This document shows positions 1 through 64,000 of a stretch of 64,000 nucleotides of DNA, piece by piece; within the stretch, counting starts at the first letter, position 1; every line of letters starts with the position of its first letter. Source of the DNA: Thermococcus celer Vu 13 = JCM 8558 (GTDB lineage Archaea > Methanobacteriota_B > Thermococci > Thermococcales > Thermococcaceae). The position numbers and the translations under genes are program-made. The notes under the pieces were generated by a model. The model was not told the DNA's origin. It did not search any database and saw only the letters and a program-made list of their open reading frames with translations. Where the stretch lies: the NCBI RefSeq assembly GCF_002214365.1, contig NZ_CP014854.1, positions 1,116,001 through 1,180,000 on the forward strand. The letters run 5' to 3'.

Positions 1-653
1 TCAAGCCTCCCGGCCCTGTAACTCAGTTCCGCCTCCGATATCGCCCGTTGAATGGCGTTCTCAAACTCCTCGAAGGGCTGGAGCGAGCGGTAGCCCTGGT
101 AGTACGAGCCCGAGCCGGTTCCATCCCCCTTCTTCACGGCGTACGCACCCAGGCTCATCCACGTGCCCTTCCCCTCGAGCCGGACTCCATTGGAGTTCAC
201 CACACCGTAGTGATCAACGGCAAGGGTGATGGAACCGGATAGGGTCAACGAATCGTCCTTCAGCTCGCGCATCCTAAGCGAGAAGTCCCTCGCCATCGCG
301 TGGGCCTCCTCGAAGGGTATGCTCTCTATTCTCCTATCGTAGAGTCCCTTCACGTGCGGTACCTTAGAGGGTGTGGGAAAGCCGGGGAACGGAACCTCGC
401 TGACCCTTGCGAGCTTTATCGTCCTCTTCACGAACTCCTCAAGGGCTTCCCTTTCATGGTTGAGGCCCGTCACGTAGGAGAAGCCGAGCTTTCCCAGGTA
501 ACCCACGCGCAGGCCTATCCCGGAGTAAAATTTCCTCTGGGAGCGCTCGAGGGTTTCCCTCTCTATCCTGAAGGATCCACTCCGCCCCCTCTCCCAGTAA
601 AGCTCCCACTCAACGTTCTCGCGTTCGAGGATACCTATCAGTTCGTCGATCAC
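1..653 (-). CDS. TldE/PmbA family protein, metalloprotease partner (3' end outside window)
   Basis: About 217 residues of the N-terminal part are present; the reading frame runs off the left edge without a stop. The chosen GTG start at 653-651 overlaps the TGA of the upstream tldD (GTGA), typical of translational coupling. The frame begins MIDELIGILERENVEWELY and contains the TldD/PmbA-fold features of regular Tyr/Gly-rich strands such as GIGLRVGYLGKLGFSYV. In this family TldD carries the metal-binding HExxxH site and TldE/PmbA is the partner that lacks it; together they degrade or mature small peptides, for example microcin B17 and CcdA in E. coli. The same pairing is inferred here from adjacency. 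An ATG start is not available in frame, so the GTG choice rests on the overlap. Confidence 0.85.
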   Translation of the reverse strand, partial: MIDELIGILERENVEWELYWERGRSGSFRIERETLERSQRKFYSGIGLRVGYLGKLGFSYVTGLNHEREALEEFVKRTIKLARVSEVPFPGFPTPSKVPHVKGLYDRRIESIPFEEAHAMARDFSLRMRELKDDSLTLSGSITLAVDHYGVVNSNGVRLEGKGTWMSLGAYAVKKGDGTGSGSYYQGYRSLQPFEEFENAIQRAISEAELSYRAGRL

Positions 654-2011
654 CGCAATCCCCCCACGAGCGCCCTCGTCAGGACGTGGGGCCCCCCATC
701 ATCGACTGGAACCCACTGACCCTTTCCGCAGTAGCCCGGGAACTCAATCCTCAGGTCGTTCCCCACGGCGCGGACGTTCCTCAGGACGTCGAGTATCTTC
801 CCGGAGAGCGCCACGTCCCTAACATGGTCTCTGATCTCGCCCTTCTCTATGATGTAGCCCTCCCTGGCCCCGAAGGTGAAGGTACCGCTGGCGGTGTCGA
901 CCTCGCCGCCCTTGTCCCCTATCATATAGAGCCCGTTCTTAACCTCCTCGACCATTTCCTCGAAGTTCCAGTCGCGGGGCTCGACGTAGGTGTTGCTCAT
1001 CCTCACGAGGGGCTGATGGGCGTAGCTTTGCGCCCTGCCGTGACCGTTCGGCTCGAGGTCGAGCAGGGCGCTCGTCTCGCGGTCGTTGAGGTAGCCCACC
1101 AGAACGCCGTCCCTTATTATCTCAACCCGCTTCCCCCTGATGCCCTCATCGTCGTAGATGTAGGAACCGAACCCGCCCGGTAGGGTCGGGTCATCGACGA
1201 CCGTGAGTTCTTCGGAGGCTATCCTCTCCCCCACCCTCCCGGCCAGGATGCTCTCCCCGTTCTTGACGGAATCGGCCTCGGCCGCGTGACCGAGGGCCTC
1301 GTGGATGAAGACACCCGTGAGCTCGGGATCCATTATCACGTCGAACTCCCCGGAAGGGGGAGCCCTGGCGTGCAGGAGTGAGATGGCCTTCTCCCTAACG
1401 AGGGCGGTCCAGTGGTTCAGGTCTATTCTCTCCACCAGTTCCCAGCCGGCCGTGCCACCGAAGCTCTTCCAGTAGCTCTGCATCACGCCGTTTTTCCCGG
1501 CGGTTACGGAAAAGCCCAGCCTCACCCTCGGGACTACCGTCCTGATCTCGCTTCCGAGGGAGTTGAAGTAAAGAACCTCCTCCAGGCCATCGCCGTAACC
1601 GACGCTCCTGCTGGATATCCCCCCACCCCGAAGGAGGGAATCCACCTCCTTCACAAGGGCGAGCTTGTCCCCTATGTTCACGTCCAGAAAGCTCTTTTTT
1701 GGCCTTATCTCGACCTCTTCCACCACGGGATCCCCGAGGTGTATCCTCGAGTTACCCTCCGAGAGCTTGGCTATCTTCATTGCGGTCTCTACGGCCTTCT
1801 CCGCCCTGCCCATGTCGTTGGCGCTCGAAAAGCCCCACGCCCCGTTGAAGGCCCTGACGCCTATGCCCGTCTCTGTGTTCGTCCCCAGCTCCTCGGGCCG
1901 GCCATTCTGCATCGAGACGTGGGAAGAGGTGACCCTGATCAGGCGCACTTCGTAATACGATACCCCGTAACGTTCCGCGAGTCTATCCACCAGCCGCACC
2001 AGTCCCTCCAT
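650..2011 (-). CDS. tldD: TldD-type zinc metalloprotease
   Basis: 453 residues from the ATG at 2011, which is preceded by GGTGGGAGG; an upstream in-frame extension to 2206 would run through the promoter and is rejected. The catalytic motif H-E-A-L-G-H is at residues 237-242 (HExxxH), and the conserved C-terminal CGKGQ-x-VPV segment lies shortly before the end. TldD family proteins are cytoplasmic metallopeptidases that act on unfolded or small peptides together with TldE, whose gene overlaps by 4 nt downstream. The TATA-like element on the minus strand around 2042-2050 would place transcription start about 30-40 nt before the ATG. Whether this archaeal pair processes a peptide antibiotic, as in E. 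coli, is not known. Confidence 0.9.
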   Translation of the reverse strand: MEGLVRLVDRLAERYGVSYYEVRLIRVTSSHVSMQNGRPEELGTNTETGIGVRAFNGAWGFSSANDMGRAEKAVETAMKIAKLSEGNSRIHLGDPVVEEVEIRPKKSFLDVNIGDKLALVKEVDSLLRGGGISSRSVGYGDGLEEVLYFNSLGSEIRTVVPRVRLGFSVTAGKNGVMQSYWKSFGGTAGWELVERIDLNHWTALVREKAISLLHARAPPSGEFDVIMDPELTGVFIHEALGHAAEADSVKNGESILAGRVGERIASEELTVVDDPTLPGGFGSYIYDDEGIRGKRVEIIRDGVLVGYLNDRETSALLDLEPNGHGRAQSYAHQPLVRMSNTYVEPRDWNFEEMVEEVKNGLYMIGDKGGEVDTASGTFTFGAREGYIIEKGEIRDHVRDVALSGKILDVLRNVRAVGNDLRIEFPGYCGKGQWVPVDDGGPHVLTRALVGGLR

Positions 2012-2040
2012 CCTCCCACCGGGAAGCGTAGAGGGGGAGC

Positions 2041-2050
2041 GTTTATATGG
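2041..2050. promoter_or_regulatory. Near-symmetric TATA element between tldD and the wHTH regulator
   Basis: The segment GTTTATATGG reads as an archaeal TATA box on both strands (CCATATAAAC on the minus strand). It lies 31-39 nt upstream of the tldD ATG and about 43-52 nt upstream of the regulator ATG, in an 81-nt divergent spacer. It is the only good TATA for either gene. Shared use is inferred. Confidence 0.5.
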
Positions 2051-2092
2051 GTTCCCATAGAGGGATGAACCACAAGCGTTTAAGTGTTGGGT

Positions 2093-2602
2093 ATGGAGAG
2101 GCGTAACGAGATACTCAAGCGCATCCAGGACAGGCCCGGGATAACCTTCAGGGAGCTGGCGAGGGAACTCGGGATAGGCATAGGTGACCTGCAGTACCAC
2201 CTCCACCGGCTGGAAAAGGAAAGGAGGGTGTTTTCAAGGAAGTTCGGGAAGAGACGCTACATATTTCCGGAAGGCTTCGAGAAGGACCTTCAGAGGCTTA
2301 TCATAGCTATCTCAACCGGAACCCGGAGGAGGATCCTCCTGCTCCTCATGGACGGCCCGCTGAGCCAGAGCGAGATAGCCAGAAAGTTGGGAATCAGTCA
2401 GCCCACCGTGAGCTACCACATGGGGGAGCTCCTGAAGCTCGGCATCGTCGACGCCAGAAAGGACGGGAAGAGCGTGGTGTACACCCTCTCATACGATCCG
2501 GGGATAATAGCGCGGGTCATAAAGGAGTACCGGCCGGGTCTCTGGGAGAAACTGGCCGACAACCTGATAGACCTGCTAACCGGCGTGGGTGATGGGGAAT
2601 GA
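2093..2602 (+). CDS. Transcriptional regulator with two winged-helix domains (ArsR/MarR type)
   Basis: 169 residues starting MERRNEILKRIQ; an in-frame GTG 9 nt earlier is possible. Residues 1-70 form a first wHTH (ITFRELARELGIGIGDLQYHL), and about 80-145 form a second, ArsR-like wHTH (LSQSEIARKLGISQPTVSYHM) with a basic wing (DARKDGKSVVYTL). Dual-wHTH proteins of this kind are common archaeal repressors. The stop overlaps the start of the next small membrane protein (ATGA), so the two are co-translated. It is divergent from tldD with an 81-nt spacer, so it may regulate tldD/tldE or itself; that is inference. No ligand-binding cysteines are visible, so it is unlikely to be a metal sensor. Confidence 0.85.
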   Translation: MERRNEILKRIQDRPGITFRELARELGIGIGDLQYHLHRLEKERRVFSRKFGKRRYIFPEGFEKDLQRLIIAISTGTRRRILLLLMDGPLSQSEIARKLGISQPTVSYHMGELLKLGIVDARKDGKSVVYTLSYDPGIIARVIKEYRPGLWEKLADNLIDLLTGVGDGE

Positions 2603-2853
2603 TGGAGACGATACTCGCCCTCACGGCACTCGTCCTCGCACTGGCCCTCGCGTGGATTTCCGCGATGGCCTACAGGAAAAGCCACCTCCGTGCGGCCCTT
2701 TATCTGATAGCCGCCTTCCTCCTGCTGGCCATAAAGAAGGTCATAGAGGCCCTGCACCTGGCGGCCTGGATAGAGAGGGACGTGAGCATGGCCGTTGGTG
2801 GTCTGGAGGTGCTTGTTTTAATCCTCATCATCCTGGCGCTGTGGAAACGCTAA
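2599..2853 (+). CDS. Small membrane protein, three predicted TM helices
   Basis: 84 residues, almost entirely hydrophobic: TM segments at about 4-23, 32-50 (with a KK pair) and 63-82, ending in Lys-Arg. The ATG overlaps the stop of the wHTH regulator by 4 nt, so the pair forms a two-gene operon. Such wHTH plus small-membrane-protein pairs are frequent in Thermococcales, but I do not recognise a named family. The membrane protein could act as a sensor or anchor for the regulator; that is inference. The stop overlaps the convergent universal stress gene by 4 nt. Confidence 0.75.
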   Translation: MMETILALTALVLALALAWISAMAYRKSHLRAALYLIAAFLLLAIKKVIEALHLAAWIERDVSMAVGGLEVLVLILIILALWKR

Positions 2854-3299
2854 CGAACCACCATCACCGGCGGCTCTATCAGACCGATTACCTCTTCGAG
2901 CAAACTCCCAATCCTCGTTTTTCCGCTCCTCCCGTAGGCACCCATAACGACCAAACTGTACTTTCCGGAGTTCGCCTCCTCGAGTATCTTGTCCCGGGCC
3001 GATCCTTCCACGATCCTTATCGAACAGTTCACGCCCTCTTCATGGCAGAGTTCGAGGAGGTTCGTCAGTATCTCCTTGATGCTCTTCTTCATCTCCCTCC
3101 ATATCTCCTCCTCGAACTTCCGCATGTCCTTAAGGTTCTGGATTCTCATTCCTATGTTAAAGGCCAGCGCCTTAGCCTCCCTCCTGTCGAGGACGGAGAA
3201 GAGGATGATCTTGTCTCTCTTCCTCTTCGCTATCGCTATCGCGTGAAGGGCCGCCTTCTGGCTCCATTTCGAACCGTCGACGAGCACGAGTATCCCCAT
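2850..3299 (-). CDS. Universal stress protein (UspA family)
   Basis: 149 residues of a single Usp domain. It starts with the beta-1 strand and ATP-pocket Asp (MGILVLVDGS) and ends with the nucleotide-binding signature VVMGAYGRSGKTR...GS (about residues 117-131), matching the G-x2-G-x9-G(S/T) motif of ATP-binding Usp proteins. Length is normal for the family. The start follows GGGGTGTGAGGT. It is the last gene of a minus-strand operon with the transporter just upstream (3-nt gap) and a second Usp-like gene before that, suggesting that both stress proteins monitor or regulate the permease. Confidence 0.88.
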   Translation of the reverse strand: MGILVLVDGSKWSQKAALHAIAIAKRKRDKIILFSVLDRREAKALAFNIGMRIQNLKDMRKFEEEIWREMKKSIKEILTNLLELCHEEGVNCSIRIVEGSARDKILEEANSGKYSLVVMGAYGRSGKTRIGSLLEEVIGLIEPPVMVVR

Positions 3300-3302
3300 A
3301 CC

Positions 3303-4589
3303 TCACACCCCTATGTACCTCACCCAGATGAGCAGCATGCCCACGCCAACCGTGCTCAGCATCACCACGAGACCAACTTTAAGGAAGTCCACGAAGCTTA
3401 TGTTGATGCGTTCCCTGGCCGCTATACCGAGGACGACGACGTTGGCGCTCGCGCCTATCGCGGTGCCGTTTCCGCCGAGGCACGCCCCGAGGGAGAGGGC
3501 CCACCATAGCGGGTAAACGTCCATGGAAACACCCATAGACTTTATCAGGGGTATCATGGCCGCGGTCAGCGGGATGTTGTCAACTATGGCCGAGGAAACT
3601 GCGGAGAACCATGTTATAAGCACGAGCGCCTCGCCCGTCGTGTGAACGTAATTCAGAACCCAGTGGGCGACGTCGTTTATGACGCCGGTCTCAACGAGGG
3701 AACCGACCACTATAAACAGGCCCATGAAGAAGAATATGGCCGTCCACTCCACCTTCTCGAGGATCTCGGTGGGATCCATCCTGCTCCAGAGCAGGAGAAC
3801 CGAGGCACCCGTGAGGGCCACGACCGCCGGTTCTATTCCAAGCCTGTCGTGAACGAAGAAAAGCGCCACAACGGATAGTATCACGATTATGGACCTCCTG
3901 AAGAGGGGGTAGTCCCGTATGGCATCGTCCTCGTTGAGCATCTGAACGACGGATCTGAGCTCCTCCCGTTTGGAGGGGCTTATTCTCATGGCACCCCTGT
4001 AAATCAGATAGATAACCCCCAGGGTCACGAAGAGGTCCACGAGCGCTATGGGCCCCATGTTCAGGAGGAAGTCGTTGAAGCTGAGACCCGCGGCCGAGCC
4101 TATCATTATGTTCGGAGGGTCACCTATGAGGGTGGCCGTTCCACCGATGTTTGAGGAGAACACCTCAGCCAGAAGGAAGGGAACCGGGTTTACGTCCATG
4201 AGGTTGGTTATGTAGATGAGCATGGGGGTTAGAAGGAGAACCGTAGTAACGTTGTCGAGAACCGAGCTCACGAGGGCCGTCACCACGGAAAACAGCAGAA
4301 GAACCTTCATCGGACTGCCCCTGGCGAGCTTCGCCGTTTTTATGGCTATGAACTCGAAGAGACCGCTCTCTTTGGCCGTATTGACTATCATCATCATGCC
4401 TATGAGCAGGAACAGGGTGTCCAGATCCAGGTACTCGGCGATCTTTTCCCAGGGGACCACCCTCGTGAAAAGCACTATGGACGCTCCAAAAAGCGCGGCA
4501 ACGGTTCTGTGTATCCTTTCACTGATTATGAGGACGTAGGTAAAGATGAACACTGAAAGGGCGATTGCTATCTGTTCGTTCGGACCCAT
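3303..4589 (-). CDS. Ion transporter superfamily permease (ArsB/NhaD/SLC13 fold)
   Basis: 428 residues, about 11-12 hydrophobic helices. The ATG at 4589 has GGTGA 5 nt upstream; a GTG 9 nt earlier is less likely. The duplicated signatures of the ion transporter superfamily are visible: a first half with SSVLDNVTTVLLLTPM and SNIGGTATLIGDPPNIMIG, and a second half with SSAIVDNIPLTAAMIPL and LGGNGTAIGASANVVVLG. These repeated re-entrant loops bind Na+ and anion in SLC13, NhaD and ArsB proteins. Substrate cannot be read from sequence; the annotation usually applied is arsenic efflux/citrate transporter-like. It sits between two Usp-domain genes in one operon. Confidence 0.85.
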   Translation of the reverse strand: MGPNEQIAIALSVFIFTYVLIISERIHRTVAALFGASIVLFTRVVPWEKIAEYLDLDTLFLLIGMMMIVNTAKESGLFEFIAIKTAKLARGSPMKVLLLFSVVTALVSSVLDNVTTVLLLTPMLIYITNLMDVNPVPFLLAEVFSSNIGGTATLIGDPPNIMIGSAAGLSFNDFLLNMGPIALVDLFVTLGVIYLIYRGAMRISPSKREELRSVVQMLNEDDAIRDYPLFRRSIIVILSVVALFFVHDRLGIEPAVVALTGASVLLLWSRMDPTEILEKVEWTAIFFFMGLFIVVGSLVETGVINDVAHWVLNYVHTTGEALVLITWFSAVSSAIVDNIPLTAAMIPLIKSMGVSMDVYPLWWALSLGACLGGNGTAIGASANVVVLGIAARERINISFVDFLKVGLVVMLSTVGVGMLLIWVRYIGV

Positions 4590-4599
4590 GGAAATCACC

Positions 4600-5151
4600 C
4601 TAATATATTATCGTCGGTTTATCCACGTGCTGGACTATCTTGAGAACCACGGGACTCATGGGGGACGTCTTGGTTATCTCGGATCCATAACTCCGGGATA
4701 TCACGAGCAGGTCAAAATCGGCCGCGAGTTGAATGATTTCATCGCTCTTGTTCCCGAGGATGTACTTTTCCCTGACGTCCAATCCTATCTTCTCCAACCC
4801 CTTCACCATCCGGGAGAGGATCTTCTCCCCGCGTTCCATCTCCACCGCCCTGAGCCTTTCGGCCTCACGTTTCCCGAGGGTCTGCTCTATCATGTGGAAG
4901 GCCATTCTGTCGATCATGTAGACGAGGGTGATGGAGGCATCCGCGTAGGCCCCAAGGGTATCGTAAAGCTCCTCGGGTATATCATGGGCAAACCTGTCGA
5001 CCGGGAGGAGGATCGAGGACACCTCCGGGAGAACGAACTCTTCGGGAAGCAGAAGGAACTCACGGTAGCGCTGAGCTATCTCCTCGTACCTCTCTCCAGC
5101 GATGTTCCTGAACTTTCTGGAGATGAGCCTGCTGAAAATGTCCATTTTCAT
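4600..5151 (-). CDS. Divergent universal stress-like protein
   Basis: 183 residues from the ATG at 5151 (MKMDIFSRLI). A longer frame to 5187 is rejected because a TATA-like TTTAAAAG lies inside it. The C-terminal half shows Usp topology: the strand SSILLPVDRF, a long helical middle (IEQTLGKREAERLRAVEMERG) and ADFDLLVISRSYGSE near residues 145-160, followed by VDKPTIIY. The glycine-rich ATP loop of canonical Usp is not preserved, so it may belong to the non-ATP-binding class. It is the first gene of the operon with the permease and the second Usp protein. Confidence 0.7.
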   Translation of the reverse strand: MKMDIFSRLISRKFRNIAGERYEEIAQRYREFLLLPEEFVLPEVSSILLPVDRFAHDIPEELYDTLGAYADASITLVYMIDRMAFHMIEQTLGKREAERLRAVEMERGEKILSRMVKGLEKIGLDVREKYILGNKSDEIIQLAADFDLLVISRSYGSEITKTSPMSPVVLKIVQHVDKPTIIY

Positions 5152-5213
5152 CCCCGGGATAGGAGGAGGCAGGTGGCTTTTAAACATTTAGTTTAGAAAA
5201 TTGAACCACAAAC

Positions 5214-5222
5214 GCTTTATTA
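5214..5222 (+). promoter_or_regulatory. TATA box for the S16 protease gene
   Basis: GCTTTATTAAGG lies about 35-42 nt before the ATG at 5256, in a GC-rich neighbourhood, and is followed by a purine-rich leader containing GGGGTGAGAGG. Placement relative to the start codon is normal for Thermococcales. Confidence 0.5.
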
Positions 5223-5255
5223 AGGCCCTTCGGAGCTAAAATCGGGGTGAGAGGA

Positions 5256-7199
5256 ATGAAAAGGGCACTGGTATCGTTGCTGGTACTCATGCTTCTGCTG
5301 CCGTTTGCGTCCCTCGCCACCGCCGAATGCCCAAGTGAAGGCCACACTGTCGTTCTAAAAGCTCCAGCGGTTTCCAGGACTGCCGACGGAGAACTCGTGG
5401 GTGTTGCCACGGACTTCGTGATAACCGTCGCACCGGGAACGGGTCACGTCTACGTCGAGACGTGGCCCCTTGCCGAGGTTGACATGCAGGCGAGCGCCAG
5501 ACTGGCCGCCCAGATAGCGGGAAAAGTCCTCGGCGTCGATATGAGCAAGTACGACGTGTTCATCCAGATAAAGGCGGACTCACCGATAATAGGGGGGCCC
5601 TCGGCAGGGGGAACGATGACCGTTGGAATAATCGCGGCCCTCGAGGGGTGGAAGGTTAACCCGAAGGTCATGATGACGGGAATGATAAACCCGGACGGGA
5701 CGATAGGCCCGGTTGGGGGCATACTGGAGAAGGCTTCGGCGGCCCACGAGGTCGGGGCGGAGCTCTTCCTCATCCCGGAGGGCCAGCGGATCCAGTACGT
5801 GCAGGAGACCCAGAAAAAGGAAATAGGGGGGATAGTTGAGATAAACACCCAGACGAAGAGGGTTGACGTCGTCGATTACGCCAAAGAGCGCTGGGGACTG
5901 AAGGTGGTCGAGGTAAAGGACATCTACGACGCCGTGTACTACTTCACGGGGCACAAAATCCCCCGGCCAAAGGTGCCGGCCTACACCAGGATAGACACGG
6001 GCTTCCTCAAGAACGATGCCCTAAGCGACTACGATAACACCACCGCCTATTACCGGTCAACGCTGGAAAAGCTCAAGAAGAGCGACGTTAACTACGCCAC
6101 CTATACCACCCTGATGGAGGCCATGAACGAGGCCGAGGCCATCCTCAACGAGTCGAAGAAGAGCCTCGATGGAGGGATGTACTACACGACCCTGAGCAAG
6201 GACTTTAAGGCCAGGATAATCATAAGGCACGTGGACTGGTACATAAGCGTGAAAACCGAGGGGGACGTTCAGAAAATCCTGAAAACCGTTGGTTTCCAGA
6301 TAAACGCCTCGGAGGAGAGGGTCTCCAACGTTACCATCAGGGGCACTACCATGCTCCAAGCCATCGCCGCCGCCGAGGAGAGGGTGGAGGAGGCCAAGGG
6401 CTTACTCGACGATGCGTGGAAGTATTACTACAACGGCAACTACTGGGACGCTATAGGACAGGCGGCCTACGCTTACGAGAGGGCCAAAACCGCCGTCTTC
6501 TGGGCGGACCTCGGCGAGAGGTTTGCAGGCGGGGAAGTGATAAGCAGGGACGTCGTCAAGACCACTGCAAGGGACTACCTGGACGAGTCCAGCCTCATAG
6601 TGACCTACATAGAGTCGATGTACGGTAACGTCGCGGGGGACCTCAGTCAGAGCATTCAGGAGGCGGAAGGGTACTACGACGACGGCAAGTACTCGGCGGC
6701 ACTCTTCACCGCGATGGAGGCCCGCGTGAGGGCGCAGGTCTTTCTGGACACGCTTGGAATAGACAACCAGACCGTTCTCAGGGAAAAGCTGACCGGGATG
6801 AAAGAGGGGGCGAAGGTTGCCATCGCAACGGCCCAGGAGGGTGGGATAATCCCGGTTCTGGCGATGGCCTACTACGAGTTCGCGGAGAGCTACGAGCAGA
6901 GCGCCGATGAGAACGGCAGTATGGAGGATCTCCAGACGGCCATGATATTCTACCAGTACGCCAGGGAAACCGCGAACCTCTTCCTCAGCGAACCGACCCG
7001 GGAACCCGGCCCAAACACAACCGCCACGGACGTCCCACCGATCGTCATTCCCACACCATCGACCTCATCGACACGGGCCATGGAAAACGCAACGGCCACC
7101 CCGGGAGGGAATGCCGGGGGTGTGAGCGTTTCCACAGCGGTGATCCTGACGGCCCTGGGGGCGTTCATCCTCGGAGCCGCGGTGGGCAAGAAGCTGTGA
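5256..7199 (+). CDS. Secreted, membrane-anchored Lon-type (S16) serine protease
   Basis: 647 residues. Residues 1-23 are a signal peptide (KR then a Leu/Val-rich core, ending ATA). The S16 domain spans about 30-215: catalytic Ser116 in GGPSAGG and Lys159 in GGILEKASAA form the Ser-Lys dyad of Lon proteases. There is no AAA+ module. Residues 220-560 are helical and hydrophilic, about 565-620 are Thr/Ser/Pro-rich, and residues about 625-644 form a C-terminal TM helix ending GKKL. The layout is an extracytoplasmic protease tethered by its C-terminus; ATP-independent activity is inferred. The GTG 9 nt upstream is part of the ribosome binding site, so the ATG is preferred. Confidence 0.88.
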   Translation: MKRALVSLLVLMLLLPFASLATAECPSEGHTVVLKAPAVSRTADGELVGVATDFVITVAPGTGHVYVETWPLAEVDMQASARLAAQIAGKVLGVDMSKYDVFIQIKADSPIIGGPSAGGTMTVGIIAALEGWKVNPKVMMTGMINPDGTIGPVGGILEKASAAHEVGAELFLIPEGQRIQYVQETQKKEIGGIVEINTQTKRVDVVDYAKERWGLKVVEVKDIYDAVYYFTGHKIPRPKVPAYTRIDTGFLKNDALSDYDNTTAYYRSTLEKLKKSDVNYATYTTLMEAMNEAEAILNESKKSLDGGMYYTTLSKDFKARIIIRHVDWYISVKTEGDVQKILKTVGFQINASEERVSNVTIRGTTMLQAIAAAEERVEEAKGLLDDAWKYYYNGNYWDAIGQAAYAYERAKTAVFWADLGERFAGGEVISRDVVKTTARDYLDESSLIVTYIESMYGNVAGDLSQSIQEAEGYYDDGKYSAALFTAMEARVRAQVFLDTLGIDNQTVLREKLTGMKEGAKVAIATAQEGGIIPVLAMAYYEFAESYEQSADENGSMEDLQTAMIFYQYARETANLFLSEPTREPGPNTTATDVPPIVIPTPSTSSTRAMENATATPGGNAGGVSVSTAVILTALGAFILGAAVGKKL

Positions 7200-7208
7200 A
7201 CACCTCCC

Positions 7209-7222
7209 CCGCTTTTTTATAC
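7209..7222 (+). terminator. Oligo-T terminator after the S16 protease gene
   Basis: A run of six T (7213-7218) follows the stop codon by 13 nt, preceded by C-rich sequence. Thermococcales RNA polymerase terminates at such T runs without a strong hairpin. The remaining spacer to the convergent M20 gene shows nothing else clear. Confidence 0.4.
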
Positions 7223-7296
7223 CCTTCCTCCGGAAAATTGAAGGGCAAGGGGGATAACGAAACTCCAATCTGAGCTGTGACGGAAGAGGGCTCGAA

Positions 7297-8403
7297 TTAT
7301 ACCAGACTCCTGAGGAACTCAACGTACATCGCCTTAACCCGCCTCACGGACTCAACGCTCACCCACTCATCTGAGGAGTGCCAGTTTCCGCCGATGGGGC
7401 CGTAAACGAGCGTCGGTTTACCCAGGTAGGTTCCGAAGTAGTTGAAATCGCCCACGCTCCTCCCGTAGGTTATCCCCGGCTCCTTTCCGAAGAGCGCGGC
7501 GTGAACCCTCCTGAAGAGCCTCACGAACCCGTTGTTCTCCCTGACAGCGTAGGGGAGCATATCCGGGGTCGGCCGCTTGAACTTCTCGACCCTGACCTCC
7601 CCCCTGAGCTTCAGCCTTCCTGCGAGGTTGAGGAGTTCCCCCTCGACCTTATCCCAGTCCTCGCCGAGCACTACGTGCCTGTCGATTATCGCCCTTGCCC
7701 TATCGGGGACGCTCAGCCCGTCGGCGGAGCCCTCGATGTGGAGCGTGCAGTACGAGCCCTTTCCGAGTTTTCTATGGCTTCTGAACCTGATCCGCCCCAG
7801 GTTACCCACGAACCTTCCAAGTTCCTCGACGGCGTTCACCCCGAGGGAAGGCCTCGCGGCGTGGGCCTTCTTTCCAATCACCTCGACCTGAACCACGAAC
7901 CGCCCCCTCGCGCCGAGCATGAGGCTCTCGTTGGTGGGCTCGGCCACGAGGACGAGGTCGGCTTTATCGAGCTTCCCGCTCCTTATCAGCTCCCACGCTC
8001 CCCTCGAGTAGCCCTCCTCGTCGCTGACGGCGGTGAAGATAACGTTCGGCCTCTCCCGCCTTGGGAGGTTCCCGAGCTCGACGAAGGCACCCATGAGGGC
8101 GGCGAGACCACCCTTCATGTCCGCGCTGCCGAGCCCGTAGAAGCGGTCACCCTCGAGCTCTCCGGAGGGATTCCTCGTCCAGCCCGGGGAAAGGTTCACC
8201 GTGTCCATGTGCCCGTTAAGGACGACGGTGGGCCCCTTTCCTGGAAGGTAAGCGATCACGTCGTCACCGAAGCCCTCTACCGGAAGGGTCTCCACTTTAA
8301 AGCCGTGCTCCTCGAGGAACGAGGAGATGAAACGTGAGACCTCCCCCTCTTCCCCGAAGGGGGAACGGATGGAGACGAGCCCTTTGAGCAGTTCAACTTC
8401 CAT
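7297..8403 (-). CDS. M20 family metallopeptidase (ArgE/DapE-like deacylase)
   Basis: 368 residues; the ATG at 8403 has GGTGA 5 nt upstream. Metal-site motifs of the M20 family are in order: NGHMDTV (about residues 68-74, metal His and Asp), GLGSADMKGG (bridging Asp), SDEEGYSRGA (catalytic and bridging Glu pair), VAEPT, and a C-terminal NWHSSDEWV (metal His). The YGRSVGDFN segment is close to LysK/ArgE-type proteins. The family removes acyl groups from amino acids such as N-acetylornithine or LysW-lysine. Substrate is uncertain because no lysine/arginine biosynthesis genes are nearby. It overlaps the upstream hypothetical gene by 11 nt. Confidence 0.85.
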   Translation of the reverse strand: MEVELLKGLVSIRSPFGEEGEVSRFISSFLEEHGFKVETLPVEGFGDDVIAYLPGKGPTVVLNGHMDTVNLSPGWTRNPSGELEGDRFYGLGSADMKGGLAALMGAFVELGNLPRRERPNVIFTAVSDEEGYSRGAWELIRSGKLDKADLVLVAEPTNESLMLGARGRFVVQVEVIGKKAHAARPSLGVNAVEELGRFVGNLGRIRFRSHRKLGKGSYCTLHIEGSADGLSVPDRARAIIDRHVVLGEDWDKVEGELLNLAGRLKLRGEVRVEKFKRPTPDMLPYAVRENNGFVRLFRRVHAALFGKEPGITYGRSVGDFNYFGTYLGKPTLVYGPIGGNWHSSDEWVSVESVRRVKAMYVEFLRSLV

Positions 8404-8968
8404 CCTCATCACCCTTGAGCTCCCTCGCGAAATCCTTAAAAAGCGTATCCGATTTTATGCTCCTCACCCTGTCGTACTCCCTTTTCAGGGCCTCGTAATT
8501 GTCCCTGGAGAGCTTGGCCAGGTCCATCATTAGGTGCTTTTCTTCACCGGAGAGCCGACCGGCAAGGTACGAATACACCCGCTCGCCCAGCTTTTCGAGC
8601 TCCATAACGACCTCCAGAACCGCGAGGTAGTCCCCCACGGTTTTTAATTCGAACCTCCTATTAAGGAAGGTCCTGCTCCATTCACGGGTTTCACCCTCAG
8701 ATTCCAGATTGGGGTACAGCTTCCTGACCACCCTCCAGAGTTTTTCCCCTTCCCGGAGCTTCTTTTCCACGAAATCCCTAAACTTCACTCCCCAGTAGCT
8801 CCTTGGAAGCGTATTCTCCAGAAGGATGTATATCCCCACCGAATATTCCTCGCTTCGGATGAGATACGATAGAACCTCGGGAAACGGCCTCCTTGAGACA
8901 TCACTTAGAACGGCCTTTATCTCCTCGAAGGCATCATCGTTCATAAAGGCCTCGAGGGGTGCGGGCAT
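8393..8968 (-). CDS. Conserved hypothetical alpha-helical protein
   Basis: 191 residues from the ATG at 8968, which has GGTGATGTC directly before it; an upstream in-frame ATG at 8998 is less likely. The protein is charged and predicted all-helical. Residues about 115-185 show a heptad-like pattern reminiscent of four-helix bundle (ferritin-like) proteins, with Glu residues in EVVMELEKLGERVY and EEKHLMMDLAK, but the full di-iron EXXH pairs cannot be confirmed. No named family recognised. It overlaps the M20 peptidase gene by 11 nt and is probably co-transcribed with it. Confidence 0.6.
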   Translation of the reverse strand: MPAPLEAFMNDDAFEEIKAVLSDVSRRPFPEVLSYLIRSEEYSVGIYILLENTLPRSYWGVKFRDFVEKKLREGEKLWRVVRKLYPNLESEGETREWSRTFLNRRFELKTVGDYLAVLEVVMELEKLGERVYSYLAGRLSGEEKHLMMDLAKLSRDNYEALKREYDRVRSIKSDTLFKDFARELKGDEDGS

Positions 8969-9016
8969 GACATCACCACGGGGAGATATAACGTCCAACT
9001 AAAAAAACGTTTTGGA

Positions 9017-9094
9017 TGGTGGACCGGGCGGGATTTGAACCCGCGGCCTCCGCCTTGCGAGGGCGGCGCTCGTACCAGGCTGAGCTACCGGCCC
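9017..9094 (-). tRNA. tRNA-Ala (anticodon CGC)
   Basis: On the minus strand the acceptor GGGCCGG pairs with CCGGTCC, giving the G3:U70 wobble pair that is the alanine identity element. The anticodon stem is CCGCC/GGCGG around loop CTCGCAA, anticodon CGC. The T arm GCGGG-TTCAAAT-CCCGC is intact, the discriminator is A and CCA is encoded (9017-9019). A TATA-like CTTTTAAACC lies about 30 nt upstream. The next gene upstream encodes the Ala-tRNA editing protein AlaX. Confidence 0.96.
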
Positions 9095-9157
9095 GTGCCC
9101 GGTAATAGTGAAAAGGGCAGGGTTTAAAAGCTTTCCGTTGAGCGGGTGGTTCAGGGG

Positions 9158-10381
9158 TCATCCAAGGTAATCCCCCAGGGCCCTGCGGGCTACTTTCAGC
9201 ACTTCCTCCGGCGGGGCCTTAAAGCCGCCGCCCCTCGCGAGGATCTCACTGCCACCTCCACCTCCCCCGACCTCGGAAAGAACCTTCTCCAGCAGGTCTT
9301 TCATAGACGGCCCTTTAACCTCGCGGTTCCTGGCGAATACCACGTAGTTCTCCCCGGCAACAAGGACGATGGTTCCCGGGTTTCTGTCAACGAGGTGCAC
9401 AACGAAGGCCTGGGCGTCCTTCATCGGGGCATCCTCAACGTAAGAGATTACCCTAATTCCGTTGATCTCCTCGGCATCGTCCAGCAGGGCGCGGGCCTTC
9501 CAGTCCCAGAGTTCCCTCCTGAGGGCGTTCTTTTCATCCTCGAGTTCGCCCATTTCCTCCCTGAGCTCCCTCACCCTTTCAACGAGGGGGCGGTTCTTGT
9601 TGGGCATCTCGTCGAGGCTCTCCCAGTAATCCGATAGGATATCGTTGAGGTACCTAATGGCCCTGTTCCCAGCCACGAACTCGATGCGCCAGAGTTTCCT
9701 GCTCTTCCTGTAAAAACGAACCACCTTAATCAGGCCCACTTCCCGCGTGCTCCTCACGTGCGTCCCGCCGCAGGGGATGACGTCAACCCCCGGGATGGAG
9801 ACTATCCTTATGGGTGGCTTGACCTTATCGGAGAGCCCTTTCCGGAGCCTCTGCCGGAGCTCATCGGGAAGCTCATCGTAAACCTCGACCTCAACCGGAA
9901 GGTCCGACCACACGATTTCGTTGGCCCTCCTTTCAACCTCAAGAACGGTCTCCCAGGTGAGCTCCCCGGGGTAGTCTATCTCTATCTTGTTGTACTCCGC
10001 GAATATCTGAAAGCCGGTCGTGCCGGCATCGTGGAGATCCTTGAAGACCGCCGAGAGGATGTGCTGTCCCGTGTGCTGACGCATGTTCTCGTAGCGCCAT
10101 TCCGCATCGAGAATCAGCCTGACGGGCTCTCCCTGCTCGGGAAGACGTCCCTCAAGCCTTCCCTCGTGCCATATCTCGTCCTTTCCCTCGACCCGCTCAA
10201 CGGTTATCCTGAACCCCTCGCCCGCTATTATTCCCCTGTCGGAGGGTTGACCTCCTCCTTCGGGGTAGAAAATCGTCCTGTCGAGCAGGACCCTTACGTT
10301 TTTCCCCTTTCTTTCGGTCCTCTCCACCTTCGCCCCGGCCTCCCAGAGGTAGGCGTTCCTGTAGAACAGCCTCTCCGTCAT
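9158..10381 (-). CDS. alaX: Alanyl-tRNA editing protein AlaX (long form with DHHA1 domain)
   Basis: 407 residues from the ATG at 10381, with GGTGGTGAC just before it. Editing-site zinc ligands are in the usual order: H103 and H107 (RQHTGQH), C204 and H208 (CGGTH). The N-terminal FYPEGGGQPSDRG motif matches the AlaRS beta-barrel. Residues about 250-300 form a coiled coil, followed by a DHHA1-like C-terminus with a run of Gly (about 380-395). AlaX deacylates mischarged Ser- or Gly-tRNA(Ala) in trans; the long form resembles AlaX-L. It overlaps the end of atpD by no bases but is close behind (48 nt), and lies directly before tRNA-Ala. Confidence 0.93.
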   Translation of the reverse strand: MTERLFYRNAYLWEAGAKVERTERKGKNVRVLLDRTIFYPEGGGQPSDRGIIAGEGFRITVERVEGKDEIWHEGRLEGRLPEQGEPVRLILDAEWRYENMRQHTGQHILSAVFKDLHDAGTTGFQIFAEYNKIEIDYPGELTWETVLEVERRANEIVWSDLPVEVEVYDELPDELRQRLRKGLSDKVKPPIRIVSIPGVDVIPCGGTHVRSTREVGLIKVVRFYRKSRKLWRIEFVAGNRAIRYLNDILSDYWESLDEMPNKNRPLVERVRELREEMGELEDEKNALRRELWDWKARALLDDAEEINGIRVISYVEDAPMKDAQAFVVHLVDRNPGTIVLVAGENYVVFARNREVKGPSMKDLLEKVLSEVGGGGGGSEILARGGGFKAPPEEVLKVARRALGDYLG

Positions 10382-10428
10382 GTCACCACCGGAGGGAAAA
10401 GGAGGGCAGGGAATAAAAGGGTTGTTCC

Positions 10429-11076
10429 TCACGAACTCCCGGCTCTGGCCTCTATAAGGGCCTTAACGCGCTTGAGCCTGAAGAAGTTCTCGCGCTCCAT
10501 CTCGTCGAGGCGCTGTTTGATGAACTTAACCGTGGCCTCCATGCGCGGGATTATGATGTACTCGAGGGCGTTGACGCGCCTTTTGGTGACCTCTATCTCC
10601 CTGCCGAGCCTCTTCAGCGTTTCCTCCACCTCGGCCAGACGGACCGCTAAGTCGAGGACCTCCTCGAACTTCCCGGCCGCGAGGTCGACCTTTGTCGAGC
10701 TCGAAACGAAGGCGTAACCGCGCTCGTTCGCGCTCCTCCTGAAGGACTCGGCCTCGATGAGCGGAACCGGAACTCCCATGACGTTCCTGCTCTTTATCTC
10801 GACCTCCCCGTTGGGGTTGACGGAGAGACTTATCTCCCTGAGGCGAAGGGTTCCGACGTCTATCTCCGCCGCCTGGAGAGCGCTGAAGGCCTCGGCCATC
10901 TTCTGCCCCAGTTCCCTCCTGAGCCTGAGGGCCTCGTCGTATATCGTGAAGAACTCCATCACCAGGGCGTCCTGCTTGTCCTTCAGGAGCTTGTGGCCTT
11001 TCCGGGCGAGGGTTATGCGTCTCTTGAGGTTAAGGAGCTCCATACGCGTTGGCTTCACGTTGAGTAGTTCTGCCAT
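10429..11076 (-). CDS. atpD: A-type ATP synthase subunit D (central stalk)
   Basis: 215 residues starting [15 protein letters not shown]; the start follows GGTGGTCGAG. The long N- and C-terminal helices ([28 protein letters not shown] at the start, ending [11 protein letters not shown]) form the antiparallel coiled coil that rotates inside the A3B3 head. Length is normal. It is the last gene of the nine-gene operon, 26 nt after atpB. Confidence 0.95.
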
Positions 11077-11102
11077 CTCGACCACCTAAGGGTTAAGGGA
11101 GG

Positions 11103-12494
11103 TCAGCCCTCCCTCTTCCTGTACTTGGGGTGGTACTTGAGGATGTACTCCTTCCTGACGCGCTTGAGCTCGCTCTCCGGCAGTTCCGCGAGGAGCTCCC
11201 AGCCGAGGTCGAGGGTCTCGAAGATGCTCCTGTCCTCGTCGTAGCGCTGGGCGACGAATTCCTTCTCGAATCTGTCCGCGAACTTTAGGTACTTCCTGTC
11301 CGTCTCGCTCAGGGCCTCCTCGCCGACGACCGCCACGAGGTCCCTCAGCGAGCGTCCCTCGGCGTAGGCCGCGTAGAGCTGCTGGCTGAGCTGTGGGTGA
11401 TCCTCCCTGGTCATGCCCTTACCGATACCGTCCTTCATCAGACGGCTGAGGCTCGGGAGGACGTCGATTGGCGGATAGATGCCCTTCCTGTGGAGCTCCC
11501 TGCTGAGGACTATCTGGCCCTCGGTGATGTAACCCGTGAGATCGGGAATCGGGTGGGTTATGTCATCATCTGGCATCGTCAGGATGGGCACCTGGGTTAT
11601 GCTTCCCTTCCTGCCCCTGACGCGGCCCGCGCGCTCGTAGATGGTGGCCAGGTCAGTGTACATGTAACCCGGATAACCGCGCCTTCCGGGAACCTCTTCC
11701 CTCGCGGCGGATATCTCACGCAGAGCCTCGGCGTAGTTGGTCATGTCCGTGAGTATGACGAGGACCTGCATGTCGTAGTCGAAGGCGAGGTATTCCGCAA
11801 CCGTGAGGGCCATACGTGGGGTGATGATACGCTCGATGGCAGGGTCGTCCGCCAGGTTGAGGAAGAGGACGGCCCTCTCTATTGCCCCCGTCTCCTCGAA
11901 GCTCTTCTTGAAGAAGTTGGCCTCCTCGTAGGTGATACCCATCGCCGCGAAGACCACAGCGAACTTCTCCTCCTCGCCGAGGACCTTCGCCTGCCTGGCT
12001 ATCTGGGCGGCGAGCATGTTGTGGGGAAGACCGGAACCGCTGAAGATCGGGAGCTTCTGACCGCGGATGAGGGTGTTCATTCCGTCTATCGCGCTCACAC
12101 CCGTCTGGATGAAGTCCCTCGGGTAGGCCCTTGCGACCGGGTTGAGGGGAGCACCGTGGACGTCTCTCCTGTCCTCGGGGATTATATCGGGCCCGCCGTC
12201 TATGGGCTTTCCGATGCCGTTGAAGACCCTGCCGAGCATGTCCATCGAGACCGGAACCTTGAGGGTCTCGCCGGTGAAGCGGACGCGGGTGCTCTTAACG
12301 TCGAGGTCCCTCGTGCCCTCGAAGACCTGGACTATCGCCATGTCTTCCCTGGCCTCGAGGACCTGTCCCTTCCTCTTCTCTCCATCCTGGGTCTCCACCT
12401 CGACGACCTCACCGTAGGCGACGCCCTTAACGCCCTGAACTATCATGAGCGGGCCGTAGATCTTGCTAACGGTCGAGTACTCCATTCCCGGCAT
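11103..12494 (-). CDS. atpB: A-type ATP synthase subunit B (regulatory, non-catalytic)
   Basis: 463 residues beginning [19 protein letters not shown]. The upstream GTG and ATG at 12503 and 12500 belong to the ribosome-binding segment GTGATG and are rejected. As expected for the B subunit, the P-loop region is degenerate (FSGSGLPHN in place of GxxxxGKT). [13 protein letters not shown] and [19 protein letters not shown] are hallmark stretches. It forms the A3B3 hexamer with AtpA. The start lies 6 nt from the atpA stop. Confidence 0.97.
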
Positions 12495-12499
12495 CGACA

Positions 12500-14257
12500 T
12501 CACGCTCCGTACCTCTTAAAGAGCTCCTCAAACTGCTCGTTGGTCTCGTCGATGAGGGCCCTGACCTTCTCCACATCCGGCTCGAACTTCATACGGCCTA
12601 TCTTCTCCCTCACGGGGAGCTTGGCTATCTCCTCAACCGGAACTCCCCTGTCGACGGCCTCCATGGTTCTGTCGTAGAAGTTCAGGATGACCCTCATCAT
12701 CGTGACCTGCTTTTTCGGCGGACAGTAGGTGTCGACCTCGTCGAAGGCGTCCTGCTGGAGGTAGTCCTCACGGAGCATCCTCGTGACTATGAGAACGGCC
12801 TTCTCCTTATCTGGCAAAGCATCGGGACCGACGATCCTGACTATCTCCTGGAGCTCGGCCTCCTTCTGGAGGAGGGCCATGGCCTGGTCGCGCATCTTCC
12901 TCCACTCGGGGTCAACGTTCTTATGCCACCAGTCCTGAACGGCATCGAGGTAGAGGGAGTAGCTCCTGAGCCAGTTGATGGCCGGGAAGTGCCTCCTCCT
13001 CGCCAGGTCGGCGTCCAGGGCCCAGAAGACCTTAACGACCCTGAGCGTGTTCTGGACGACGGGCTCGCTGAAGTCACCGCCGGGCGGCGAGACCGCTCCT
13101 ATGACGGAGACGCTTCCAACCCTCTCGTCGCTCCCGAGGGTGACCACCCTGCCGGCGCGCTCGTAGAACTCGGCTATCTTGCTCGCGAGGTAAGCTGGGT
13201 AACCCTCCTCACCCGGCATCTCCTCGAGACGGCCGGATATCTCACGGAGCGCCTCGGCCCACCTGCTCGTCGAATCGGCCATCAAAGCCACGTCGTAACC
13301 CTGGTCACGGAAGTACTCGGCTATCGTGATTCCGGTGTAAATTGAAGCCTCACGGGCGGCGACTGGCATGTTCGAGGTGTTGGCTATGAGAACGGTCCTC
13401 TCCATGAGGGGCTTCCCGGTCTTCGGGTCCTTCAGCTTGGGGAACTCCTCAAGGACGTCGGTCATCTCGTTCCCGCGCTCGCCGCAACCGATGTAGACGA
13501 CGACCTGGGCGTCGCTCCACTTGGCCAGCTGGTGCTGGGTAACGGTCTTCCCGGAACCGAAGGGGCCCGGAATGGCGGCGGTTCCACCCTTCGCCTGGCT
13601 GAAGAAGGTGTCGATTGTCCTCTGACCCGTGATGAGAGGAACCTCGGGCGGGAGCTTCATCCTGTAGGGCCTCTTCACACGGACGGGCCAGCGGTGGTAC
13701 ATCTTGAGTTCCTCGATGCTCCCGTCGGCCTTCTTCACCCTCGCTATGACCTCCTCGATGGTGTACTCGCCCTCCTCGGCTATCTCAACTACCTCTCCCT
13801 CAACCCCCGGCGGAACTAAGATCCTGTGCTCGATGATGCTGGTCTCGGGAACGACGCCGAGGACGTCGCCGCCGGTTACCCTGTCCCCAACCTTAACCTT
13901 TGGGGTGAAGTGCCACTTCTTGTCCCTCGGCAGGGGCGGGGCGGTGAGACCCCTCGCGATGAAGTCACCGCTGAGCTTCCTTAGGGCCTCAAGGGGCCTC
14001 TGGATACCGTCGTACATTGACGTGAGGAGTCCGGGGCCGAGCTCAACGCTCAGAGAGGCGCCGGTTCCCTCGACGGGCTCGCCGGGCCTGATTCCGGACG
14101 TCTCCTCGTAGACCTGGATGACTGCTCTGTCGCCCTCAAGGCGGATTATCTCCCCTATGAGGCCCATTTCGCCGACGCGAACCACCTCGTACATCTTGCT
14201 TCCTCTCATTTCGTCGGCAACAACCAAAGGACCGGTAACGCGAATTATCCTTCCCAT
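12500..14257 (-). CDS. atpA: A-type ATP synthase catalytic subunit A
   Basis: 585 residues with Walker A GPFGSGKT at 231-238. The extended non-homologous region typical of A/V-type catalytic subunits is present (about 115-205). The arginine/Glu region [14 protein letters not shown] and the [27 protein letters not shown] stretch (given here only by its landmarks DSTSRW and GEEGYP) are intact. No intein interrupts the P-loop, although this gene often carries one in related archaea. Couples ATP synthesis to ion flow through the AtpI/AtpK membrane part. Confidence 0.98.
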
Positions 14258-14263
14258 CTTCCT

Positions 14264-14572
14264 TCACCTCTTCAGTTCAACACCTATTGCCCTCCTAACT
14301 ATCTCCTTGATGGCCTCCTCACCAAGCCTGGAGCCGGACTTGTCCGGGATCTGAAGGATGATCGGAACCGTTACATCGGGGAGTTCGACCCTCCCAACGA
14401 ATCTCTCGGATATCAGGATTATCCCTATATCGTCCCTCTCGACGAGTTCCTTCAGCTTGTTCCTGAGGCGCTCCATCTCCAGGGGGGTATCCCCGAAGGA
14501 GTAAACCTCGTGGGCACCTGCCAGCCTGAAGCCGAGCGCCGTGTCCCTGTCGCCGAGCACTGCTATCTTCAT
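14264..14572 (-). CDS. atpF: A-type ATP synthase subunit F
   Basis: 102 residues, [19 protein letters not shown], with the Rossmann-like alternating fold of subunit F and the conserved IILISERF segment (about residues 50-57). Subunit F attaches to the central stalk subunit D and activates the head. It overlaps the atpC stop by 4 nt (ATGA) and precedes atpA by 6 nt. Confidence 0.95.
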
Positions 14573-15669
14573 GAGACATCACCCACGAGCTCCTTTATCC
14601 TCTCCGGGTGAACGCCATCCTCAATGAGCTTCGCCATGGCCCCGAGTTTCCTGACCTCTCTCTCCTTCTGGAGGATGTAGCCAAGGGGCGTGGCGACGCT
14701 GAGCGGGTAGAACCTGGCGAGTTCCTTCATCCTCCGGAGGATGTAATCCTCGAGCGTTCTCTCGAGGACGCTGAGGTCCCTCTCGACCTCCTCCCTGACG
14801 TCCCTGATGACCTTACCGTACCTGGTGGAATCGAGCTCGGCCAGGGCCATGCTCAGGTCCTCAACGTGCAGGAGCGGGTCGAGTTTCACGCTCCCACCGG
14901 GGATTATCAGAGATCTTAGCTCCTCCGCGCTCATCTTGGCGGACTTCCCCCGAAGGACGGTGAGTATGTTGGCCCTGTCTATCCTGAGCCTGACGAACTC
15001 CTCGAGGATAACCCTCTCCTCGCCCTTTCTCGAGAGGGCGTAGTCGAGAAGTTTCTCGTAATGCATCCTGTAAAGTTCGGTTTCGAACCTCTGAACGGAT
15101 ACCTCGCCGAGGAGCAGTCTCTGATAGGGTTCCTCGTAGGGGGTGCCCTCGAGGATGACGAGTATCTCCTCAAGGGTCTTCGCCTCGGCCATGGCCTTTA
15201 CCTTGGGCAGCATCGGGCCTATCTCGATGATGTAATCGCTCGCGACCTCTCCGCCGAGCTTCGCCTTAACCACGCTGCTGACGTTTCTGATGTCCCATTC
15301 CTCGAGCATGAGCCTGAAGAAGGGACCGACCCTCTTCGGGAGGATCTTGATCATCAGCTCGTAAGTGCCGGCGAGGGCGCTCTCGAGGGCCCTCTCTACC
15401 TCCTCAACGGTGTAGGACGAAACGTTGGCGAGGTAGTCCCTGTAGTCCGTATCCTCAAGGCCGACGACGAAGTTCTGCAACGTTCTGCTCTCGGCCAGCT
15501 CGTTGAAGCGCTGCTCCGTGAGGAGTTTCGCCTCCATGGCACTTATCCGGGCGTTCGGGTAGGAGTAGGGGGTGTACTTCCAGAGTATCGCGGTCGTCTT
15601 GTACCCCACCCAAGTGAACACCAGGGCCAAAGTTGTGTCGAGGATTCCCGTTACCGCTCCCACTTCCAT
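14569..15669 (-). CDS. atpC: A-type ATP synthase subunit C (central stalk adaptor)
   Basis: 366 residues from the ATG at 15669 with GGTGAGGTTA just upstream; an ATG-like codon 9 nt earlier lies inside that site. All-helical. Subunit C is the funnel-shaped socket that joins subunits D/F to the c-ring. The hydrophobic N-terminal stretch (about residues 5-22) is common to archaeal homologues. It overlaps atpF by 4 nt and lies 5 nt after atpE. Confidence 0.94.
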
Positions 15670-15674
15670 TAACC

Positions 15675-16286
15675 TCACCCGAAGAGAGCCTTGGCTATCT
15701 CCGCCCTCAGCTCGCTCTCAAGCCGTCCTATCCTCGCCTCAAAGGTGTTGTCCACCCTGACCGAACCGTCGATGGTCTCAACGAGGACGCCGCCTATGCT
15801 GGACAGGGGTTCACCGAGGGTTATCTCCACGTTTCTACCGGCCTTCTCCGAAACCGCCGCCCTAAACTCCTCGAGCCTGGCCTCGATGAGCCTGAGGGTC
15901 CTTTCGTTGGAGCGAGCCACGACGCTCCCAGTCCCGAGCTCCTCGATGGCCCCCGCGGTGAGTTCAACGAGCATGGGGAAGTACTCCTCATCCGGGAGCT
16001 CCGCGAGTCTATCCTTGAGGGCGGTTATCACCTCGCGGATGAGACTCTCCTGAACCTCAAGGCGCTTCCTCCTGACCTCAAGGCGAGCGCCGGCTATTAT
16101 GCGCTGTTTTTCGGTCTCGGCCTGGGTCCTGGCCTTTCTGAGGATCCACTCGGCTTTTGCCTCTCCCCTCTTCTTCGCCTCCTCCTTGATCTTCTCCGCC
16201 TCTTTCTGGGCCTCGCTGATTATGTACTGTATCTTCCGCTCCGCTTCCCTGTTAATCTCCTGAATGATGGGCTCTGCCCCTTCCAT
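15675..16286 (-). CDS. atpE: A-type ATP synthase subunit E (peripheral stalk)
   Basis: 203 residues with a strong GGAGGAAGGAGG before the ATG. The N-terminal 100 residues are a right-handed coiled coil rich in Glu/Lys/Ala (EAQKEAEKIKEEAKKRGEAK) that pairs with subunit H; the C-terminal globular domain (about 105-203) binds the A3B3 head. Normal length. It lies 5 nt before atpC. Confidence 0.95.
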   Translation of the reverse strand: MEGAEPIIQEINREAERKIQYIISEAQKEAEKIKEEAKKRGEAKAEWILRKARTQAETEKQRIIAGARLEVRRKRLEVQESLIREVITALKDRLAELPDEEYFPMLVELTAGAIEELGTGSVVARSNERTLRLIEARLEEFRAAVSEKAGRNVEITLGEPLSSIGGVLVETIDGSVRVDNTFEARIGRLESELRAEIAKALFG

Positions 16287-16326
16287 CCTCCTTCCTCCCT
16301 GAGGTTATAAAGAAAGTTTAGTGGAG

Positions 16327-16815
<489 letters not shown>

Positions 16816-18804
16816 TCATGCACCTCCTTTAACTTCAAACTCCAGTTCGGAAACCTCTCTTTTTGCCCTGAAGGGCTCGAAGGGTTTACCATCACCTGAA
16901 TAGAAAGTACCGAAAAACTCAACGTACTGCAAACGGAGCGAGTGAACGAACGCTCCGAGGGCGTTGATGGCGACCGAAAACAGCTGGCCGCCGACAAAAA
17001 GTACGAGTCCAATGACTATGCCTATCGGAACGGGGCCGATGTTTATACCCCACACCATCTGGGTGAGCACGTTGACGACCATCGCTATTCCGGCCGTGGC
17101 GAGGGCGAGGGCCATGAGCCTCGCGTAACTTAGCCAGCTACCCACGAAGCCGAAGAAGTCCGAGATCACGAGGAGCGCCGCCAGTGCACCGTTCTTGAGC
17201 TCGCTGAGCACGAAGAGCACCAGACCCGCCCCGAAAAGGGCCTTTCCTGGCATCTCAAAGGCCGGATTCCTGGTACCGAGGAACAGGGTGGTAATCCCGA
17301 GTATTATGAGCATCCAGGAGAGCTGATCGAGTATAGCTTCCTTCACCTCGCCGTTCCTGAGCTTGACGATGAAGCCGACGGTGTAGCCCGTGAAGAGGTG
17401 GGCTATGCCTATCGCGAGGGCCAGTTCGAGCACCACGAGGGCGTCCCTGAATGTGTCCCACACGCGCGGAACGCTGAATCCCGCGAGGTCAAGGGCGTTG
17501 CCGAAGTAGCTGCCGAAGAGCACTCCCATGCCCATGGTGAAGAAAGAGCTCACGAGCAGGGTGTAGGCGAACTTGTAGGTGCCGTCGTTGAACTTCTTAT
17601 GGCCCTTGACGAGGAGGGCCGCGATTATCGCTATTATGAGGCCGTACATGAAGTCGGTGAGCATGAAGCCGAAGAAGAACGAGTAAGTGAAGGCTATTAT
17701 CGGCGTGGGGTCTATCTCGTTGTACTTGGGGACGCCGTACATCTGGGTGAGCATCTCGAAGGGCCTGGCCCAAGATGGGTTCCTCAGCTTTATCGGGATC
17801 TCGTCGAGTTCATCCTCCGTGGGCTCCCGGATGTTGATGTAGGCCTTTCCGCCGGTTACCCGCTTGATGCCCTCGAGAACCTCCGGAACGTTCTTTCTCG
17901 GTAGCCAGCCGGTCAGGGCGAAGGTCATGTTAGTTCTGGCGAGCATCGGGAGGACGGTCGCCTTGTCGCGCTCGTTCTCCATGAGCTCCTGGTAGAAGAC
18001 GACGTCATCGTAGTACTTCCCGGCCAGCGCTTCCGCGTCCTTCCTGGCCCTCTCGAGTTCCTCCTCCTTCTCGCTTAGCTTCTCCTCGTACGCCCTGATG
18101 AGCTCCCTCGGCGTTCCCTCCCCCTCGGGAACTTCAATTCTCTCGAGGGAGTACTTGGCCAGAATAGGGTTGGCCTTCTCGTAATCCTTGCGCAGAAAGA
18201 CGAAAACGGCCAGAACTTTGTCCTTCAGTTCCTTTGAAACTATGACCGCCCGCTTTGCCGTGGCCTCCGTAACCTCCTCGACGAGGGGTTTGAACCTGTT
18301 CCTCTCAACGGTTCCCACGACGATTTCGATCATGTCGGTTGAGCGGAGGTAAGAAACGTCGAGGTCGATGAGCGAGAGGAGCTCCAGAACCGCTATCTCT
18401 CCCTTTATCCTCTCGATCTCCGTCTGGGTGGCGGTTATCCTCCCCTCTACGGCCTTTATCTCGGGTTCGACCGTGGAAAGAAATCTCTCGACGTCCTTTA
18501 TGAGCTCCTCGATTCCCCTGTACCGGTATCTTTTTTTCTCCGTCTCCCTGGGAAATATGAACTCCCTGATTCCCCCGCCGGATGACTTTCTGTGGGCCTT
18601 CAAGAAATCGGCGAGCCGGGAGATGGTTATGGAGTATGAAGCGGCCTTCCTGTGGTACTCGTTGGGCGAGTCCCTCTGGGCTATCTCAACGTTGAGCTCC
18701 CTTATCTCAACCACTCCGTTCTCGTGGAGGTACGTCAGGAGGGCGTCCTTGTACCTGTTAAGGGTTATGACCTCGATCTTCACCATCTCTTCGGGCCTGA
18801 ACAT
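16816..18804 (-). CDS. atpI: A-type ATP synthase subunit I (stator a-subunit)
   Basis: 662 residues. The N-terminal 330 residues are cytosolic and include coiled coil (EEKLSEKEEELERARKDAEAL region, about 225-250). The C-terminal half has about eight TM helices, starting at FTYSFFFGFMLTDFMYG (about 370). The essential Arg on the penultimate helices is expected near HSLRLQYVEFFGTFY (about 625-640). It forms the two ion half-channels facing the AtpK ring. It follows atpH by 1 nt and precedes atpK by 3 nt. Confidence 0.96.
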   Translation of the reverse strand: MFRPEEMVKIEVITLNRYKDALLTYLHENGVVEIRELNVEIAQRDSPNEYHRKAASYSITISRLADFLKAHRKSSGGGIREFIFPRETEKKRYRYRGIEELIKDVERFLSTVEPEIKAVEGRITATQTEIERIKGEIAVLELLSLIDLDVSYLRSTDMIEIVVGTVERNRFKPLVEEVTEATAKRAVIVSKELKDKVLAVFVFLRKDYEKANPILAKYSLERIEVPEGEGTPRELIRAYEEKLSEKEEELERARKDAEALAGKYYDDVVFYQELMENERDKATVLPMLARTNMTFALTGWLPRKNVPEVLEGIKRVTGGKAYINIREPTEDELDEIPIKLRNPSWARPFEMLTQMYGVPKYNEIDPTPIIAFTYSFFFGFMLTDFMYGLIIAIIAALLVKGHKKFNDGTYKFAYTLLVSSFFTMGMGVLFGSYFGNALDLAGFSVPRVWDTFRDALVVLELALAIGIAHLFTGYTVGFIVKLRNGEVKEAILDQLSWMLIILGITTLFLGTRNPAFEMPGKALFGAGLVLFVLSELKNGALAALLVISDFFGFVGSWLSYARLMALALATAGIAMVVNVLTQMVWGINIGPVPIGIVIGLVLFVGGQLFSVAINALGAFVHSLRLQYVEFFGTFYSGDGKPFEPFRAKREVSELEFEVKGGA

Positions 18805-18805
18805 C

Positions 18806-19117
18806 TCAGCTCCCTCTTACGAGTGCTATTCCCGCGGAGATGGCCCTCTCGAAGTTGTTGGTAGCCCTGACCTTGAGCTCCTCGATCTCCGAATTTCCTG
18901 CCTCGAGGATCTTCTTTGCCTCTTTCTCACCCTCGAGGCGGGCCTTTTCGATCAGGGATTGGGCGTTCTTCTCCGCCTCCTCGATTATGCTCTTTTCAAG
19001 GGCCCTGGCCTCCTCACGGGCTTTGAGGACTATCCCCCTGGCCTCCTCCTTGGCCCTCTCTATCCGCTCTTCCGCCTCCCTTTCCGCATCGACAATACGC
19101 TTGATGACCTCCTCCAT
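18806..19117 (-). CDS. atpH: A-type ATP synthase subunit H (peripheral stalk)
   Basis: 103 residues, nearly pure coiled coil (about residues 5-85; repeating Glu/Ala/Lys/Arg in EREAEERIERAKEEARG), ending in a short strand-like tail AISAGIALVRGS. Subunit H pairs with E to form the stator stalk. It is the first gene of the ATP synthase operon; a TATA box lies about 65-75 nt upstream. Confidence 0.92.
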   Translation of the reverse strand: MEEVIKRIVDAEREAEERIERAKEEARGIVLKAREEARALEKSIIEEAEKNAQSLIEKARLEGEKEAKKILEAGNSEIEELKVRATNNFERAISAGIALVRGS

Positions 19118-19179
19118 TATTTGGCCCCCCTATGGTGAAAACAGGTGATCCTCACTCCATCCTTGGCTTCTGTAATCGG

Positions 19180-19190
19180 TTTAAATATTT
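19180..19190 (-). promoter_or_regulatory. Promoter (BRE/TATA) of the ATP synthase operon
   Basis: On the minus strand CCAAAAAATATTTAAACC forms a BRE plus TATA box, predicting initiation near 19155 and a leader of about 40 nt before atpH. It is the only strong promoter-like element before nine tightly packed genes with gaps of -4 to about 40 nt, so one long transcript is likely. Confidence 0.6.
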
Positions 19191-19245
19191 TTTGGAAGTT
19201 ACAGTTTGAAGCGGGTAACTGGGAAGAAAAGAGGGTAAAGGGGCC

Positions 19246-19938
19246 TCAATCCGCAGTTTCCGGTTTCTTCCTCTCGAAGAGACCCTTCACGTCGTCGAGA
19301 ACGCTGTTCTTGGCAAAGACGATGAGCTGTCCCTTCTTCGGAAGCTTCGTATCGCCGGAGGGGATTATCAGGTTGCCCTTCTCGTCGTAGATGGCTACCA
19401 TGAGGGCGTCCTTGGGCATTTTCAGATCCTTGACCGTTTTGCCGGCTATCTCGCTGTTCCCATCGATGTTGAAGCGGACTATTTCGGCCCCTTCCTTCGG
19501 GAAGAGGACGCGGTCGAAGCCCGGGGTGACTATGTTCCTGCTTATGTACTCCGCCGCTATCTCCTCGGGGCTTATGACGAAGTCGAAGTAACGCCTGAGG
19601 TCGGTCACTTCCTCGAAGATGCGCCTGTTCTGGGGGTTGCTTATCCTGAGCGACGTCTTTATCTTGGGGTTCAGGTGCTTGGCCAGTATGCAGGCGAGCA
19701 GGTTGGCGTCGTCCTTCCCGGTTAAGGCGGCAAAGGCGTCGGCCTGCTTTATGTTGGCCTCCTCCAGCGTTTTGGGGTCGGTGGCGTCGCCCTCTATGAC
19801 GAGACCGTTGATGAGGAGGGAGAGCTCCTTGGCGCGCTCCTTGTCCATCTCTATTATGGTCACGTCGTGCCCGTCCTCCTCGAGCATCTTAGCCACGAGG
19901 GAGCCAACCCTTCCGGCACCCATTATCACGACGAACAT
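19246..19938 (-). CDS. trkA: TrkA family K+ uptake regulator (RCK domain protein)
   Basis: 230 residues. Residues 1-125 are a Rossmann TrkA-N domain (MFVVIMGAGRVGSLVAKML with GxGxxG, acidic IIEMDKER at the end of beta-2). Residues about 145-225 are a TrkA-C domain (EIVRFNIDGNSEIAGKTVKDL). Such proteins bind NAD(H)/ATP and gate a TrkH/KtrB K+ channel, but no channel gene is in this window. The ATG overlaps the secD stop (TGATG), so it is co-transcribed with secFD. Confidence 0.92.
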   Translation of the reverse strand: MFVVIMGAGRVGSLVAKMLEEDGHDVTIIEMDKERAKELSLLINGLVIEGDATDPKTLEEANIKQADAFAALTGKDDANLLACILAKHLNPKIKTSLRISNPQNRRIFEEVTDLRRYFDFVISPEEIAAEYISRNIVTPGFDRVLFPKEGAEIVRFNIDGNSEIAGKTVKDLKMPKDALMVAIYDEKGNLIIPSGDTKLPKKGQLIVFAKNSVLDDVKGLFERKKPETAD

Positions 19939-21461
19939 CAGTCCTCACCGAGGAGGTATTTGGCTATCTCCGCGTAGGCTGGCCTGGTTATCAGGACTCC
20001 TATGAGCACTCCGAGTATCGTCGTGAAGGCGAAACCCTTGAGCGTTCCGACGAAGTACACCAGCAGGAAGCTCATGGCCGCTATCGTGGTCGCCGCCGAG
20101 GCGAAGATGACAAAGAACGCCCTCCCCATCCTCCTGAGTACGCTCGAACGCCTGCTTACCCTGGTGCTTCTCTCCCCTCCGAGGAGTTCGTCGGTTATGA
20201 CGACCTGCTGGTCAACTCCCGTACCTATTGCAGCTATGATACCCGCGATACTCGGGAGGTCGAGGTTCCACTGTATCAACGCGGCAAAGCCCAGGATGAT
20301 GATGGCCTCGAAGAGGCTCGTCGAAGCGACGGGCACGGCTATCTTCAAGTTGCGGTAGTGGAAGTAAACGATGAGGAACACGGCTATGAGGGCACCTATT
20401 CCCGCGTACAACGCCTGGGTCTTGAAGCCTTCACCGAGCCTCGGCGAGATGAACTGCATCCCAACGACGTTGAGCTTGACGGGGAGTGAACCGCTCTTGA
20501 GGACGGTGTAAACCTTGCTCGCCTCCTGCTCGGCCGAGAGCCTGTCGGGGGCGCTTCCCGTTATTTGAACATCCTGCTGAGCTTCTCCAACCGTCAGACC
20601 CTCACCGAGGGAGTACGGGCCGTAGAGGCCAAGAACCTGGACTATGAGTTGATGGTCGCTCTCTCCCTGGGCCCTCGCAACGTACCTGACCGTTACGTTC
20701 ATTCCCTCGAGCTCCGTCTGAAGTTCCTGCGGAACGTCAACGAGGACCACCTTGTCCTTGCCCTCCGCGAGCTTGGCTATCTCACCGGCGCTCTGGTTGG
20801 CGTAGGCAACGACGCTTATGTTGAAGGCTTTGGTGATCCTCTCAAGGAGCGTCGGCGCTTCCGGGGCCCGGGCGTTGAACTCGGAACTGTTCATGGCCTT
20901 GTAAACGCTCTCCGGAACCACCAGGAGAGAGTTAACCGGCGGGTCAAGGAACATGTCAACGGGCCAGCCGGGCTTGCCCTTGGCGAGCTTGGCGAACTTC
21001 TCCGCGGCGCTCTTTGAGATCCTGAAGGGAACGCTCCAGCTGTTGTCGGAGTTTATCTTGTAGACGCCAACGTACTCAACGTCCTTCCCCGTTCCAAAGA
21101 TGACACCGCTGAACTCCATGTAGAAGACACCCTGACTCTCGATAACCGTCTTTATCTGATTCGCCTGTTCCTCCGTGCTTATGTTGGCCACCTTGACGAG
21201 GACTATCTGGTTCCCCTGGGCCTCAACGGTTATGTCCCTCAGGCCGAGATTGTTCAACCTCCTCTGGAGGGAGTCAACGACGACCGACATTGTCTTACTA
21301 TCAACCGGATGCTCGGTCTGGGCAACGAGTGCAACGCCACCGCTTATGTCGATACCGTAGGTGAGCGGCCTGAGCGCGAGGGTTGCTATTGATCCCACGA
21401 GGAAGAGTATAAGCAGGAGTATCTTCCAGTTCAGGAGGAGTCTTTTGGTTTTCCTTTTCAT
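19938..21461 (-). CDS. secD: Protein translocase subunit SecD
   Basis: 507 residues with TM1 at about 12-32, the D1 motif LTYGIDISGGVAL (about 33-45), a large periplasmic P1-like domain, and five C-terminal TM helices. Characteristic motifs include GIIAAIGTGVDQQVVITDELL, ending in AYAEIAKYLLGED. SecDF uses the ion gradient to pull translocating proteins outward. It overlaps secF by 4 nt (ATGA) and trkA by 1 nt. Confidence 0.96.
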   Translation of the reverse strand: MKRKTKRLLLNWKILLLILFLVGSIATLALRPLTYGIDISGGVALVAQTEHPVDSKTMSVVVDSLQRRLNNLGLRDITVEAQGNQIVLVKVANISTEEQANQIKTVIESQGVFYMEFSGVIFGTGKDVEYVGVYKINSDNSWSVPFRISKSAAEKFAKLAKGKPGWPVDMFLDPPVNSLLVVPESVYKAMNSSEFNARAPEAPTLLERITKAFNISVVAYANQSAGEIAKLAEGKDKVVLVDVPQELQTELEGMNVTVRYVARAQGESDHQLIVQVLGLYGPYSLGEGLTVGEAQQDVQITGSAPDRLSAEQEASKVYTVLKSGSLPVKLNVVGMQFISPRLGEGFKTQALYAGIGALIAVFLIVYFHYRNLKIAVPVASTSLFEAIIILGFAALIQWNLDLPSIAGIIAAIGTGVDQQVVITDELLGGERSTRVSRRSSVLRRMGRAFFVIFASAATTIAAMSFLLVYFVGTLKGFAFTTILGVLIGVLITRPAYAEIAKYLLGED

Positions 21462-22369
21462 ACCCTACCACCCCTTGCTTCCCTGGTGAGGTACCACTTC
21501 AGAACACCGGCGTTGAGGACCCAGGTGTTCATGAAATCGGCGAGGAGACCAAAGATGAGGACTATGGCGATGTTGTCTATGGTCTGGTTGGTGGACACCA
21601 GCCATAGAACGAACAGGGCACCGAGGGTGGTGGTGCTCATGGTAAAGCCAGTGGAAACGGCCGATAGGTAGGCTTCCTCCACGGAGCCCTCCTTCCTCTT
21701 GAGGAGCTTCGTCGTTAGCAGGATGTTGCTGTCGACCGTGTAACCTATGAGCATGAGAAGGGCCGCTATGGTCGCTGTTGTGAGCTCGATTCCGAAGATC
21801 CCCATCAGGGCAACGGCTATCGTCATGTCCGAGAGGGCCGAGAATATTATTGTGAGCGACGGCACGAGGCTCCTGAAGAACAGGAAGACCACGGCCGCCA
21901 TGGCGAGGAACGCAAACACCAGCGCCCGTATTCCCTGTTGCTGCGCTATCTTCCCAAAGGTTGGCTGAACCTCACTGTGGATGTACTCCGCGTTCGGGTA
22001 CCTCTCCTTCAGGACTCTGATTATTCTCACGGGATCAGTACCCGCCGGGGCGTAGACCCTGACACCCGTGGACTGGACGCCCGTGAACCTCTCCACCCTG
22101 ACGTCCACACCGATTTTATCGCTTACATACTTGGCCAGCTCATCGGGGTTGGCGTCGACCCCGTAGCCCGTGACCACAACACCGCCATTGAGGTCTATGC
22201 CCAGAGGTGGGAAGCTAATCGCGAGGAGTATCAGGGCTATCAAGAAGACGGCGAGAGGATAGGTTATCATCTTTTTGTATTCCATCCTCGCGAGGAAGCT
22301 CAGTTTCTCCCGCTCCTTTGCCTTTATGCTATCAATAGAAGGCCCTGTCCTTGTTTTAGACTTCGACAT
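21458..22369 (-). CDS. secF: Protein translocase subunit SecF
   Basis: 303 residues with six TM helices. The signature GIDLNGGVVVTGYG is near residue 57, and LIGYTVDSNILLTTKLLK is in TM4/5. The N-terminal 30 residues are basic and cytosolic. The ATG follows GGGGTGAAGGT. First gene of the secF-secD-trkA operon, transcribed away from speH. Confidence 0.95.
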   Translation of the reverse strand: MSKSKTRTGPSIDSIKAKEREKLSFLARMEYKKMITYPLAVFLIALILLAISFPPLGIDLNGGVVVTGYGVDANPDELAKYVSDKIGVDVRVERFTGVQSTGVRVYAPAGTDPVRIIRVLKERYPNAEYIHSEVQPTFGKIAQQQGIRALVFAFLAMAAVVFLFFRSLVPSLTIIFSALSDMTIAVALMGIFGIELTTATIAALLMLIGYTVDSNILLTTKLLKRKEGSVEEAYLSAVSTGFTMSTTTLGALFVLWLVSTNQTIDNIAIVLIFGLLADFMNTWVLNAGVLKWYLTREARGGRV

Positions 22370-22703
22370 ACCTTCACCCCTTTACGAGTTTTATCCGGAC
22401 TTGTCGTTAGTTGGAGGTACGAGTTTTAAAATTAGTGGTTCACGATTAAAAAAGATCACCGGTGAGCATGGTTAAACCAAGCGTAGAAGGGGCATAATCC
22501 ATAGAAGGGCCCTTAAATCGGAACTTAGAAGAATCCGCCGTGAGCTCGTAGAAAAGCCCCACAACAAACAGGACATAACAATTCAATAGATTCAAAACCC
22601 ATCCAGAGCGGTTCACCATCAGAACGACCGCTTGACTGCTCTTTACAGGGAGGCTTAACTTTAAAAGGGGGCCCATAAATATGGGCAAGAGGAGGTGAGA
22701 GCC
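22370..22703. other. 334-nt divergent spacer between secF and the SAM decarboxylase gene
   Basis: The spacer holds the secF promoter region (A/T-rich stretch about 22425-22450 on the minus strand), the 10-bp palindrome TCACCGGTGA at 22453-22462, and the speH promoter at the right. A minus-strand frame of 57 codons (22446-22619) with a hydrophobic N-terminus is open but has no convincing ribosome binding site. No RNA gene was recognised. Confidence 0.5.
22656..22686 (+). promoter_or_regulatory. speH promoter with palindrome just after the TATA box
   Basis: TTAACTTTAAAAG (TATA about 22658-22667) is followed by GCCCAT-AAAT-ATGGGC (22671-22686), a perfect 6-bp inverted repeat lying between TATA and the predicted start site, directly before the AGGAGGTGAGA ribosome site. 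Position suggests a repressor operator or an mRNA 5' hairpin; which one cannot be told from sequence. Confidence 0.5.
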
Positions 22704-23126
22704 ATGGCCGAGATAGAGACGATAGGGTTCCACTACGTGGTTGAGGCCGCGGGTTGCGATCCTGAGATCCTCGGTGACGCTAACAGGATAAGGGAGATAT
22801 TCCTCGAGGCGGCTAAAGTCGGCAAAATGGAGATCAAGGCGAGCTACTTCTTCAAGTTCTCCCCCACCGGCGTCAGCGGGATGGTCATCGTCGCCGAGAG
22901 CCACATCTCCATACACACCTGGCCGGAGAGGGGCTACGCGGCCCTGGACGTCTACACCTGCGGAACGAGCGCCGACCCGGAGAAGGCCGTCGATTACATT
23001 CTCGAGCAACTAAAGGCGAGATACGCTCACGTTTCGGAAATAAAGAGGGGAATAGAGGAGGACGACAACACCTTCACCCACATGATACTCACGTGGGAGG
23101 AGAGCCTAAGGAAAAACGGGGATTAG
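22704..23126 (+). CDS. speH: S-adenosylmethionine decarboxylase proenzyme
   Basis: 140 residues; ATG at 22704 with GAGGTGAGAGCC before it. The self-cleavage site is Glu65-Ser66 in ESHISIHTWPE, generating the pyruvoyl group on Ser66. H71 and C86 (YTCGTS) are the other conserved catalytic residues. Length and motifs match the archaeal/bacterial class 1 enzyme. Decarboxylated SAM is the aminopropyl donor for spermidine, agmatine-derived and long-chain polyamines that hyperthermophiles need. Convergent with the HTH gene, with a 4-nt overlap. Confidence 0.97.
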   Translation: MAEIETIGFHYVVEAAGCDPEILGDANRIREIFLEAAKVGKMEIKASYFFKFSPTGVSGMVIVAESHISIHTWPERGYAALDVYTCGTSADPEKAVDYILEQLKARYAHVSEIKRGIEEDDNTFTHMILTWEESLRKNGD

Positions 23127-23647
23127 AGCATCCGCTCTATCTCCTTTATCCTGACAAGAGTGTCATCGAGTATTCTCCGGACGTTCTCAAGCTTCGTCTT
23201 CAGCTCCTCATTCTCCCGTTCGAGGGCCCTTACCCTCTCCTCGAGCTCCTCCTTCTCCCTCTTGAGCTTCTCGTACTCCTCCGTTGCGACCAGCTGACCT
23301 CCTTTCGCGAGGACTTCGACGTTTCTAACGAGTTCGTCGAGCTTACCAGCTTTTATGAGCTCATAGGTCTCCCTGACCAGCTGTCCGGCCTTGGTTTCTC
23401 CCTTCAGGTGTTTCCTTATCGTCTGTTCCGTCCTGCCGAGCTCCTCCGCTATCTCCCCGGTGGTCATCCCGGCCTTTTCCCTCGCTATCGCCCCGGCCGC
23501 CACTGCCAGACTGTCGACCCAGGTGAGCCTCTCTGAGGGATCCCTGATGAGCTCTATGACCTCCGGCCTGAAGAGCGTCGCGAATAGCAGAACGCTCTCG
23601 AGCCTGTGGATCTCCTCCCTTCCAATCGGGTTGAGGGGAACCTCCAT
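23123..23647 (-). CDS. Predicted transcriptional regulator, HTH plus coiled coil (COG1318-like)
   Basis: 174 residues from the ATG at 23647, with GGAGGTGATGGAG upstream. The HTH is at about residues 60-82 (MTTGEIAEELGRTEQTIRKHL). Residues about 120-174 form a Glu/Lys/Leu coiled coil (EEYEKLKREKEELEERVRAL) that likely dimerises the protein. It lies 21 nt downstream of the KaiC-like ATPase gene in the same direction, so it is probably in one operon and could bind the duplicated promoter element at 24428-24493; that is inference. Confidence 0.8.
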   Translation of the reverse strand: MEVPLNPIGREEIHRLESVLLFATLFRPEVIELIRDPSERLTWVDSLAVAAGAIAREKAGMTTGEIAEELGRTEQTIRKHLKGETKAGQLVRETYELIKAGKLDELVRNVEVLAKGGQLVATEEYEKLKREKEELEERVRALERENEELKTKLENVRRILDDTLVRIKEIERML

Positions 23648-23668
23648 CTCCATCACCTCCCTCCGTTT

Positions 23669-24415
23669 TTACTCAAGCTCAACAACGGCTTTCCTCTTCA
23701 GGACCTTGTCGGGGTGAACGACTATTCCCCGGTCGGTTATCTCGAAGGGATGCCTCTTCATCGAGTGGCTCGTTCCGCGCATCTTCCAGACGATGAGGCT
23801 CCTCCTGAGCTCGCCGTCCATTTCGTCGAGATCGAGGCGGATTATCCCGTCGACGCCGTGCTCGACCCCGGGTCCGCCGAAGCCCCTCTCGCCAACGCTT
23901 ATCTGGCTAACGAACAGGCTGGTAACGCCCATCCCGGCAAGAACCCTCTTCAGCTGCATTACAACGCTCCTCGCCATGGCGGGTTTGTTGATGTAGAGAG
24001 TCGTTACGGAGTCTATGACGAGCCTCTTTGCCCCCACGTCCTTAACGGCCGTCCTGAGGACGTCGATGAACTCCCTGATGTCGGTGAGATCGCGGACTAT
24101 GTACTTCTCATACTCCTTGCTCTTGCCGATCCCGGCGGTAAACGCATCGACCATGGCGAACAGGCCTTCCTCCTCGTACTTCCGAACGTCCCAGCCGAAA
24201 CCCGCCATGTTCTGCCTCACCTGAACCGGGTGCTCCTCGAGGGCAACGTACACCCCCGGTTCGCCCATTTTGAGACCGTTCCATATGAACTGCTGGCTGA
24301 AGATGCTCTTCCCGGTCCCGGGCCCGCCGCTGAGCAGGACCACGTTCCTCTCGGGGATTCCCCCGTGGAGTACCTCGTCCATCCCTGGGATCCCTGTCCC
24401 CACGCGCTTAACCAT
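23669..24415 (-). CDS. KaiC/RadA-like RecA-superfamily ATPase
   Basis: 248 residues from the ATG at 24415 with GGTGAGTGTC just before it; upstream in-frame extension crosses the TATA boxes and is rejected. It has a single KaiC domain: [17 protein letters not shown], Walker A GGPGTGKS at 30-37, a catalytic Glu pair in VALEEHP (about 61-67), Walker [13 protein letters not shown] (about 128-139) and VSQIS. Archaeal single-domain KaiC-like proteins act in signalling, for example near motility or stress genes, but the role here is unknown. Expressed from a promoter duplicated in tandem. Confidence 0.87.
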
Positions 24416-24427
24416 GACACTCACCGT

Positions 24428-24493
24428 TTGGTTAATGAAACTGAAACTTTTATATATTTTTTGGTTAACGAAACCGAAACTTTTATATATTTC
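24428..24493. repeat. Tandem 33-bp duplication carrying two TATA boxes
   Basis: Two adjacent 33-nt copies (24428-24460 and 24461-24493) differ at three positions. Each holds TTGGTTAA-(T/C)-GAAAC-(T/C)-GAAAC followed by TTTTATATATTT. On the minus strand each gives a TATA box (AAATATATAAAAG), the nearer ending about 30 nt before the KaiC-like ATG and the other 33 nt further. The box also reads as TATA on the plus strand, toward the membrane protein gene. GGTT and AACC half-sites around the GAAAC repeats could be regulator sites. Confidence 0.75.
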
Positions 24494-24598
24494 AATTGCG
24501 TAAATTTTCATGCAAAAACCCGTTGGGGGGTCAATGGGGAGACGTGCATTAGGTACTAGATGCGTTTCGATTACACCTGGTCCATAGGGGGGTTCTGG

Positions 24599-24952
24599 AT
24601 GGGACATATGAAACGACACGAAGCCATTTATTTCGTTCTCCTTGCTTTGGGGTGTATCCTCTGGCTTGAGAATCACTATCCTTCGATTGAAGCAGTTCTT
24701 GGTGGCCTGATTGGTGCAGTGGCCATTTACATCGTTCCCGGGGTGATTTTCAGGAGCATGGGAATCAACAAACCCGCTGTGGTCTTTACTATACTATGGG
24801 AATTCGTCGGTGCCATCGTGACAAGGGTCATAGATTTCCCTCTCTGGAGTTTCTTTCTAATGGCAGGCGTTGGTGGCGTTGTCGTTTTACTGTTCTTTCC
24901 CCTTTTAGAAATGGCAGGTTGGATCACGGGTGATAGCCATAAAGAACTCTAA
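24599..24952 (+). CDS. Small integral membrane protein of unknown function
   Basis: 117 residues from the ATG at 24599 (GGGGGG 6-11 nt upstream); in-frame ATGs at 24560 and 24608 are alternatives. Four hydrophobic segments are visible: about 10-26, 30-50, 58-78 and 82-105. The soluble tail is short (ITGDSHKEL). No family recognised. Its base composition is more A/T-rich than the flanking housekeeping genes, consistent with an accessory island. Divergent from the KaiC-like ATPase and possibly driven by the plus-strand reading of the duplicated TATA element. Confidence 0.65.
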
Positions 24953-25064
24953 GCCTCTTTGTGTCTCTCCTTCTTGTCTATATTGCGCCGTGAACTGCTG
25001 TGAGGAGGAAGGAACTTATTGTGACTATCTACGCCCCGGACCGTAATGGCGGAGGTGATGTGTA

Positions 25065-25226
25065 ATGATGCTTAGGGATACGCTTGTCTTTTTAATCTCT
25101 TTAATTTTCACAGGTCTGGCAATAATTGATGGAACTTCTCTCCTTGTTGCAGTAGCAACAATTATGTTTCCATTTGTTGCCGGCAAATCTCATCCGGCTC
25201 CACAGGAGGTGAAAAGGGATGGTTGA
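25065..25226 (+). CDS. Small two-helix membrane protein (53 aa)
   Basis: 53 codons beginning with Met-Met-Leu-Arg; the strong GGAGGTGATG site ends 4 nt before the first ATG. Two hydrophobic segments (about residues 6-22 and 25-42) are followed by a polar tail ending KRDG. The start overlaps the stop of a 21-codon GTG-initiated frame (25000-25065) as TAATG, and its own end overlaps the next small gene, suggesting translational coupling. No family recognised. Confidence 0.55.
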   Translation: MMLRDTLVFLISLIFTGLAIIDGTSLLVAVATIMFPFVAGKSHPAPQEVKRDG

Positions 25227-25332
25227 AATTACGTTGAAGAGAACGCTACTCATTTTCTTTTTGCTAAATCTTGTTGTCTTTGTGATGGTAGTAACTGACA
25301 CCGGAAGTATTGAAAACATTCTGTTAGGATAA
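25219..25332 (+). CDS. Small single-helix membrane protein (37 aa)
   Basis: 37 codons, starting MVEITLKRTLL, preceded by GGAGGTGAAAAGGG (a good ribosome site inside the preceding small gene). One TM helix at about 8-27 with a short acidic/polar C-terminus (TDTGSIENILLG). It overlaps the 53-codon gene by 8 nt, so the two likely make a coupled pair. Function unknown; pairs of tiny membrane proteins can be toxin, pilus or quorum components, but nothing here decides. Confidence 0.5.
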   Translation: MVEITLKRTLLIFFLLNLVVFVMVVTDTGSIENILLG

Positions 25333-25530
25333 CTGGGGCATCACCTCCTGAAGCCATTCAGCAACATCACCAGGTGGTCGACCAAACCGAGAATGAACCC
25401 TAACAAAATTATACCAGAAAGCAAACAGAAAAACAAACCTGTGAACCTTCCGCCAATCCTTACCCCTGAAATTATTCCAGAAACGCCTCGTTCTCTCCTT
25501 AAGGGTCCTGATAATGGTTCCAGTCTTCAT
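25324..25530 (-). pseudogene. C-terminal remnant of a DDE (IS6-like) transposase
   Basis: 68 codons corresponding only to the C-terminal end of a DDE integrase fold. KERTRRFWNNF fits the last catalytic Glu and its helix, and NFVRVHSRFGRPP is the conserved tail seen in IS6-type archaeal transposases. The preceding ~150 residues with the first two Asp are absent; an in-frame stop lies 9 codons before the first Met. No terminal inverted repeats were found. This is a decayed insertion sequence that marks the A/T-rich island. Confidence 0.7.
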
Positions 25531-25613
25531 TTTCCCCCTCTCTTTTCTGAAGTATCATCAGGCACTTAAACCTAACACCCTACTACTTATCCTGACAGTA
25601 TCGGTTAGGAAAA

Positions 25614-26120
25614 TCAGCGCTTCCGCCTTATGAACTCGCCGACGTCCGTGACGTTCAGAATGAACTTCCTCCCGCTCCCCGGGTTTATCCTGCCGATGCC
25701 GAGGAGAACACCGTTCTCATCGTAGATCACCAGCTTCTTCGTCCCCTGCCAGCTGTACCTCCTCACACCACTCCTCGGCACGTCCTTTCCCGTCGTGAAG
25801 AGGAAGCCGGCCTTCGGCGTTAGGACGGCGTAGTTCCTCTCGACCCTGACGAAGTAGAAGAACTCGACGTTGGGGTAGAACTTCTCGACGAGGTTTTCAT
25901 CCACCTTGATCGTGCCCACGAAGGTTCCGTAGGAGTGGGGTTTGAGTTTAATCCGTTCAACCCCCTTCCAGAGGCTCTCGTTCACGGCGTAGACGTCGCG
26001 GAACCTCCCCTCGACCACGGCGAAGAAGTGATGTCTCAGCTCACCGTACTTCTCCGCCTCCCTCAGAAGCAGGTCGTACTCCCAGGCCGAGGCCCTTCTG
26101 TACCTTAGCTCTCCCCCCAT
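25614..26120 (-). CDS. NIP7-like PUA domain protein
   Basis: 168 residues. An N-terminal pre-PUA domain (about 1-85, with the typical [20 protein letters not shown]) is followed by a PUA domain (about 90-165) with [20 protein letters not shown]. In eukaryotes Nip7 works in 60S subunit biogenesis and archaeal homologues bind RNA, probably rRNA. A TATA-like CCTTTTAAGG lies about 20-30 nt before the ATG, so the mRNA is nearly leaderless. Confidence 0.82.
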
Positions 26121-26237
26121 GGTTAAGCCCTCGATGGGGGCCTTAAAAGGCTATCCCGCTTCGCCCGGGAGCCACAATGGCGGGATGAGAGAAAAATTTA
26201 TAAACCCACTCGGGGGAGTATGGAACGGGCACCGGGT

Positions 26238-26315
26238 CCCGCGGTAGCCTAGCCTGGGAGCGGCGGCGGACTGTAGATCCGCAGGTCCCCGGTTCAAATC
26301 CGGGCCGCGGGACCA
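26238..26315 (+). tRNA. tRNA-Tyr (anticodon GTA)
   Basis: The acceptor CCCGCGG pairs with CCGCGGG, giving the archaeal tyrosine identity pair C1:G72 and discriminator A. The anticodon stem GCGGA/TCCGC encloses loop CTGTAGA (anticodon GTA). The T arm CCCGG-TTCAAAT-CCGGG is intact and CCA is encoded at 26313-26315. The promoter AAATTTATAAACC lies about 35-47 nt upstream. No intron is seen. Confidence 0.96.
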
Positions 26316-26435
26316 CCAGAATTCCAACGGCTCTTCTGATCATTGCAATCACAGCCTCGATTTTTATGCACCTTCTGCCCGAGCTTTTAGAAAACCTTTT
26401 AATCTTCAGCACCATGTTAAACTTCGGTGTTTAAG

Positions 26436-26879
26436 ATGTCCGGCGATAGTTTTCTCACGGAGCAACAGATCAGGATCCTCCGTCTTCGAGCTCAGGGGTT
26501 GAAGCAGAGCGAGATAGCCGAGCTACTCGGCACGAGCAGGGCCAACGTGAGCATACTCGAAAGGAGGGCCCTAAGGAAGATAGAGAAGGCCCGGAACACC
26601 CTTCTACTCTGGGAGCAGATTAACTCCCGGCTGAGCGTTGAGGTGAGGAAGGGGGAGGACATCTTCAGCGTTCCCGAGAGACTCTTCAAAAGGGCGGACG
26701 AGCTCGGGGTTCACGTTCCCTACAGCACCGCCGAGATAATAGCCTTCCTCGTTGAACACGCCCCCCTGAAGGATCGCATAGCCAGGGATGACTTTACGCT
26801 GTTCCTTGACTCCAAGAACAGGCTCAGGATCGGCGAGTACCTCGCCAACGAGACCGTTGAATCGAAGGATGGGGAGTGA
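26436..26879 (+). CDS. Tfx family DNA-binding protein
   Basis: 147 residues starting MSGDSFLTEQQIRIL; the GTG 9 nt upstream is part of the ribosome-site segment. The N-terminal HTH (about 8-45: LRAQGLKQSEIAELLGTSRANVSILERRA, shown here by its core LKQSEIAELLGTSRANVS) is the LuxR-like HTH of the Tfx family, named after the Methanothermobacter activator of the molybdenum formylmethanofuran dehydrogenase operon. The C-terminal acidic domain is about 65-147. It is followed after 120 nt by the DUF2139 gene; control of that gene is possible but not shown. Confidence 0.88.
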   Translation: MSGDSFLTEQQIRILRLRAQGLKQSEIAELLGTSRANVSILERRALRKIEKARNTLLLWEQINSRLSVEVRKGEDIFSVPERLFKRADELGVHVPYSTAEIIAFLVEHAPLKDRIARDDFTLFLDSKNRLRIGEYLANETVESKDGE

Positions 26880-26999
26880 ATACCACACTTCTACTCGTCC
26901 CTGTTGTCACCGGCGGAGGTCGGTGGTTTGGTCGCGATACAAGGCCGGACAATCCGAAAGGCCAATAAGGGCCGGGTGCGTAACACCCACGGTGATACG

Positions 27000-28457
27000 A
27001 TGCTCCTGAGGGACTACAGGTTTCCAGGCAGGTACGGACCCGAGTGGGGCAGCGGCGGGATATTCGGACTGCGCTACCACAGGGGGACGCTCTACTTCAC
27101 CCTCGCCTTCGAGGCCGAGGCTCACTTCGTGGACGTAAAAAGCGGTGAGGAAAAGGTCTACGATTTCACCCTCCTTGGGGACGCACCCACGAGCGGCGGG
27201 GACACCTACAACGCCGTCGAGACCGTTGACGAGTTCATCTACTTCGGCGGCTGGGTTCACGCGCCGGCCGTTTACCGGAAGGACAGACGGATACTCTTCA
27301 CCAACAAGTACTCCCACGTCCACGCCTACGACACGAAAGAGGGAACGGTTAAGCTCCTCTGGAAGGACTCCATCCACCACGAGACTGACTGGGCGGGGGA
27401 GGTCAGCGACATAATCTATGACCCATATAACGATAGACTTCTCCTCGCGAGGGAGGACGGTCACGCCAACCTCGGCGTCTACTCCCTCGACAGAAAAACC
27501 GGAAAAGCCGAGGCCCTTCTCCGCGAGCCCTCGGCGAAGGGAACGGTGGTTCACGACAGCGCGTTCTTTGGGGTAGGGAACAACTTCACCGAGGGCCTCA
27601 GGGAGATAAGGGCCCTAGACCTGATAACCGGGAAGTGGGAAACGTTCAGGGCCGGAGAGAGCGTCGACGGGAGGCCGTACGTAAGGCCGGGGTACGGGCC
27701 GCTGGCGAGCGCCTACAACAGGGCCTTCGCCTTCGTCCGCGGTGGGATTATAGCGGGCAACCCATTGATGGGCGAGGACTTCAGGTTCTTCAGGCTCTTT
27801 GACTTCTACACCTTCTACGCCCCCTTCAGGGTGAACGCGATAAACACCGGAGGCGGGATCCTAATAGCATACAACGCCCACCACGACGCGGCTTACAGGC
27901 CCGACGACGGGTTCACCTGGGCCACCACCAACACTTTGGTCGGCCCGAGCGTTCTCCTCTACGTTGCCCCGCCGATGGTGAAGATAGTGGGAACCTTCGG
28001 GGCGAGGGTGACGAGCATCGAGAAGATGGACGGGAAGCTCCTCGTGGCGACCAACAGCGCCCCGAACACTGGTTCGACGGAGGCGACACCCTTCGATACA
28101 GGTAACCGGGACATCACGGTCCTCGACGAGAAGATACTCCAGCAGAGGCCTCCGACCGTGAGCTTTTCCCTGCCCCTCGCGCTCCCAAGCATGGCGAAGG
28201 AGATGGGGGCCGGAACCTTCGGGGGAATCCCGCTGGATGGCTACCGCGAGCCGAGGATGATCCTCCACCTGAGCAGGGACAACCGCATTAGGGTTTACGA
28301 GTACGACCTCTCGCTTCCGGCCGGAGAAGCAACCGAGGAGACCTTCGACGTCAAAGCGGGTAAGAACGTCCTCGAGCTCGACTCCTTCGGCGGCATCCTG
28401 AGCTTCGAGCTGGAGAAAGGGGATACGAAAGGAAAGGTGAGAATAGAGCTCCGTTAG
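27000..28457 (+). CDS. DUF2139 family protein, probable beta-propeller
   Basis: 485 residues from the ATG at 27000 with GGTGATACG immediately before it; a frame extension to 26904 lacks a ribosome site. The sequence is rich in short beta strands with repeated aromatic/Gly/Asp turns, as in KMDGKLLVATN, VFHV- and HAYDTKEGTVKLLW-type blades, which suits a propeller. It matches what I know of DUF2139, an archaeal family without assigned function. No signal peptide is visible, so it is probably cytoplasmic. Neighbours are Tfx upstream and a convergent small gene downstream. Confidence 0.8.
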   Translation: MLLRDYRFPGRYGPEWGSGGIFGLRYHRGTLYFTLAFEAEAHFVDVKSGEEKVYDFTLLGDAPTSGGDTYNAVETVDEFIYFGGWVHAPAVYRKDRRILFTNKYSHVHAYDTKEGTVKLLWKDSIHHETDWAGEVSDIIYDPYNDRLLLAREDGHANLGVYSLDRKTGKAEALLREPSAKGTVVHDSAFFGVGNNFTEGLREIRALDLITGKWETFRAGESVDGRPYVRPGYGPLASAYNRAFAFVRGGIIAGNPLMGEDFRFFRLFDFYTFYAPFRVNAINTGGGILIAYNAHHDAAYRPDDGFTWATTNTLVGPSVLLYVAPPMVKIVGTFGARVTSIEKMDGKLLVATNSAPNTGSTEATPFDTGNRDITVLDEKILQQRPPTVSFSLPLALPSMAKEMGAGTFGGIPLDGYREPRMILHLSRDNRIRVYEYDLSLPAGEATEETFDVKAGKNVLELDSFGGILSFELEKGDTKGKVRIELR

Positions 28458-28494
28458 CCTTTCCGTTTCCTTTTTGTCTGTGTTCGCCGGATCC

Positions 28495-28800
28495 TCAGGA
28501 TTTTGCACTTTCTCTGACGTTGTTCCATGAGTAGCTGGACTCGATGAGCTCCGCCACCGTTATGTGTTTCTCTTCGGTTATCGTGGGCTCAAATTCCTTC
28601 AGGCTCTCGAGGAGCTCTTCCTTCGGGAGCGCCTCCTCGTCGAAGACCACGTAGCCGTTCTTGGCGTAGCCGTTGAGGAAGGCCCTCCAGACCCTTCCGT
28701 CCTTGAGGAGCTCGTACTGCTTCGCCGTCGCCCTCTCCCAGTCGATGTTCCCGAACCTGAACCTGAGCATCGTCAGCTTTTTCTCCCCGTTAACGGTCAT
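28495..28800 (-). CDS. Small conserved hypothetical protein downstream of the Tes-like gene
   Basis: 101 residues from the ATG at 28800 (GAGGTGGTTGGG upstream). The sequence is mixed alpha/beta with many acidic and aromatic residues (FRFGNIDWERATAKQYELL at about 13-31; PKEELLESLKEFEP at about 60-75). No recognised domain and no cysteines. Its start lies 10 nt after the stop of the large radical SAM gene in the same direction, so it is co-transcribed and may be a partner or accessory subunit; that is inference from the operon only. Confidence 0.65.
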   Translation of the reverse strand: MTVNGEKKLTMLRFRFGNIDWERATAKQYELLKDGRVWRAFLNGYAKNGYVVFDEEALPKEELLESLKEFEPTITEEKHITVAELIESSYSWNNVRESAKS

Positions 28801-28810
28801 CCCAACCACC

Positions 28811-31800
28811 TCAGTGCTTCTCCATGACCCCGAGGTAGTCCTCGATGTCGATGTAGGTCTTCCTGTAGAGCTCGCTCTTCTTCATCTTCTCCACGAACTC
28901 CTTCGTCCTGATGTACTTGTCCTTCCTGTAGTCCCAGTCGGGGTGGAGCGCCTTCCACTCCTCCCAGCTGTAGCTGAACTGGGCCTGCACCTTATCCCTG
29001 TAGAGCTCGGGAATCACGTTGAACGTACAGAAGGGCACTATCCTGCCATCGGGCATCGCGTAGTGGATGACGCAGCGCTCGACCCTCTCGACGTCGTAGT
29101 TGTACTCGTCCATGAAGTGCATCATTCCCAGGAAGAGCGCATTGGTGTGGAACTTTCCGAGGGCGTCGTAGTTGCCGTGGACGAAGGCGTTCTTTATGAG
29201 CTCGAGGACGCTGAGGCCCTTGGGGGCGTACTTATCGTCGTAGAAGCTCTTGAACTTCATGAATATCTCGGCGCCGAGCTTGAGCCTGCGGAGCTTGCCC
29301 ATCTTCTTCCACTGCTCTATCTCCTCAGCCTTGCTCTCCAGGAACTCAACGAAGCCCTCAACGTCGAGGAACCTGCTTATCGGCACCACCCGCTTGTTCT
29401 CCCTGTCGAGGAAGGCGTAGGTTGCCGCGCCGCAGGCGTAGTGGCTGGTCATGTAGTACTTGCTCCCGGCGAAGACCTCGAAGAACCTCGCTATGTGACC
29501 CGCTATCGGTATGGGATACCAGTCGTCCTGGGCTATGGCCCCGTGGGTCTGCTCCTCTATCCGCTCTATGGCTCCGGGTATCGTTATCCTGAAGCGCTGG
29601 CGCTCCCTCTTCGGAACCCTCCCGACGAGGGAAATCGGCTGGAAGTTCACGCCCCTCACTATGTCGAGGTGGTTGAGGGCGAAGTTTATCATCGCCCCGA
29701 GCTCGTGGTCGTTGACGTTCCTTATGGTGGTCGGCACGAGGACTATGCCCGGCCCGCCGGCCTTCCTGACGTTATCGAAGATGAGCGGGACCTCCCAGTG
29801 GTTCTTCCAGTTGGTCTGGGGCGTCATGCCGTCGTAGCTCATGTAGAGGGTGTTAACGCCAGCCTCCCTGATTTTCTTAACGAGCTCCGGTTCAAATGCG
29901 AGCTTTATTCCGTCCGTGTTGAGCTGGACGTGGTCGTAACCTTCTTCCCTTGCGATCCTGATTATCTCGATGAGGTCATCCCTCAATGTGGGCTCTCCAC
30001 CGGTGAGCTGAACCGCGTTCGCTCCGATGGGCTGCTCCTTCTTCGCGTTGCGGAGCATCATCCGTATCTGCTCGAGCGTGGGCTCGTATATCGGCTGGCC
30101 CTCTTTGGCGTAGAAGAAGCAGTTGCTCACGAGTAGACCGTCGGAGGCAACGAACGAGTGTCCGGGGCTCTCGACTTCAATGTCGTAGACGTATCCCGAG
30201 TAATCCTCCTCTTCGATGCTCTTCACCGGATCGAGGTAGAAGTCGCTGACCTTCGTTATTCTTGCGGGCTTCCTCGCCCCAACCTCACCCAGTCTCTCCC
30301 TGTGGCCCTCCCCGAGTTCGACTACCTCAATGAGCCTCTCGAGGTCCTTTCCGGCCACGTATACCTTGTAGAGGTCGTGGTTCGCCCCCGCAACCTTCTC
30401 CTTTTTGACCTCGTAGACCCTCGCAAAGATCCCGAAGGATGCGAGTAGATAGAGAACGTCCCTTATCAGGCCGCGGGAGACGCTGGCGTAGCCGATGTTC
30501 AGGTGTCTCTCGCCCCTCACAACGTAGCCATCGCCGTTGAGTAAGCCTGAGAGGAGTGCCGCCCTGACCTCGTAGGGGTAGTTGAGGAAGTCCCTCGGGA
30601 GCCTCTTGTTCTCTGCCTTTTCAGGGATTCCGAGGGCGTACTTGAAGACGAGGCGGACCAGTCTGCTCCCGATCACTATCTGCTTCGCCTTCCCTTCGGC
30701 CTCAAGGATGCTGTGGGGAAGCTTGAGCTCCTTGAGGATAGATAGTATCTCCTCTTCAACGTCCTTATGGCCAACCGTTATGCGGACATCTTTGTCTGTG
30801 TAGTGCCCGTCCGACACGAAGTAGCCTATGAGCCTTGCGAGGGGGGGAGTGACCTCAAGTTTCGAGGGCAGTTCATAATCGGTCGCGTCCCTCCCGAGCC
30901 TGAACTCGCCCGGGACGTTTAGCTTGTAGAAGGCGCTTAAAGGCATTGAGTCCTGGCTCTTCCAGGAGTAAATCCTGTCCCCGTATTCCTCCTTCAACGG
31001 GGAAAGGTCGATTCCCCCTATGCCCCTGACGTAGGTCTTCTCCTTCTCCTCCTCGGGCAGGGATTTAAACGCCTCAATCAGGTCTATGGTGTAGGGTGCA
31101 CCGCTCTCCGGGATCCTCCACGTTGAGAGAAGCTCGTCGCCCGGTTTGAGCTCGTCGGCCCTCTTCTTCACGAGCTTTCCGTCCACGTGGACGAACACCT
31201 TGTGCTCCGGGGTGACCCTCAGCGTCCTCCCCGTTCCCGTTCTTATCCTGAGGATCTTGCCCTCGTGTCTCCTCCTGAGGAATTTGGTTACCTTCGTCCA
31301 CCTGGCCTCCCCGTCCTCGAAGGTCAGGACGTGGATATCATCGGGCGTTGAGTACTCTCCCTTGAACCCGTCGATCTCAACTTTGTTCTCGAAGGAGAAC
31401 CTCTTGGCAAGGTCCCCGAACTTCAGGAGACTCACCTCGTTTCCGACCTTGAAAACCGCCTCCTCGTCCGGGGGGAAGCAATACCAGCAGCTCAAATTGC
31501 ACCTGTTCGTCAAAACGATGTTTATCAGGCTCGTGTGGGAGCGGTGCCTTGAGCAGAGACCGCAGTCGAGAGGACAGTTGGCGCCTGTGTTCTCGACGTT
31601 GGAACTCGTGATCTTGAAGTCGTACCTCCACTTCTGGAACCTGTAGTACTGCTCAACGCTCTCGTAGTAAAGACCGGTTATCATACCCTCGGGGCAGCGC
31701 TTGGTTATCCACACCCTGCCGTCCTTCTCCCACACGAGGGCGGGAACGACCCTCCTCGTCTCGGGACAGAGAGAGTAGGTCCTGTGGGGCAGGGGGCCGC

Positions 31801-31942
31801 CGTAGGCCCTGCTGGCCCTTCTCATCATTTTCTCGAACTCATCCTCACCTATCTCGGGGAACTCGATTACGTCCCTGATCCTCCTCGTTAATTGCTCGAA
31901 CTCCTTCTCGCCACTCGGCACCTCACCAACGTTTTCTGCCAT
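28811..31942 (-). CDS. Radical SAM protein of the Tes (tetraether lipid synthase)/MJ0619 type, containing an intein
   Basis: 1043 residues from the ATG at 31942 (GGTGAATGGGT upstream); about 590 residues remain after removing the 453-residue intein. Extein features: C59 and C83 (SLCPETRR, KRCPEG) as for a rubredoxin-like iron site; C123-x3-C127-x2-C130 (CPLDCGLC); HTSLINIVLTNRC leading into the radical SAM motif C148-x3-C152-x2-C; GGEPTLRDD; and a C-terminal CVIHYAMPDGRIVPFC. This cysteine layout fits the MJ0619/Tes class, which joins two archaeol lipids by C-C bonds into GDGT tetraethers. The Tes role is inferred from memory of the family. Spliced protein is required: the intein splits the cluster motif. 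Confidence 0.75.
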   Translation of the reverse strand: MAENVGEVPSGEKEFEQLTRRIRDVIEFPEIGEDEFEKMMRRASRAYGGPLPHRTYSLCPETRRVVPALVWEKDGRVWITKRCPEGMITGLYYESVEQYYRFQKWRYDFKITSSNVENTGANCPLDCGLCSRHRSHTSLINIVLTNRCNLSCWYCFPPDEEAVFKVGNEVSLLKFGDLAKRFSFENKVEIDGFKGEYSTPDDIHVLTFEDGEARWTKVTKFLRRRHEGKILRIRTGTGRTLRVTPEHKVFVHVDGKLVKKRADELKPGDELLSTWRIPESGAPYTIDLIEAFKSLPEEEKEKTYVRGIGGIDLSPLKEEYGDRIYSWKSQDSMPLSAFYKLNVPGEFRLGRDATDYELPSKLEVTPPLARLIGYFVSDGHYTDKDVRITVGHKDVEEEILSILKELKLPHSILEAEGKAKQIVIGSRLVRLVFKYALGIPEKAENKRLPRDFLNYPYEVRAALLSGLLNGDGYVVRGERHLNIGYASVSRGLIRDVLYLLASFGIFARVYEVKKEKVAGANHDLYKVYVAGKDLERLIEVVELGEGHRERLGEVGARKPARITKVSDFYLDPVKSIEEEDYSGYVYDIEVESPGHSFVASDGLLVSNCFFYAKEGQPIYEPTLEQIRMMLRNAKKEQPIGANAVQLTGGEPTLRDDLIEIIRIAREEGYDHVQLNTDGIKLAFEPELVKKIREAGVNTLYMSYDGMTPQTNWKNHWEVPLIFDNVRKAGGPGIVLVPTTIRNVNDHELGAMINFALNHLDIVRGVNFQPISLVGRVPKRERQRFRITIPGAIERIEEQTHGAIAQDDWYPIPIAGHIARFFEVFAGSKYYMTSHYACGAATYAFLDRENKRVVPISRFLDVEGFVEFLESKAEEIEQWKKMGKLRRLKLGAEIFMKFKSFYDDKYAPKGLSVLELIKNAFVHGNYDALGKFHTNALFLGMMHFMDEYNYDVERVERCVIHYAMPDGRIVPFCTFNVIPELYRDKVQAQFSYSWEEWKALHPDWDYRKDKYIRTKEFVEKMKKSELYRKTYIDIEDYLGVMEKH
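30122..31480 (-). other. Intein with LAGLIDADG homing endonuclease, inserted in the [4Fe-4S] motif
   Basis: 453 residues from Cys155 to Asn607 of the precursor. Block A starts CFPPDEEAVF; block B holds the TxxH motif (RVTPEHK); two LAGLIDADG-type motifs are RLIGYFVSDG and LLSGLLNGDG, about 90 residues apart; the C-terminal block is YDIEVESPGHSF...LLVSN followed by Cys608 as +1 nucleophile. That Cys608 is the third cysteine of the CX3CX2C cluster motif, so unspliced enzyme cannot bind the cluster. The penultimate intein residue is Ser rather than the usual His. The endonuclease motifs look intact, so homing may still be active. Confidence 0.95.
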
Positions 31943-31995
31943 ACCCATTCACCCCTTTTTCCACTCCCTTTGCTGGCCTCTGTTTCGCTTCAGGA

Positions 31996-32006
31996 TATAA
32001 AAACTT
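31996..32006 (-). promoter_or_regulatory. TATA box of the Tes-like gene
   Basis: On the minus strand GTTTTTATATCC lies about 55-65 nt before the ATG, preceded by an A/T-rich region with several TATA-like steps (31998-32060). In the divergent direction GGTTAAAAGCGGG near 32090 would serve the plus-strand gene at 32127. Confidence 0.5.
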
Positions 32007-32126
32007 TTGCGTAAATATGAAGATTTTACTGCATATGTATGCCCCATATCTGTGTAAAAGACCGGGACAGACGGCGGGACAACGGTAAGGTTAAAAGCGG
32101 GCCCTCCAACCTATCCCGGTGGTGAG

Positions 32127-32483
32127 ATGCCGGCGAGGGAGATGAGGATGGAGATGTTTCTAAGGGCCCTCCTCCGGAGGGACTTCACGAAGGCGAAGGC
32201 TCACCTGGAGAAGCTCCAGAAGATGGCCGGTTCCGACGAGTGGGGAAGGGGCTACGGAAGGGCCATAGATGGGTTCATGAGCGCCCTCAAGGACAACGAC
32301 GGCGATGCCCTCATAGTTCAGCTGATAAACGAACACGACCGGGAAAAGGCGAAGAAACTCCTCGAACACTTTGAGGGCATCCTCGAGCACGAGTTTAGGG
32401 ATGAATACGAGAAGGGTTACTACACCGCCTGGGTCGAGTTCCTCAAGGCCTACCTAAATCAGAAGACCCTGATCAGTGGATGA
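32127..32483 (+). CDS. Conserved hypothetical helical protein
   Basis: 118 residues; GGTGGTGAG abuts the ATG. All-helical, with a repeat-like pairing of helices (FLRALLRRDFTKAKAHLEKL and INEHDREKAKKLLEHFEG) that suggests a TPR-like or four-helix fold. No family name recognised. It is followed 9 nt later by the uracil-DNA glycosylase gene, so the two are probably one operon; a role in DNA repair is only guilt by association. Confidence 0.65.
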   Translation: MPAREMRMEMFLRALLRRDFTKAKAHLEKLQKMAGSDEWGRGYGRAIDGFMSALKDNDGDALIVQLINEHDREKAKKLLEHFEGILEHEFRDEYEKGYYTAWVEFLKAYLNQKTLISG

Positions 32484-32492
32484 GGTGTTCCC

Positions 32493-33077
32493 ATGGGAAA
32501 GGAAGAGGCCATGAGGAAACTCGAGGAGAAGATAAGGACGTGTCAGAGATGCCCCCTCGGAAAGCTCAGGACGAACGCCGTTCCCGGTTCCGGGAGCTAC
32601 GACGCGAAGGTCATGTTCGTGGGGGAGGCGCCGGGCTACTGGGAAGATCAGAAGGGCCTGCCCTTCGTAGGTCGCGCCGGAAAGGTCCTTGACGAACTCC
32701 TGGAGGAGATAGGTCTCAGCAGGGACGAGATTTACATAACTAACATAGTGAAGTGCCGTCCCCCGGAGAACCGCGATCCAACAGAGGAGGAGATCAAAGC
32801 CTGCTCCCCCTACCTCGACAGGCAGATCGACATAATCCGGCCGAAGGTCATAGTCCCCCTCGGGAGGCACTCCATGCGCTACATCCTCGAGAAGTTTGGC
32901 TTCGAGGTCGAGCCCATAAGCAAGATACACGGAAAAACCTTTGAGGCAAGCACGCTCTTCGGGAAATTCGTCATAATGCCAATGTACCATCCAGCGGTGG
33001 CCCTCTACCGTCCCGCCATGAGGGAGGAACTTAGGAAGGATTTCCAGAAACTGAAGGGGCTCCTCAACGGCTTCTGA
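32493..33077 (+). CDS. Family 4 uracil-DNA glycosylase (Fe-S)
   Basis: 194 residues. The four cluster ligands are C17, C20, C88 and C104, the exact pattern of family 4 UDG. GEAPG at 44-48 is the active-site loop and HPA at 166-168 the second catalytic motif. These thermostable enzymes remove uracil from deaminated cytosine, a frequent lesion at high temperature. The start follows GAGGTGTTCCC. Length is normal. Confidence 0.95.
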   Translation: MGKEEAMRKLEEKIRTCQRCPLGKLRTNAVPGSGSYDAKVMFVGEAPGYWEDQKGLPFVGRAGKVLDELLEEIGLSRDEIYITNIVKCRPPENRDPTEEEIKACSPYLDRQIDIIRPKVIVPLGRHSMRYILEKFGFEVEPISKIHGKTFEASTLFGKFVIMPMYHPAVALYRPAMREELRKDFQKLKGLLNGF

Positions 33078-33388
33078 TAGAATGGCGTGATTTCCCTGAA
33101 GTATCTATTCCTAAATCCCTTTATTAATTGACGTCTTTCAATCTCACCGGCTCCTTTCCGGTAGTTTTTTGGGAAAGATTTTCATGGATATGTGGCACAA
33201 TGATATACTTGAAAGCATTCATTAATACAGCAATACCTCTATATCGACTATGAAGATAAGAACAGGGGTCCAACGTATGGAAAGTTCCGCAGGATTTTCT
33301 ATAGAATATAACAGAATGCCAAAAGATATTCCAGAAAGTTTATATTTAAACCTGAGATTTCCGGGTGAAGTATTGGGGAGGTGGACAA
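33078..33388. other. 311-nt A/T-rich spacer with terminator and nhaC promoter
   Basis: After the UDG gene, the inverted repeat ACCGG-ctccttt-CCGGT (33146-33162) followed by a T6 run (33165-33170) is a possible terminator. Around 33200-33345 the sequence is strongly A/T-rich with several TATA-like elements but no open frame with a ribosome site. GTTTATATTTAAAC at 33339-33352 is the likely nhaC TATA box, 40-50 nt before its ATG. Confidence 0.55.
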
Positions 33389-34984
33389 ATGTCAGATTTC
33401 GGAATACTGTCTCTGCTGCCACCGCTGGTGGCCATCATACTGGCGATATGGACGAAGAGGGTTATCCTGGCCCTGTTCGCCGGCGTCTGGATTGGAGGCG
33501 TCATGGTCGCAGGCTGGAACCCCGTTACCGGAACCACACAGACCCTCGACTGGATCGTTGGAAACGCCATCGACGACTGGAACGTCAAGATACTGCTCTT
33601 CGACTTCCTCATAGGAGCGGGCGTTGGACTGATATACAAGTCCGGCGGGGCGATGGCGATAGGTCGTGCCCTCACGAGTCGCGTTAGGACCAGCCGCGGC
33701 GCTTCCCTGATGGGATGGCTCCTCGGTGTGCTCGTGTTCTTCGACGACTACACCAACACCATCATCGTCGGCAACACCATGAGGCCCATAACCGACAGGA
33801 CGCGGGTCTCGAGGGAGATGTTAGCGTATATAGACGACTCCACGGCCGCCCCCGTCGCGGGCCTCGCCCTGGTCTCGACGTGGATAGGCTACGAGGTGGG
33901 CCTGATAGGGGACGCCTTCAAGGACCTCAACGTTGACTACGGTGCCTACGCCGCCTGGCTCCACAGCGTTCCCTTCAGGTTCTACTCGATATTCGCGATA
34001 ATCCTCGTCTTCCTGGTGGCGTTTACCCACAGGCACTACGGCCCGATGCTCCACGCGGAACTCCGCGCGAGGAAGGAGGGGAAGGTCCTCCGCGACGGTG
34101 CCAAACCGCTCATGACCACGGAGGTTGACCTCGGAATGCCGAAGGAGAACGGCAGCGTCCACGTCTTCATCTGGCCTATACTGACGCTAATCTTCGTCAC
34201 ACTCTACGGCATGTGGTACACCGGCGGGGGAAGCAAGACCTACGCCACCGACGGACTGATGGGGGTCCTCGGAAACTCCGACGCTGCCCTCGCTCTGCTG
34301 TGGGGAAGCTTTGCCATGGTCGTCGTGGCCTTCATCCTGGTGCTGGGAATGAGGCTCATGACAATAGAGGAAGCCGAGGACGCGATAGTCCGCGGGATGA
34401 AGCAGATGGTCATCGCCAACACGATCCTGCTGCTCGCATGGAGTATCAAGAGCGCCACCGACGCCGTCGGAACGGCTCCGTACGTCGTCGACCTCGCCAA
34501 GAGCGCCGGCGTTGGCGGAAGCTGGGTGCCGCTGATAGTGTTCCTCATCTCCATGTTCATCTCCTTCACAACGGGGACCAGCTGGGGAACCTTCAGCATC
34601 ATGCTGCCCATAGCCATACCGCTCGCCTACGGAGTCACCGGTAACGTCGGCCCCGAGGTCTTCGCCAGCATCGGTGCCGTCTTCGCGGGCGGTATCTTCG
34701 GCGACCACTGCTCCCCGATAAGCGATACAACGATTATGAGTTCGATGTTCAGCGGTTCGGACCACATAGACCACGTCACCACCCAGGTGCCGTACGCGGT
34801 AACCGCGGCCAGCGTCGGTATAGTGCTCTACCTTCTCTTTGGCATAGGCCTCTACAGCTGGCCCGTGCTCCTCTTACTCGGCCTCGGGCTCCTCATCGGC
34901 GCCCACTACGTCCTTAGCGAGTGGTACGGGGGGAAGTACGGGGTCCCCCACGGCAAGGTCCCGGTGTACGTGGCCGAGGAGTGA
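33389..34984 (+). CDS. nhaC: NhaC-family Na+/H+ antiporter
   Basis: 531 residues from the ATG at 33389 (GGGGAGGTGGAC upstream); an ATG 24 nt earlier is less likely. About 12-14 TM helices. Family hallmarks: LVFFDDYTNTIIVGNTMRPITD (about 112-133 by landmarks FFDDYTN and MRPITD), DDSTAAPVAG, SFTTGTSWGTF and FGDHCSPISDTT. These are conserved in NhaC/MalL-type carriers that exchange Na+ for H+. An alternative for the subfamily is an amino-acid exchanger. Transcribed from the A/T-rich promoter upstream; unrelated to the RiPP cluster that follows as far as sequence shows. Confidence 0.9.
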   Translation: MSDFGILSLLPPLVAIILAIWTKRVILALFAGVWIGGVMVAGWNPVTGTTQTLDWIVGNAIDDWNVKILLFDFLIGAGVGLIYKSGGAMAIGRALTSRVRTSRGASLMGWLLGVLVFFDDYTNTIIVGNTMRPITDRTRVSREMLAYIDDSTAAPVAGLALVSTWIGYEVGLIGDAFKDLNVDYGAYAAWLHSVPFRFYSIFAIILVFLVAFTHRHYGPMLHAELRARKEGKVLRDGAKPLMTTEVDLGMPKENGSVHVFIWPILTLIFVTLYGMWYTGGGSKTYATDGLMGVLGNSDAALALLWGSFAMVVVAFILVLGMRLMTIEEAEDAIVRGMKQMVIANTILLLAWSIKSATDAVGTAPYVVDLAKSAGVGGSWVPLIVFLISMFISFTTGTSWGTFSIMLPIAIPLAYGVTGNVGPEVFASIGAVFAGGIFGDHCSPISDTTIMSSMFSGSDHIDHVTTQVPYAVTAASVGIVLYLLFGIGLYSWPVLLLLGLGLLIGAHYVLSEWYGGKYGVPHGKVPVYVAEE

Positions 34985-34985
34985 G

Positions 34986-35164
34986 TCCAGGTTTTTACAT
35001 TTTTTATTAAATCCGATTTTTATTTTTCTTATGTTGTGTTAATGGATATTCTTGTTTTTTATACTGACGATACCAATGTTGTTAGGGTTATCAACCAAAG
35101 GTTAACAAAAAACTTAAATACTCCTGTTAAGCTTAATAGACGAAAATCTACAGGAGGTGATAAT
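34986..35164 (+). promoter_or_regulatory. T-rich terminator of nhaC and promoter of the RiPP precursor
   Basis: Several T runs at 34992-35028 probably end the nhaC transcript. The likely promoter of the precursor is AAAAAACTTAAATACT (35106-35121), about 45-60 nt before the ATG at 35165. The leader ends with AGGAGGTGATAAT, a near-perfect Shine-Dalgarno element. The whole spacer is A/T-rich. Confidence 0.55.
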
Positions 35165-35302
35165 ATGGACCCCCACTATGTGGTGCAGGCTCCTAATGGC
35201 AAGGGTTGTGCGGCCTGTTCCATCTGCGCCATCTGCCTTGCGGATGGTCCCGTCCCCGATTTTGAGGGCGCCGGGATATACGGTCTCTTCGGTCTCTTTT
35301 GA
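35165..35302 (+). CDS. Putative sactipeptide-type RiPP precursor peptide
   Basis: 45 residues. Residues 1-14 (MDPHYVVQAPNGKG) look like a short leader and residues 15-45 like the core, with cysteines C15, C18, C21 and C24 (C-x2-C-x2-C-x2-C, small residues between), then an acidic/Pro turn and a Gly/aromatic tail (GAGIYGLFGLF). The cysteine spacing equals that of thurincin H-type sactipeptides, where each Cys sulfur is joined to the alpha-carbon of a residue in the C-terminal half. The frame is open back to a GTG at 35036, but AGGAGGTGAT and the TATA box favour the short start. Next gene is a radical SAM/SPASM maturase 98 nt downstream. Confidence 0.8.
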   Translation: MDPHYVVQAPNGKGCAACSICAICLADGPVPDFEGAGIYGLFGLF

Positions 35303-35400
35303 AGGCTTTTAATTTTCCATTATTTGCCTCCATAAATTAGCATGGTATAGAATGATTCGTTGCAGAGGTACTTGGTTAGGTGCGTTCGGAGGGAGATCTC

Positions 35401-36729
35401 ATGAATATTGGAATATCCAAAAAATACGTTTCCCTTTCAGATAATACCCGGCTCCTAATCTATACCCATCAGGCCGTGCTAATAAAAAATGGCAACGTGA
35501 GGGTCGTTAATGATGACGCCACGAAGGTACTGAGGAAGTGTGATGGTACTCTAACGGTTGAGGACCTTTTGGAATCCATCTCTTCGGATCCGGGGGTACA
35601 GGAGAAGATACTGCAATTTCTAATAACTGCGGAGAAGTTCGGTGATGTGATCTTCTCCGATAGCCCCGTAAGTTCATCCGCCAGTATTGAAGAATATGAA
35701 TATCTAACTCCTGTTCACGTGGTGTTTGAACTCACGGAAAACTGCAATCTCAACTGCGCCCATTGTTACAGGATATTGGATAAAAAGCCGGTTTACATCG
35801 AATTTGAAGCCTTCAAAAAGACCATAGATTTTTTAGTCTCCAGAGGGCTGGTGGGTATTGAAATAACGGGGGGAGAACCAACCCTTCATCCAGACTTCTT
35901 AGATATTGTGGAATACGCCGCTAAGAGGGTCTCCATGGTGGGTATCCTCACAAACGGTGTTTATCTCCCGCCGGGAACCATCGAACGCCTTAGCAAATAC
36001 CGGGAAAAACTGTTCTTCAGTATCAGTTTGGATAGCCACGATCCAGAGTATCACGATAGGTTTAGGGGGATTCCAGGAGCGTGGAAAAAGACAGTTTCCA
36101 ATATTAAACAATTAACATCCGCAGGATACAAAGTTAGGGTTGCTATGACCGTCACTCCCGATAACATAGACCACCTTGAAAGGACTGCAGAACTCGCCGT
36201 CAAACTTGGAGTCAAAGTATTCTCTTACAACCCGATACTGCCTTTCGGAAAAGCAGGGGATGTCGTATGGTCTCCAGAGGATCTATGGAAGCTCAGCGCC
36301 GCAGATAAGAGGGTCAGGAAGAAGTTTAAGTCAATTATTCCAGTAATCCAACTGGAGGAATTCGATAGTGAGGGCTCCACGAAGAACTGTGGTGCCGGAT
36401 GGAGAAGTTGCACTATCGGACCCGATTTAGGAATCAGAATGTGCGTTATAAGCGATTCAAAACGGGATGCTTTTGGGAGGATAGATCCCAGTGATGTTGA
36501 GTCAACGTTCAAAGAGGTCTCTGACAATATGATGTTCTTCTATAACGCATCATCCCCCGGGCCAAACGTGTGCGGGGATTGTAGGTTCTTGAATTTCTGC
36601 TCTCCCTGTATGCTGAGGGCGAGATACGTCCTTGAGAACGGTATGATCCACCCATCGGAATGTAAATGGGCCCAAGAGGTTGGGGTGGAGAACCTGAAAA
36701 GATACCTAGGGGTGAACCTCGATGGATAA
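35401..36729 (+). CDS. Radical SAM/SPASM RiPP maturase with PqqD-like N-terminus
   Basis: 442 residues; ATG at 35401 preceded by GGAGGGAGATCTC. Residues about 1-90 resemble a PqqD/RRE recognition domain (VRVVNDDATKVLRKCDGTL, VEDLLESI). The radical SAM motif is C115-x3-C119-x2-C122 (CNLNCAHC), with GGEPT at 157-161. The SPASM region has C330, C337, C348, C391, C394, C400, C403 and C421, enough for two auxiliary clusters. Such enzymes (AlbA, SkfB, ThnB class) form Cys thioether bonds in a precursor peptide. The gene is visibly more A/T-rich than its downstream partners. Its stop overlaps the next start by 8 nt. Confidence 0.9.
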   Translation: MNIGISKKYVSLSDNTRLLIYTHQAVLIKNGNVRVVNDDATKVLRKCDGTLTVEDLLESISSDPGVQEKILQFLITAEKFGDVIFSDSPVSSSASIEEYEYLTPVHVVFELTENCNLNCAHCYRILDKKPVYIEFEAFKKTIDFLVSRGLVGIEITGGEPTLHPDFLDIVEYAAKRVSMVGILTNGVYLPPGTIERLSKYREKLFFSISLDSHDPEYHDRFRGIPGAWKKTVSNIKQLTSAGYKVRVAMTVTPDNIDHLERTAELAVKLGVKVFSYNPILPFGKAGDVVWSPEDLWKLSAADKRVRKKFKSIIPVIQLEEFDSEGSTKNCGAGWRSCTIGPDLGIRMCVISDSKRDAFGRIDPSDVESTFKEVSDNMMFFYNASSPGPNVCGDCRFLNFCSPCMLRARYVLENGMIHPSECKWAQEVGVENLKRYLGVNLDG

Positions 36730-37153
36730 CGTCTACTTCTTTGCCTTTTTGCTGGGGTTGTACGGGTACATCGAGTTTGTGCTACTCCTGATAACCGCGA
36801 AGAGGAGTTTCCTCGGGGGAACCGACTTCTTCTGGCCCCGGATTCGGCGATACGTGGACGCTCCCGTTGGTGCGCTCTCTCTGCTCCTCTCATTGAGGAC
36901 AGGTGGTGGGTTTAAGCTTATCCTCGCCCTGTACGGTGTTTCCCTCCTGCTGGTGTCCGCCAGGGATGTCCTGAGGTTATCGAACCGACCCGTGACGGTT
37001 AGAAAGGCCTTTAACTACGTGGCGAACTCTTACATAGTGCTGGCGATCTTCCTGATGGGGCCCTGGTTGGGGAGTGTCCTCCCCGTGGAGCCCACCATCG
37101 TACTCGTGATCGCCTATTTCATTACCTACCGCCTTATATGGAGGGTACCCTGA
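36722..37153 (+). CDS. Four-helix membrane protein of the RiPP cluster, possible immunity protein
   Basis: 143 residues with hydrophobic segments at about 4-24, 48-62, 66-80 and 100-140 (two helices), separated by basic loops (TAKRSF, WPRIRRY, RLSNRPVTVRK). No recognised domain. It overlaps the maturase by 8 nt and the ABC ATPase start by 1 nt (TGATG), so it is part of the same operon. Small membrane proteins at this position in bacteriocin clusters often give self-immunity or assist export; that role is inferred from position. Confidence 0.7.
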   Translation: MDNVYFFAFLLGLYGYIEFVLLLITAKRSFLGGTDFFWPRIRRYVDAPVGALSLLLSLRTGGGFKLILALYGVSLLLVSARDVLRLSNRPVTVRKAFNYVANSYIVLAIFLMGPWLGSVLPVEPTIVLVIAYFITYRLIWRVP

Positions 37154-37845
37154 TGAACGTGATAGAGGTAAAGGACCTGAGGAAGAGACTGGGGGGAAGG
37201 GAGATCCTGAGGGGAGTCTCATTCAACGTGGGGCGAGAGGAGATTTACGGCTTCCTCGGTCCCAACGGAGCCGGAAAGACCACCACCATAAGGACCACCC
37301 TTGGGCTCCTCAGGAAAGACGGGGGTAGCGTTAGGATATTCGGAGAGGAACCCGGGAGGGGTATTTTCAAACGCCTCGGGGTCGTGTTCGAGTACGAGGT
37401 CCTGAACCCCGACTGGACGGTTTTGGAGAACCTCAGGTTCGTGGCTTACGTCAGGGATAGAGATATGGACGAAGTGGAGGCCGCACTTGACACGGTTGAG
37501 TTTTCAAAGGAACACTGGGGCAAGAGGTTCAAGGAGCTCTCGAAGGGCATGAAGAGGAAGGTTTCCCTTGCGTCTGCCATTCTCCACGATCCAGAGCTTT
37601 TAATACTCGATGAGCCGATGAGCGGGCTTGACCCCACGGCTCAGGTCGAGGTGAGAAGACTTCTCCTGAAATTGAGGGACGAGGGTAAGACGATATTCTT
37701 CTCTTCCCACAACCTGCCAGAAGTTCAAAAAATAGCCGACAGGGCGGCGATCATTGTGAACGGTACAACCAGGGCCCAGTTCTCACTTGAGGATGTGGAA
37801 GACCTCGAAAAAACGTACCTAACGATGGTGGGTGGTTCTCCATGA
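37153..37845 (+). CDS. ABC transporter ATPase of the RiPP cluster
   Basis: 230 residues. Walker A GPNGAGKT at 36-43, signature LSKGM at 129-133, Walker B ELLILDEP around 148-155, H-loop His186 (SSHN). The Q-loop Gln position is Glu80 in VVFEYE, as in several archaeal ABC-2 ATPases. It pairs with the permease that overlaps by 4 nt (ATGA). No peptidase (C39) domain is fused, so the leader peptide must be cut by another enzyme. Likely exports the modified peptide or protects the producer. Confidence 0.92.
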   Translation: MNVIEVKDLRKRLGGREILRGVSFNVGREEIYGFLGPNGAGKTTTIRTTLGLLRKDGGSVRIFGEEPGRGIFKRLGVVFEYEVLNPDWTVLENLRFVAYVRDRDMDEVEAALDTVEFSKEHWGKRFKELSKGMKRKVSLASAILHDPELLILDEPMSGLDPTAQVEVRRLLLKLRDEGKTIFFSSHNLPEVQKIADRAAIIVNGTTRAQFSLEDVEDLEKTYLTMVGGSP

Positions 37846-38519
37846 GAACGAGAAAGTTACTGCTACTCCACTTCACCACCACCCTCCGTGAGTCGGTCAT
37901 CGTTTTTGCTCTGCTGGGTTTCTTAGTGTTCTATGGGGCGTTCTCCAGCGGTGGGGACGTGCTAACCCGCCTCGACTCCAAGGGGCTGTTCCAGGTTTAT
38001 TTCCTCCTCCTCATGATGCTGGTGGGGTACACGGTAACGTTCTCCCTGTACTTTGCCCCGTTTTTGAAGAAGAAAACCTCCGGGTTCTACCACCTCTACC
38101 TCATCCTGCCCGAGGATCCCTCCAAGCTTCTGATGGTCGAGATACTGCCGACCCTGCTGATCTCGCTCCTCCTCACGTGGGGGATCGGGCTGGTGTTTTA
38201 CATTAAAGCCCCCATATCCCACGCATCCTGGCTCGTCCTGCCCATGATCGGCGGCGGACTGTTTACGCTGGGATTCGGGGTTCTATCGCTGGCCCTCATG
38301 CTTCAGATATCCAACGTGCGGACCCTCAGCGTGGTGCTCTTCCTGCTGATCTTCGTGCTCGTGCGGGTACCGCAGTACATGGTTAAGGGCATGGTCAGGG
38401 GAAACTTCTCTCCGGACCTCGCGACGGCGCTCCTTACCGGGATCTCGGCCCTCTTTGCGTTGGCGGGTTTTCTGGCCATCAGACGGATCAGCCCGGAGAG
38501 GGTCATACTGTCCTCGTAA
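37842..38519 (+). CDS. ABC-2-type permease of the RiPP cluster
   Basis: 225 residues with six predicted TM helices (about 18-33, 52-74, 98-118, 128-155, 160-178, 195-213). A cytosolic loop KKKTSGFYHLYLILPEDPSKL matches the coupling region of ABC-2 permeases. It overlaps the ATPase stop by 4 nt and is followed by T6 at 38521-38526, so it ends the operon. Partner of the preceding ATPase. Confidence 0.85.
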   Translation: MRTRKLLLLHFTTTLRESVIVFALLGFLVFYGAFSSGGDVLTRLDSKGLFQVYFLLLMMLVGYTVTFSLYFAPFLKKKTSGFYHLYLILPEDPSKLLMVEILPTLLISLLLTWGIGLVFYIKAPISHASWLVLPMIGGGLFTLGFGVLSLALMLQISNVRTLSVVLFLLIFVLVRVPQYMVKGMVRGNFSPDLATALLTGISALFALAGFLAIRRISPERVILSS

Positions 38520-38550
38520 GTTTTTTAGGTCCTTTCCCCACCATTTTTTA
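38520..38550 (+). terminator. Oligo-T terminator of the RiPP operon
   Basis: T6 at 38521-38526 directly after the permease stop and a second T6 near 38544-38549, just before the ribosome site of the pantoate kinase gene. The second run may also act as part of that gene's promoter region. Confidence 0.4.
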
Positions 38551-38559
38551 GGTGGTACA

Positions 38560-39462
38560 ATGCTGGTCAGGGCGTTCGTTCCGGCTCACGTAACCGCTTT
38601 CTTCGTGCCACTGTTCAACGATGACCCGTTAAAGGCGGGCTCCCTCGGGGCGGGCCTGAACCTCGAGAAGGGGACCACGGTCTTCGTGAGTACGGAGGAG
38701 GATGGACTCGAGAGGCACATCCACGTAGCCTTCAACGGAGAGCCCGTAAAGCGGGAGAGGGCATCGATAAGCTACTCCGTTGCTGAGGAACTCGTTCCGG
38801 CGGATTTCCGCGGGGAGGTTGAGATATGGCAGTACTTCGATTTTCCGAACGGTTACGGCTTCGGCAACAGCGCGGGGGGAGCGCTGGGGACGGCGCTGGC
38901 CCTGGGTTACACCTTCGGGGGGACGTGGCTCGAGGCGGCAAGGATGGCCCACAAGTACGAGGTTCTCCACAGGGGAGGCCTCGGCGATGTTGTAGGTCAG
39001 CTCGCGGGCGGGATCGAGGTCAGGGTCAGGGCAGGGGGCCCGGGGGTAGGGGTCGTCGACAACCTCTTCTTCGGGGACTACCGCGTCCTCGTGGTTCCCC
39101 TCGGGAGGCTCTCGACGAAGGAGGTTCTCGATGGGGACGTCGTTGAAGCGATAGAAACAGAGGGGAAGCTCGCCCTCGAAAAGCTCCTCATGGAACCGCG
39201 CCCGGAGAGGATGATGGTTCTGGCGAGGGAGTTCGCCGAGAGGACGGGACTTCTATCGGGGGAGCTCCTCGAGCTGGCGGGGGAACTCGACGGGGCCCTC
39301 AAACTGCCGAGCTCGATGATAATGCTCGGAAGGGGTCTCTTCGCCCTTCTCCACGAGAAAGAGGTGGATGGGGCCAGAGCGTTGCTGTCCGACCTCGGCC
39401 TGCCCTACGACGTAACCGGGATCTACGACGAGAAGCCGAAGGTGGGCCGCTGGATAGGTTAG
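38560..39462 (+). CDS. Pantoate kinase (GHMP superfamily)
   Basis: 300 residues from the ATG at 38560 with GGTGGTACA before it. The GHMP ATP-binding motif is PNGYGFGNSAGGALGTALAL at about 97-114 (core GFGNSAGGALG). Archaea use pantoate kinase plus phosphopantothenate synthetase in place of PanC/PanK in coenzyme A synthesis. Length and motif agree with the archaeal PoK family; mevalonate-type kinases are the alternative but lack this N-terminus (VRAFVPAHVTAFF). Confidence 0.88.
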   Translation: MLVRAFVPAHVTAFFVPLFNDDPLKAGSLGAGLNLEKGTTVFVSTEEDGLERHIHVAFNGEPVKRERASISYSVAEELVPADFRGEVEIWQYFDFPNGYGFGNSAGGALGTALALGYTFGGTWLEAARMAHKYEVLHRGGLGDVVGQLAGGIEVRVRAGGPGVGVVDNLFFGDYRVLVVPLGRLSTKEVLDGDVVEAIETEGKLALEKLLMEPRPERMMVLAREFAERTGLLSGELLELAGELDGALKLPSSMIMLGRGLFALLHEKEVDGARALLSDLGLPYDVTGIYDEKPKVGRWIG

Positions 39463-39505
39463 CCTTTTATCCACTTATTCCAAATAAAATACAACGGTGA
39501 GGAAA

Positions 39506-41185
39506 ATGAGGTACTCGGAACTGGCCGACCTTTATCAACGGCTGGAAAAAACCACCCTGAAAACGTTGAAGACGCGCTTCGTGGCCGATTTCCTAAAGGG
39601 AACGCCGGATGATCTCCTCGAAATCGTCCCCTACCTCATCCTCGGGAAGGTCTTCCCGGACTGGGACGAGCGGGAACTCGGAGTCGGTGAAAAGCTTCTC
39701 ATAAAGGCCGTCTCGCTGGCGACGGGCGTTTCAGAGGGGGAGATAGAGGATTCGGTGAGGGACACCGGGGACCTCGGCGAGAGCGTGGCGCTGGCTTTGA
39801 AGAGGAAGAAACAGAGGAGCTTCTTCTCACAGCCCCTGACGATCAGGCGGGTCTACGATACCTTCGTTAAGATAGCCGAGGCGGCCGGGCAGGGGAGCCA
39901 GGACAGGAAGCTGAAGTACCTCGCGAACCTCTTCATGGACGCCAAACCCGAGGAGGGGAAGTACCTCGCGAGGACGGTCCTCGGGACCATGAGAACCGGG
40001 GTCGCCGAGGGGCTGATGAGGGACGCGATAGCAGAGGCCTTCGGTGTTAAAGCCGAGCTCGTCGAGAGGGCCTACATGCTAACGAGCGACTTCGGTTACG
40101 TCGCGAGGGTAGCGAAACTCGAGGGCGACGGTGGCCTTGCAAAGGTCAGGATACAAGTGGGCAAGCCCATAAGGCCGATGCTGGCCCAGAACGCGGCGGG
40201 AGTGAAGGACGCCCTCGAGGAGATGGGCGGAAGGGCCGCCTTCGAGATAAAGTACGACGGGGCGCGCGTTCAGGTTCACAAGGACGGCGAGGTGGTCATC
40301 ATCTATTCGAGAAGGCTGGAGAACGTGACGAGGTCGATCCCCGAGATGGTTGAAGCCATAAAAGAGAGCTTGAAGGCGGAGAAAGCTATAGTCGAGGGCG
40401 AGCTCGTCGCCGTTGGCGAGGGCGGGAGACCGAGGCCCTTCCAGTACGTCCTGCGGAGGTTCAGGCGGAAGTACAACATCGAGGAGATGGTGGAGAGGAT
40501 CCCCCTCGAGCTGAACCTCTTCGACATCATGTACGTGGATGGGGAGGAGCTAATAGAGACGCCCTTCTCCGAGCGGAGGAAGAGGCTGGAAGAGGCGGTC
40601 TCTCAGAGCGAGAGGGTAAAGCTGGCTGAACAGCTGGTAACTGACAACGCGGATGAGGCGGAGGAGTTCTACCATAGGGCCCTCGAGCTCGGCCACGAGG
40701 GGCTGATGGCCAAGAGGCTCGACTCGATCTACGAGCCCGGTAACCGCGGCAAGAAGTGGCTCAAGATAAAGCCGACGATGGAGGACTTAGACCTCGTCAT
40801 CGTAGGGGCGGAGTGGGGGGAGGGCAGGCGCGCGCATCTCCTCGGTTCGTTCCTCGTTGCGGCCTTCGACCCCCACAGCGGCGAGTTCGTCCCCGTTGGC
40901 AAGGTGGGGAGCGGCTTTACGGACGAGGACCTGGCCGAGTTCACGAAGATGCTCAGGCCCCTGATAGTCCGCGAAGAGGGTAAGAACGTTGAGATAGAGC
41001 CGAAAATCGTTATTCAGGTAACCTACCAGGAGATACAGAGGAGCCCGAAGTACAGGAGCGGCTTCGCGCTGAGGTTCCCGCGCTACGTCGCCCTCAGGGA
41101 GGACAAGAGCCCCGAGGAAGCGGACACCATCGAGAGGATATCTCAACTCTACGAGCTCCAGGAGAGGTTCAAGGCCAGGAAGTGA
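39506..41185 (+). CDS. lig: ATP-dependent DNA ligase
   Basis: 559 residues from the ATG at 39506; the GTG 9 nt upstream lies in the ribosome site. N-terminal DNA-binding domain about 1-215; adenylation domain with motif [13 protein letters not shown], where Lys249 is the adenylated residue; motif III ([13 protein letters not shown] region: the IVEGELV strand) and motif V (WLKIKP) are present; OB domain from about 420. Length is typical of Thermococcales replicative ligases, which accept ATP and sometimes NAD+. Followed by T6 at 41188-41193. Confidence 0.97.
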
Positions 41186-41195
41186 CGTTTTTTGT
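41186..41195 (+). terminator. Oligo-T terminator after the ligase gene
   Basis: T6 at 41188-41193 begins 3 nt after the stop codon, in the 12-nt gap to the convergent membrane protease gene. Confidence 0.4.
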
Positions 41196-41197
41196 GT

Positions 41198-41944
41198 TCA
41201 ATTCCCGTCCTTCGTGGAGGGAGCGTCAAGCCTCCCCTGGATTTCTTCAATATCTTCCGGCTCGTCGTGCCCTCCACTTCCCCAGGGGACCTGCCCGACC
41301 AGCCCGGCGGCCTTCTTTGCCACGGGCGGGGCGACCAGCAGGAAAACCCCTGAAAGGCCCACCAGAACCGCCACGACCGTTCCGGAATAACCATCGACCA
41401 TCGCCAGCGGTGGGAGGTCGTAGAGGGCGTGGGCGGTCATCGAGAATAGAACCCCTGCGAAACGCCCCCTTCCGGTCCCGCCGAGCAGGAAACCCGCGCT
41501 TACGGAGGCCCAAACCGTGTGCAATCCCACGAGGATCAACCTCACGGCGACGAGGTAGAGTGGCTGGTCGAGGGCGAAGATTCCGGCGGTGTAGAGGAAC
41601 CCCTCGGCAACCCCCAGGAAGGCCCCGGCCCCAACCGCGAGCTTCCACCTCTCCCATTCCGGTGAGCGTCTAAAGAACCTCAGGGGCAGGAGCTTTACTG
41701 ATTCCTCGATTACACCCGCGGCGAAAGCTAACGCCACCCATCCCCCAAGGTAGAGGAAGGGAGCCTCGAGGAGAGACGCCACGAGGAGTCCGAGTAGGCC
41801 GAGGCCAAAAGAGCTGGCCTTCCAGGGACTTTCCGGAAGGGAGCGCCACCGCTGAAGGGTGTACTTAAGGCCAAGGAGGACGGAGAGGCCCCCGAGGAGG
41901 ATCAATATTCCGAAGTAGTACCCGATAACTTTCTCGGGTGTCAT
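41198..41944 (-). CDS. PrsW-family intramembrane protease-like protein
   Basis: 248 residues with about seven TM helices. The motifs of PrsW-type glutamic intramembrane proteases are in order: the E-E-x2-K pair (GVIEESVKLLP, about 80-90), GAFLGVAEGFLY (about 110-121), a His in VGLHTVWAS (about 140-148) and MTAHALYD (about 167-174). PrsW cleaves anti-sigma factors in Bacillus; archaea lack that system, so the substrate is unknown. Leaderless: TATA-like GTTTAATAAG lies about 25 nt before the ATG. The polar C-terminal 30 residues end in acidic and basic charges. Confidence 0.78.
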   Translation of the reverse strand: MTPEKVIGYYFGILILLGGLSVLLGLKYTLQRWRSLPESPWKASSFGLGLLGLLVASLLEAPFLYLGGWVALAFAAGVIEESVKLLPLRFFRRSPEWERWKLAVGAGAFLGVAEGFLYTAGIFALDQPLYLVAVRLILVGLHTVWASVSAGFLLGGTGRGRFAGVLFSMTAHALYDLPPLAMVDGYSGTVVAVLVGLSGVFLLVAPPVAKKAAGLVGQVPWGSGGHDEPEDIEEIQGRLDAPSTKDGN

Positions 41945-42050
41945 GGTGGTCCTTAACCGTGAAAACTTATTAAACTTGGCATCACCTTTTTAAATTCAGA
42001 TGTGAGTTTAACCGTTGGATCTGGAGAAAATTTACACCAAGGTGTCTAAG

Positions 42051-42611
42051 ATGGGGGACGCGAAGGAGAGGCTCATGGAGATGTTCTTCTCGGAGGGGGC
42101 GATACTCTTCGGCCGCTTCGTGCTCACCTCCGGAAGGGAGAGCGACTACTACATCAACGTCAAGAGGCTCAGCACGAACCCGGAGGCTCTCAGGCTCATC
42201 GCGGAACTGATGGCAGAGGAAGCAGAGAGGGCGGGGATAAGCTTCGACCGCGTCGCCGGTCCCGAGCTCGGGGCGGTTCCAATAGCCACGGCACTGGCCC
42301 TCAAAACCGGAAAGCCGCTCCTCGTGGTCAGGAAGAAGCCCAAGGGGCATGGCACGGGGAGCCAGATAGAGGGGGAGGTGAATCCCGGCGATAGAGTACT
42401 CCTCGTCGAGGACGTGACGACAACCGGGGGAAGCGTCCTGAGGGCGGCGGAGGTTCTGGAGAACGCGGGGGCCGAGGTGGTGGCGATAAGCGTCGTCGTG
42501 GACAGGGAGGAGGGCGCGGAGGACAAAATAGTGGAAAAGTACCGGTTCATCCCCCTCGTAAGGGTCTCGGAGCTCTTCGCCCGCAGGGATTCGTGGGAGG
42601 CACGGGGTTAA
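42051..42611 (+). CDS. pyrE: Orotate phosphoribosyltransferase
   Basis: 186 residues from the ATG at 42051 (AAGGTGTCTAAG upstream). A TTG start at 42015 would lengthen it by 12 residues but lies at or before the expected transcription start set by TTTTTAAATTC (41989-41999). The PRPP-binding motif is [14 protein letters not shown] (about 128-141). [15 protein letters not shown] (about 22-36) and the flexible loop [14 protein letters not shown] are typical. Catalyses orotate to OMP in pyrimidine synthesis. Single-gene transcript. Confidence 0.95.
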
Positions 42612-42698
42612 TCCGGAAGGCCCGAAGATACCACTTTTCATTCCGATTTTCTTTTTCAAAAACCGCTCAAATGAGGAATGAAAAAGAGCGGGATGGGA

Positions 42699-42914
42699 TC
42701 AGACGAAATCCCCTATGGTCTTTGCCCTTACCATGATCGACGCCTTCTCCTGGCCGTAGAACACCTCGACCAGACCGTCGGATTCAAGCTGTTTGACGGT
42801 TTTTAGAACCGCGGGCATAGGGGTTTCGAGCTCGGCGCTCAGGGACTGGAGCGCCACGGCCCGTTTCTTGGTGGCGAGAACCTTATAAACAACGTCCTTG
42901 CGCCTGCCGAACAT
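42699..42914 (-). CDS. Small winged-helix DNA-binding protein
   Basis: 71 residues from the ATG at 42914 (GGTGCCCCCT upstream). A compact wHTH fold: KDVVYKVLATKKRAVALQSL, then LETPMPAVLKTVKQLESDGLV as recognition helix and wing EVFYGQEKASIMV. Similar to small archaeal MarR/Lrp-type HTH proteins without effector domain. Target unknown; divergent from the m5U methyltransferase gene (107-nt spacer) and convergent with pyrE. Confidence 0.75.
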   Translation of the reverse strand: MFGRRKDVVYKVLATKKRAVALQSLSAELETPMPAVLKTVKQLESDGLVEVFYGQEKASIMVRAKTIGDFV

Positions 42915-43021
42915 AGGGGGCACCGTTATTGTTTATGACGACAACCTAAATAAACCTTCCGTGGGGCAAGTTGACACACATTCAAGGTCATGTTTATAAA
43001 GAGGCCGGGCGAGGGGAAGGC

Positions 43022-44275
43022 ATGCGCGGAACGGTTGAGAGGCTCGATGACGAGGGGTTCGGGGTTGTAAAGCTCGGAAGGAAGGAGATTCACGTCCCCT
43101 TCACAGCCCCGGGTGACGGGGTGGAGGTGCGGAAGTGGAGACGAAAGAAGAGAACGCTCGTTGCAACAGACTTTGAGGTAACGGAGCCCTCTCCGGTGAG
43201 AACCGAACCGCGGTGTCCGTACTTCGGGACCTGCGGCGGCTGTCTCCTCCAGCACCTCCCCTACGATGAGCAGGTCAGGTTCAAATCCGACAGGTTATCC
43301 AGGATTCTGGGCTTTAACGTCGACGTCATCCCCTCACCTGTGATATACGGTCATAGAAATCGAATTGATGTTGTCGTTTCGACAAAGGGGATAGGCTTCA
43401 GGCGGCGCGGCACCTGGTGGGACGCGGTGGATATAGATTACTGCCCAGTCTTCGGTGAGTCCAGTAAAAAGGTCCTCCGCTCACTCAGGGAGTTCATCGA
43501 GGATTTCAAGCCGAGCCTCTACGACATACGGCGGAACGAGGGCTTCCTGAGGTACGTCGTCATCCGCGAGGGTAAGTTCACGGGCGAGCTCATGGTCAAC
43601 CTCGTCACCTCCGAGGGAAACCTCCCCGAGGAGTTCCCGTACTATTTCGACTACGCCACCTCTGTCTACTGGAGCGTTAACAGAACCCCGAGCGACGTTT
43701 CCTACGGCGACGTGGAGAGGTTCTGGGGCTCGGAGTTCATAAGGGAGAGGCTCGGCGACGTCACCTACCTCGTCCACCCCAACAGCTTCTTCCAGACGAA
43801 CAGCTACGCCGCGGTGACGCTGGTTGAAGAGGTGAGTGAACTCGTCGACGGCGAAAGGGTTCTCGACCTCTACTCGGGCGTTGGGACCTTCGGCGTTCAC
43901 CTGGCGAGGAGGGGTTTTAAGGTCGAGGGAGTCGAGGTCAACCCCTTCGCGGTCGAAATGGCAAATAAGAACGCCGAACTCAACAACGCCGAAGCGACCT
44001 TCAGGGTCGGGCGGGATAGGGACGTCGAGAACCTCTCGGAGTACGACACCGTAATAGTCGATCCACCGAGGGCTGGATTGCATCCCAAACTGATAAGGAA
44101 AATCTTAAAAGACAGGCCGCAAAGCATCGTCTACGTCTCCTGCAATCCGAGAACCCTTGCGGACAATCTCCGCGAGCTCTCGGAGACCTACCGTCTGGAA
44201 GCCGCGGTGGGGCTCGACATGTTCCCGCACACGCCCCACGTGGAGACGGTTGTCAAACTTAAACTCGGGGTTTAA
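43022..44275 (+). CDS. RNA m5U methyltransferase (TrmA/RlmD family, Fe-S)
   Basis: 417 residues. An N-terminal TRAM domain (MRGTVERLDDEGFGVVKLG, about 1-55) is followed by the Fe-S cysteines CPYFGTCGGC (about 65-74) with a fourth Cys near DYCPVFG (about 140). SAM-binding VLDLYSGVGTFGVHLA is about 281-296, and catalytic Cys is in IVYVSCNPRTLADN. Related Pyrococcus enzymes methylate U54 of tRNA or 23S rRNA; which RNA this one acts on cannot be told. The start is set by the TRAM domain and GAGGGGAAGGC. Confidence 0.92.
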   Translation: MRGTVERLDDEGFGVVKLGRKEIHVPFTAPGDGVEVRKWRRKKRTLVATDFEVTEPSPVRTEPRCPYFGTCGGCLLQHLPYDEQVRFKSDRLSRILGFNVDVIPSPVIYGHRNRIDVVVSTKGIGFRRRGTWWDAVDIDYCPVFGESSKKVLRSLREFIEDFKPSLYDIRRNEGFLRYVVIREGKFTGELMVNLVTSEGNLPEEFPYYFDYATSVYWSVNRTPSDVSYGDVERFWGSEFIRERLGDVTYLVHPNSFFQTNSYAAVTLVEEVSELVDGERVLDLYSGVGTFGVHLARRGFKVEGVEVNPFAVEMANKNAELNNAEATFRVGRDRDVENLSEYDTVIVDPPRAGLHPKLIRKILKDRPQSIVYVSCNPRTLADNLRELSETYRLEAAVGLDMFPHTPHVETVVKLKLGV

Positions 44276-44343
44276 CTTTGGAACCAGCAGGTTCAAAAAC
44301 TTAATATACCTGGTCTGCACAATATCAATCAAGGTGATGAAAA

Positions 44344-44769
44344 ATGCTTGATGAGAGGGACAGGATCATAATCGACATGCTCACGAAGGACGCCCGCACC
44401 CCATTCACGGAGATAGCCAAGGTTCTGGGCATCAGCGAGACGGCCGTCAGGAAGCGCGTGAAGGCCCTCGAGGAAGAGGGTGTCATAAAGCAGTACACGG
44501 TTGTCGTTGACTCATCAAAGCTCGGCTACAACCTGGTCAGCCTGACCGGGGTCGATACGCTCCCTGAAAAGATATTCGACGTTGCCAGCAAGCTCAAGGA
44601 GTTCGACTTCGTCAGGAGCGTCTACCTCACCAGCGGCGACCACATGATAATGGCCGAGATATGGGCCAAGGACGGGGAGGACCTCTCCGACATAATATCC
44701 AACAGGATAGGGAAGCTCGAGGGCGTCACGAGGGTCTGCCCCGCGATAATCCTCGAGAGGCTGAAGTGA
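44344..44769 (+). CDS. lrpA: Lrp/AsnC family transcriptional regulator, LrpA-like
   Basis: 141 residues: N-terminal HTH ([20 protein letters not shown], about 16-35), linker and C-terminal RAM domain (about 62-140) with [17 protein letters not shown]. Very close in layout to Pyrococcus LrpA, an autoregulated repressor that binds downstream of its own TATA box. The upstream region AAAACTTAATATACC (about 44296-44310) fits the promoter. The effector-binding site is in the RAM domain; the ligand is not known from sequence. Confidence 0.93.
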
Positions 44770-44785
44770 GCCGGCCCGCGATACC

Positions 44786-44794
44786 TTCTTTTTT
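44786..44794 (+). terminator. Oligo-T terminator after lrpA
   Basis: CTTCTTTTTT 20 nt after the stop codon. Gives a simple T-run terminator; the rest of the 205-nt spacer up to tRNA-Gly contains only a short gene-like remnant on the other strand. Confidence 0.4.
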
Positions 44795-44807
44795 ATCTAC
44801 CAACAGG

Positions 44808-44933
44808 TCAACTACCTCCGCCGTACACGTTCTCGGCGTATTGCAGTATGCTGTCGGAGAGTTTACTTATCAGGGCGTAATCCCTCACGCCTTCCCTCAC
44901 CAAGAGGGGTGAGACGGAACTATGCTCTTCCCG
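44808..44933 (-). pseudogene. Possible C-terminal gene remnant upstream of tRNA-Gly
   Basis: A minus-strand frame of 41 codons between two stops ends in a protein-like sequence, VRDYALISKLSDSILQYAEN, then VYGGGS and a stop. It contains GTG codons but no ATG and no good ribosome site. The tail looks like a real C-terminus cut from a lost gene. No family recognised; it could also be chance. Confidence 0.25.
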
Positions 44934-44974
44934 TCATGATTTTCATCAACGATTTAGTTAAGAAAGGATTGATC

Positions 44975-45052
44975 TGGTGCGGTGGCCGGGATTCGAACCC
45001 GGGTTACCGGCTTGGGAGGCCGGTGTCCTGGACCAGGCTAGACTACCACCGC
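44975..45052 (-). tRNA. tRNA-Gly (anticodon CCC)
   Basis: On the minus strand the acceptor GCGGTGG pairs with CCACCGC, discriminator A and CCA encoded at 44975-44977. The anticodon stem CCGGC/GCCGG encloses loop CTCCCAA (anticodon CCC). The T arm CCGGG-TTCGAAT-CCCGG is intact. A TATA-like ACTTTTAAAG lies about 35-40 nt upstream. Confidence 0.96.
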
Positions 45053-45096
45053 TCCGTCCAGCCCGTAATATAGGGGGCCACCTGACTTTAAAAGTT

Positions 45097-45699
45097 TTAT
45101 CCCTCCTTCCTCCCCACCATGAGCCTCACGATTCCATGGTAGTGGCTCTCCTCGTGCTCGACCTCGAAGTACTCCCCCACGAGCCTCTGCGTCTCCCTAA
45201 GGGTGTTGTCGTCCAGCAGGGCCCCAAGGAGAAGGTCGAGGGGCTTCAGGAAGAGCCAGTTCAAAAGCCGGGAGTCGCTCTTCGTGTGCTCGAGGAATAT
45301 CGCCCTCCCGCCGGGCTTCAGGACGCGGTGGATTTCCCTCATAGCGACCTCCGGATTCGGAACGGTGCAGAAGACGAAGGACGAGATCACGGTATCGAAG
45401 CTCTCGCTCGGGAACTCCAGCCTCTCGGCGTCCATGACGTAGAATCGAGCGTTCAACCCGAGTTCCCTGGCCCTGTTCTCGGCTATCCTCACCATCTCGG
45501 GAACGGCGTCTATGGCGTGCAGTTCGACGTCTTTTGGATAGTACCTGAGGGTCTTACCGACGCCTACGCCTATCTCGAGGGTCTTTCCCCGGGCGAAGCT
45601 CACCGCCTTCCGCCTCAGCGGGCATAACGCCCCGTCCAAAGGTTTTTCGAGGACGTTGTAGCGCTCCCCGAGTCTCGCGTACTTCTCGCGGAAGCTCAT
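45097..45699 (-). CDS. Class I SAM-dependent methyltransferase (UbiE/phospholipid MTase-like)
   Basis: 200 residues from the ATG at 45699; a longer frame to 45741 crosses the TATA-like GGTTTTAAGCGG and is rejected, which makes the mRNA leaderless. Motif I is LEIGVGVGKTL (about 43-53), motif II HAIDAVPEM, motif III VISSFVFCTV and post-motif VLKPGGRAIFLEH. The FLEHTKSDSRLLN stretch is like methyltransferase 11 proteins acting on lipids or small molecules. Substrate unknown. Confidence 0.85.
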   Translation of the reverse strand: MSFREKYARLGERYNVLEKPLDGALCPLRRKAVSFARGKTLEIGVGVGKTLRYYPKDVELHAIDAVPEMVRIAENRARELGLNARFYVMDAERLEFPSESFDTVISSFVFCTVPNPEVAMREIHRVLKPGGRAIFLEHTKSDSRLLNWLFLKPLDLLLGALLDDNTLRETQRLVGEYFEVEHEESHYHGIVRLMVGRKEG

Positions 45700-45797
45700 G
45701 AGGAGGACTAAAGTTTTCCGCTTAAAACCCTTGCTGGACATCCCTGGTTACAAGCAACCTTTTAAAAGGCCGAACTCAAACACCGCCGGTGGGTGGA

Positions 45798-46427
45798 ATG
45801 GCGTACCTCATCATCGAGCACCTCGAGGAGATAAGCGACTGGCTCTGGCTGGAGTACAGCCACGTCGCGGAGTGGTGGGACAAGCTGGTGTTCACCAACG
45901 TCCGCGACGACGAGCGCGAGAGACTGGCCAGACTGGGGAGCGTCATAAGCGAGAGCGTTACGCGTTTCCCCCTCGACCGCTCCAAGCTCATCGTCCTCGA
46001 CCTTCAGGCCGGGGAGGAGCTCAAGCCTGAGGAGGTCGACGAGGATACGATGATAGTGATCGGCGGAATCCTCGGCGACGCCGTGCCGCGCGGCAGGACG
46101 AGGGAGTTCATAACCTCTCGCATGGAGGGCGTTAAGGTGAGGCACATAGGCAAACCGCAGTACTCCATCGATGGCGCCGCGATAGTGGCGAAGCTCATAG
46201 CCGACGGCAGGAGGCTCGATGAGATAGAGTACGAGGAGAACCCGACGATAAAGCTCGATGAGTTCAGTGAGATAACGCTCCACTACGCGGTTCCGAAGCT
46301 CGACGGAAAGCTCCTCCTGACACCCGGCTTGATAGAGCTCCAGAGGAGGGAGCTGGGCTACGATGATGAGGAGGACATCAGCGACGAGGAGCTCGAGGCG
46401 TTCTTCGAGGGGAAGGGGGAGATTTAG
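45798..46427 (+). CDS. SPOUT methyltransferase of the SFM1/DUF431 type
   Basis: 209 residues from the ATG at 45798 (CCGGTGGGTGGA upstream). It opens with the family hallmark YLIIEHLEE...WLWLEYSH (about 3-23) and has the SPOUT C-terminal knot region MIVIGGILGDAVPRGRT (about 93-109). The yeast member Sfm1 methylates an arginine of ribosomal protein uS3; archaeal function is untested. Acidic C-terminal tail (about 190-209) is rich in Glu and Asp. Confidence 0.8.
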   Translation: MAYLIIEHLEEISDWLWLEYSHVAEWWDKLVFTNVRDDERERLARLGSVISESVTRFPLDRSKLIVLDLQAGEELKPEEVDEDTMIVIGGILGDAVPRGRTREFITSRMEGVKVRHIGKPQYSIDGAAIVAKLIADGRRLDEIEYEENPTIKLDEFSEITLHYAVPKLDGKLLLTPGLIELQRRELGYDDEEDISDEELEAFFEGKGEI

Positions 46428-46474
46428 GCGCGGCCCCCCGATTAGGGCTTTTCCCCCTCTCGGATGATTCGTAA

Positions 46475-46874
46475 CTGACCTTCAAGGTTCTCAACGTCAC
46501 CAACTATCGGCGGAGGAGAGTGTGGCCCTGAGAAAATTCGAACGTTTTCCTGAAGCTCTCACCAGCAAACGCGACCCTCACCGTCGTGACCCCTCCGCCG
46601 GCATGCTCAAGAGGATCAGTCTCATCCAGGCGTTCCTCGGAAACCTGAGCTGGTGCTTCTGGACGAGCCGCTGGCGAACCTCGACCTCGAGGGAATCAAG
46701 GAGGTGTCGAGGATCATAGGCGAGCAGGCGGGGAAGGGAACCAACATGGTCGTGGTCTCCCACATCTGGCGCCCTCTGGTCGAGTTCGCCGACAGAATGG
46801 TGGTGATAGCCGCGGGGAGGGTGGTGCTGACCGGAACCCCCGAGGAGGTGGTCCCGCGGATCGAGGAGATTTAG
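46475..46874 (+). pseudogene. ABC transporter ATPase pseudogene (truncated, frameshifted)
   Basis: Two adjacent frames together give the C-terminal part of an ABC-2 ATPase. SAGMLKRISLIQAFLGN (signature-like, about 46600-46652) is in one frame, and LVLLDEPLANLDLEG (Walker B), VVVSHIW (H-loop) and ADRMVVIAAGRVV are in the next. The shift is near 46650. The Walker A part is missing, and the upstream frame is broken by stops. The 3' stop overlaps the convergent DUF2103 gene by 4 nt. No permease gene is adjacent. Confidence 0.75.
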
Positions 46875-47161
46875 TTCGTGCTCATCTTCTCTTCTATTTC
46901 CCGTCGCACCCTCTCCCTGTCCTTCCTGTCAACGACGAGGAAGACTTCCTGGACGCTCCCGTTGCTCTTCGCCACGAGCTTGAGGCCGGTTTTGGTTTCC
47001 CGCGTTACCTTTATCTCGAAGCCCCTCGAGTCGCTCGCGTATATCCTCCCCGGTATGACCTTCTTGACCCCTGGAACCGCCGCTATCTCCTCCAGAGGCT
47101 TTTCAAGTCCCTTGAGGAAGTGGTGCTCCCGCTTGACGCCTTTCTTGAAGTGTCTGGGCAT
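46871..47161 (-). CDS. DUF2103 family protein
   Basis: 96 residues, MPRHFKKGVKREHHFLKGLEKPLEEIA with the conserved basic N-terminus (landmarks KKGVKREHHFLKGLE), then KVIPGRIYASDSRGFEIKVTR and a C-terminal helix ERVRREIEEKM. Matches the archaeal DUF2103 family described as predicted metal-binding. The basic, compact nature would also suit an RNA-binding protein. It lies 32 nt downstream of arcS on the same strand, so a role linked to tRNA modification is possible but unproven. Confidence 0.75.
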   Translation of the reverse strand: MPRHFKKGVKREHHFLKGLEKPLEEIAAVPGVKKVIPGRIYASDSRGFEIKVTRETKTGLKLVAKSNGSVQEVFLVVDRKDRERVRREIEEKMSTN

Positions 47162-47193
47162 GGTCGAAGAATGGAAAAGCGGGTTTTTAGGGG

Positions 47194-48900
47194 TTACGCC
47201 CTCTTCCTGACCTTAACGGCGACACCCTTCTTCGCCCTGACCATCTCCTCTCCAGCGAGGACCGCCTTTCCGACGCCGATGACCTCGCCGTCGCGAACCA
47301 CCCCGACGATGTCGTCCGGCCGTATCCTTGGATCCGCATCCTCAACGCCGACGGCGAAGACGTCGCCGCGGAGCTCGAAGTCCACCTTCACCCAGTAGGC
47401 CCTTAACCTCTCGTATATCCTCCCCATCCCGAAGGGGGTGACGCTTATCACGCCGTCCCTGAAGGTTCCGGTCTGCTGGTTTCCAGCGAATAGGCGGAGC
47501 ATCTTCGAGCCCCTAACCCTTCCATCGTCCGGCAGAACCGCCTCGCCCGCTCCGGCCCCGAAGTAGAAGTCGAAGACCTTCCTGATGCCCTCGAGGTAGC
47601 GGTACCTCTTGTCCTCCTTCGTTCCCTCGAGCTCGAACTCCCTCAGGGTCTCGGTGAGCGAGCTCAGGCTCTCTTTGCTCGTCGTCCCGTTATTCACGGC
47701 CGTGAAGGTTATCTCCCTGTCCGCGAGCTCGGCGGCGAGCCTCGCCACCTCGGCGTAGGCCTCGTCGAGGTGCGCTACTATTGGGACGTCCCTCGGGTAC
47801 TTCTCAAGGGTCTTCGCCAGGAGCTCCGCCGCGGGCCTTACCTCCTCCTCGCTCCAGTGGCCCGTAACGACGATATCGTATCTGGCCAGCCACTCCCACT
47901 CCCTCGGGACGACGCCGAAGGGCGAGGTGAGGATGAGCTCGTGAACTCTATTTATCCCGGAGCCGAGGGCCTCCTTCACGGCCTTGCGGTAGAGAGTGTG
48001 GGAGCGCGAGAAGGAGTAGGGCTTCCTGGCGGAGCAGGGGAAGAGGAGTAGCAGTTCGGTGTTCTTCGGCGGGACGAACCTCTCCTCAACGCGGGCGTGC
48101 CAGCGCCTAACCTCAGGCCGCCTTATCGAGGCATCGCTGACGAAGTAGACCGTCTCCCGCTGGATGGGCGTGTACTTCTCGAGGTAATCGGGATGCTCGA
48201 GGTCGGCTATCCTGAGGACGCCGGCGTTGTACTGGGTTGGGAAGAAGTTCTCGACGAGGTAGCGGAGCTTTCCCTCCTCGAAGGCCTTCCTGACGAGGGT
48301 TACCGTCTCCCGGGCGAATTCAATGGAGTTCCCGCCCTCCCCCCAGACGAAGGGGCTGTAAGCGGTGAAGGCCTTCCCCTTAAAGTCGTAGAGCTTGAGG
48401 GAACGGGTATCGAAGGCATCGACGCCGAGGTAAACCGCCAGCGGATAGAAGAAGGGCTCCAAGTCGGTGATTATCATGACGTTGGGGAACCTCTCGCGCA
48501 GTTCCCTTAAAATCCTCACGAAGTAGCGGTACTCCCTCACCAGGATCCTGGAGTTGCCGAGGTAGACGGCCTCGAAACCGTGGCGCTCGATCGTCCCGAG
48601 GAACTCCCCCAGGTACTCCGTCCTGCGGAGCGCGGGGAGGTAGAAGGCGTTAAATCCACTGTAGTCCACCCCCCGGAGCCTCTCGAGGGCCTTCTCTATA
48701 ACCTCACCGGGCGTGTAGAAGCCGAGGGGTATCGAGGGGGCGAGGTTGAAGTCGTAGTCACCTGGCTCGGAAGGATGGAAGAAGGAGTTGAACGGGGAGA
48801 GGGTGAAATCTACCCCTGCCAGAGCCGGGGTCCTGAATGAACGCTCCCCCAGCCTTACGAGGCCCAGCCTCCCGGGCCCTTCGTGCCTGATCACTTCCAT
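47194..48900 (-). CDS. arcS: Archaeosine synthase subunit alpha (ArcS)
   Basis: 568 residues. A TGT-like N-terminal barrel (about 1-270) lacks the full TgtA active site; the ArcS core has the diagnostic PCSARKPYSFSRSH (about 288-301); the C-terminal PUA domain (about 490-568) contains RPDDIVGVVRDGEVIGVG. ArcS adds lysine to preQ0 at position 15 of tRNA, and in Thermococcus the radical SAM partner RaSEA releases archaeosine. Its partner is not in this window. A ribosome site is hard to see; the ATG is 9 nt from the coiled-coil gene stop, so coupling is likely. Confidence 0.92.
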   Translation of the reverse strand: MEVIRHEGPGRLGLVRLGERSFRTPALAGVDFTLSPFNSFFHPSEPGDYDFNLAPSIPLGFYTPGEVIEKALERLRGVDYSGFNAFYLPALRRTEYLGEFLGTIERHGFEAVYLGNSRILVREYRYFVRILRELRERFPNVMIITDLEPFFYPLAVYLGVDAFDTRSLKLYDFKGKAFTAYSPFVWGEGGNSIEFARETVTLVRKAFEEGKLRYLVENFFPTQYNAGVLRIADLEHPDYLEKYTPIQRETVYFVSDASIRRPEVRRWHARVEERFVPPKNTELLLLFPCSARKPYSFSRSHTLYRKAVKEALGSGINRVHELILTSPFGVVPREWEWLARYDIVVTGHWSEEEVRPAAELLAKTLEKYPRDVPIVAHLDEAYAEVARLAAELADREITFTAVNNGTTSKESLSSLTETLREFELEGTKEDKRYRYLEGIRKVFDFYFGAGAGEAVLPDDGRVRGSKMLRLFAGNQQTGTFRDGVISVTPFGMGRIYERLRAYWVKVDFELRGDVFAVGVEDADPRIRPDDIVGVVRDGEVIGVGKAVLAGEEMVRAKKGVAVKVRKRA

Positions 48901-48909
48901 GGCCAGGCC

Positions 48910-49812
48910 TCAGACGAGGTTGTACCTCTGGAGGAGGAGCAGTTCGTCCAGCGAAAGCTTCTCGCCGCGCTTGAACTTCTCGAGTGCCTCTACGGCCTTC
49001 TCGAAGCTGGCGTCCTTCTTGGAGCGCATCCTGGCGACGAGCCTGTAGGCTATGAGCTCCTTGTGCCTCTCGTCGTACTCCTGTATCTTCTTCTCGATCT
49101 CGCGGAGCTCCTTTCTAACTTCCCTGATCTTCTCGCGGAGCTCGACGACCTTGGCGTGGTACTCGTCCGCCTCCTTCTTGATCTCGTCGGCCTCGTTGAA
49201 GGCTTTTATCATCTGCTCGTGGAACTGCTGGCTCTGGTTTGCGAGCTTCTGTATCTCCATGCTTATGGCCCTCCGGGCCTTCTTTAGCTGGTCGACCTTC
49301 TTCCTCGTTTCGACGAGTTTGTTGTGGAACCTGTTGGCCTGCTGGATTATCTCGAGCTCGGTCGCCAGAACCTGGATCTGGTCGACTATCTGCTTCTCCC
49401 TCTCGGGGGTTACGTTCGGGTTGGTCTGGAGCTCCCACTCGAGCTTCTCGATCCGTTCCTGTATCTTCGCGGGCGGCATCTTGAGGCGTCTGAGCTGGTT
49501 GTACTCGTCCCTCTTGGTCCTGTACTCGAGTATCTCCTGGTAAAGGAGGTCGAGCTTGGCGTTTATCTCCTCGCGGTTCTTCTTGAGTTCCTGTATCTGC
49601 GCGTTTATCTCGTCCCTCTTGGCCTTGTACTCGTGCCCCTTCTGACGTAACTGTTTAACCTCGTTGTTCTTCTCATCCCTCTTCTGGATCCAGATTTGAA
49701 GCTCTTTATCAAGCTCCTCCAGTTTGGCCCTTATCTCTTTTCTCTCCTTTTCAAGGGCCTCTATCTCCCTCTTGATCCTCTTAATCTCCTCTGGGTCTAC
49801 TTTCGTTTGCAT
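48910..49812 (-). CDS. Archaeal coiled-coil protein (COG1340-like)
   Basis: 300 residues, nearly all coiled coil (about 5-265) with long Glu/Lys/Arg heptads, broken by a Pro-containing loop near 111-114 (KMPPAK) and 130-137 (TNPNVTPE). The C-terminus (about 270-300) is a short globular cap, FKRGEKLSLDELLLLQRYNLV by landmarks KRGEKLSLDELLLL. Similar archaeal proteins are conserved but uncharacterised, with SMC/Rad50-like folding but no ATPase heads. First gene of the unit with arcS; A/T-rich promoter region about 49830-49930. Confidence 0.85.
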   Translation of the reverse strand: MQTKVDPEEIKRIKREIEALEKERKEIRAKLEELDKELQIWIQKRDEKNNEVKQLRQKGHEYKAKRDEINAQIQELKKNREEINAKLDLLYQEILEYRTKRDEYNQLRRLKMPPAKIQERIEKLEWELQTNPNVTPEREKQIVDQIQVLATELEIIQQANRFHNKLVETRKKVDQLKKARRAISMEIQKLANQSQQFHEQMIKAFNEADEIKKEADEYHAKVVELREKIREVRKELREIEKKIQEYDERHKELIAYRLVARMRSKKDASFEKAVEALEKFKRGEKLSLDELLLLQRYNLV

Positions 49813-49954
49813 CTCCCTTCCCCTTCCCTATTTTTAGAACAGCGTTATTCGCTCCGAACATCTGGACTGAAAACGACGGGAGCAAATAAAAACTTTTTGG
49901 CTGAAATTTTGTGGACTGTCCAAAGAGAAGGAGAAGGGATGGAAAATAGATGCA

Positions 49955-50797
49955 TCAGGAACTCTCGCCCCTCTGGATGTAGGGCATGAACTCCACCGTC
50001 CCCCTCTGCTTCATTGGCTGCTTGTAGAGCTCCATCAGGGCGTAGACCTCCTTCGGAACGTCCGTGCTCACGTGAAGGCCGAGCTCCCTTGCGTGTTCGT
50101 AGGTTATCGGGTAGTCGTGGGTCCACCTGCCCTCCGTCAGGATCTGCGCGAGTTCTTTAGCTTTCTCGTCACCGTACCGATCCTTCAAGATGCCGTATAT
50201 GAAGTCCCGGACCTGCCTGATGGCCTTCTCGGCCACGTCCGCGAGGATGAGCGTCTGGTCGTCCACCTTGTCAACGCCCTTCCTCTCGACCGCCCTGACT
50301 ATGCTCGGTCCCGGGTACTGGCCGAGCTGCGGGTCAACCGGGCCGAGAACGGCATGGGGATCCATCACGATTTTGTCCGCGGCCAGAGCTATCAGCGTTC
50401 CGCCGCTCATGGCGTAGTGTGGTACTATGACGCGGGTCTCCGCCGGATGGTCGTGGAGGGCCTTGGCGATCTGCGTGGCGGCCAGAACGAGCCCGCCGGG
50501 GGTGTGGATTACGAGGTCTATCGGCTTGTCCTTCGGTGCCGAGCGGATGGCCCTCAGAACCTCCTCGCTGTCCTCGACGCTTATGAACTTGTAGAATGGT
50601 ATGCCAAAGAGCCCGATGCTCTCCTGTCTGTGAATCAGGGTTATAACCGTTGATTTGCGTTTCTCCGAGAGTCGCTTCAGCAACCTTATCCTCGCTATCT
50701 GGAGGTTCCTGTACTGCATCTGGGGCCACAGCAGGAGGTAGATCAAAAACAGCCACCACAGTAGTGAGCCAAAGAACCCGGAAACTGCATCGCCCAT
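49955..50797 (-). CDS. Membrane-bound ClpP-class serine protease (SDH family)
   Basis: 280 residues from the ATG at 50797 (GGTGGTGAC directly upstream; the ATG 12 nt earlier is in the ribosome site). One N-terminal TM helix (about 8-25) is followed by a ClpP/crotonase fold domain. DLVIHTPGGLVLAA (about 99-112) and the nucleophile region PHYAMSGGTLIALAADKIVMD (Ser at about 137) are landmarks; a catalytic Lys/His is expected in LTEGRWTHDYPIT. Matches the SDH proteinase family, which acts in membrane protein quality control. Confidence 0.88.
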   Translation of the reverse strand: MGDAVSGFFGSLLWWLFLIYLLLWPQMQYRNLQIARIRLLKRLSEKRKSTVITLIHRQESIGLFGIPFYKFISVEDSEEVLRAIRSAPKDKPIDLVIHTPGGLVLAATQIAKALHDHPAETRVIVPHYAMSGGTLIALAADKIVMDPHAVLGPVDPQLGQYPGPSIVRAVERKGVDKVDDQTLILADVAEKAIRQVRDFIYGILKDRYGDEKAKELAQILTEGRWTHDYPITYEHARELGLHVSTDVPKEVYALMELYKQPMKQRGTVEFMPYIQRGESS

Positions 50798-50844
50798 GTC
50801 ACCACCCAATAAAAAAGGGAGCGAGGGTATTTATACCCTTTGGC

Positions 50845-51792
50845 TCACCCTTTCACCACCTGCGTTCCCGTCTTCCCCTCGAGGGCCTCGACCGCCCTAT
50901 CGAGGGAGGCTATTATGGCCCTCTCACCGCCCCACTCAACGAACCTTATGGCGGCGAGAACCTTCGGTCCCATGCTCCCCTTCCTGAAGTGGCCCTCCTC
51001 GTAGTACCTTCTTAGCTCTTCAACGGTGACCTTTCCGAGCCACCTCTCGTCCGGCTTCCCGAAGTTAATCGCCGCGCCGTTGACGTCCGTCAGTATCATG
51101 AAGACATCCGCGTTAACCTCCTCCGCCAGCTTCTCTCCGGCCAAGTCCTTGTCTATGACCGCCTCCACTCCCTTAAGCTGACCGTTCTCCTCAACGACGG
51201 GAACGCCGCCACCGCCGCTGGCTATGACTATGAAGCCCTTCTCCACGAGGTCAACTATGACAGGCGCCTCGACGTGGCCCTTAGGATCGGGACTCGGGAC
51301 GACCCTCCTCCAGCCCCTCCCGGCGTCCTCTACAACCGTCCAGCCCTTCTCCCTCGCGAGTTTTTTGGCAGTTTCCTCATCGTAGAATGGCCCAACCGGT
51401 TTGCTCGGGTTCTGGAAGGCCGGGTCGTTCCTATCAACGATGGTCTGGGTAACAACCGTCGCGACGGGCTTCTCCACGCCCCTCTTCCTCAGTTCGTTGA
51501 TGAGCGCCTGCCCTATCATGTAGCCTATCTGGCCCTGGGTCATCGCCCCGGCGACGTCCATAGGCTGGGCCGGTATCCCGTGAACCTGCTGACCCGCGTC
51601 CATGTGGAGGAGAAGGGCACCGACCTGCGGGCCGTTCCCGTGGGTTATCACGACCTCGTAGTCGTTGTCGAGGATTATATCGGCTATCTGCTTCGCCGTC
51701 TTCGTGACGTTGGCCATCTGTTCCTCGTACGTTCCCCTCTGCCCCCTCTGGAGGATGGCGTTACCGCCGAGGGCTATGACGACCCTCTTCAT
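50845..51792 (-). CDS. cpkA: Carbamate kinase
   Basis: 315 residues from the ATG at 51792; upstream GTG/ATG codons fall within GGAGGTGATGCTC. Amino acid kinase family signatures: [11 protein letters not shown] (about 3-13), THGNGPQVG (about 48-56), [12 protein letters not shown] (about 208-219), DKDLAGE and FMILTDV. Thermococcales carbamate kinases work as carbamoyl-phosphate-forming or ATP-forming enzymes in arginine/pyrimidine metabolism and can channel product to ornithine carbamoyltransferase. Monocistronic. Confidence 0.95.
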
Positions 51793-51924
51793 GAGCATCA
51801 CCTCCGTGATGTACGGATACGTCTCTGAGAATAAAAACGTTCGTTAGGGTACGGAACCCTTCACTGGAAAAAGGTTCGGAAAAGGAGAGAATAAGTTGAC
51901 AAAGATAAAGGACAGCCGTCGACC

Positions 51925-53187
51925 TCAGAGGTACCAGTCCGAGAAGTTGCCGAGGCCGAGCCTCTCGAGGGTTCTCATGACGCCGAGGGCTATTCCCTCA
52001 ACCTCTATCCCGCCGGGCGGTTTGTAGGCGTCGCCGACGATGTAAACGTCCTCAATCGGGAAGTCCTCGACGACCTGCCCGCTCGCCACGCGGTTCACGG
52101 GGTTCCCGTCGAGGTACGTCTGGACGAGCAGTATCTCCCCTTCCCCGTCAAGGTTCGGGAAGATGCGGTGGATGTCCTCGATGCCCTTCCTGCGCTCCGC
52201 CCCAACGTTCCCGCTCCTCAGGGCGTGGTGGAGCATTATGAGAGTGTAGCCTTCCTTAGCGAGCTCAGGAGAGAGGCTCGACGGCTCGTTGTAACCGTTT
52301 ACGCGCTCCGTGTCGAGGGTGAAGACCACGGTGTTCCCTATCCTCTTCTCCCCCTTGAGCGCGACGTTGTACTTTATCCCCTCGCTCGGCCTCAGCGAAT
52401 CGACGTGTTTAAGGTAGGCCCTCTCGAAGTTATCCCTTCCGATTAGCCCGACCGTTTCCCTTATCCCGACGTTCGAGACGAGGACGTCGTAGGGGAACTC
52501 ATCGCCGTCCGAGGTTACGACCTTCTTCGACTCAACGTCGACCTCGACGGCCCTCTTTCCCGTGAGGATTTCCCCCCCGTGGACTTCCGTTATCCTCGCA
52601 AGCTCACCGGTTATCGCCCTGCATCCTCCTTTGATTAAACCCGGTCCTCCCCACCTCAGAGCGGCCTTTATCTCCCGCGCCAGCTCACCGGCGGGAACGT
52701 CGAGGACGCTGTCGGCCCACCCGAGGAAGCTCTCTATGAAGAGGTCGACGAACTCGTTGTCGCCTATCCTCTCCCTGATCCACTCCCTCCCGCTCATCTC
52801 CGCCTCTTCTCCGGCGGGAAGCCTGTTCCTCTTCACATCGGCGAGGAGCTTCAACGCCTTTGCCTTCTCCTTTAGGCTCAGGTACCTCCAGCCGTCCCTG
52901 TAGTGGAAGGTCTTCCCTTCGTAGAGGATCATCCCCTTCGGGTTCGAGTTGACGATTCGAACGTTGGCATTGAGGAGCCTGAGGAGATACGCCAAGGGCC
53001 CGTCCTCACCGTGGGGGAGCATGTGGAACGCCCCGGTGGAGAGGCCGAAGCCTTTGTAGTCCAAATTCGTAAAACGGCCGCCGATGTAGGGGGCCTTCTC
53101 GAGGACGGTGACCTCGTAACCGCTCCTCGCGAGAAACGCGGACGTCAAAAGGCCGCCGATTCCGGAGCCTATCACGACTGCCCTCAT
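51925..53187 (-). CDS. NAD(P)/FAD-dependent oxidoreductase, phytoene desaturase-like
   Basis: 420 residues from the ATG at 53187 (GGGTGAGAAGG upstream). The N-terminal dinucleotide motif is VVIGSGIGGLLTSAFLARSGYEVTVLEKAPYIGGR by landmarks GSGIGGL (about 7-13) and EKAPYIGGR (about 30-38). The C-terminal FAD motif VYIVGDAYKPPGGIEVEGIALGV closes the fold (landmark VGDAYKPPGG). Similar to CrtI/amine oxidase proteins; in Thermococcus it may act on isoprenoid chains. No carotenoid or lipid genes are adjacent, so function is open. Confidence 0.75.
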   Translation of the reverse strand: MRAVVIGSGIGGLLTSAFLARSGYEVTVLEKAPYIGGRFTNLDYKGFGLSTGAFHMLPHGEDGPLAYLLRLLNANVRIVNSNPKGMILYEGKTFHYRDGWRYLSLKEKAKALKLLADVKRNRLPAGEEAEMSGREWIRERIGDNEFVDLFIESFLGWADSVLDVPAGELAREIKAALRWGGPGLIKGGCRAITGELARITEVHGGEILTGKRAVEVDVESKKVVTSDGDEFPYDVLVSNVGIRETVGLIGRDNFERAYLKHVDSLRPSEGIKYNVALKGEKRIGNTVVFTLDTERVNGYNEPSSLSPELAKEGYTLIMLHHALRSGNVGAERRKGIEDIHRIFPNLDGEGEILLVQTYLDGNPVNRVASGQVVEDFPIEDVYIVGDAYKPPGGIEVEGIALGVMRTLERLGLGNFSDWYL

Positions 53188-53257
53188 CCTTCTCACCCGA
53201 AGAACTGGGGAAGGGCTTGGATATAAAGGTTATCTCGCGGGAAGAAGAAAAGGAAGA

Positions 53258-55216
53258 TCAGAGCCTCCACTCGACGCCCAGCTCCTCGCTGTAGGCGTCG
53301 AGCACCTTCTCGAGGTACTCCTTGGCCGTGCCGACCTTGTCGAGCCTGAACTTCTCCGCCCAGCGCTCGTTCCCGAACTCCTCGCTCCCCGCGGCAACGA
53401 GGTCGATGACCCTCATGGAGTCCCAGAAGACGGGCCCGTAACCGGCCTTCTTCGCGTACTCGATGAGCCTCTTTATCTGCCTCCTCGCGTGCTCCTCCAT
53501 GTCGACGTTCTCACCGTAGGCTTCCATGAAGAGCGCCCTGAGGACGGGCTTCATCCAGCCCCTGTGGAACCTGCACCAGCCGACGTTGTCGTACCAGAAC
53601 TCCCAGAGGGCGCTCGCGATTATCTTCCGGGCGAGCTCCTCGGGCTCGAGGAAGACGCCGAACTGGTAGAAAGTCCAGTAGCGGCCCTGTATCGGAAGCG
53701 GGATGTAGTTCCCTATCGCCCAGTACATCGTCGGCGTCATCTCCCCGTCCTCGCCGAGAGGGGTGAAAACGGCGTGGTCCTTGAAGCTCTCCCCGTAGTC
53801 GAGCCTGTCCTTGAACCTCTCGTCGAAGATAACGCTCGCCTTCCTCTTCCCGAGGCCGATTATCCTCGCCACCTCGTTCTCCGCGAAGGCCACCCTGTGG
53901 GCCAGCTCCGCCACGAGCTTCGCGTTGACCTCGCTCGCCTCAACGGGTTTCTCAAGCAACGCCTCCTTCGTGAACTCCGGCCTTCCGCTCAGGCCGACCT
54001 CCTCGGGCTTCAGAAGGCCGCGGTGAACCAGCTCAAGAACCCAGGCCGCGGTTCCGCCGAACTCTATAGCGTCGAAGCCCATGGAGTCGACCGCGTGAAC
54101 GCTTATCTCGCTGGCGCGCAGGCTTATGCTTCCGCTGAGGGGCCCGTTGGCCTCGTAGGGCTCGTACTCGACGTGGTGTCCGTTGCGGTACTTCTTGCAG
54201 ACGACGGGACAGGGTTCGCCGCACGTTGTCCAGTGCTTTGGCTTTATGGCCTCCTCGTTGAAGGGCTCCCAGTAGTGCTTCATTATGTTCTCGTGGATCT
54301 TGATCCTCTCCTCCTTCGGGATGTAGGGCATGCTCCAGTTGAGGATGGGTGTAAAATCGCCCTCAGCCGGGTAGTTGCCGCCGAAGGTTCCACCGGTGTT
54401 GAGCTTGGGGTTGAAGCGGTACTTCGTCGTCTTCTCGCTCACGACCTCGTTGTAGGGCTTCTTGTGGACGCCCTCGACGATGGCCTTCGCCGTTCTGAAG
54501 TTGGCCACGTCCTCGCCCGGGAACTCCCTCTTCCTCGGCCTTCCGCCGAAGATTATCCCGACGACGTTGTGCGCCCTCAGGAGAACCGAGCCCGAGCCAC
54601 CGCGGGCGGCCCAGTCCTCGCTCCCGACGAGCCTCTTACCTTTCCTGAGGGCCTGGGAGAATATCGCCCCGTAGTTGGTGTTCAAAGAAGCAGGCCCGAC
54701 CACCGCTATCCTGTACTCAAAGTCGAACCTCCCGCCGAAGGTGTCGATGAGGTACTGGGTCAGGGCGTAGACGCCTTCCTCGCCCCTGTAACCCCTCCAT
54801 ATCTCGACGACCTTCTCGAGGTCTATCGCGTGGAGCTCGACCTTTACGTTCTCACCGTCGTTGTAAAGGAGGACGACGACCGGCTTCTCGGCCTTGCCCT
54901 CGAAGGTGACGAAGTCCACCCCGACGTTCCTGAAGGCGTAGGCCGCCCCGCCCATCGCCGACGGGAAGAGCGTGCCGTAGAGGGGCGAACGGAAGAAGAA
55001 CATAAGCCTGTGGGCCCCGGGAAGGGCGGAACCCGAGAACGGCCCCATACCCATCACAACGACGTTCCTCCCGTCGTAGGGCTCGATGCTGTGAGTTCCA
55101 AGGCTCTCGTGGAGTTCTATTCCGTAGTCGATTATCCCGTACACTCCCTCTTTCTCCAGCTCCTCGCTCTCTACTTTTCCCTCGTTCAGGTTGATTTTGA
55201 GGACCGTGAACCGCAT
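53258..55216 (-). CDS. gor: Glyceraldehyde-3-phosphate:ferredoxin oxidoreductase (GAPOR)
   Basis: 652 residues from the ATG at 55216 (GGGGTGAACAAC upstream). Tungstopterin enzyme of the AOR family: the FFRSPLYGTLFPSAMGG region (about 74-90) binds pterin, and the [4Fe-4S] ligands are C332-x3-C336-x3-C340 (TTCGEPCPVVC) with a fourth Cys in NVGWCRFHRG (about 548). Length and N-terminus match Pyrococcus GAPOR rather than AOR, FOR or WOR. It oxidises glyceraldehyde-3-phosphate to 3-phosphoglycerate in the modified Embden-Meyerhof pathway, replacing GAPDH in the glycolytic direction. A Tgr-type motif overlaps the start site. Confidence 0.93.
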   Translation of the reverse strand: MRFTVLKINLNEGKVESEELEKEGVYGIIDYGIELHESLGTHSIEPYDGRNVVVMGMGPFSGSALPGAHRLMFFFRSPLYGTLFPSAMGGAAYAFRNVGVDFVTFEGKAEKPVVVLLYNDGENVKVELHAIDLEKVVEIWRGYRGEEGVYALTQYLIDTFGGRFDFEYRIAVVGPASLNTNYGAIFSQALRKGKRLVGSEDWAARGGSGSVLLRAHNVVGIIFGGRPRKREFPGEDVANFRTAKAIVEGVHKKPYNEVVSEKTTKYRFNPKLNTGGTFGGNYPAEGDFTPILNWSMPYIPKEERIKIHENIMKHYWEPFNEEAIKPKHWTTCGEPCPVVCKKYRNGHHVEYEPYEANGPLSGSISLRASEISVHAVDSMGFDAIEFGGTAAWVLELVHRGLLKPEEVGLSGRPEFTKEALLEKPVEASEVNAKLVAELAHRVAFAENEVARIIGLGKRKASVIFDERFKDRLDYGESFKDHAVFTPLGEDGEMTPTMYWAIGNYIPLPIQGRYWTFYQFGVFLEPEELARKIIASALWEFWYDNVGWCRFHRGWMKPVLRALFMEAYGENVDMEEHARRQIKRLIEYAKKAGYGPVFWDSMRVIDLVAAGSEEFGNERWAEKFRLDKVGTAKEYLEKVLDAYSEELGVEWRL

Positions 55217-55229
55217 GTTGTTCACCCCG

Positions 55230-55274
55230 TATCACTCTGAGTGTTATCTATCTGCCCAAGGCGTATTTAAGATT
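55230..55274 (-). promoter_or_regulatory. gor promoter: TATA box with Tgr (TGM) motif downstream
   Basis: On the minus strand AATCTTAAATACG (about 55262-55274) is BRE/TATA. The inverted repeat TATCAC-TCTGA-GTGTTA (55230-55246) matches the Thermococcales glycolytic motif TATCAC-N5-GTGATA with one mismatch. It lies between TATA and the ATG at the predicted start site, where the known regulator Tgr represses glycolytic genes. Confidence 0.75.
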
Positions 55275-55329
55275 TTGGGAACCGAAAGTCCGGTGCTAAA
55301 AGGGAACGAAGGCAAAGGGGTGGAAGGGC

Positions 55330-55695
55330 TCACGCCTCCCTCGTGGCCACGATGTTGGCCCCCGTTCCGAGGACGTTCTCCACTATGACCTGACCGACGT
55401 GCACCGGGGCCTCGACCTCGACGTCCGCGAGGAGACGCATTATCCTCGGCACGAGCTCCTTGGGGACGGGTTTATCGCTCTTCACTGCCACGGTCGGGAA
55501 CTTCCCACCCTTTACCGGGACGACGCTCATGACGGTGCGCTTTGGCTCCGTAACCTCCTGTACCGCGTACCCCTTGCCCCTGGGGCACGTGTAGCCCCTG
55601 ACCGAGGTTATCCTGTCGCCCTCCATCTCCACCTCTATCTCGCAGCCGAGGGGGCAGACGATGCAGGTCAGCTTGAACCTCTTTACCTCACTCAT
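55330..55695 (-). CDS. DUF1667 family protein of the glycerol-3-phosphate oxidation operon
   Basis: 121 residues. The N-terminus carries CIVCPLGCEIEV (about 11-22) and GYTCPRGKGYA (about 36-46), four cysteines in the usual DUF1667 pattern that probably bind an Fe-S cluster or zinc. The gene follows a glpA-like and an FAD-dependent oxidoreductase gene with a small overlap (8 nt), the common arrangement in anaerobes. It is likely the third subunit of the dehydrogenase; that is inference from context and family habit. Confidence 0.85.
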   Translation of the reverse strand: MSEVKRFKLTCIVCPLGCEIEVEMEGDRITSVRGYTCPRGKGYAVQEVTEPKRTVMSVVPVKGGKFPTVAVKSDKPVPKELVPRIMRLLADVEVEAPVHVGQVIVENVLGTGANIVATREA

Positions 55696-56938
55696 CCCCA
55701 ACGACCTCCATCGTGATCCTTCCCCCTGCGCGGGCTATCTCCTCCTTCCGCAGCTTCACCCGTACCATCTCCGAGGGCTTCACGAAGGGTAGCCTTACCT
55801 CCTTCCCTATCTCCGGGAAGCGGAGTACGACGTTCTCCTCGGGTTTTTTAACCCTCGCGTAGACGATGGTGTCCCTGGTGTCCGACAGGTAGTGCGGAAC
55901 CGCCAGGCGGACGTTCCTGCCCTTCACGAGCTTCCTCCACCTGAGGGAGGGCAGGCCGCCGTTTTTGACGAACTCGTAGGCCCCTCTCGCCGCCTCCTCG
56001 CCCTGCTCGACGACGTAATCGACGAGGTCGTTGATGACGAGGGCGTTTCCCGCGACGAAGATTCCCGGGACGCTCGTTTCGAGGTAACTGTTGACGACGG
56101 GCCCCCCTGTGGCGGGGTCTATCTCCACGCCGGCCTTCTCTATGACCTTCAGGTAGGGCACGAGGCCCGCGGCCAGGATCACCGTGTCGCACTCTATGAC
56201 TTCCTCCGTTCCGGGGACGGGTTTGAGGTTCTCATCGACCCTGGTGACTATCACCCTCTCGACCCTCTTATTCCCCTCGACCCGCGTCACGGCGTGGCTC
56301 AGGTAGAGGGGTATCCCAAAGTCCTCGAGGCACTGGACGACGTTCCTGGTCAGGCCACCGGGGTAGGGCATGAGCTCCACAACCGCCTTGACGTGGGCGC
56401 CCTCGAGGGTGAACCTCCTCGCCATTATGAGGCCGACGTCGCCCGAGCCCACTATGACGATTTCCTTTCCGGGCATCACGCCGTAGACGTCCATCATGGT
56501 CTGGGCTTCCCCGGCGGTGTATATACCCGCGACCCTGTGGCCGGTTATACCTATCTCGAAGGCGTGCCTCTCCCTCGCGCCGGCCGCGTAGATGACGGTC
56601 TTAGCCCTGACCTCGAAGAGCCCCTCCTCCGTCACCACCGTGAGTACCTTGTGCCAGTAAGAGCGGGACACCACGTTAAGGACGTGGGCGTTGGTGTAGT
56701 GCTCTATCCCCATCCCCCTGAACTTCTCGATGAAGCGGTGGATGAACTCCGTCCCGGTGAGGTCCTCCCCGAAGTAGTGGAGCCCGAAGCCGGGGTGAAC
56801 GCACTGGACGGGTATTCCACCGAGGTATTCCCTTCTCTCGAGGAGCAGAACGTCCATCCCGAGTTCCTTCGCCTTAATCGCCGCGGCGAGGCCCGCCGGG
56901 CCGCCACCTATGACGACGACGTCGTACTCACTCCTCAT
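55688..56938 (-). CDS. FAD/NAD(P)-dependent oxidoreductase subunit (GlpB-like role)
   Basis: 416 residues with an N-terminal FAD motif VVVIGGGPAGLAAAIKAKELG (landmark GGGPAGLAA), an internal NAD(P) motif IVIVGSGDVGLIMARRF (about 162-178) and a C-terminal FAD motif PGIFVAGNALVINDLVDYV (landmark FVAGNAL). This is the pyridine nucleotide-disulfide oxidoreductase layout without the redox-active CxxxxC, as expected for the electron-transfer subunit beside GlpA. It overlaps the glpA-like gene by 11 nt and DUF1667 by 8 nt. Confidence 0.87.
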   Translation of the reverse strand: MRSEYDVVVIGGGPAGLAAAIKAKELGMDVLLLERREYLGGIPVQCVHPGFGLHYFGEDLTGTEFIHRFIEKFRGMGIEHYTNAHVLNVVSRSYWHKVLTVVTEEGLFEVRAKTVIYAAGARERHAFEIGITGHRVAGIYTAGEAQTMMDVYGVMPGKEIVIVGSGDVGLIMARRFTLEGAHVKAVVELMPYPGGLTRNVVQCLEDFGIPLYLSHAVTRVEGNKRVERVIVTRVDENLKPVPGTEEVIECDTVILAAGLVPYLKVIEKAGVEIDPATGGPVVNSYLETSVPGIFVAGNALVINDLVDYVVEQGEEAARGAYEFVKNGGLPSLRWRKLVKGRNVRLAVPHYLSDTRDTIVYARVKKPEENVVLRFPEIGKEVRLPFVKPSEMVRVKLRKEEIARAGGRITMEVVGDE

Positions 56939-58427
56939 CCTTCTCCCCCCTGAGGAGAACCTTCACATCGCCTATGCCGTATTCACTCCCCTCTCCCTTC
57001 TGGGTGACCTTCCAGAGCGGGATTCCCGCTTCCCTCGCTATTATGCTGGCTATCCTGACCCTGCAGAACGCCCCCTGGCAGGTTCCACCCATGACGCCGG
57101 TCCTGAGCTTAACACCGTCGAGGCTGATGGTCTTAACGCCCATCCGCTTCATGCGGTTTATGGCGTTCACTATGTCGCCCTCGGTTATCGTGCGGCAGGT
57201 GCAGATCACCCTTCCGTAGGCTGGGTCTCTCTTTATCAGCTCGGCCTGCTTCTCCCTCGGCAGGGCCTTGAACCAGAAACCCCTTCCGTAGGGGTTCCAG
57301 CTCGACTTCTGTGTTAGCTTTACGTCCAGCTTCCCCTGAATCAGCTCCTCGACGACGTAGTGCGCTATGGCCGGGGCCGCGGTGAGTCCCGGGGAGCGTA
57401 TTCCTGCGACGTTTATGAAGCCCAAAGGATCGTCGTAGGCCTCTATTATCCACCTTCCGTCCGGTGGCTCCGGTCTGAGGCCCGCGAAGGTCCTTATAAC
57501 CTTCTTCCTCGGCGGAAGGCCCTTCACCAGCTTCTTCGCCATCTCCCAGACGAACTCCAGCCCCTCCCGGGTCGTCGAGGTGTCGTCCTTCGCGTCCTCC
57601 GGCAGATCCTCGGCGGTGGGCCCTATCATGACCCCGTCGTTCATCTCCGTGATGACGTAAACCCCCTTCGTAGTGGGCGTGGGCGTCTGGTGGACTATCC
57701 TCCTGACCTTCGGCCCCGCATCGTCGTCGAAGATGTAGTACTGCCCCCTCCTCGGGCGTATCGTGAACGTGTCTATTCCAGCCATGGCCGAGATTTTGTC
57801 GGCGTAGAGGCCGGCCGCGTTTATGACCACATCGGCCTCAAAGAAGCCCCGGTTCGTCTCAACTCCCTTCACCTCGCCCCTCTCGACCCTTATCCCGCGC
57901 ACCTCGGTCTCGGGGTGGAACCTAACCCCGTTGTCGACCGCGTTCTCCGTGAGGGCCACCGCCGCAACCGGAGAGGACATCATCCCGGCGGTGGGGGCCC
58001 AGAGCGCACCCGCGGCGTTCGGGTTGACGTTGGGCTCGAGTTTCAGGAGCTCGTCCCTATCGACGAGCCTGACGCCGGGAACCCCGTTCCTCCGGGCCAG
58101 CTCGAGGTAGTGCTCCGCGACCTTCATGTCCTCCTCCTCAAGCGCCACCATGAGCTCGCCCGGCCACTTGGCGGGTATCCTCAGTTCCTGTGTCCACTGG
58201 TACCAAAGTCGGTTTCCCCGGACGCAGAGCTTCGCCCTCAGCGGGTACCTATCGGGGTCGTCCTCGTGGCCGGGATGGATTATTCCCGTGTTGGCCTTAC
58301 TGACCCCCATTCCCGCATCGACGGCCTTCTCGATGAGATGGACCTCGAGGTTCTCGTACCTGCTGAGAACCCGCGCTATCGACGCCCCAACGACGCCGGC
58401 ACCTATAATGACGACTCTCGTCTTCAT
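56928..58427 (-). CDS. glpA: Glycerol-3-phosphate dehydrogenase-type FAD oxidoreductase with [2Fe-2S] domain
   Basis: 499 residues. N-terminal DAO fold: VVIIGAGVVGASIARVLSRY (landmark GAGVVGAS, about 7-14). The C-terminal BFD-like domain (about 405-470) has CTCRTITEGDI and GGTCQGAFC, four cysteines for a [2Fe-2S] cluster. This fusion is typical of anaerobic GlpA-type enzymes that pass electrons to the neighbouring oxidoreductase and DUF1667 subunits. Glycerol kinase lies directly upstream (168-nt spacer), linking it to glycerol catabolism. A TATA-like GCTTTAAAAC is at about 58467-58477. Confidence 0.88.
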   Translation of the reverse strand: MKTRVVIIGAGVVGASIARVLSRYENLEVHLIEKAVDAGMGVSKANTGIIHPGHEDDPDRYPLRAKLCVRGNRLWYQWTQELRIPAKWPGELMVALEEEDMKVAEHYLELARRNGVPGVRLVDRDELLKLEPNVNPNAAGALWAPTAGMMSSPVAAVALTENAVDNGVRFHPETEVRGIRVERGEVKGVETNRGFFEADVVINAAGLYADKISAMAGIDTFTIRPRRGQYYIFDDDAGPKVRRIVHQTPTPTTKGVYVITEMNDGVMIGPTAEDLPEDAKDDTSTTREGLEFVWEMAKKLVKGLPPRKKVIRTFAGLRPEPPDGRWIIEAYDDPLGFINVAGIRSPGLTAAPAIAHYVVEELIQGKLDVKLTQKSSWNPYGRGFWFKALPREKQAELIKRDPAYGRVICTCRTITEGDIVNAINRMKRMGVKTISLDGVKLRTGVMGGTCQGAFCRVRIASIIAREAGIPLWKVTQKGEGSEYGIGDVKVLLRGEKDEE

Positions 58428-58595
58428 GGTCTTCCCCCCAACTGACTTGGAGAATGGTATTTTCCAGTTTTAAAGCTTTCTTAAACCTTAGGTTGGACCA
58501 AAAAGGAAGGAGAGAACAGTTCTGACCATCAAAAGATAGGACAGGGTTGGATGGCATTCTGATGCACTTATGTGTCCATGGACCGGTCGTGGAAC

Positions 58596-60083
58596 TTAAA
58601 CCCCCACGACCTTTGCCCACCCGAGCGCCCTCTTCACAGCCTCCTTCCAGCCACGGTAGAGTCTTTCCCTCGTCTCCCCGTCCATCGCCGGCTCGAACAC
58701 CCTCTCGGCCCGCCAGAGCCTCCTTATCTCGTCGAGGCTCTCCCAGTAATCGACGGCCAGGCCGGCCAGATAGGCCGCCCCCAGCGCCGTCGTTTCCTTC
58801 ACCACAGGCCTCACAACGCGCCTGTTGAGGATGTCCGCCTGGAACTGCATAAGGAAGTCGTTCGCCGTCGCTCCCCCGTCGACCCTCAACTCCTTTATGC
58901 CGACGAGCTTCTCCATCTCCCCGATAACGTCCCTCGTGAGGTAGGCTATCGCCTCCAGCGTCGCCCTCGCGAGGTGCTCCCTTCCGGTTCCGCGCGTTAT
59001 GCCGATTATCAGGCCCCTGGCGAACTGGTCCCAGTACGGTGCCCCGAGGCCGACGAAGGCCGGGACGAAGTAAACCCCCTCGTTGCTCTCCAGCTTTCTG
59101 GCGAGCCCCTCTGTCTCGGCGGCGTGCTCGATTATCCTTATCCCGTCGCGGAGCCACTGCACAGCCGCCCCTGTAACGAATACGCTCCCCTCGAGGGCGT
59201 AGGAGACCCTTCCGTTGAGCCCCCAGGCTATGGTCGTCAGCAGGTTGTCGGAGTAGCGGACCATCTTCCCCGTGTTGGCCAGGATGAAGCTCCCGGTTCC
59301 GTATGTGGCCTTCACCATGCCCGTCTCAAACGCCGCCTGTCCGAAGAGCGCCGCCTGCTGGTCGCCCGCGTCCCCACTGACCGGGATCTCCCTTCCAAGG
59401 AGCTCCTTCCCAGTGTAGCCGTAGACCTCGCTCGACTCCCTGACCTCCGGCAGGACCTCTGCTGGAATATCGAAGAGCTCGAGCAGTTCGTCGTCCCAGT
59501 CGAGCCGCTTGATGTTGAAGAGCATAGTTCTGGATGCGTTGGAGTAGTCCGTCACGTGCTCCCCCGTCAGGCGGTAGATCAGGAAGGTATCCACCGTCCC
59601 GAAGAGGACCTCGCCCCTCTCCGCCCTCTCCCTGAGGCCGGGGACGTTGTCGAGGAGCCACTTCAGCTTTGAGGCCGAGAAGTAGGCGTCGGGAACCAGG
59701 CCCGTCTTCTCCTTGATGACGTTACCGTACTCGCGCTTTATCTCCTCCACCATCTCGGCCGTTCTCCTGCACTGCCAGACTATGGCGTTGTAGAGCGGCC
59801 TTCCGTTTCTGTCCCACACCAGGGTCGTCTCTCTCTGGTTGGTTACCCCTATCGCCGCTATCCTGCCCGCGTCGACCTTCGCCCTCTCGAGGGCCGTTTT
59901 TATCGTCCTGAACTGCGCGTCCCATATCTCCTCCGGGTTGTGCTCGACCCAGCCCGGCTTCGGGTAGTGCTGGGGGAACTCGTACTGCCCGATTCCCCTG
60001 ACGTTGCCTTCTCTGTCGAAGATTATCGCCCTCGCCGAGGTGGTCCCTTCGTCGAGGGAAAGGATGAACTTCTCATCTCCCAT
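58596..60083 (-). CDS. glpK: Glycerol kinase
   Basis: 495 residues from the ATG at 60083 (GGGGTGATCAAG upstream). FGGY family: [12 protein letters not shown] (about 7-18), [16 protein letters not shown] (landmark TNQRETT), [13 protein letters not shown] (about 240-252) and [14 protein letters not shown]. Converts glycerol plus ATP to glycerol-3-phosphate, which feeds both catabolism through the adjacent glpA-like operon and the synthesis of G1P-based lipids only after conversion. Its spacer to glpA contains a second promoter-like element. Confidence 0.95.
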
Positions 60084-60193
60084 CTTGATCACCCCTGATT
60101 ACGTGATTGCGTCTCCTTAACAAAAATAGTGCCCGGAAGTTATAAGATTTTGCGGGTAGAACGAGTATCCAACGAGAGAAAGAAAAAGGGGAA

Positions 60194-61321
60194 TCACTCG
60201 ACGGGCTCGAACCTGCCCTCGAGCCTCTCGAGAACGCCCGGAAGGGTGGTGTACTCCATGTCCTCCATCGGGAGCCTGTGGGGCTCGAAGGGGCCGTGCC
60301 TGCGCATGTAATCGGCTATCTCGATGGCCTTCCGCCTGGCCTCGTCGAAGGCTGGGTCGTCGAAGAGATCAACGGGGCCGACGAGCCTCCCTTCGGGGCT
60401 TATCTGCCAGCCCAGGGCAACCACCCTCGGTGGGCCGTCGAAGCGGGTCGGGTTGGCCATGCGCATGGGAACGGGCATCACCGGGCCGTTGTGCGAACCC
60501 CTCATCCAGCCGCTGACGAGGTGCGGGAAGGCGAAGGGCTCGAGAACCTCTCCAAGGGCAGGAAGCCCGCTCTGGGCCCTAACTATGGCGACGGGGTCGT
60601 CCTTCCCGACGTACTCGCCGGCTATCTGGTAGAGCTTCTCGGTGCTTATGACCGCGACGGGCTCGTCCTTCGGTATCTTGTGCCCCTCCTTCGGGAAGAC
60701 CCTCTTGATGACGTAGCGGCTCTTGGCGCCGATGAGGGCCAGGAGATCGTAGAGCTCCTCCGGCGTGTTCAGAATGACCCTCTTGTGCTCCTTTATGTCC
60801 CAGACCTCAAAGCGGAAGCCCATGTGCATGTTGGGGTCTATCACGAGGCCGGCGGTGTTGAAGGGGTCCGCGAACATCCTGAATACCGGTAGATTGAACG
60901 CCCCCGGCTCGGTCTTGTCCATGTGGAAGGTAACCACGGGCTCGCTCTTCCTCAAGGTAATCTCCATCTCGGCTATTCCCGGCCCCATCCCCCTTATGTT
61001 GCCGCTGAAGGCGTCCTTGAGCAGGTCCTGGCCGGCACCGTAGAGGCCGAGCCCCCTGGCGACCTTTGTAGCTTCCTCGAAGGCTTTCCACGCTAAACCG
61101 TGTATCTCGGGGCTGTCAACTCCTTTCCCGTGGGTCATTATGAGCTGAAGGTCATCGCCGCAGGTGGCGACGTAGAAGTCGATTATCGTGCCCTTTTCCT
61201 TCGCGCCTGCAAGAACCTCCTCCGCGGTCTCGACGAGCTGGGGATGAACCCGCGAGTGCCCGGGCCAGCCACCGATGTCCGCCTTTATAACGCTGATCGT
61301 TATCTTCTCTCCGGTAGCCAT
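60194..61321 (-). CDS. fbp: Fructose-1,6-bisphosphate aldolase/phosphatase (type V)
   Basis: 375 residues from the ATG at 61321 (CGAGGTGGTTGCC upstream). The bifunctional archaeal enzyme: metal-binding Asp15 (KADIGG), Asp56/Asp57 (CGDDLQL) and Asp135 (DKTEPGAFN); Schiff-base Lys206 with Tyr203 in SRYVIKR for the aldolase step. Length matches FBPA/P. It builds fructose-6-phosphate from trioses, making gluconeogenesis unidirectional. A Tgr motif upstream of its TATA box suggests activation under gluconeogenic growth. Confidence 0.96.
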   Translation of the reverse strand: MATGEKITISVIKADIGGWPGHSRVHPQLVETAEEVLAGAKEKGTIIDFYVATCGDDLQLIMTHGKGVDSPEIHGLAWKAFEEATKVARGLGLYGAGQDLLKDAFSGNIRGMGPGIAEMEITLRKSEPVVTFHMDKTEPGAFNLPVFRMFADPFNTAGLVIDPNMHMGFRFEVWDIKEHKRVILNTPEELYDLLALIGAKSRYVIKRVFPKEGHKIPKDEPVAVISTEKLYQIAGEYVGKDDPVAIVRAQSGLPALGEVLEPFAFPHLVSGWMRGSHNGPVMPVPMRMANPTRFDGPPRVVALGWQISPEGRLVGPVDLFDDPAFDEARRKAIEIADYMRRHGPFEPHRLPMEDMEYTTLPGVLERLEGRFEPVE

Positions 61322-61357
61322 GGCAACCACCTCGATAACCCTTAAGCAATTTTATGC

Positions 61358-61388
61358 TTATAAAACGTTAATATCACCGTTGATGATA
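61358..61388 (-). promoter_or_regulatory. fbp promoter: TATA box with Tgr (TGM) motif upstream
   Basis: On the minus strand GTTTTATAAG (61358-61367) is the TATA box, predicting initiation about 61335. TATCAC-CGTTG-ATGATA (61372-61388) matches TATCAC-N5-GTGATA with one mismatch and lies just upstream of TATA, the position at which Tgr is known to activate gluconeogenic genes. Confidence 0.75.
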
Positions 61389-61442
61389 CCGGAGAAATGA
61401 TAATATGCGTTAGGAAATCAAAAAGGGACAAATAAAGCGGGT

Positions 61443-61679
61443 TTACTCGCAAATGTCCGTCCACCCGAACTCCTCTCTGGCAACCCTGATGAGGTTCCTG
61501 AGCTCCTCTTTCTTAATGTTGACGCTCGAGCTCGCGCCGACGAGCGCTATGATGCCGTGGACCTCCTCCTGAACCTGGATCACGTCGTCGCTGACCTTAA
61601 CCACCCGAAGCTCCCTTCTGGCGGTTTCCCCTTCTCCGATGTTGAACTTATCGTGTCCTATCCTCACGGGCTCCCCCAT
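61443..61679 (-). CDS. Small conserved hypothetical protein
   Basis: 78 residues from the ATG at 61679 (GGGGTGATCCT upstream; an earlier ATG at 61730 is less likely). Beta-rich N-terminal half (VRIGHDKFNIGEG, RRELRVVKVSDDVIQVQEE) and a helical end (KKEELRNLIRVAREEFGWTDICE, landmark NLIRVAREEFG). The VSDDVIQVQ stretch and C-terminal aromatic helix are like small archaeal family proteins of unknown role. Not in an obvious operon. Confidence 0.65.
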   Translation of the reverse strand: MGEPVRIGHDKFNIGEGETARRELRVVKVSDDVIQVQEEVHGIIALVGASSSVNIKKEELRNLIRVAREEFGWTDICE

Positions 61680-61730
61680 AGGATCACCCCATAACTTTTT
61701 GTAAGTCAAAGTTAATAATGCTTCCGCCAT

Positions 61731-62065
61731 CCGCCAGGATGTTCGAACGATAGTGAGAAGGGCGCTTGCGAAGCAAGCGCTGAAGGCTGGCGAAAAAAAT
61801 CGTGATTCCTTTTAACTGCCCTCCCGTGAGTGTTTGCACCCTCAAACGGCCATTGAACTCCGAATTCAAGATTAAAATGACCAAATTCAAGGGGTTTAGG
61901 ATTCTCCCGCGCTCCGAAGGAGCGCTATCCAAAAGCAAACCCGCCACCAATGGCACGTTAACGGCGAATTCAAGATTGAACAACCCTTTTAGAAGCAAAC
62001 ACGCCTCAAAATTGCCTAAAAAAAGAATCACAACCTTTCCGCCAGCGCTTTTCAAAAGGGCTGAA
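61731..62065. repeat. Repeat-rich, hairpin-rich spacer next to tRNA-Pro
   Basis: No convincing gene. Two perfect hairpins with GAA loops: GCGCTTGC-gaa-GCAAGCGC (61762-61780) and GCGCTCC-gaa-GGAGCGC (61909-61925). A 13-nt direct repeat CGAATTCAAGATT is at 61861-61873 and 61965-61977, and AGCAAACcCGCC/AGCAAACaCGCC recurs near 61934 and 61993. A long minus-strand open frame runs across the region and even through tRNA-Pro, so it is probably not a gene. Could be a decayed mobile unit or a non-coding RNA. Confidence 0.55.
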
Positions 62066-62143
62066 TGGTGGGGCCGCCGAGATTCGAACTCGGGTCCCCG
62101 GCTCCCGAAGCCGGAAGGATAGGCCAAGCTACCCCACGGCCCC
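62066..62143 (-). tRNA. tRNA-Pro (anticodon CGG)
   Basis: On the minus strand the acceptor GGGGCCG pairs with CGGCCCC, discriminator A, CCA encoded at 62066-62068. The anticodon stem CCGGC/GCCGG encloses loop TTCGGGA (anticodon CGG). The T arm CCGAG-TTCGAAT-CTCGG is intact. Promoter AACTTTATAAGTT at about 62170-62182, about 30-39 nt upstream. Confidence 0.96.
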
Positions 62144-62169
62144 ATGCCCGGCTTTAAGGCACTTCGCAG

Positions 62170-62182
62170 AACTTATAAAGTT
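62170..62182. promoter_or_regulatory. Near-palindromic TATA shared by tRNA-Pro and the mannosyltransferase gene
   Basis: AACTTATAAAGTT differs from its reverse complement at only two central positions and gives a usable TATA box in both directions: about 27-39 nt before tRNA-Pro on the minus strand and about 35-47 nt before the GTG at 62217 on the plus strand. The spacer has no other TATA. Confidence 0.55.
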
Positions 62183-62216
62183 TACGGAACAGTTCAGTGG
62201 GTGTGGAGGGATCCCT

Positions 62217-63275
62217 GTGAAGATCAGCGTTATAGTTCCCACCTACAACGAGCGCGAGAACCTCGAGGAGCTCTTCGAGAGGATAGACCGATCCTTGAAA
62301 GGTTACGATTACGAGATCATAGTCGTCGACGACGATTCCCCCGATGGAACCTGGGAGTTCGCCGCTCAACTCTCGGAGAGATACCCCGTTAAGGTCGTAC
62401 GGAGAACGGATGAGAAAGGGCTATCTTCAGCCGTAATCCGGGGCTTTGAGGAGGCGAGCGGGGACGTCTTCGTCGTCATGGACGCCGATCTACAGCACCC
62501 GCCCGAGGTCATCCCGGAGCTCGTAAAGGCAATCGAGAACGGCGCGGACGTCGCGGTGGCGAGCAGGTACGTGCCCGGCGGGAAGGTCGAGAACTGGTAC
62601 TGGTACCGGAAGCTCATCTCCAGAGGGGCCATTATGGTAGGCCGCCTCGCGCTCCCGAAGATAAGGAACGTCAAAGACCCGGTGAGCGGCTTCTTCGCCC
62701 TCAGAAGGGGGGTCGTTGAGGGGGTTAACCTAAACCCCGTGGGCTTCAAGATCCTGATGGAGATCCTGATTAAGGGGAACTACAGGAAGGTCACGGAGGT
62801 CCCCTTCACCTTCGGACTGAGGAAGGCGGGCGAGAGCAAGCTCGGGACGAAGACCATGCTGAACTACCTCAAGCACGTCTACAGGCTCATGCGCTGGGAG
62901 GGCGAGCTCGACAGAATAATCAAGTTCACCATCGTCGGCCTCTCCGGCGTTCTCGTCAACGAGGGCTTTCTGTGGCTGTTCGTCCACGTCTTCGGGTGGG
63001 ACAAGATACTGGCCAACGTCCCGGCGACCGAGCTGGCGGTGCTGAACAACTTCACCTGGAACGACCTCTGGACGTTCAGGGACCTCAAAAGGAAGCCCTT
63101 CTGGAGCAGAATCGTCAGCTTCCATATTGCAGCCCTGACTGGGGCCATCGTTCAGTTGGCGATATACACCGGTCTCGTGCTCGTGGGGATGCATTACCTC
63201 GTGGCGAACCTCTTCGGAATAGGCTTATCCTTCATAGTGCGCTTCCTCTTCAACAGGAACGTGACGTGGGGGTAG
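62217..63275 (+). CDS. Dolichol-phosphate mannosyltransferase with C-terminal GtrA-like membrane domain
   Basis: 352 residues with a GTG start after GGAGGGA. The GT2 domain is residues 1-225: VIVPTYNERENL (5-16), DDDSPDGTW (about 38-46), the DAD-like metal site VVMDADLQHPPEV (about 90-102), KDPVSGFFALRR (about 143-154). Residues about 230-350 contain four TM helices of the GtrA type, ending FNRNVTWG. Matches the membrane-bound archaeal DPMS (Pyrococcus type), which makes Dol-P-mannose for protein N-glycosylation. Confidence 0.93.
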   Translation: MKISVIVPTYNERENLEELFERIDRSLKGYDYEIIVVDDDSPDGTWEFAAQLSERYPVKVVRRTDEKGLSSAVIRGFEEASGDVFVVMDADLQHPPEVIPELVKAIENGADVAVASRYVPGGKVENWYWYRKLISRGAIMVGRLALPKIRNVKDPVSGFFALRRGVVEGVNLNPVGFKILMEILIKGNYRKVTEVPFTFGLRKAGESKLGTKTMLNYLKHVYRLMRWEGELDRIIKFTIVGLSGVLVNEGFLWLFVHVFGWDKILANVPATELAVLNNFTWNDLWTFRDLKRKPFWSRIVSFHIAALTGAIVQLAIYTGLVLVGMHYLVANLFGIGLSFIVRFLFNRNVTWG

Positions 63276-63415
63276 TACGCGGAGAAAGGGACGGGAGGTG
63301 GAAAAGTGCAGGCATCCAGCGCACCGATAGCCTTTTCGTCCCGGCTCGCATGGACATTAATGGACACCTCAACCTTAAATACTATTGAAGCGTTCATGTA
63401 AAAGGAGGGAGCGGT

Positions 63416-64000
63416 ATGTACGTGGGAGAACTCCTGAAGAACCTTGACAGGGTGTCAACCGGGGTTCCTGGTCTTGACGATCTCATCGGTGGAGGGCTCA
63501 TAAAAGGAAGGGTCTACCTTCTAATCGGTCCCCCTGGGAGCGGGAAGACGACCTTTGGAATACAGTTCCTGATCGAGGGGGCCAAAAACGACGAGAAAGG
63601 GCTGTTTGTATCCCTCCTCGAGCATCCAAAAACGATAACCCAGAACATGCTGAGGTATAACTTCGGTCTCTTAAACTACCTCAAATCAAAGAGGATAGTC
63701 TTCTACGACCTTGGGGAGGGCGTCTTCAGGGCCGGAAGGAGGTTCACCTGGAGCGAGGCCCTTGACAACCTCCTCAGTATAGTGGAGGGGGAGGGCATCA
63801 AAAGGGTGGTCATAGACTCCTTCACCTCGCTGGAGCATTCGGTCCTCGATCCGGACTACAAGAGGATAGCCCTTGGCAGATTCGTGCGAAAGCTCCACGA
63901 TATGGGGGTCACCTGCCTCATGACGGTGGAGATGATGAGCTCCGAGAGGTACACGGATGAGTACTACCTCGCTGACGGTGTGATAGTCCTCCACCACTTC
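63416..64000 (+). CDS. KaiC-like RecA-superfamily ATPase (3' end outside window)
   Basis: 195 residues present, frame open at the right edge. ATG at 63416 with AAAAGGAGGGAGCGGT upstream and TATA-like CCTTAAATAC about 35-45 nt before. Walker A GPPGSGKT at 38-45, catalytic-type SLLEHP (about 67-72), Walker B KRVVIDSFTSLEHS (about 124-137). Same superfamily as the gene at 23669 but a different subfamily (different loops after Walker B). Role unknown. Confidence 0.88.
   Translation, partial: MYVGELLKNLDRVSTGVPGLDDLIGGGLIKGRVYLLIGPPGSGKTTFGIQFLIEGAKNDEKGLFVSLLEHPKTITQNMLRYNFGLLNYLKSKRIVFYDLGEGVFRAGRRFTWSEALDNLLSIVEGEGIKRVVIDSFTSLEHSVLDPDYKRIALGRFVRKLHDMGVTCLMTVEMMSSERYTDEYYLADGVIVLHHF

Follow-up and report, generated by a model that had tools for sequence, protein, structure and literature searches.

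The window analysed here is a stretch of 64,000 nucleotides from Thermococcus celer Vu 13 = JCM 8558, and all positions given for this organism count from its first letter. On its minus strand, at 28811..31948, lies an ATG-initiated open reading frame of 1045 residues, which encodes a radical SAM protein interrupted by an intein; once spliced, the mature protein would have 592 residues. The precursor scores 2151.6 bits over the whole length (positions 1-1040 of 1040) of the NCBIfam model NF045703, 'tetraether lipid synthase Tes, intein-containing', whose curated cut-off is 1700 bits, and the protein also passes the Tes equivalog NF045702, with 677.8 bits against a cut-off of 450. Pfam finds Radical_SAM in the exteins, and residues 50-550 of the mature extein protein match the solved GDGT-macrocyclic archaeol synthase (GDGT-MAS; PDB 7tol/7tom) with E=2.2e-132. 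By these family assignments the host of the intein is Tes, the enzyme behind the heat-resistant, membrane-spanning tetraether lipids of archaea, and its enzymatic role is predicted from the models and from homology. A DUF3213 gene (28495-28809, minus strand) begins one base past the end of tes; given this spacing and the shared strand, the two may be co-transcribed.

Two CX3CX2C motifs are found in the exteins. The earlier one, CPLDCGLC (31553..31576, minus strand), lies uninterrupted within the N-extein, and its three cysteines are invariant in 16 aligned Tes proteins. The N-extein itself (residues 1-156; 31481..31948, minus strand) ends, as read at the junction, with TNRCNLSCWY, of which CNLSCWY (31481..31501) supplies the first two cysteines of the interrupted motif, Cys-7 and Cys-3 as counted from the junction. 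The C-extein (28814..30121, minus strand) opens with CFFYAKEG. Joined, the exteins read CNLSCWYC, and the TNRCNLNCPIC of the solved enzyme aligns with the interrupted TNRCNLSCWYC. The first residue of the C-extein, Cys+1 (30119-30121), is consequently assigned two roles: it completes the radical SAM motif as its third cysteine and would act as the second nucleophile in splicing, as the preliminary description of this DNA had proposed. In radical SAM proteins generally, the cluster is held at the position of this later motif.

The intein occupies 30122..31480 on the minus strand, 453 residues corresponding to residues 157-609 of the precursor. Both junctions, as read, agree to the base with the location first proposed. 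Its first residue, Cys1 (codon 31478-31480), is its only cysteine, and its last is Asn453 (30122-30124). Between them we recognise the block B splicing motif TPEH (TxxH; 31202..31213), the block F strand GYVYDIEV (30173..30196) and the F/G region HSFVASDGLLVSN (30122..30160), in which the terminal Asn is preceded by Ser (30125-30127) in place of the usual His. Two LAGLIDADG-type motifs of a homing endonuclease, LARLIGYFVSDG (30806..30841) and LLSGLLNGDG (30527..30556), each keep their acidic residue. Searched alone, the intein matches the Pfam families Intein_splicing (E=5.5e-21) and LAGLIDADG_3 (E=4.7e-20), and Hom_end is likewise found in it; judged by these values, it is far past a chance match. 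With a splicing profile, Cys1, TxxH, terminal Asn and Cys+1, it is by its motifs a class 1 intein carrying a full LAGLIDADG homing endonuclease. Cleavage of DNA by this endonuclease is predicted from the motifs, and the recent transfer among relatives described below is in keeping with it.

The comparison covered 19 full-length Tes inteins of 439-457 residues; since all come from related archaea, counts across them are not independent. A partial intein (G088), left out of this set, has additional cysteines in its C-terminal 245 residues. In 18 of the 19, Cys1 is the sole cysteine and neither LAGLIDADG motif has lost its acidic residue; the exception (L062) has one extra cysteine and an Asn in the second motif. 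No mini-intein and no loss of the endonuclease region occurs among the 19. The penultimate Ser is common to all of them (19/19). Most inteins have His at this place, which is usual and not obligatory.

The Ser could slow or impair cyclisation of the Asn, and it raises the question of whether the intein splices at all. An intein that is defective in splicing, or that has other boundaries, so that Tes is not restored, seems to us very improbable. Ser-Asn is shared by every full-length allele, the block A, B and F motifs and Cys+1 are intact, and the joined exteins match alleles that are free of the intein. Moreover, between T. celer and its nearest relative (G034) dN/dS is about 0.12 and about 0.07 in two parts of the intein, replacement being far rarer than synonymous change. 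Splicing of the T. celer allele would be expected to follow the class 1 route, as its motifs suggest.

The preliminary description held that the enzyme could assemble no [4Fe-4S] cluster before splicing. This does not follow from the arrangement of the cysteines: the precursor keeps CNLSCWYC, its third cysteine being Cys1. With a CX3CX2C thus complete, the absence of a cluster from the precursor is a hypothesis and not a consequence of the interruption. The same reading of the motif suggests a different possibility, in which iron or a cluster binds Cys-7, Cys-3 and Cys1 before splicing and blocks or times the attack of Cys1, and splicing then passes the slot to Cys+1. In its favour, the precursor reads CNL[SAN]CWYC followed by F or L at all 16 Thermococcales loci where both junctions are readable. 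Cys1, on the other side, is dictated by splicing chemistry, so that the precursor motif comes free at this insertion site. Nor is the geometry given by an AlphaFold model of the precursor (16 aligned sequences; mean pLDDT 73.9, pTM 0.55), in which pLDDT falls below 50 at residues 151-156 and 610-617; the model yields the expected fold matches, and its cysteine geometry at the junctions is unusable. We consider such binding improbable, and equally so a metal-sensing gate in which loading or loss of iron or a cluster at the decoy CX3CX2C times the splicing of Tes. Were that gate real, the synthesis of membrane-spanning tetraethers would be tied to the iron and redox state of the cell.

Alleles free of the intein at the same site, whose existence had been proposed as a check, are abundant. 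The C-extein matches at E<=1e-60 in 87 of 94 Thermococcales genomes searched, and the insertion site is readable in 85 of these, the other two matches (G061 and G063) being fragments. Of the 85 genomes, 17 have the intein, with both junctions in 16 and just the C-terminal one in G088. The other 68 lack it; 67 of them were classified by script and one (G078) by eye because its site reads CFFYH. Among the 67 script-classified loci, 53 read TNRCNLSCWY/CFFYAK (the slash marks the insertion site) and the other 14 vary in neighbouring residues only, which supports the inferred boundaries. Alleles with and without the intein do not differ in the kinds of residue that flank the site.

A C-extein tree was built from 92 rows, comprising the 85 Thermococcales and seven named contigs; 20 rows have the intein. 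On this quick tree, which has many open forks, presence of the intein needs at least 16 changes. Beyond the Thermococcales, a same-site Tes intein occurs in three of the named contigs, two labelled Thermoproteota (L056, L057) and one from the Archaeoglobaceae (L062), which may reflect transfer or mis-binning. Several single cases are recorded here for completeness. In one genome of the same genus (G023; 99% complete, single contig), neither Tes nor two genes next to it gave a match, and this stretch is probably missing from the sequence copy searched. In another (G000:C1:1316020-1317487), the N- and C-parts of the intein match in two separate open frames of 1071 and 256 residues, which may be a frameshifted or split intein gene. 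Genomes of genus g8 (e.g. G099, G101, G102), relatives at the level of the class, have two Tes-like matches each, in frames too short for the Tes intein. An in-frame TGA within the C-extein matches of several genomes hinted at selenocysteine; at the loci checked, the expected C-terminal sequence comes just before it and the frame closes with it, which makes the TGA a real stop that the alignment reads through.

Mobility is most apparent in three genomes, G076, G077 and G081 (loci L125, L124 and L123), whose near-identical inteins lie inside more diverged Tes genes. Over 1365 nucleotides, the intein of G076 shows no difference from that of G081 and agrees with that of G077 at 1346. Between G076 and G077, 60-nucleotide windows of the C-extein are 78-98% identical. 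On the N side of the insertion, identity is 87-97% at a distance and climbs through 95 and 98% to 100% at the site, and on the C side it is 98% in the first window and 88% in the second, a gradient that fits the co-conversion expected of homing. Their synonymous divergence is 0.69 in the C-extein and only 0.016 and 0.038 in the two parts of the intein; this comparison covers five hand-picked pairs with approximate endonuclease bounds, and the other four pairs lack such a contrast. Judged from these alignments, the three genomes are a case of recent homing with co-conversion. For the T. celer allele recent transfer is not visible, as its intein is more diverged from that of G034 than its C-extein is (87% against 92% identity). 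One scan of viral contigs for a phage vector of the Tes intein returned five pattern matches, none of them a relative.

A redox link for such an intein has been reported in Pyrococcus abyssi, where a disulfide between Cys-3 of the N-extein and Cys1 of the intein controls and blocks splicing of the 'MoaA' intein, according to the reviews PMC10663303 and PMC3922620. We searched the genome of P. abyssi GE5 (G004, so identified because a 3444-base plasmid contig in it is 100% identical to NC_001773.1) for the gene concerned. It contains 26 Radical_SAM matches, equal to 25 loci by frame, and only one of these loci lies in a frame that also matches an intein: a frame of 1052 residues at 657857-660976, which scores 2149.2 bits against NF045703. 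Its site reads CNLNCWY/C, so Cys-3 is present. The true MoaA of P. abyssi is found in a 329-residue frame at 108862-109776, with 414.5 bits on an archaeal MoaA model (cut-off 325.25), and this frame contains no intein. Since the only intein-bearing radical SAM gene scores as Tes and the true MoaA is intein-free, the published 'MoaA' intein is probably the one described here, at the same site of an orthologous tes. Its redox trap was reportedly described in the original by Callahan et al. 2011, and reviews quote the intein as a natural example of redox control.

The probable re-assignment from MoaA to Tes is a contribution of this analysis. In the literature searched, a single paper brings intein together with tetraether and GDGT terms, and its sole mention of an intein concerns a translation factor. 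If the re-assignment is true, the physiological story of the intein moves from the protection of MoaA to membrane lipid synthesis, and its readout becomes tetraether content.

The T. celer junction (CNLSCWY/C) has both cysteines of the reported trap, Cys-3 of the N-extein and Cys1. The preliminary description had suggested that oxidation or metal binding at the +1 cysteine could control splicing. The redox link is chemically sensible and, in the papers' account of the P. abyssi intein (PMC10663303, PMC3922620), has been reported; the pair involved there is Cys-3 and Cys1, not the +1 cysteine. A direct link from redox state to activation of the enzyme, also put forward at first, is conceivable, whereas a standing switch is disfavoured by the 68 of 85 genomes without the intein and by the endonuclease kept in the 19 full-length alleles.

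In its full form, such a switch would use the Cys-3/Cys1 disulfide to keep Tes inactive under oxidising stress, shielding an oxygen-sensitive enzyme, as radical SAM enzymes are, and gating the formation of membrane-spanning lipids. The trap of the P. abyssi intein and the oxygen sensitivity of the host speak for this, as does the lone Cys1: with no second cysteine inside 18 of the 19 inteins, its disulfide partners would be the cluster cysteines of the extein. Set against it are the many Thermococcales that do without the intein, the lack of any mini-intein among the full-length alleles, and extein residues near the site that are alike in kind whether or not the intein is present. The lone cysteine itself was considered as a mark of redox tuning and ruled out, since other intein-bearing frames of the Thermococcales are cysteine-poor as well: at 12 loci with other inteins in P. 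abyssi and two relatives, seven whole frames have 1-4 cysteines and four have 8-12, in a rough count in which the inteins are not exactly delimited and two loci are the same kind of gene. We therefore regard an adaptive switch as unlikely, although less so than metal binding or failure to splice; the evidence leans against a general selected role, and a benefit in particular species is possible.

The reading that we prefer, with a probability of about 0.88, is that of a class 1 homing intein in the radical SAM motif of Tes whose redox sensitivity is incidental, the P. abyssi 'MoaA' intein being the same intein. Splicing would begin with an N-S shift at Cys1, after which the N-extein would move to Cys+1, itself the third cysteine of the cluster motif; the terminal Asn would then cyclise and the exteins ligate to CNLSCWYC, leaving spliced Tes with the contiguous peptide CNLSCWYCFFYAK. 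Upon oxidation, a Cys-3/Cys1 disulfide, possible because the site is spaced as CXXC, would trap the precursor and stop the first splicing step, as reported for P. abyssi. For the T. celer allele this trap, and any role in the cell, is suggested by analogy. Homing would be the main reason why the intein persists, and its insertion site lies in a stretch of tes that is among the most conserved in the gene.

Earlier work has described the insertion site, the family to which the intein belongs and the idea of redox control. A dedicated NCBIfam model, NF045703, exists, and the T. celer intein is accordingly not new: its protein is a member of that family, with no difference found. What we add is the probable re-assignment from MoaA to Tes, the identity of the cysteine involved, and the evidence for homing.

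Several known systems bear comparison. GDGT-MAS (MJ0619; 7tol, 7tom) aligns with residues 50-550 of the mature extein protein and is without an intein at the site. PI-PkoII (PDB 2cw7) and the VMA inteins (7qss, 7qsu) share the HINT plus LAGLIDADG architecture, 2cw7 matching the T. celer intein with E=4.7e-20 in sequence and E=1.7e-24 in fold; they reside in other host genes and are about 20% identical to it in the fold alignments. The Pab PolII intein, which is described in PMC3922620 as forming a disulfide between Cys1 and Cys+1, is archaeal too and has junction cysteines able to form such a bond. It differs in host gene and in cysteine pair, and it comes nearest to the first proposal of a controlling +1 cysteine; a Cys1/Cys+1 disulfide may, by analogy, also form in the T. 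celer intein. The P. abyssi 'MoaA' intein, finally, was published in a protein of molybdenum cofactor synthesis and belongs to Tes by our searches, and its redox trap has been reported, that of the T. celer allele being a prediction; the two share the insertion site in orthologous genes and the same Cys-3/Cys1 pair, and are 70% identical.

Follow-up and report, generated by a model that had tools for sequence, protein, structure and literature searches.

Which kind of cross-linked peptide does a 45-residue open reading frame of Thermococcus celer encode, and between which residues would its cross-links run? The frame lies in the window analyzed here, a stretch of 64,000 nucleotides from a 1.87-Mb, single-contig genome, and its product, MDPHYVVQAPNGKGCAACSICAICLADGPVPDFEGAGIYGLFGLF, ends at a TGA stop codon and carries cysteines at residues 15, 18, 21, and 24. 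A sequence-only reading had pointed to the C-x2-C-x2-C-x2-C spacing of these cysteines, which the frame bears out, and had assigned the peptide to the thurincin H type, with a 14-residue leader. Our analysis points instead to a compact operon for a sactipeptide of the subtilosin type, with four rungs and most likely linear, a reading to which we assign a probability of about 70%. The features of the locus are:

34985–38559, no strand: segment that is extra relative to other genomes of the genus (comparison of loci)
35107–35122, plus strand: TATA-like A/T-rich stretch AAAAAACTTAAATACT, a putative promoter (read from the sequence)
35152–35159, plus strand: strong Shine-Dalgarno sequence AGGAGGTG of the precursor gene (read from the sequence)
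35165–35302, plus strand: subtilosin A-family precursor with a fourth cysteine (PF11420, PDB 1pxq, homologues in two other genomes of the genus, G009 and G012)
35401–36729, plus strand: AlbA-like radical SAM/SPASM peptide maturase (NF012164, PF04055, SkfB 6efn, alignment, structure model)
36722–37153, plus strand: 143-residue hydrophobic membrane protein in the place of AlbB (kept in both homologous operons, those of G009 and G012)
37138–37845, plus strand (start may be 37153): AlbC-like ABC transporter ATPase (PF00005; AlbC match, E = 2.7e-26)
37842–38519, plus strand: ABC-2 type permease, partner of the ATPase (gene order, hydrophobicity, weak ABC2_membrane_3 match)

Judged by its sequence, the precursor is related to subtilosin A, by far its closest relative, and does not belong with thurincin H. 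Matches to the Pfam Subtilosin_A family (PF11420; E = 3.6e-16, 59.5 bits against a curated cut-off of 25) and, in a sequence search of the PDB set, to subtilosin A itself (PDB 1pxq; E = 6.5e-12) place the resemblance far beyond chance, and identity to subtilosin A over the aligned core is 73%. In this alignment, where precursor residue n corresponds to subtilosin residue n − 11, C15, C18, C24, and F33 fall on subtilosin C4, C7, C13, and the acceptor F22, and the positions of subtilosin T28 and F31 hold Tyr and Phe. The subtilosin register would end the leader at about residue 11 (a length of 8–11 residues) and assign about residues 12–45 to the core; 14 residues do precede C15, as the sequence-only reading had counted, but the last of them would belong to the core. 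Kinship with thurincin H did not hold up. Its structure (2lbz) was in the searched PDB set and was not matched by the precursor, and a direct alignment, made as a single comparison, covered 6 residues (E = 0.012); the two peptides share the cysteine ladder and, by our prediction, four rungs, but no sequence kinship beyond those six residues. Shine-Dalgarno-like sequences, as well as an A-rich/TTTATGTA stretch, lie at the corresponding places upstream of the precursor genes of both G009 and G012.

Five consecutive genes are arranged in the order precursor, radical SAM maturase, 143-residue membrane protein, ABC ATPase, and permease. First, the best NCBIfam model for the maturase is AlbA (NF012164; E = 4.3e-55, 186.9 bits), with a score below the equivalog cut-off of 850 that sets it apart from the AlbA of the subtilosin A system, and a Pfam search found PF04055. 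Second, its closest solved structure by sequence is SkfB (PDB 6efn; E = 1.7e-23), and a Foldseek search with the predicted structure (mean pLDDT 77.8, poor in the C-terminal third) also placed SkfB first (E = 1.3e-21), followed by SuiB and CteB. Third, alignment with AlbA homologues places C115, C119, and C122 as the CxxxCxxC of the radical SAM core and C330, C348, C390/C394, C400, C403, and C421 as SPASM-type cysteines. The SkfB system differs in that SkfA holds one thioether (PMC5682303), whereas the archaeal enzyme keeps the AlbA-type cysteines of the SPASM region. The N-terminus of the maturase (residues 1 to about 85) is predicted from the modeled fold to be RRE-like, and its PqqD match in Pfam is weak (E = 0.14). 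With the RRE taken from that predicted fold, the locus has the sactipeptide arrangement, a cysteine-rich precursor adjoining an RRE-radical SAM-SPASM maturase gene. We regard it as extremely unlikely that the product is instead a cysteine-rich metal- or redox-binding peptide, or a ranthipeptide with links to beta or gamma carbons; CxxCxxCxxC does resemble iron-sulfur ligand motifs, and the products of some related SPASM maturases do carry beta/gamma links, but homology to subtilosin A runs through the whole core and an AlbA/SkfB-type maturase lies next to the precursor.

The 143-residue membrane protein matched nothing in Pfam or NCBIfam and may be an immunity or transport partner. For the ABC ATPase, the best NCBIfam match is a lantibiotic protection ABC ATPase, below its cut-off, and a role in export and/or immunity is likely. 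At the place of the permease, the operons of G009 and G012 have a reading frame of permease-like size and kind. Like the subtilosin A system of the Bacillus subtilis group (sboA-albABCDEFG), the archaeal operon thus combines an AlbA-like maturase, a small membrane protein, and ABC genes, but it has no AlbE, AlbF, or AlbG and an archaeal host. The peptides share the core sequence, a short leader, three cysteines in register, and an invariant innermost Phe acceptor; the archaeal one differs in its fourth cysteine at position 10, Gly24, Tyr28, and the lack of residue 35.

PF11420 occurs in three of 115 genomes of the phylum, those of T. celer, G009, and G012, and the latter two have the same operon at the same locus with a four-cysteine precursor. 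Between G009 and G012, both precursor and maturase are under purifying selection, with dN/dS of about 0.15 and 0.19, respectively (comparisons with the T. celer copy were saturated). We conclude that an archaeon, T. celer, has a genuine and conserved sactipeptide operon of the subtilosin type. When 84,980 species genomes, a set that may omit near relatives of the T. celer genome, were scanned for the pattern, 17 loci emerged, all bacterial, and four cysteines were present in three of them, from an Acidobacteria MAG (L078), a Bacillota MAG (L080), and Aneurinibacillus thermoaerophilus (L093). Weak PF11420 matches (L111–L120) were rejected, as none had the cysteine ladder and DGP-x-PDFE core. 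The plasmid and phage collections searched gave no match, and among the viral contigs searched only an enterococcal three-cysteine cluster matched, on a contig that IMG/VR lists as viral (L095). In another enterococcal subtilosin-like cluster of this three-cysteine kind, three nearly identical precursor genes stand in tandem (L091, 7802–8240).

The Acidobacteria cluster resembles that of T. celer in having a maturase, small membrane protein, ABC ATPase, and permease in order, where the precursor (on L078) and the maturase (on L123) lie on different contigs that we join by inference; its membrane protein, at the matching place, has 126 residues and a similarity too weak for a claim of homology. 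The Acidobacteria four-cysteine precursor (L078, 4688–4831) ends in GLFGLCAR, with a fifth cysteine, and lies behind an ATP synthase operon at the end of its contig, whereas L123 carries the maturase that probably goes with it. All three bacterial four-cysteine clusters are like that of T. celer in Cys10, Gly24, the lack of Gly/Ser35, and the lack of an M16 pair in the flanks examined. Those of Aneurinibacillus and the Bacillota MAG differ in having an additional MsbA-type ABC exporter.

How would the four cysteines be bonded? Subtilosin contains the bonds C4-F31, C7-T28, and C13-F22 plus an N1-G35 amide (PMC8183687), and the numbers of donor and acceptor have a constant sum (4 + 31, 7 + 28, and 13 + 22 all equal 35). 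Carried over to the precursor, this register predicts C24-F33, C18-Y39, and C15-F42. Because C21 occupies the position of subtilosin G10, its ladder partner should be A36 (10-25 in subtilosin numbering). Nested hairpin cross-links, which the sequence-only reading had considered, are likely from the homology to subtilosin, but the acceptors it had named (V30, F33, A36, and Y39) follow the register of thurincin H and lie one step of three too early. We consider bonds in that register (C24-V30, C21-F33, C18-A36, and C15-Y39) very unlikely. Cysteine spacing is identical in the two peptides, but the homology is to subtilosin, and the loop of thurincin H differs in length and therefore its acceptor register differs too. 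Residue 30 falls on subtilosin residue 19, which belongs to the DGP-x-PDF loop and is no acceptor in subtilosin, and in a column table of six four-cysteine and 13 three-cysteine cores this position is Ile, Val, Phe, or Leu. By contrast, F33 is invariant and falls on F22, the acceptor proven for the innermost cysteine. Of the other positions whose conservation the sequence-only reading had asked about, 36 is Ala or Phe, and 39, like 42, is variable across the family; in all three genomes of the genus, 39 and 42 are Tyr and Phe.

The same table bears on the fourth rung. Cys10 is accompanied by Gly24 in all six four-cysteine cores and in none of the 13 three-cysteine cores, every one of which combines Gly/Ala10 with Val/Ile24. 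Position 25 is Phe in four of the six four-cysteine cores and Ala in the other two, and Phe25 is absent from all 13 three-cysteine cores. In the T. celer precursor, the residue facing C21 is Ala. Replacement of an acceptor by Ala blocks AlbA on SboA, and Ala serves as an acceptor in thuricin CD beta (reviewed in PMC8172795). If Ala, which substitutes poorly for other acceptors when AlbA acts on its own substrate (PMC8172795), were not used here, the peptide would have just the three classical thioethers (C15-F42, C18-Y39, and C24-F33), with C21 free, in a disulfide dimer, or bound to metal. We think this unlikely, as all three genomes of the genus retain Cys10, as do three bacterial lineages, in the company of Gly24 and, in most cases, Phe25, and a conserved free thiol is improbable.

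In subtilosin, AlbE and AlbF are held to remove the leader and close the ring (PMC12731061, PMC12300986). There is no peptidase gene in the precursor operon, in agreement with the sequence-only reading, and the whole-genome peptidase search, which covered PF05193 (M16_C), found no match in the host genome, although a B. subtilis positive control did match. M16-type AlbE/AlbF genes are present in Bacillus, Bacillales, Anaerocolumna, and Eubacteriales clusters, and in Enterococcus by homology to those. Such pairs accompany most three-cysteine clusters, and none was found near the four-cysteine precursors in the flanks examined. A Corynebacterium three-cysteine cluster has no M16 pair nearby, and absence of the pair is thus not strictly tied to the fourth cysteine; Staphylococcus contigs end too early to judge. 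Gly/Ser35 ends 12 of the 13 three-cysteine cores and none of the six four-cysteine cores, and residue 35 is absent from the T. celer precursor. Because AlbE/AlbF and a C-terminal Gly/Ser are both lacking, the archaeal product is most likely linear rather than head-to-tail cyclic. A four-thioether peptide closed head to tail by an unknown archaeal protease-ligase would fit the 34-residue core, close to the 35 residues of subtilosin, and the fact that subtilosin itself is cyclic. We hold closure to be quite improbable in view of the missing M16_C, operon peptidase, and Gly/Ser35, and because the sole protease-like neighbor seen, a PrsW-like intramembrane protease (41198–41944, minus strand), falls just below the Pfam cut-off. 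In G009 and G012, a membrane protein similar in size to the PrsW-like one lies beyond DNA ligase.

Family, gene order, conservation, the maturase fold and cysteines, and the absence of M16_C come from computation; how the peptide works beyond its family assignment, from each individual bond and the linear form to export, immunity, and activity, we infer as follows. The precursor would be made with its short leader, which the AlbA-like enzyme would bind through its N-terminal RRE. The maturase, with its SPASM clusters, would then link the sulfurs of all four cysteines to alpha-carbons, giving a nested hairpin with C24-F33, C21-A36, C18-Y39, and C15-F42 (subtilosin 13-22, 10-25, 7-28, and 4-31). 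The ABC pair would export the peptide, with immunity probably provided by the membrane protein and/or the ABC pair, and a general housekeeping protease would remove the leader. The mature peptide may act on the membranes of competing microbes.

Comparison of loci bears on how the operon came to be where it is. Among 27 other loci of the genus, two of which could not be read, 25 have an NhaC antiporter gene that ends 58–169 bp before the GHMP kinase gene, with no operon between. GC content is 41–48% in the precursor and maturase genes versus about 60% in the flanks. These observations would fit gain by transfer, in either direction, followed by spread or loss. Between G009 and G012, dS is 0.42–0.96 for the operon genes compared and 0.27 for the neighboring GHMP kinase gene, which suggests that the operon alone has changed faster or been exchanged. 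Elsewhere in the window are an intein-carrying tetraether lipid synthase, Tes (28811–31948, minus strand; 2151 bits to the intein-containing Tes model), and a DUF2139 protein that is conserved in archaea (26904–28457, plus strand).

In a maturase tree rooted on other Thermococcales radical SAM proteins, with long branches that make the root uncertain, the three-cysteine enzymes form one clade (support 99/97) nested among four-cysteine enzymes, and the archaeal maturases pair with the Acidobacteria enzyme (90/88 with the outgroup and 100/99 without it). As the three-cysteine subtilosins form one clade, the four-cysteine form may be older. The tree needs one change between four and three cysteines, and hence the association of Cys10, Gly24, and Phe25 amounts to a single event and is weak evidence of covariation. 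It is possible, though we propose it tentatively, that the four-rung linear form is ancestral, that subtilosin A lost the 10-25 rung as it gained AlbE/AlbF and ring closure, and that the archaeal operon, which Acidobacteria share, preserves an older form and encodes the first archaeal subtilosin-type peptide. Were that so, G10 and A25 of subtilosin could be a vestige of the lost rung, a suggestion that is just as tentative and depends on the same history.

Archaeal sactipeptides receive no more than a general mention, in PMC12144867; the literature searched contained no paper on subtilosin together with Thermococcus, and no report of subtilosin from archaea was found in the papers searched. 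The extra rung of the Thermococcales version leads to an exact prediction of the bond that would close the gap in the subtilosin hairpin. Subtilosin A was the first sactipeptide discovered, and the archaeal version suggests that its macrocycle was a later addition. It would also supply a heat-stable AlbA-type enzyme with which alpha-thioether peptides could be made and studied, and it bears on the competition of archaea of hot habitats among themselves and with bacteria.
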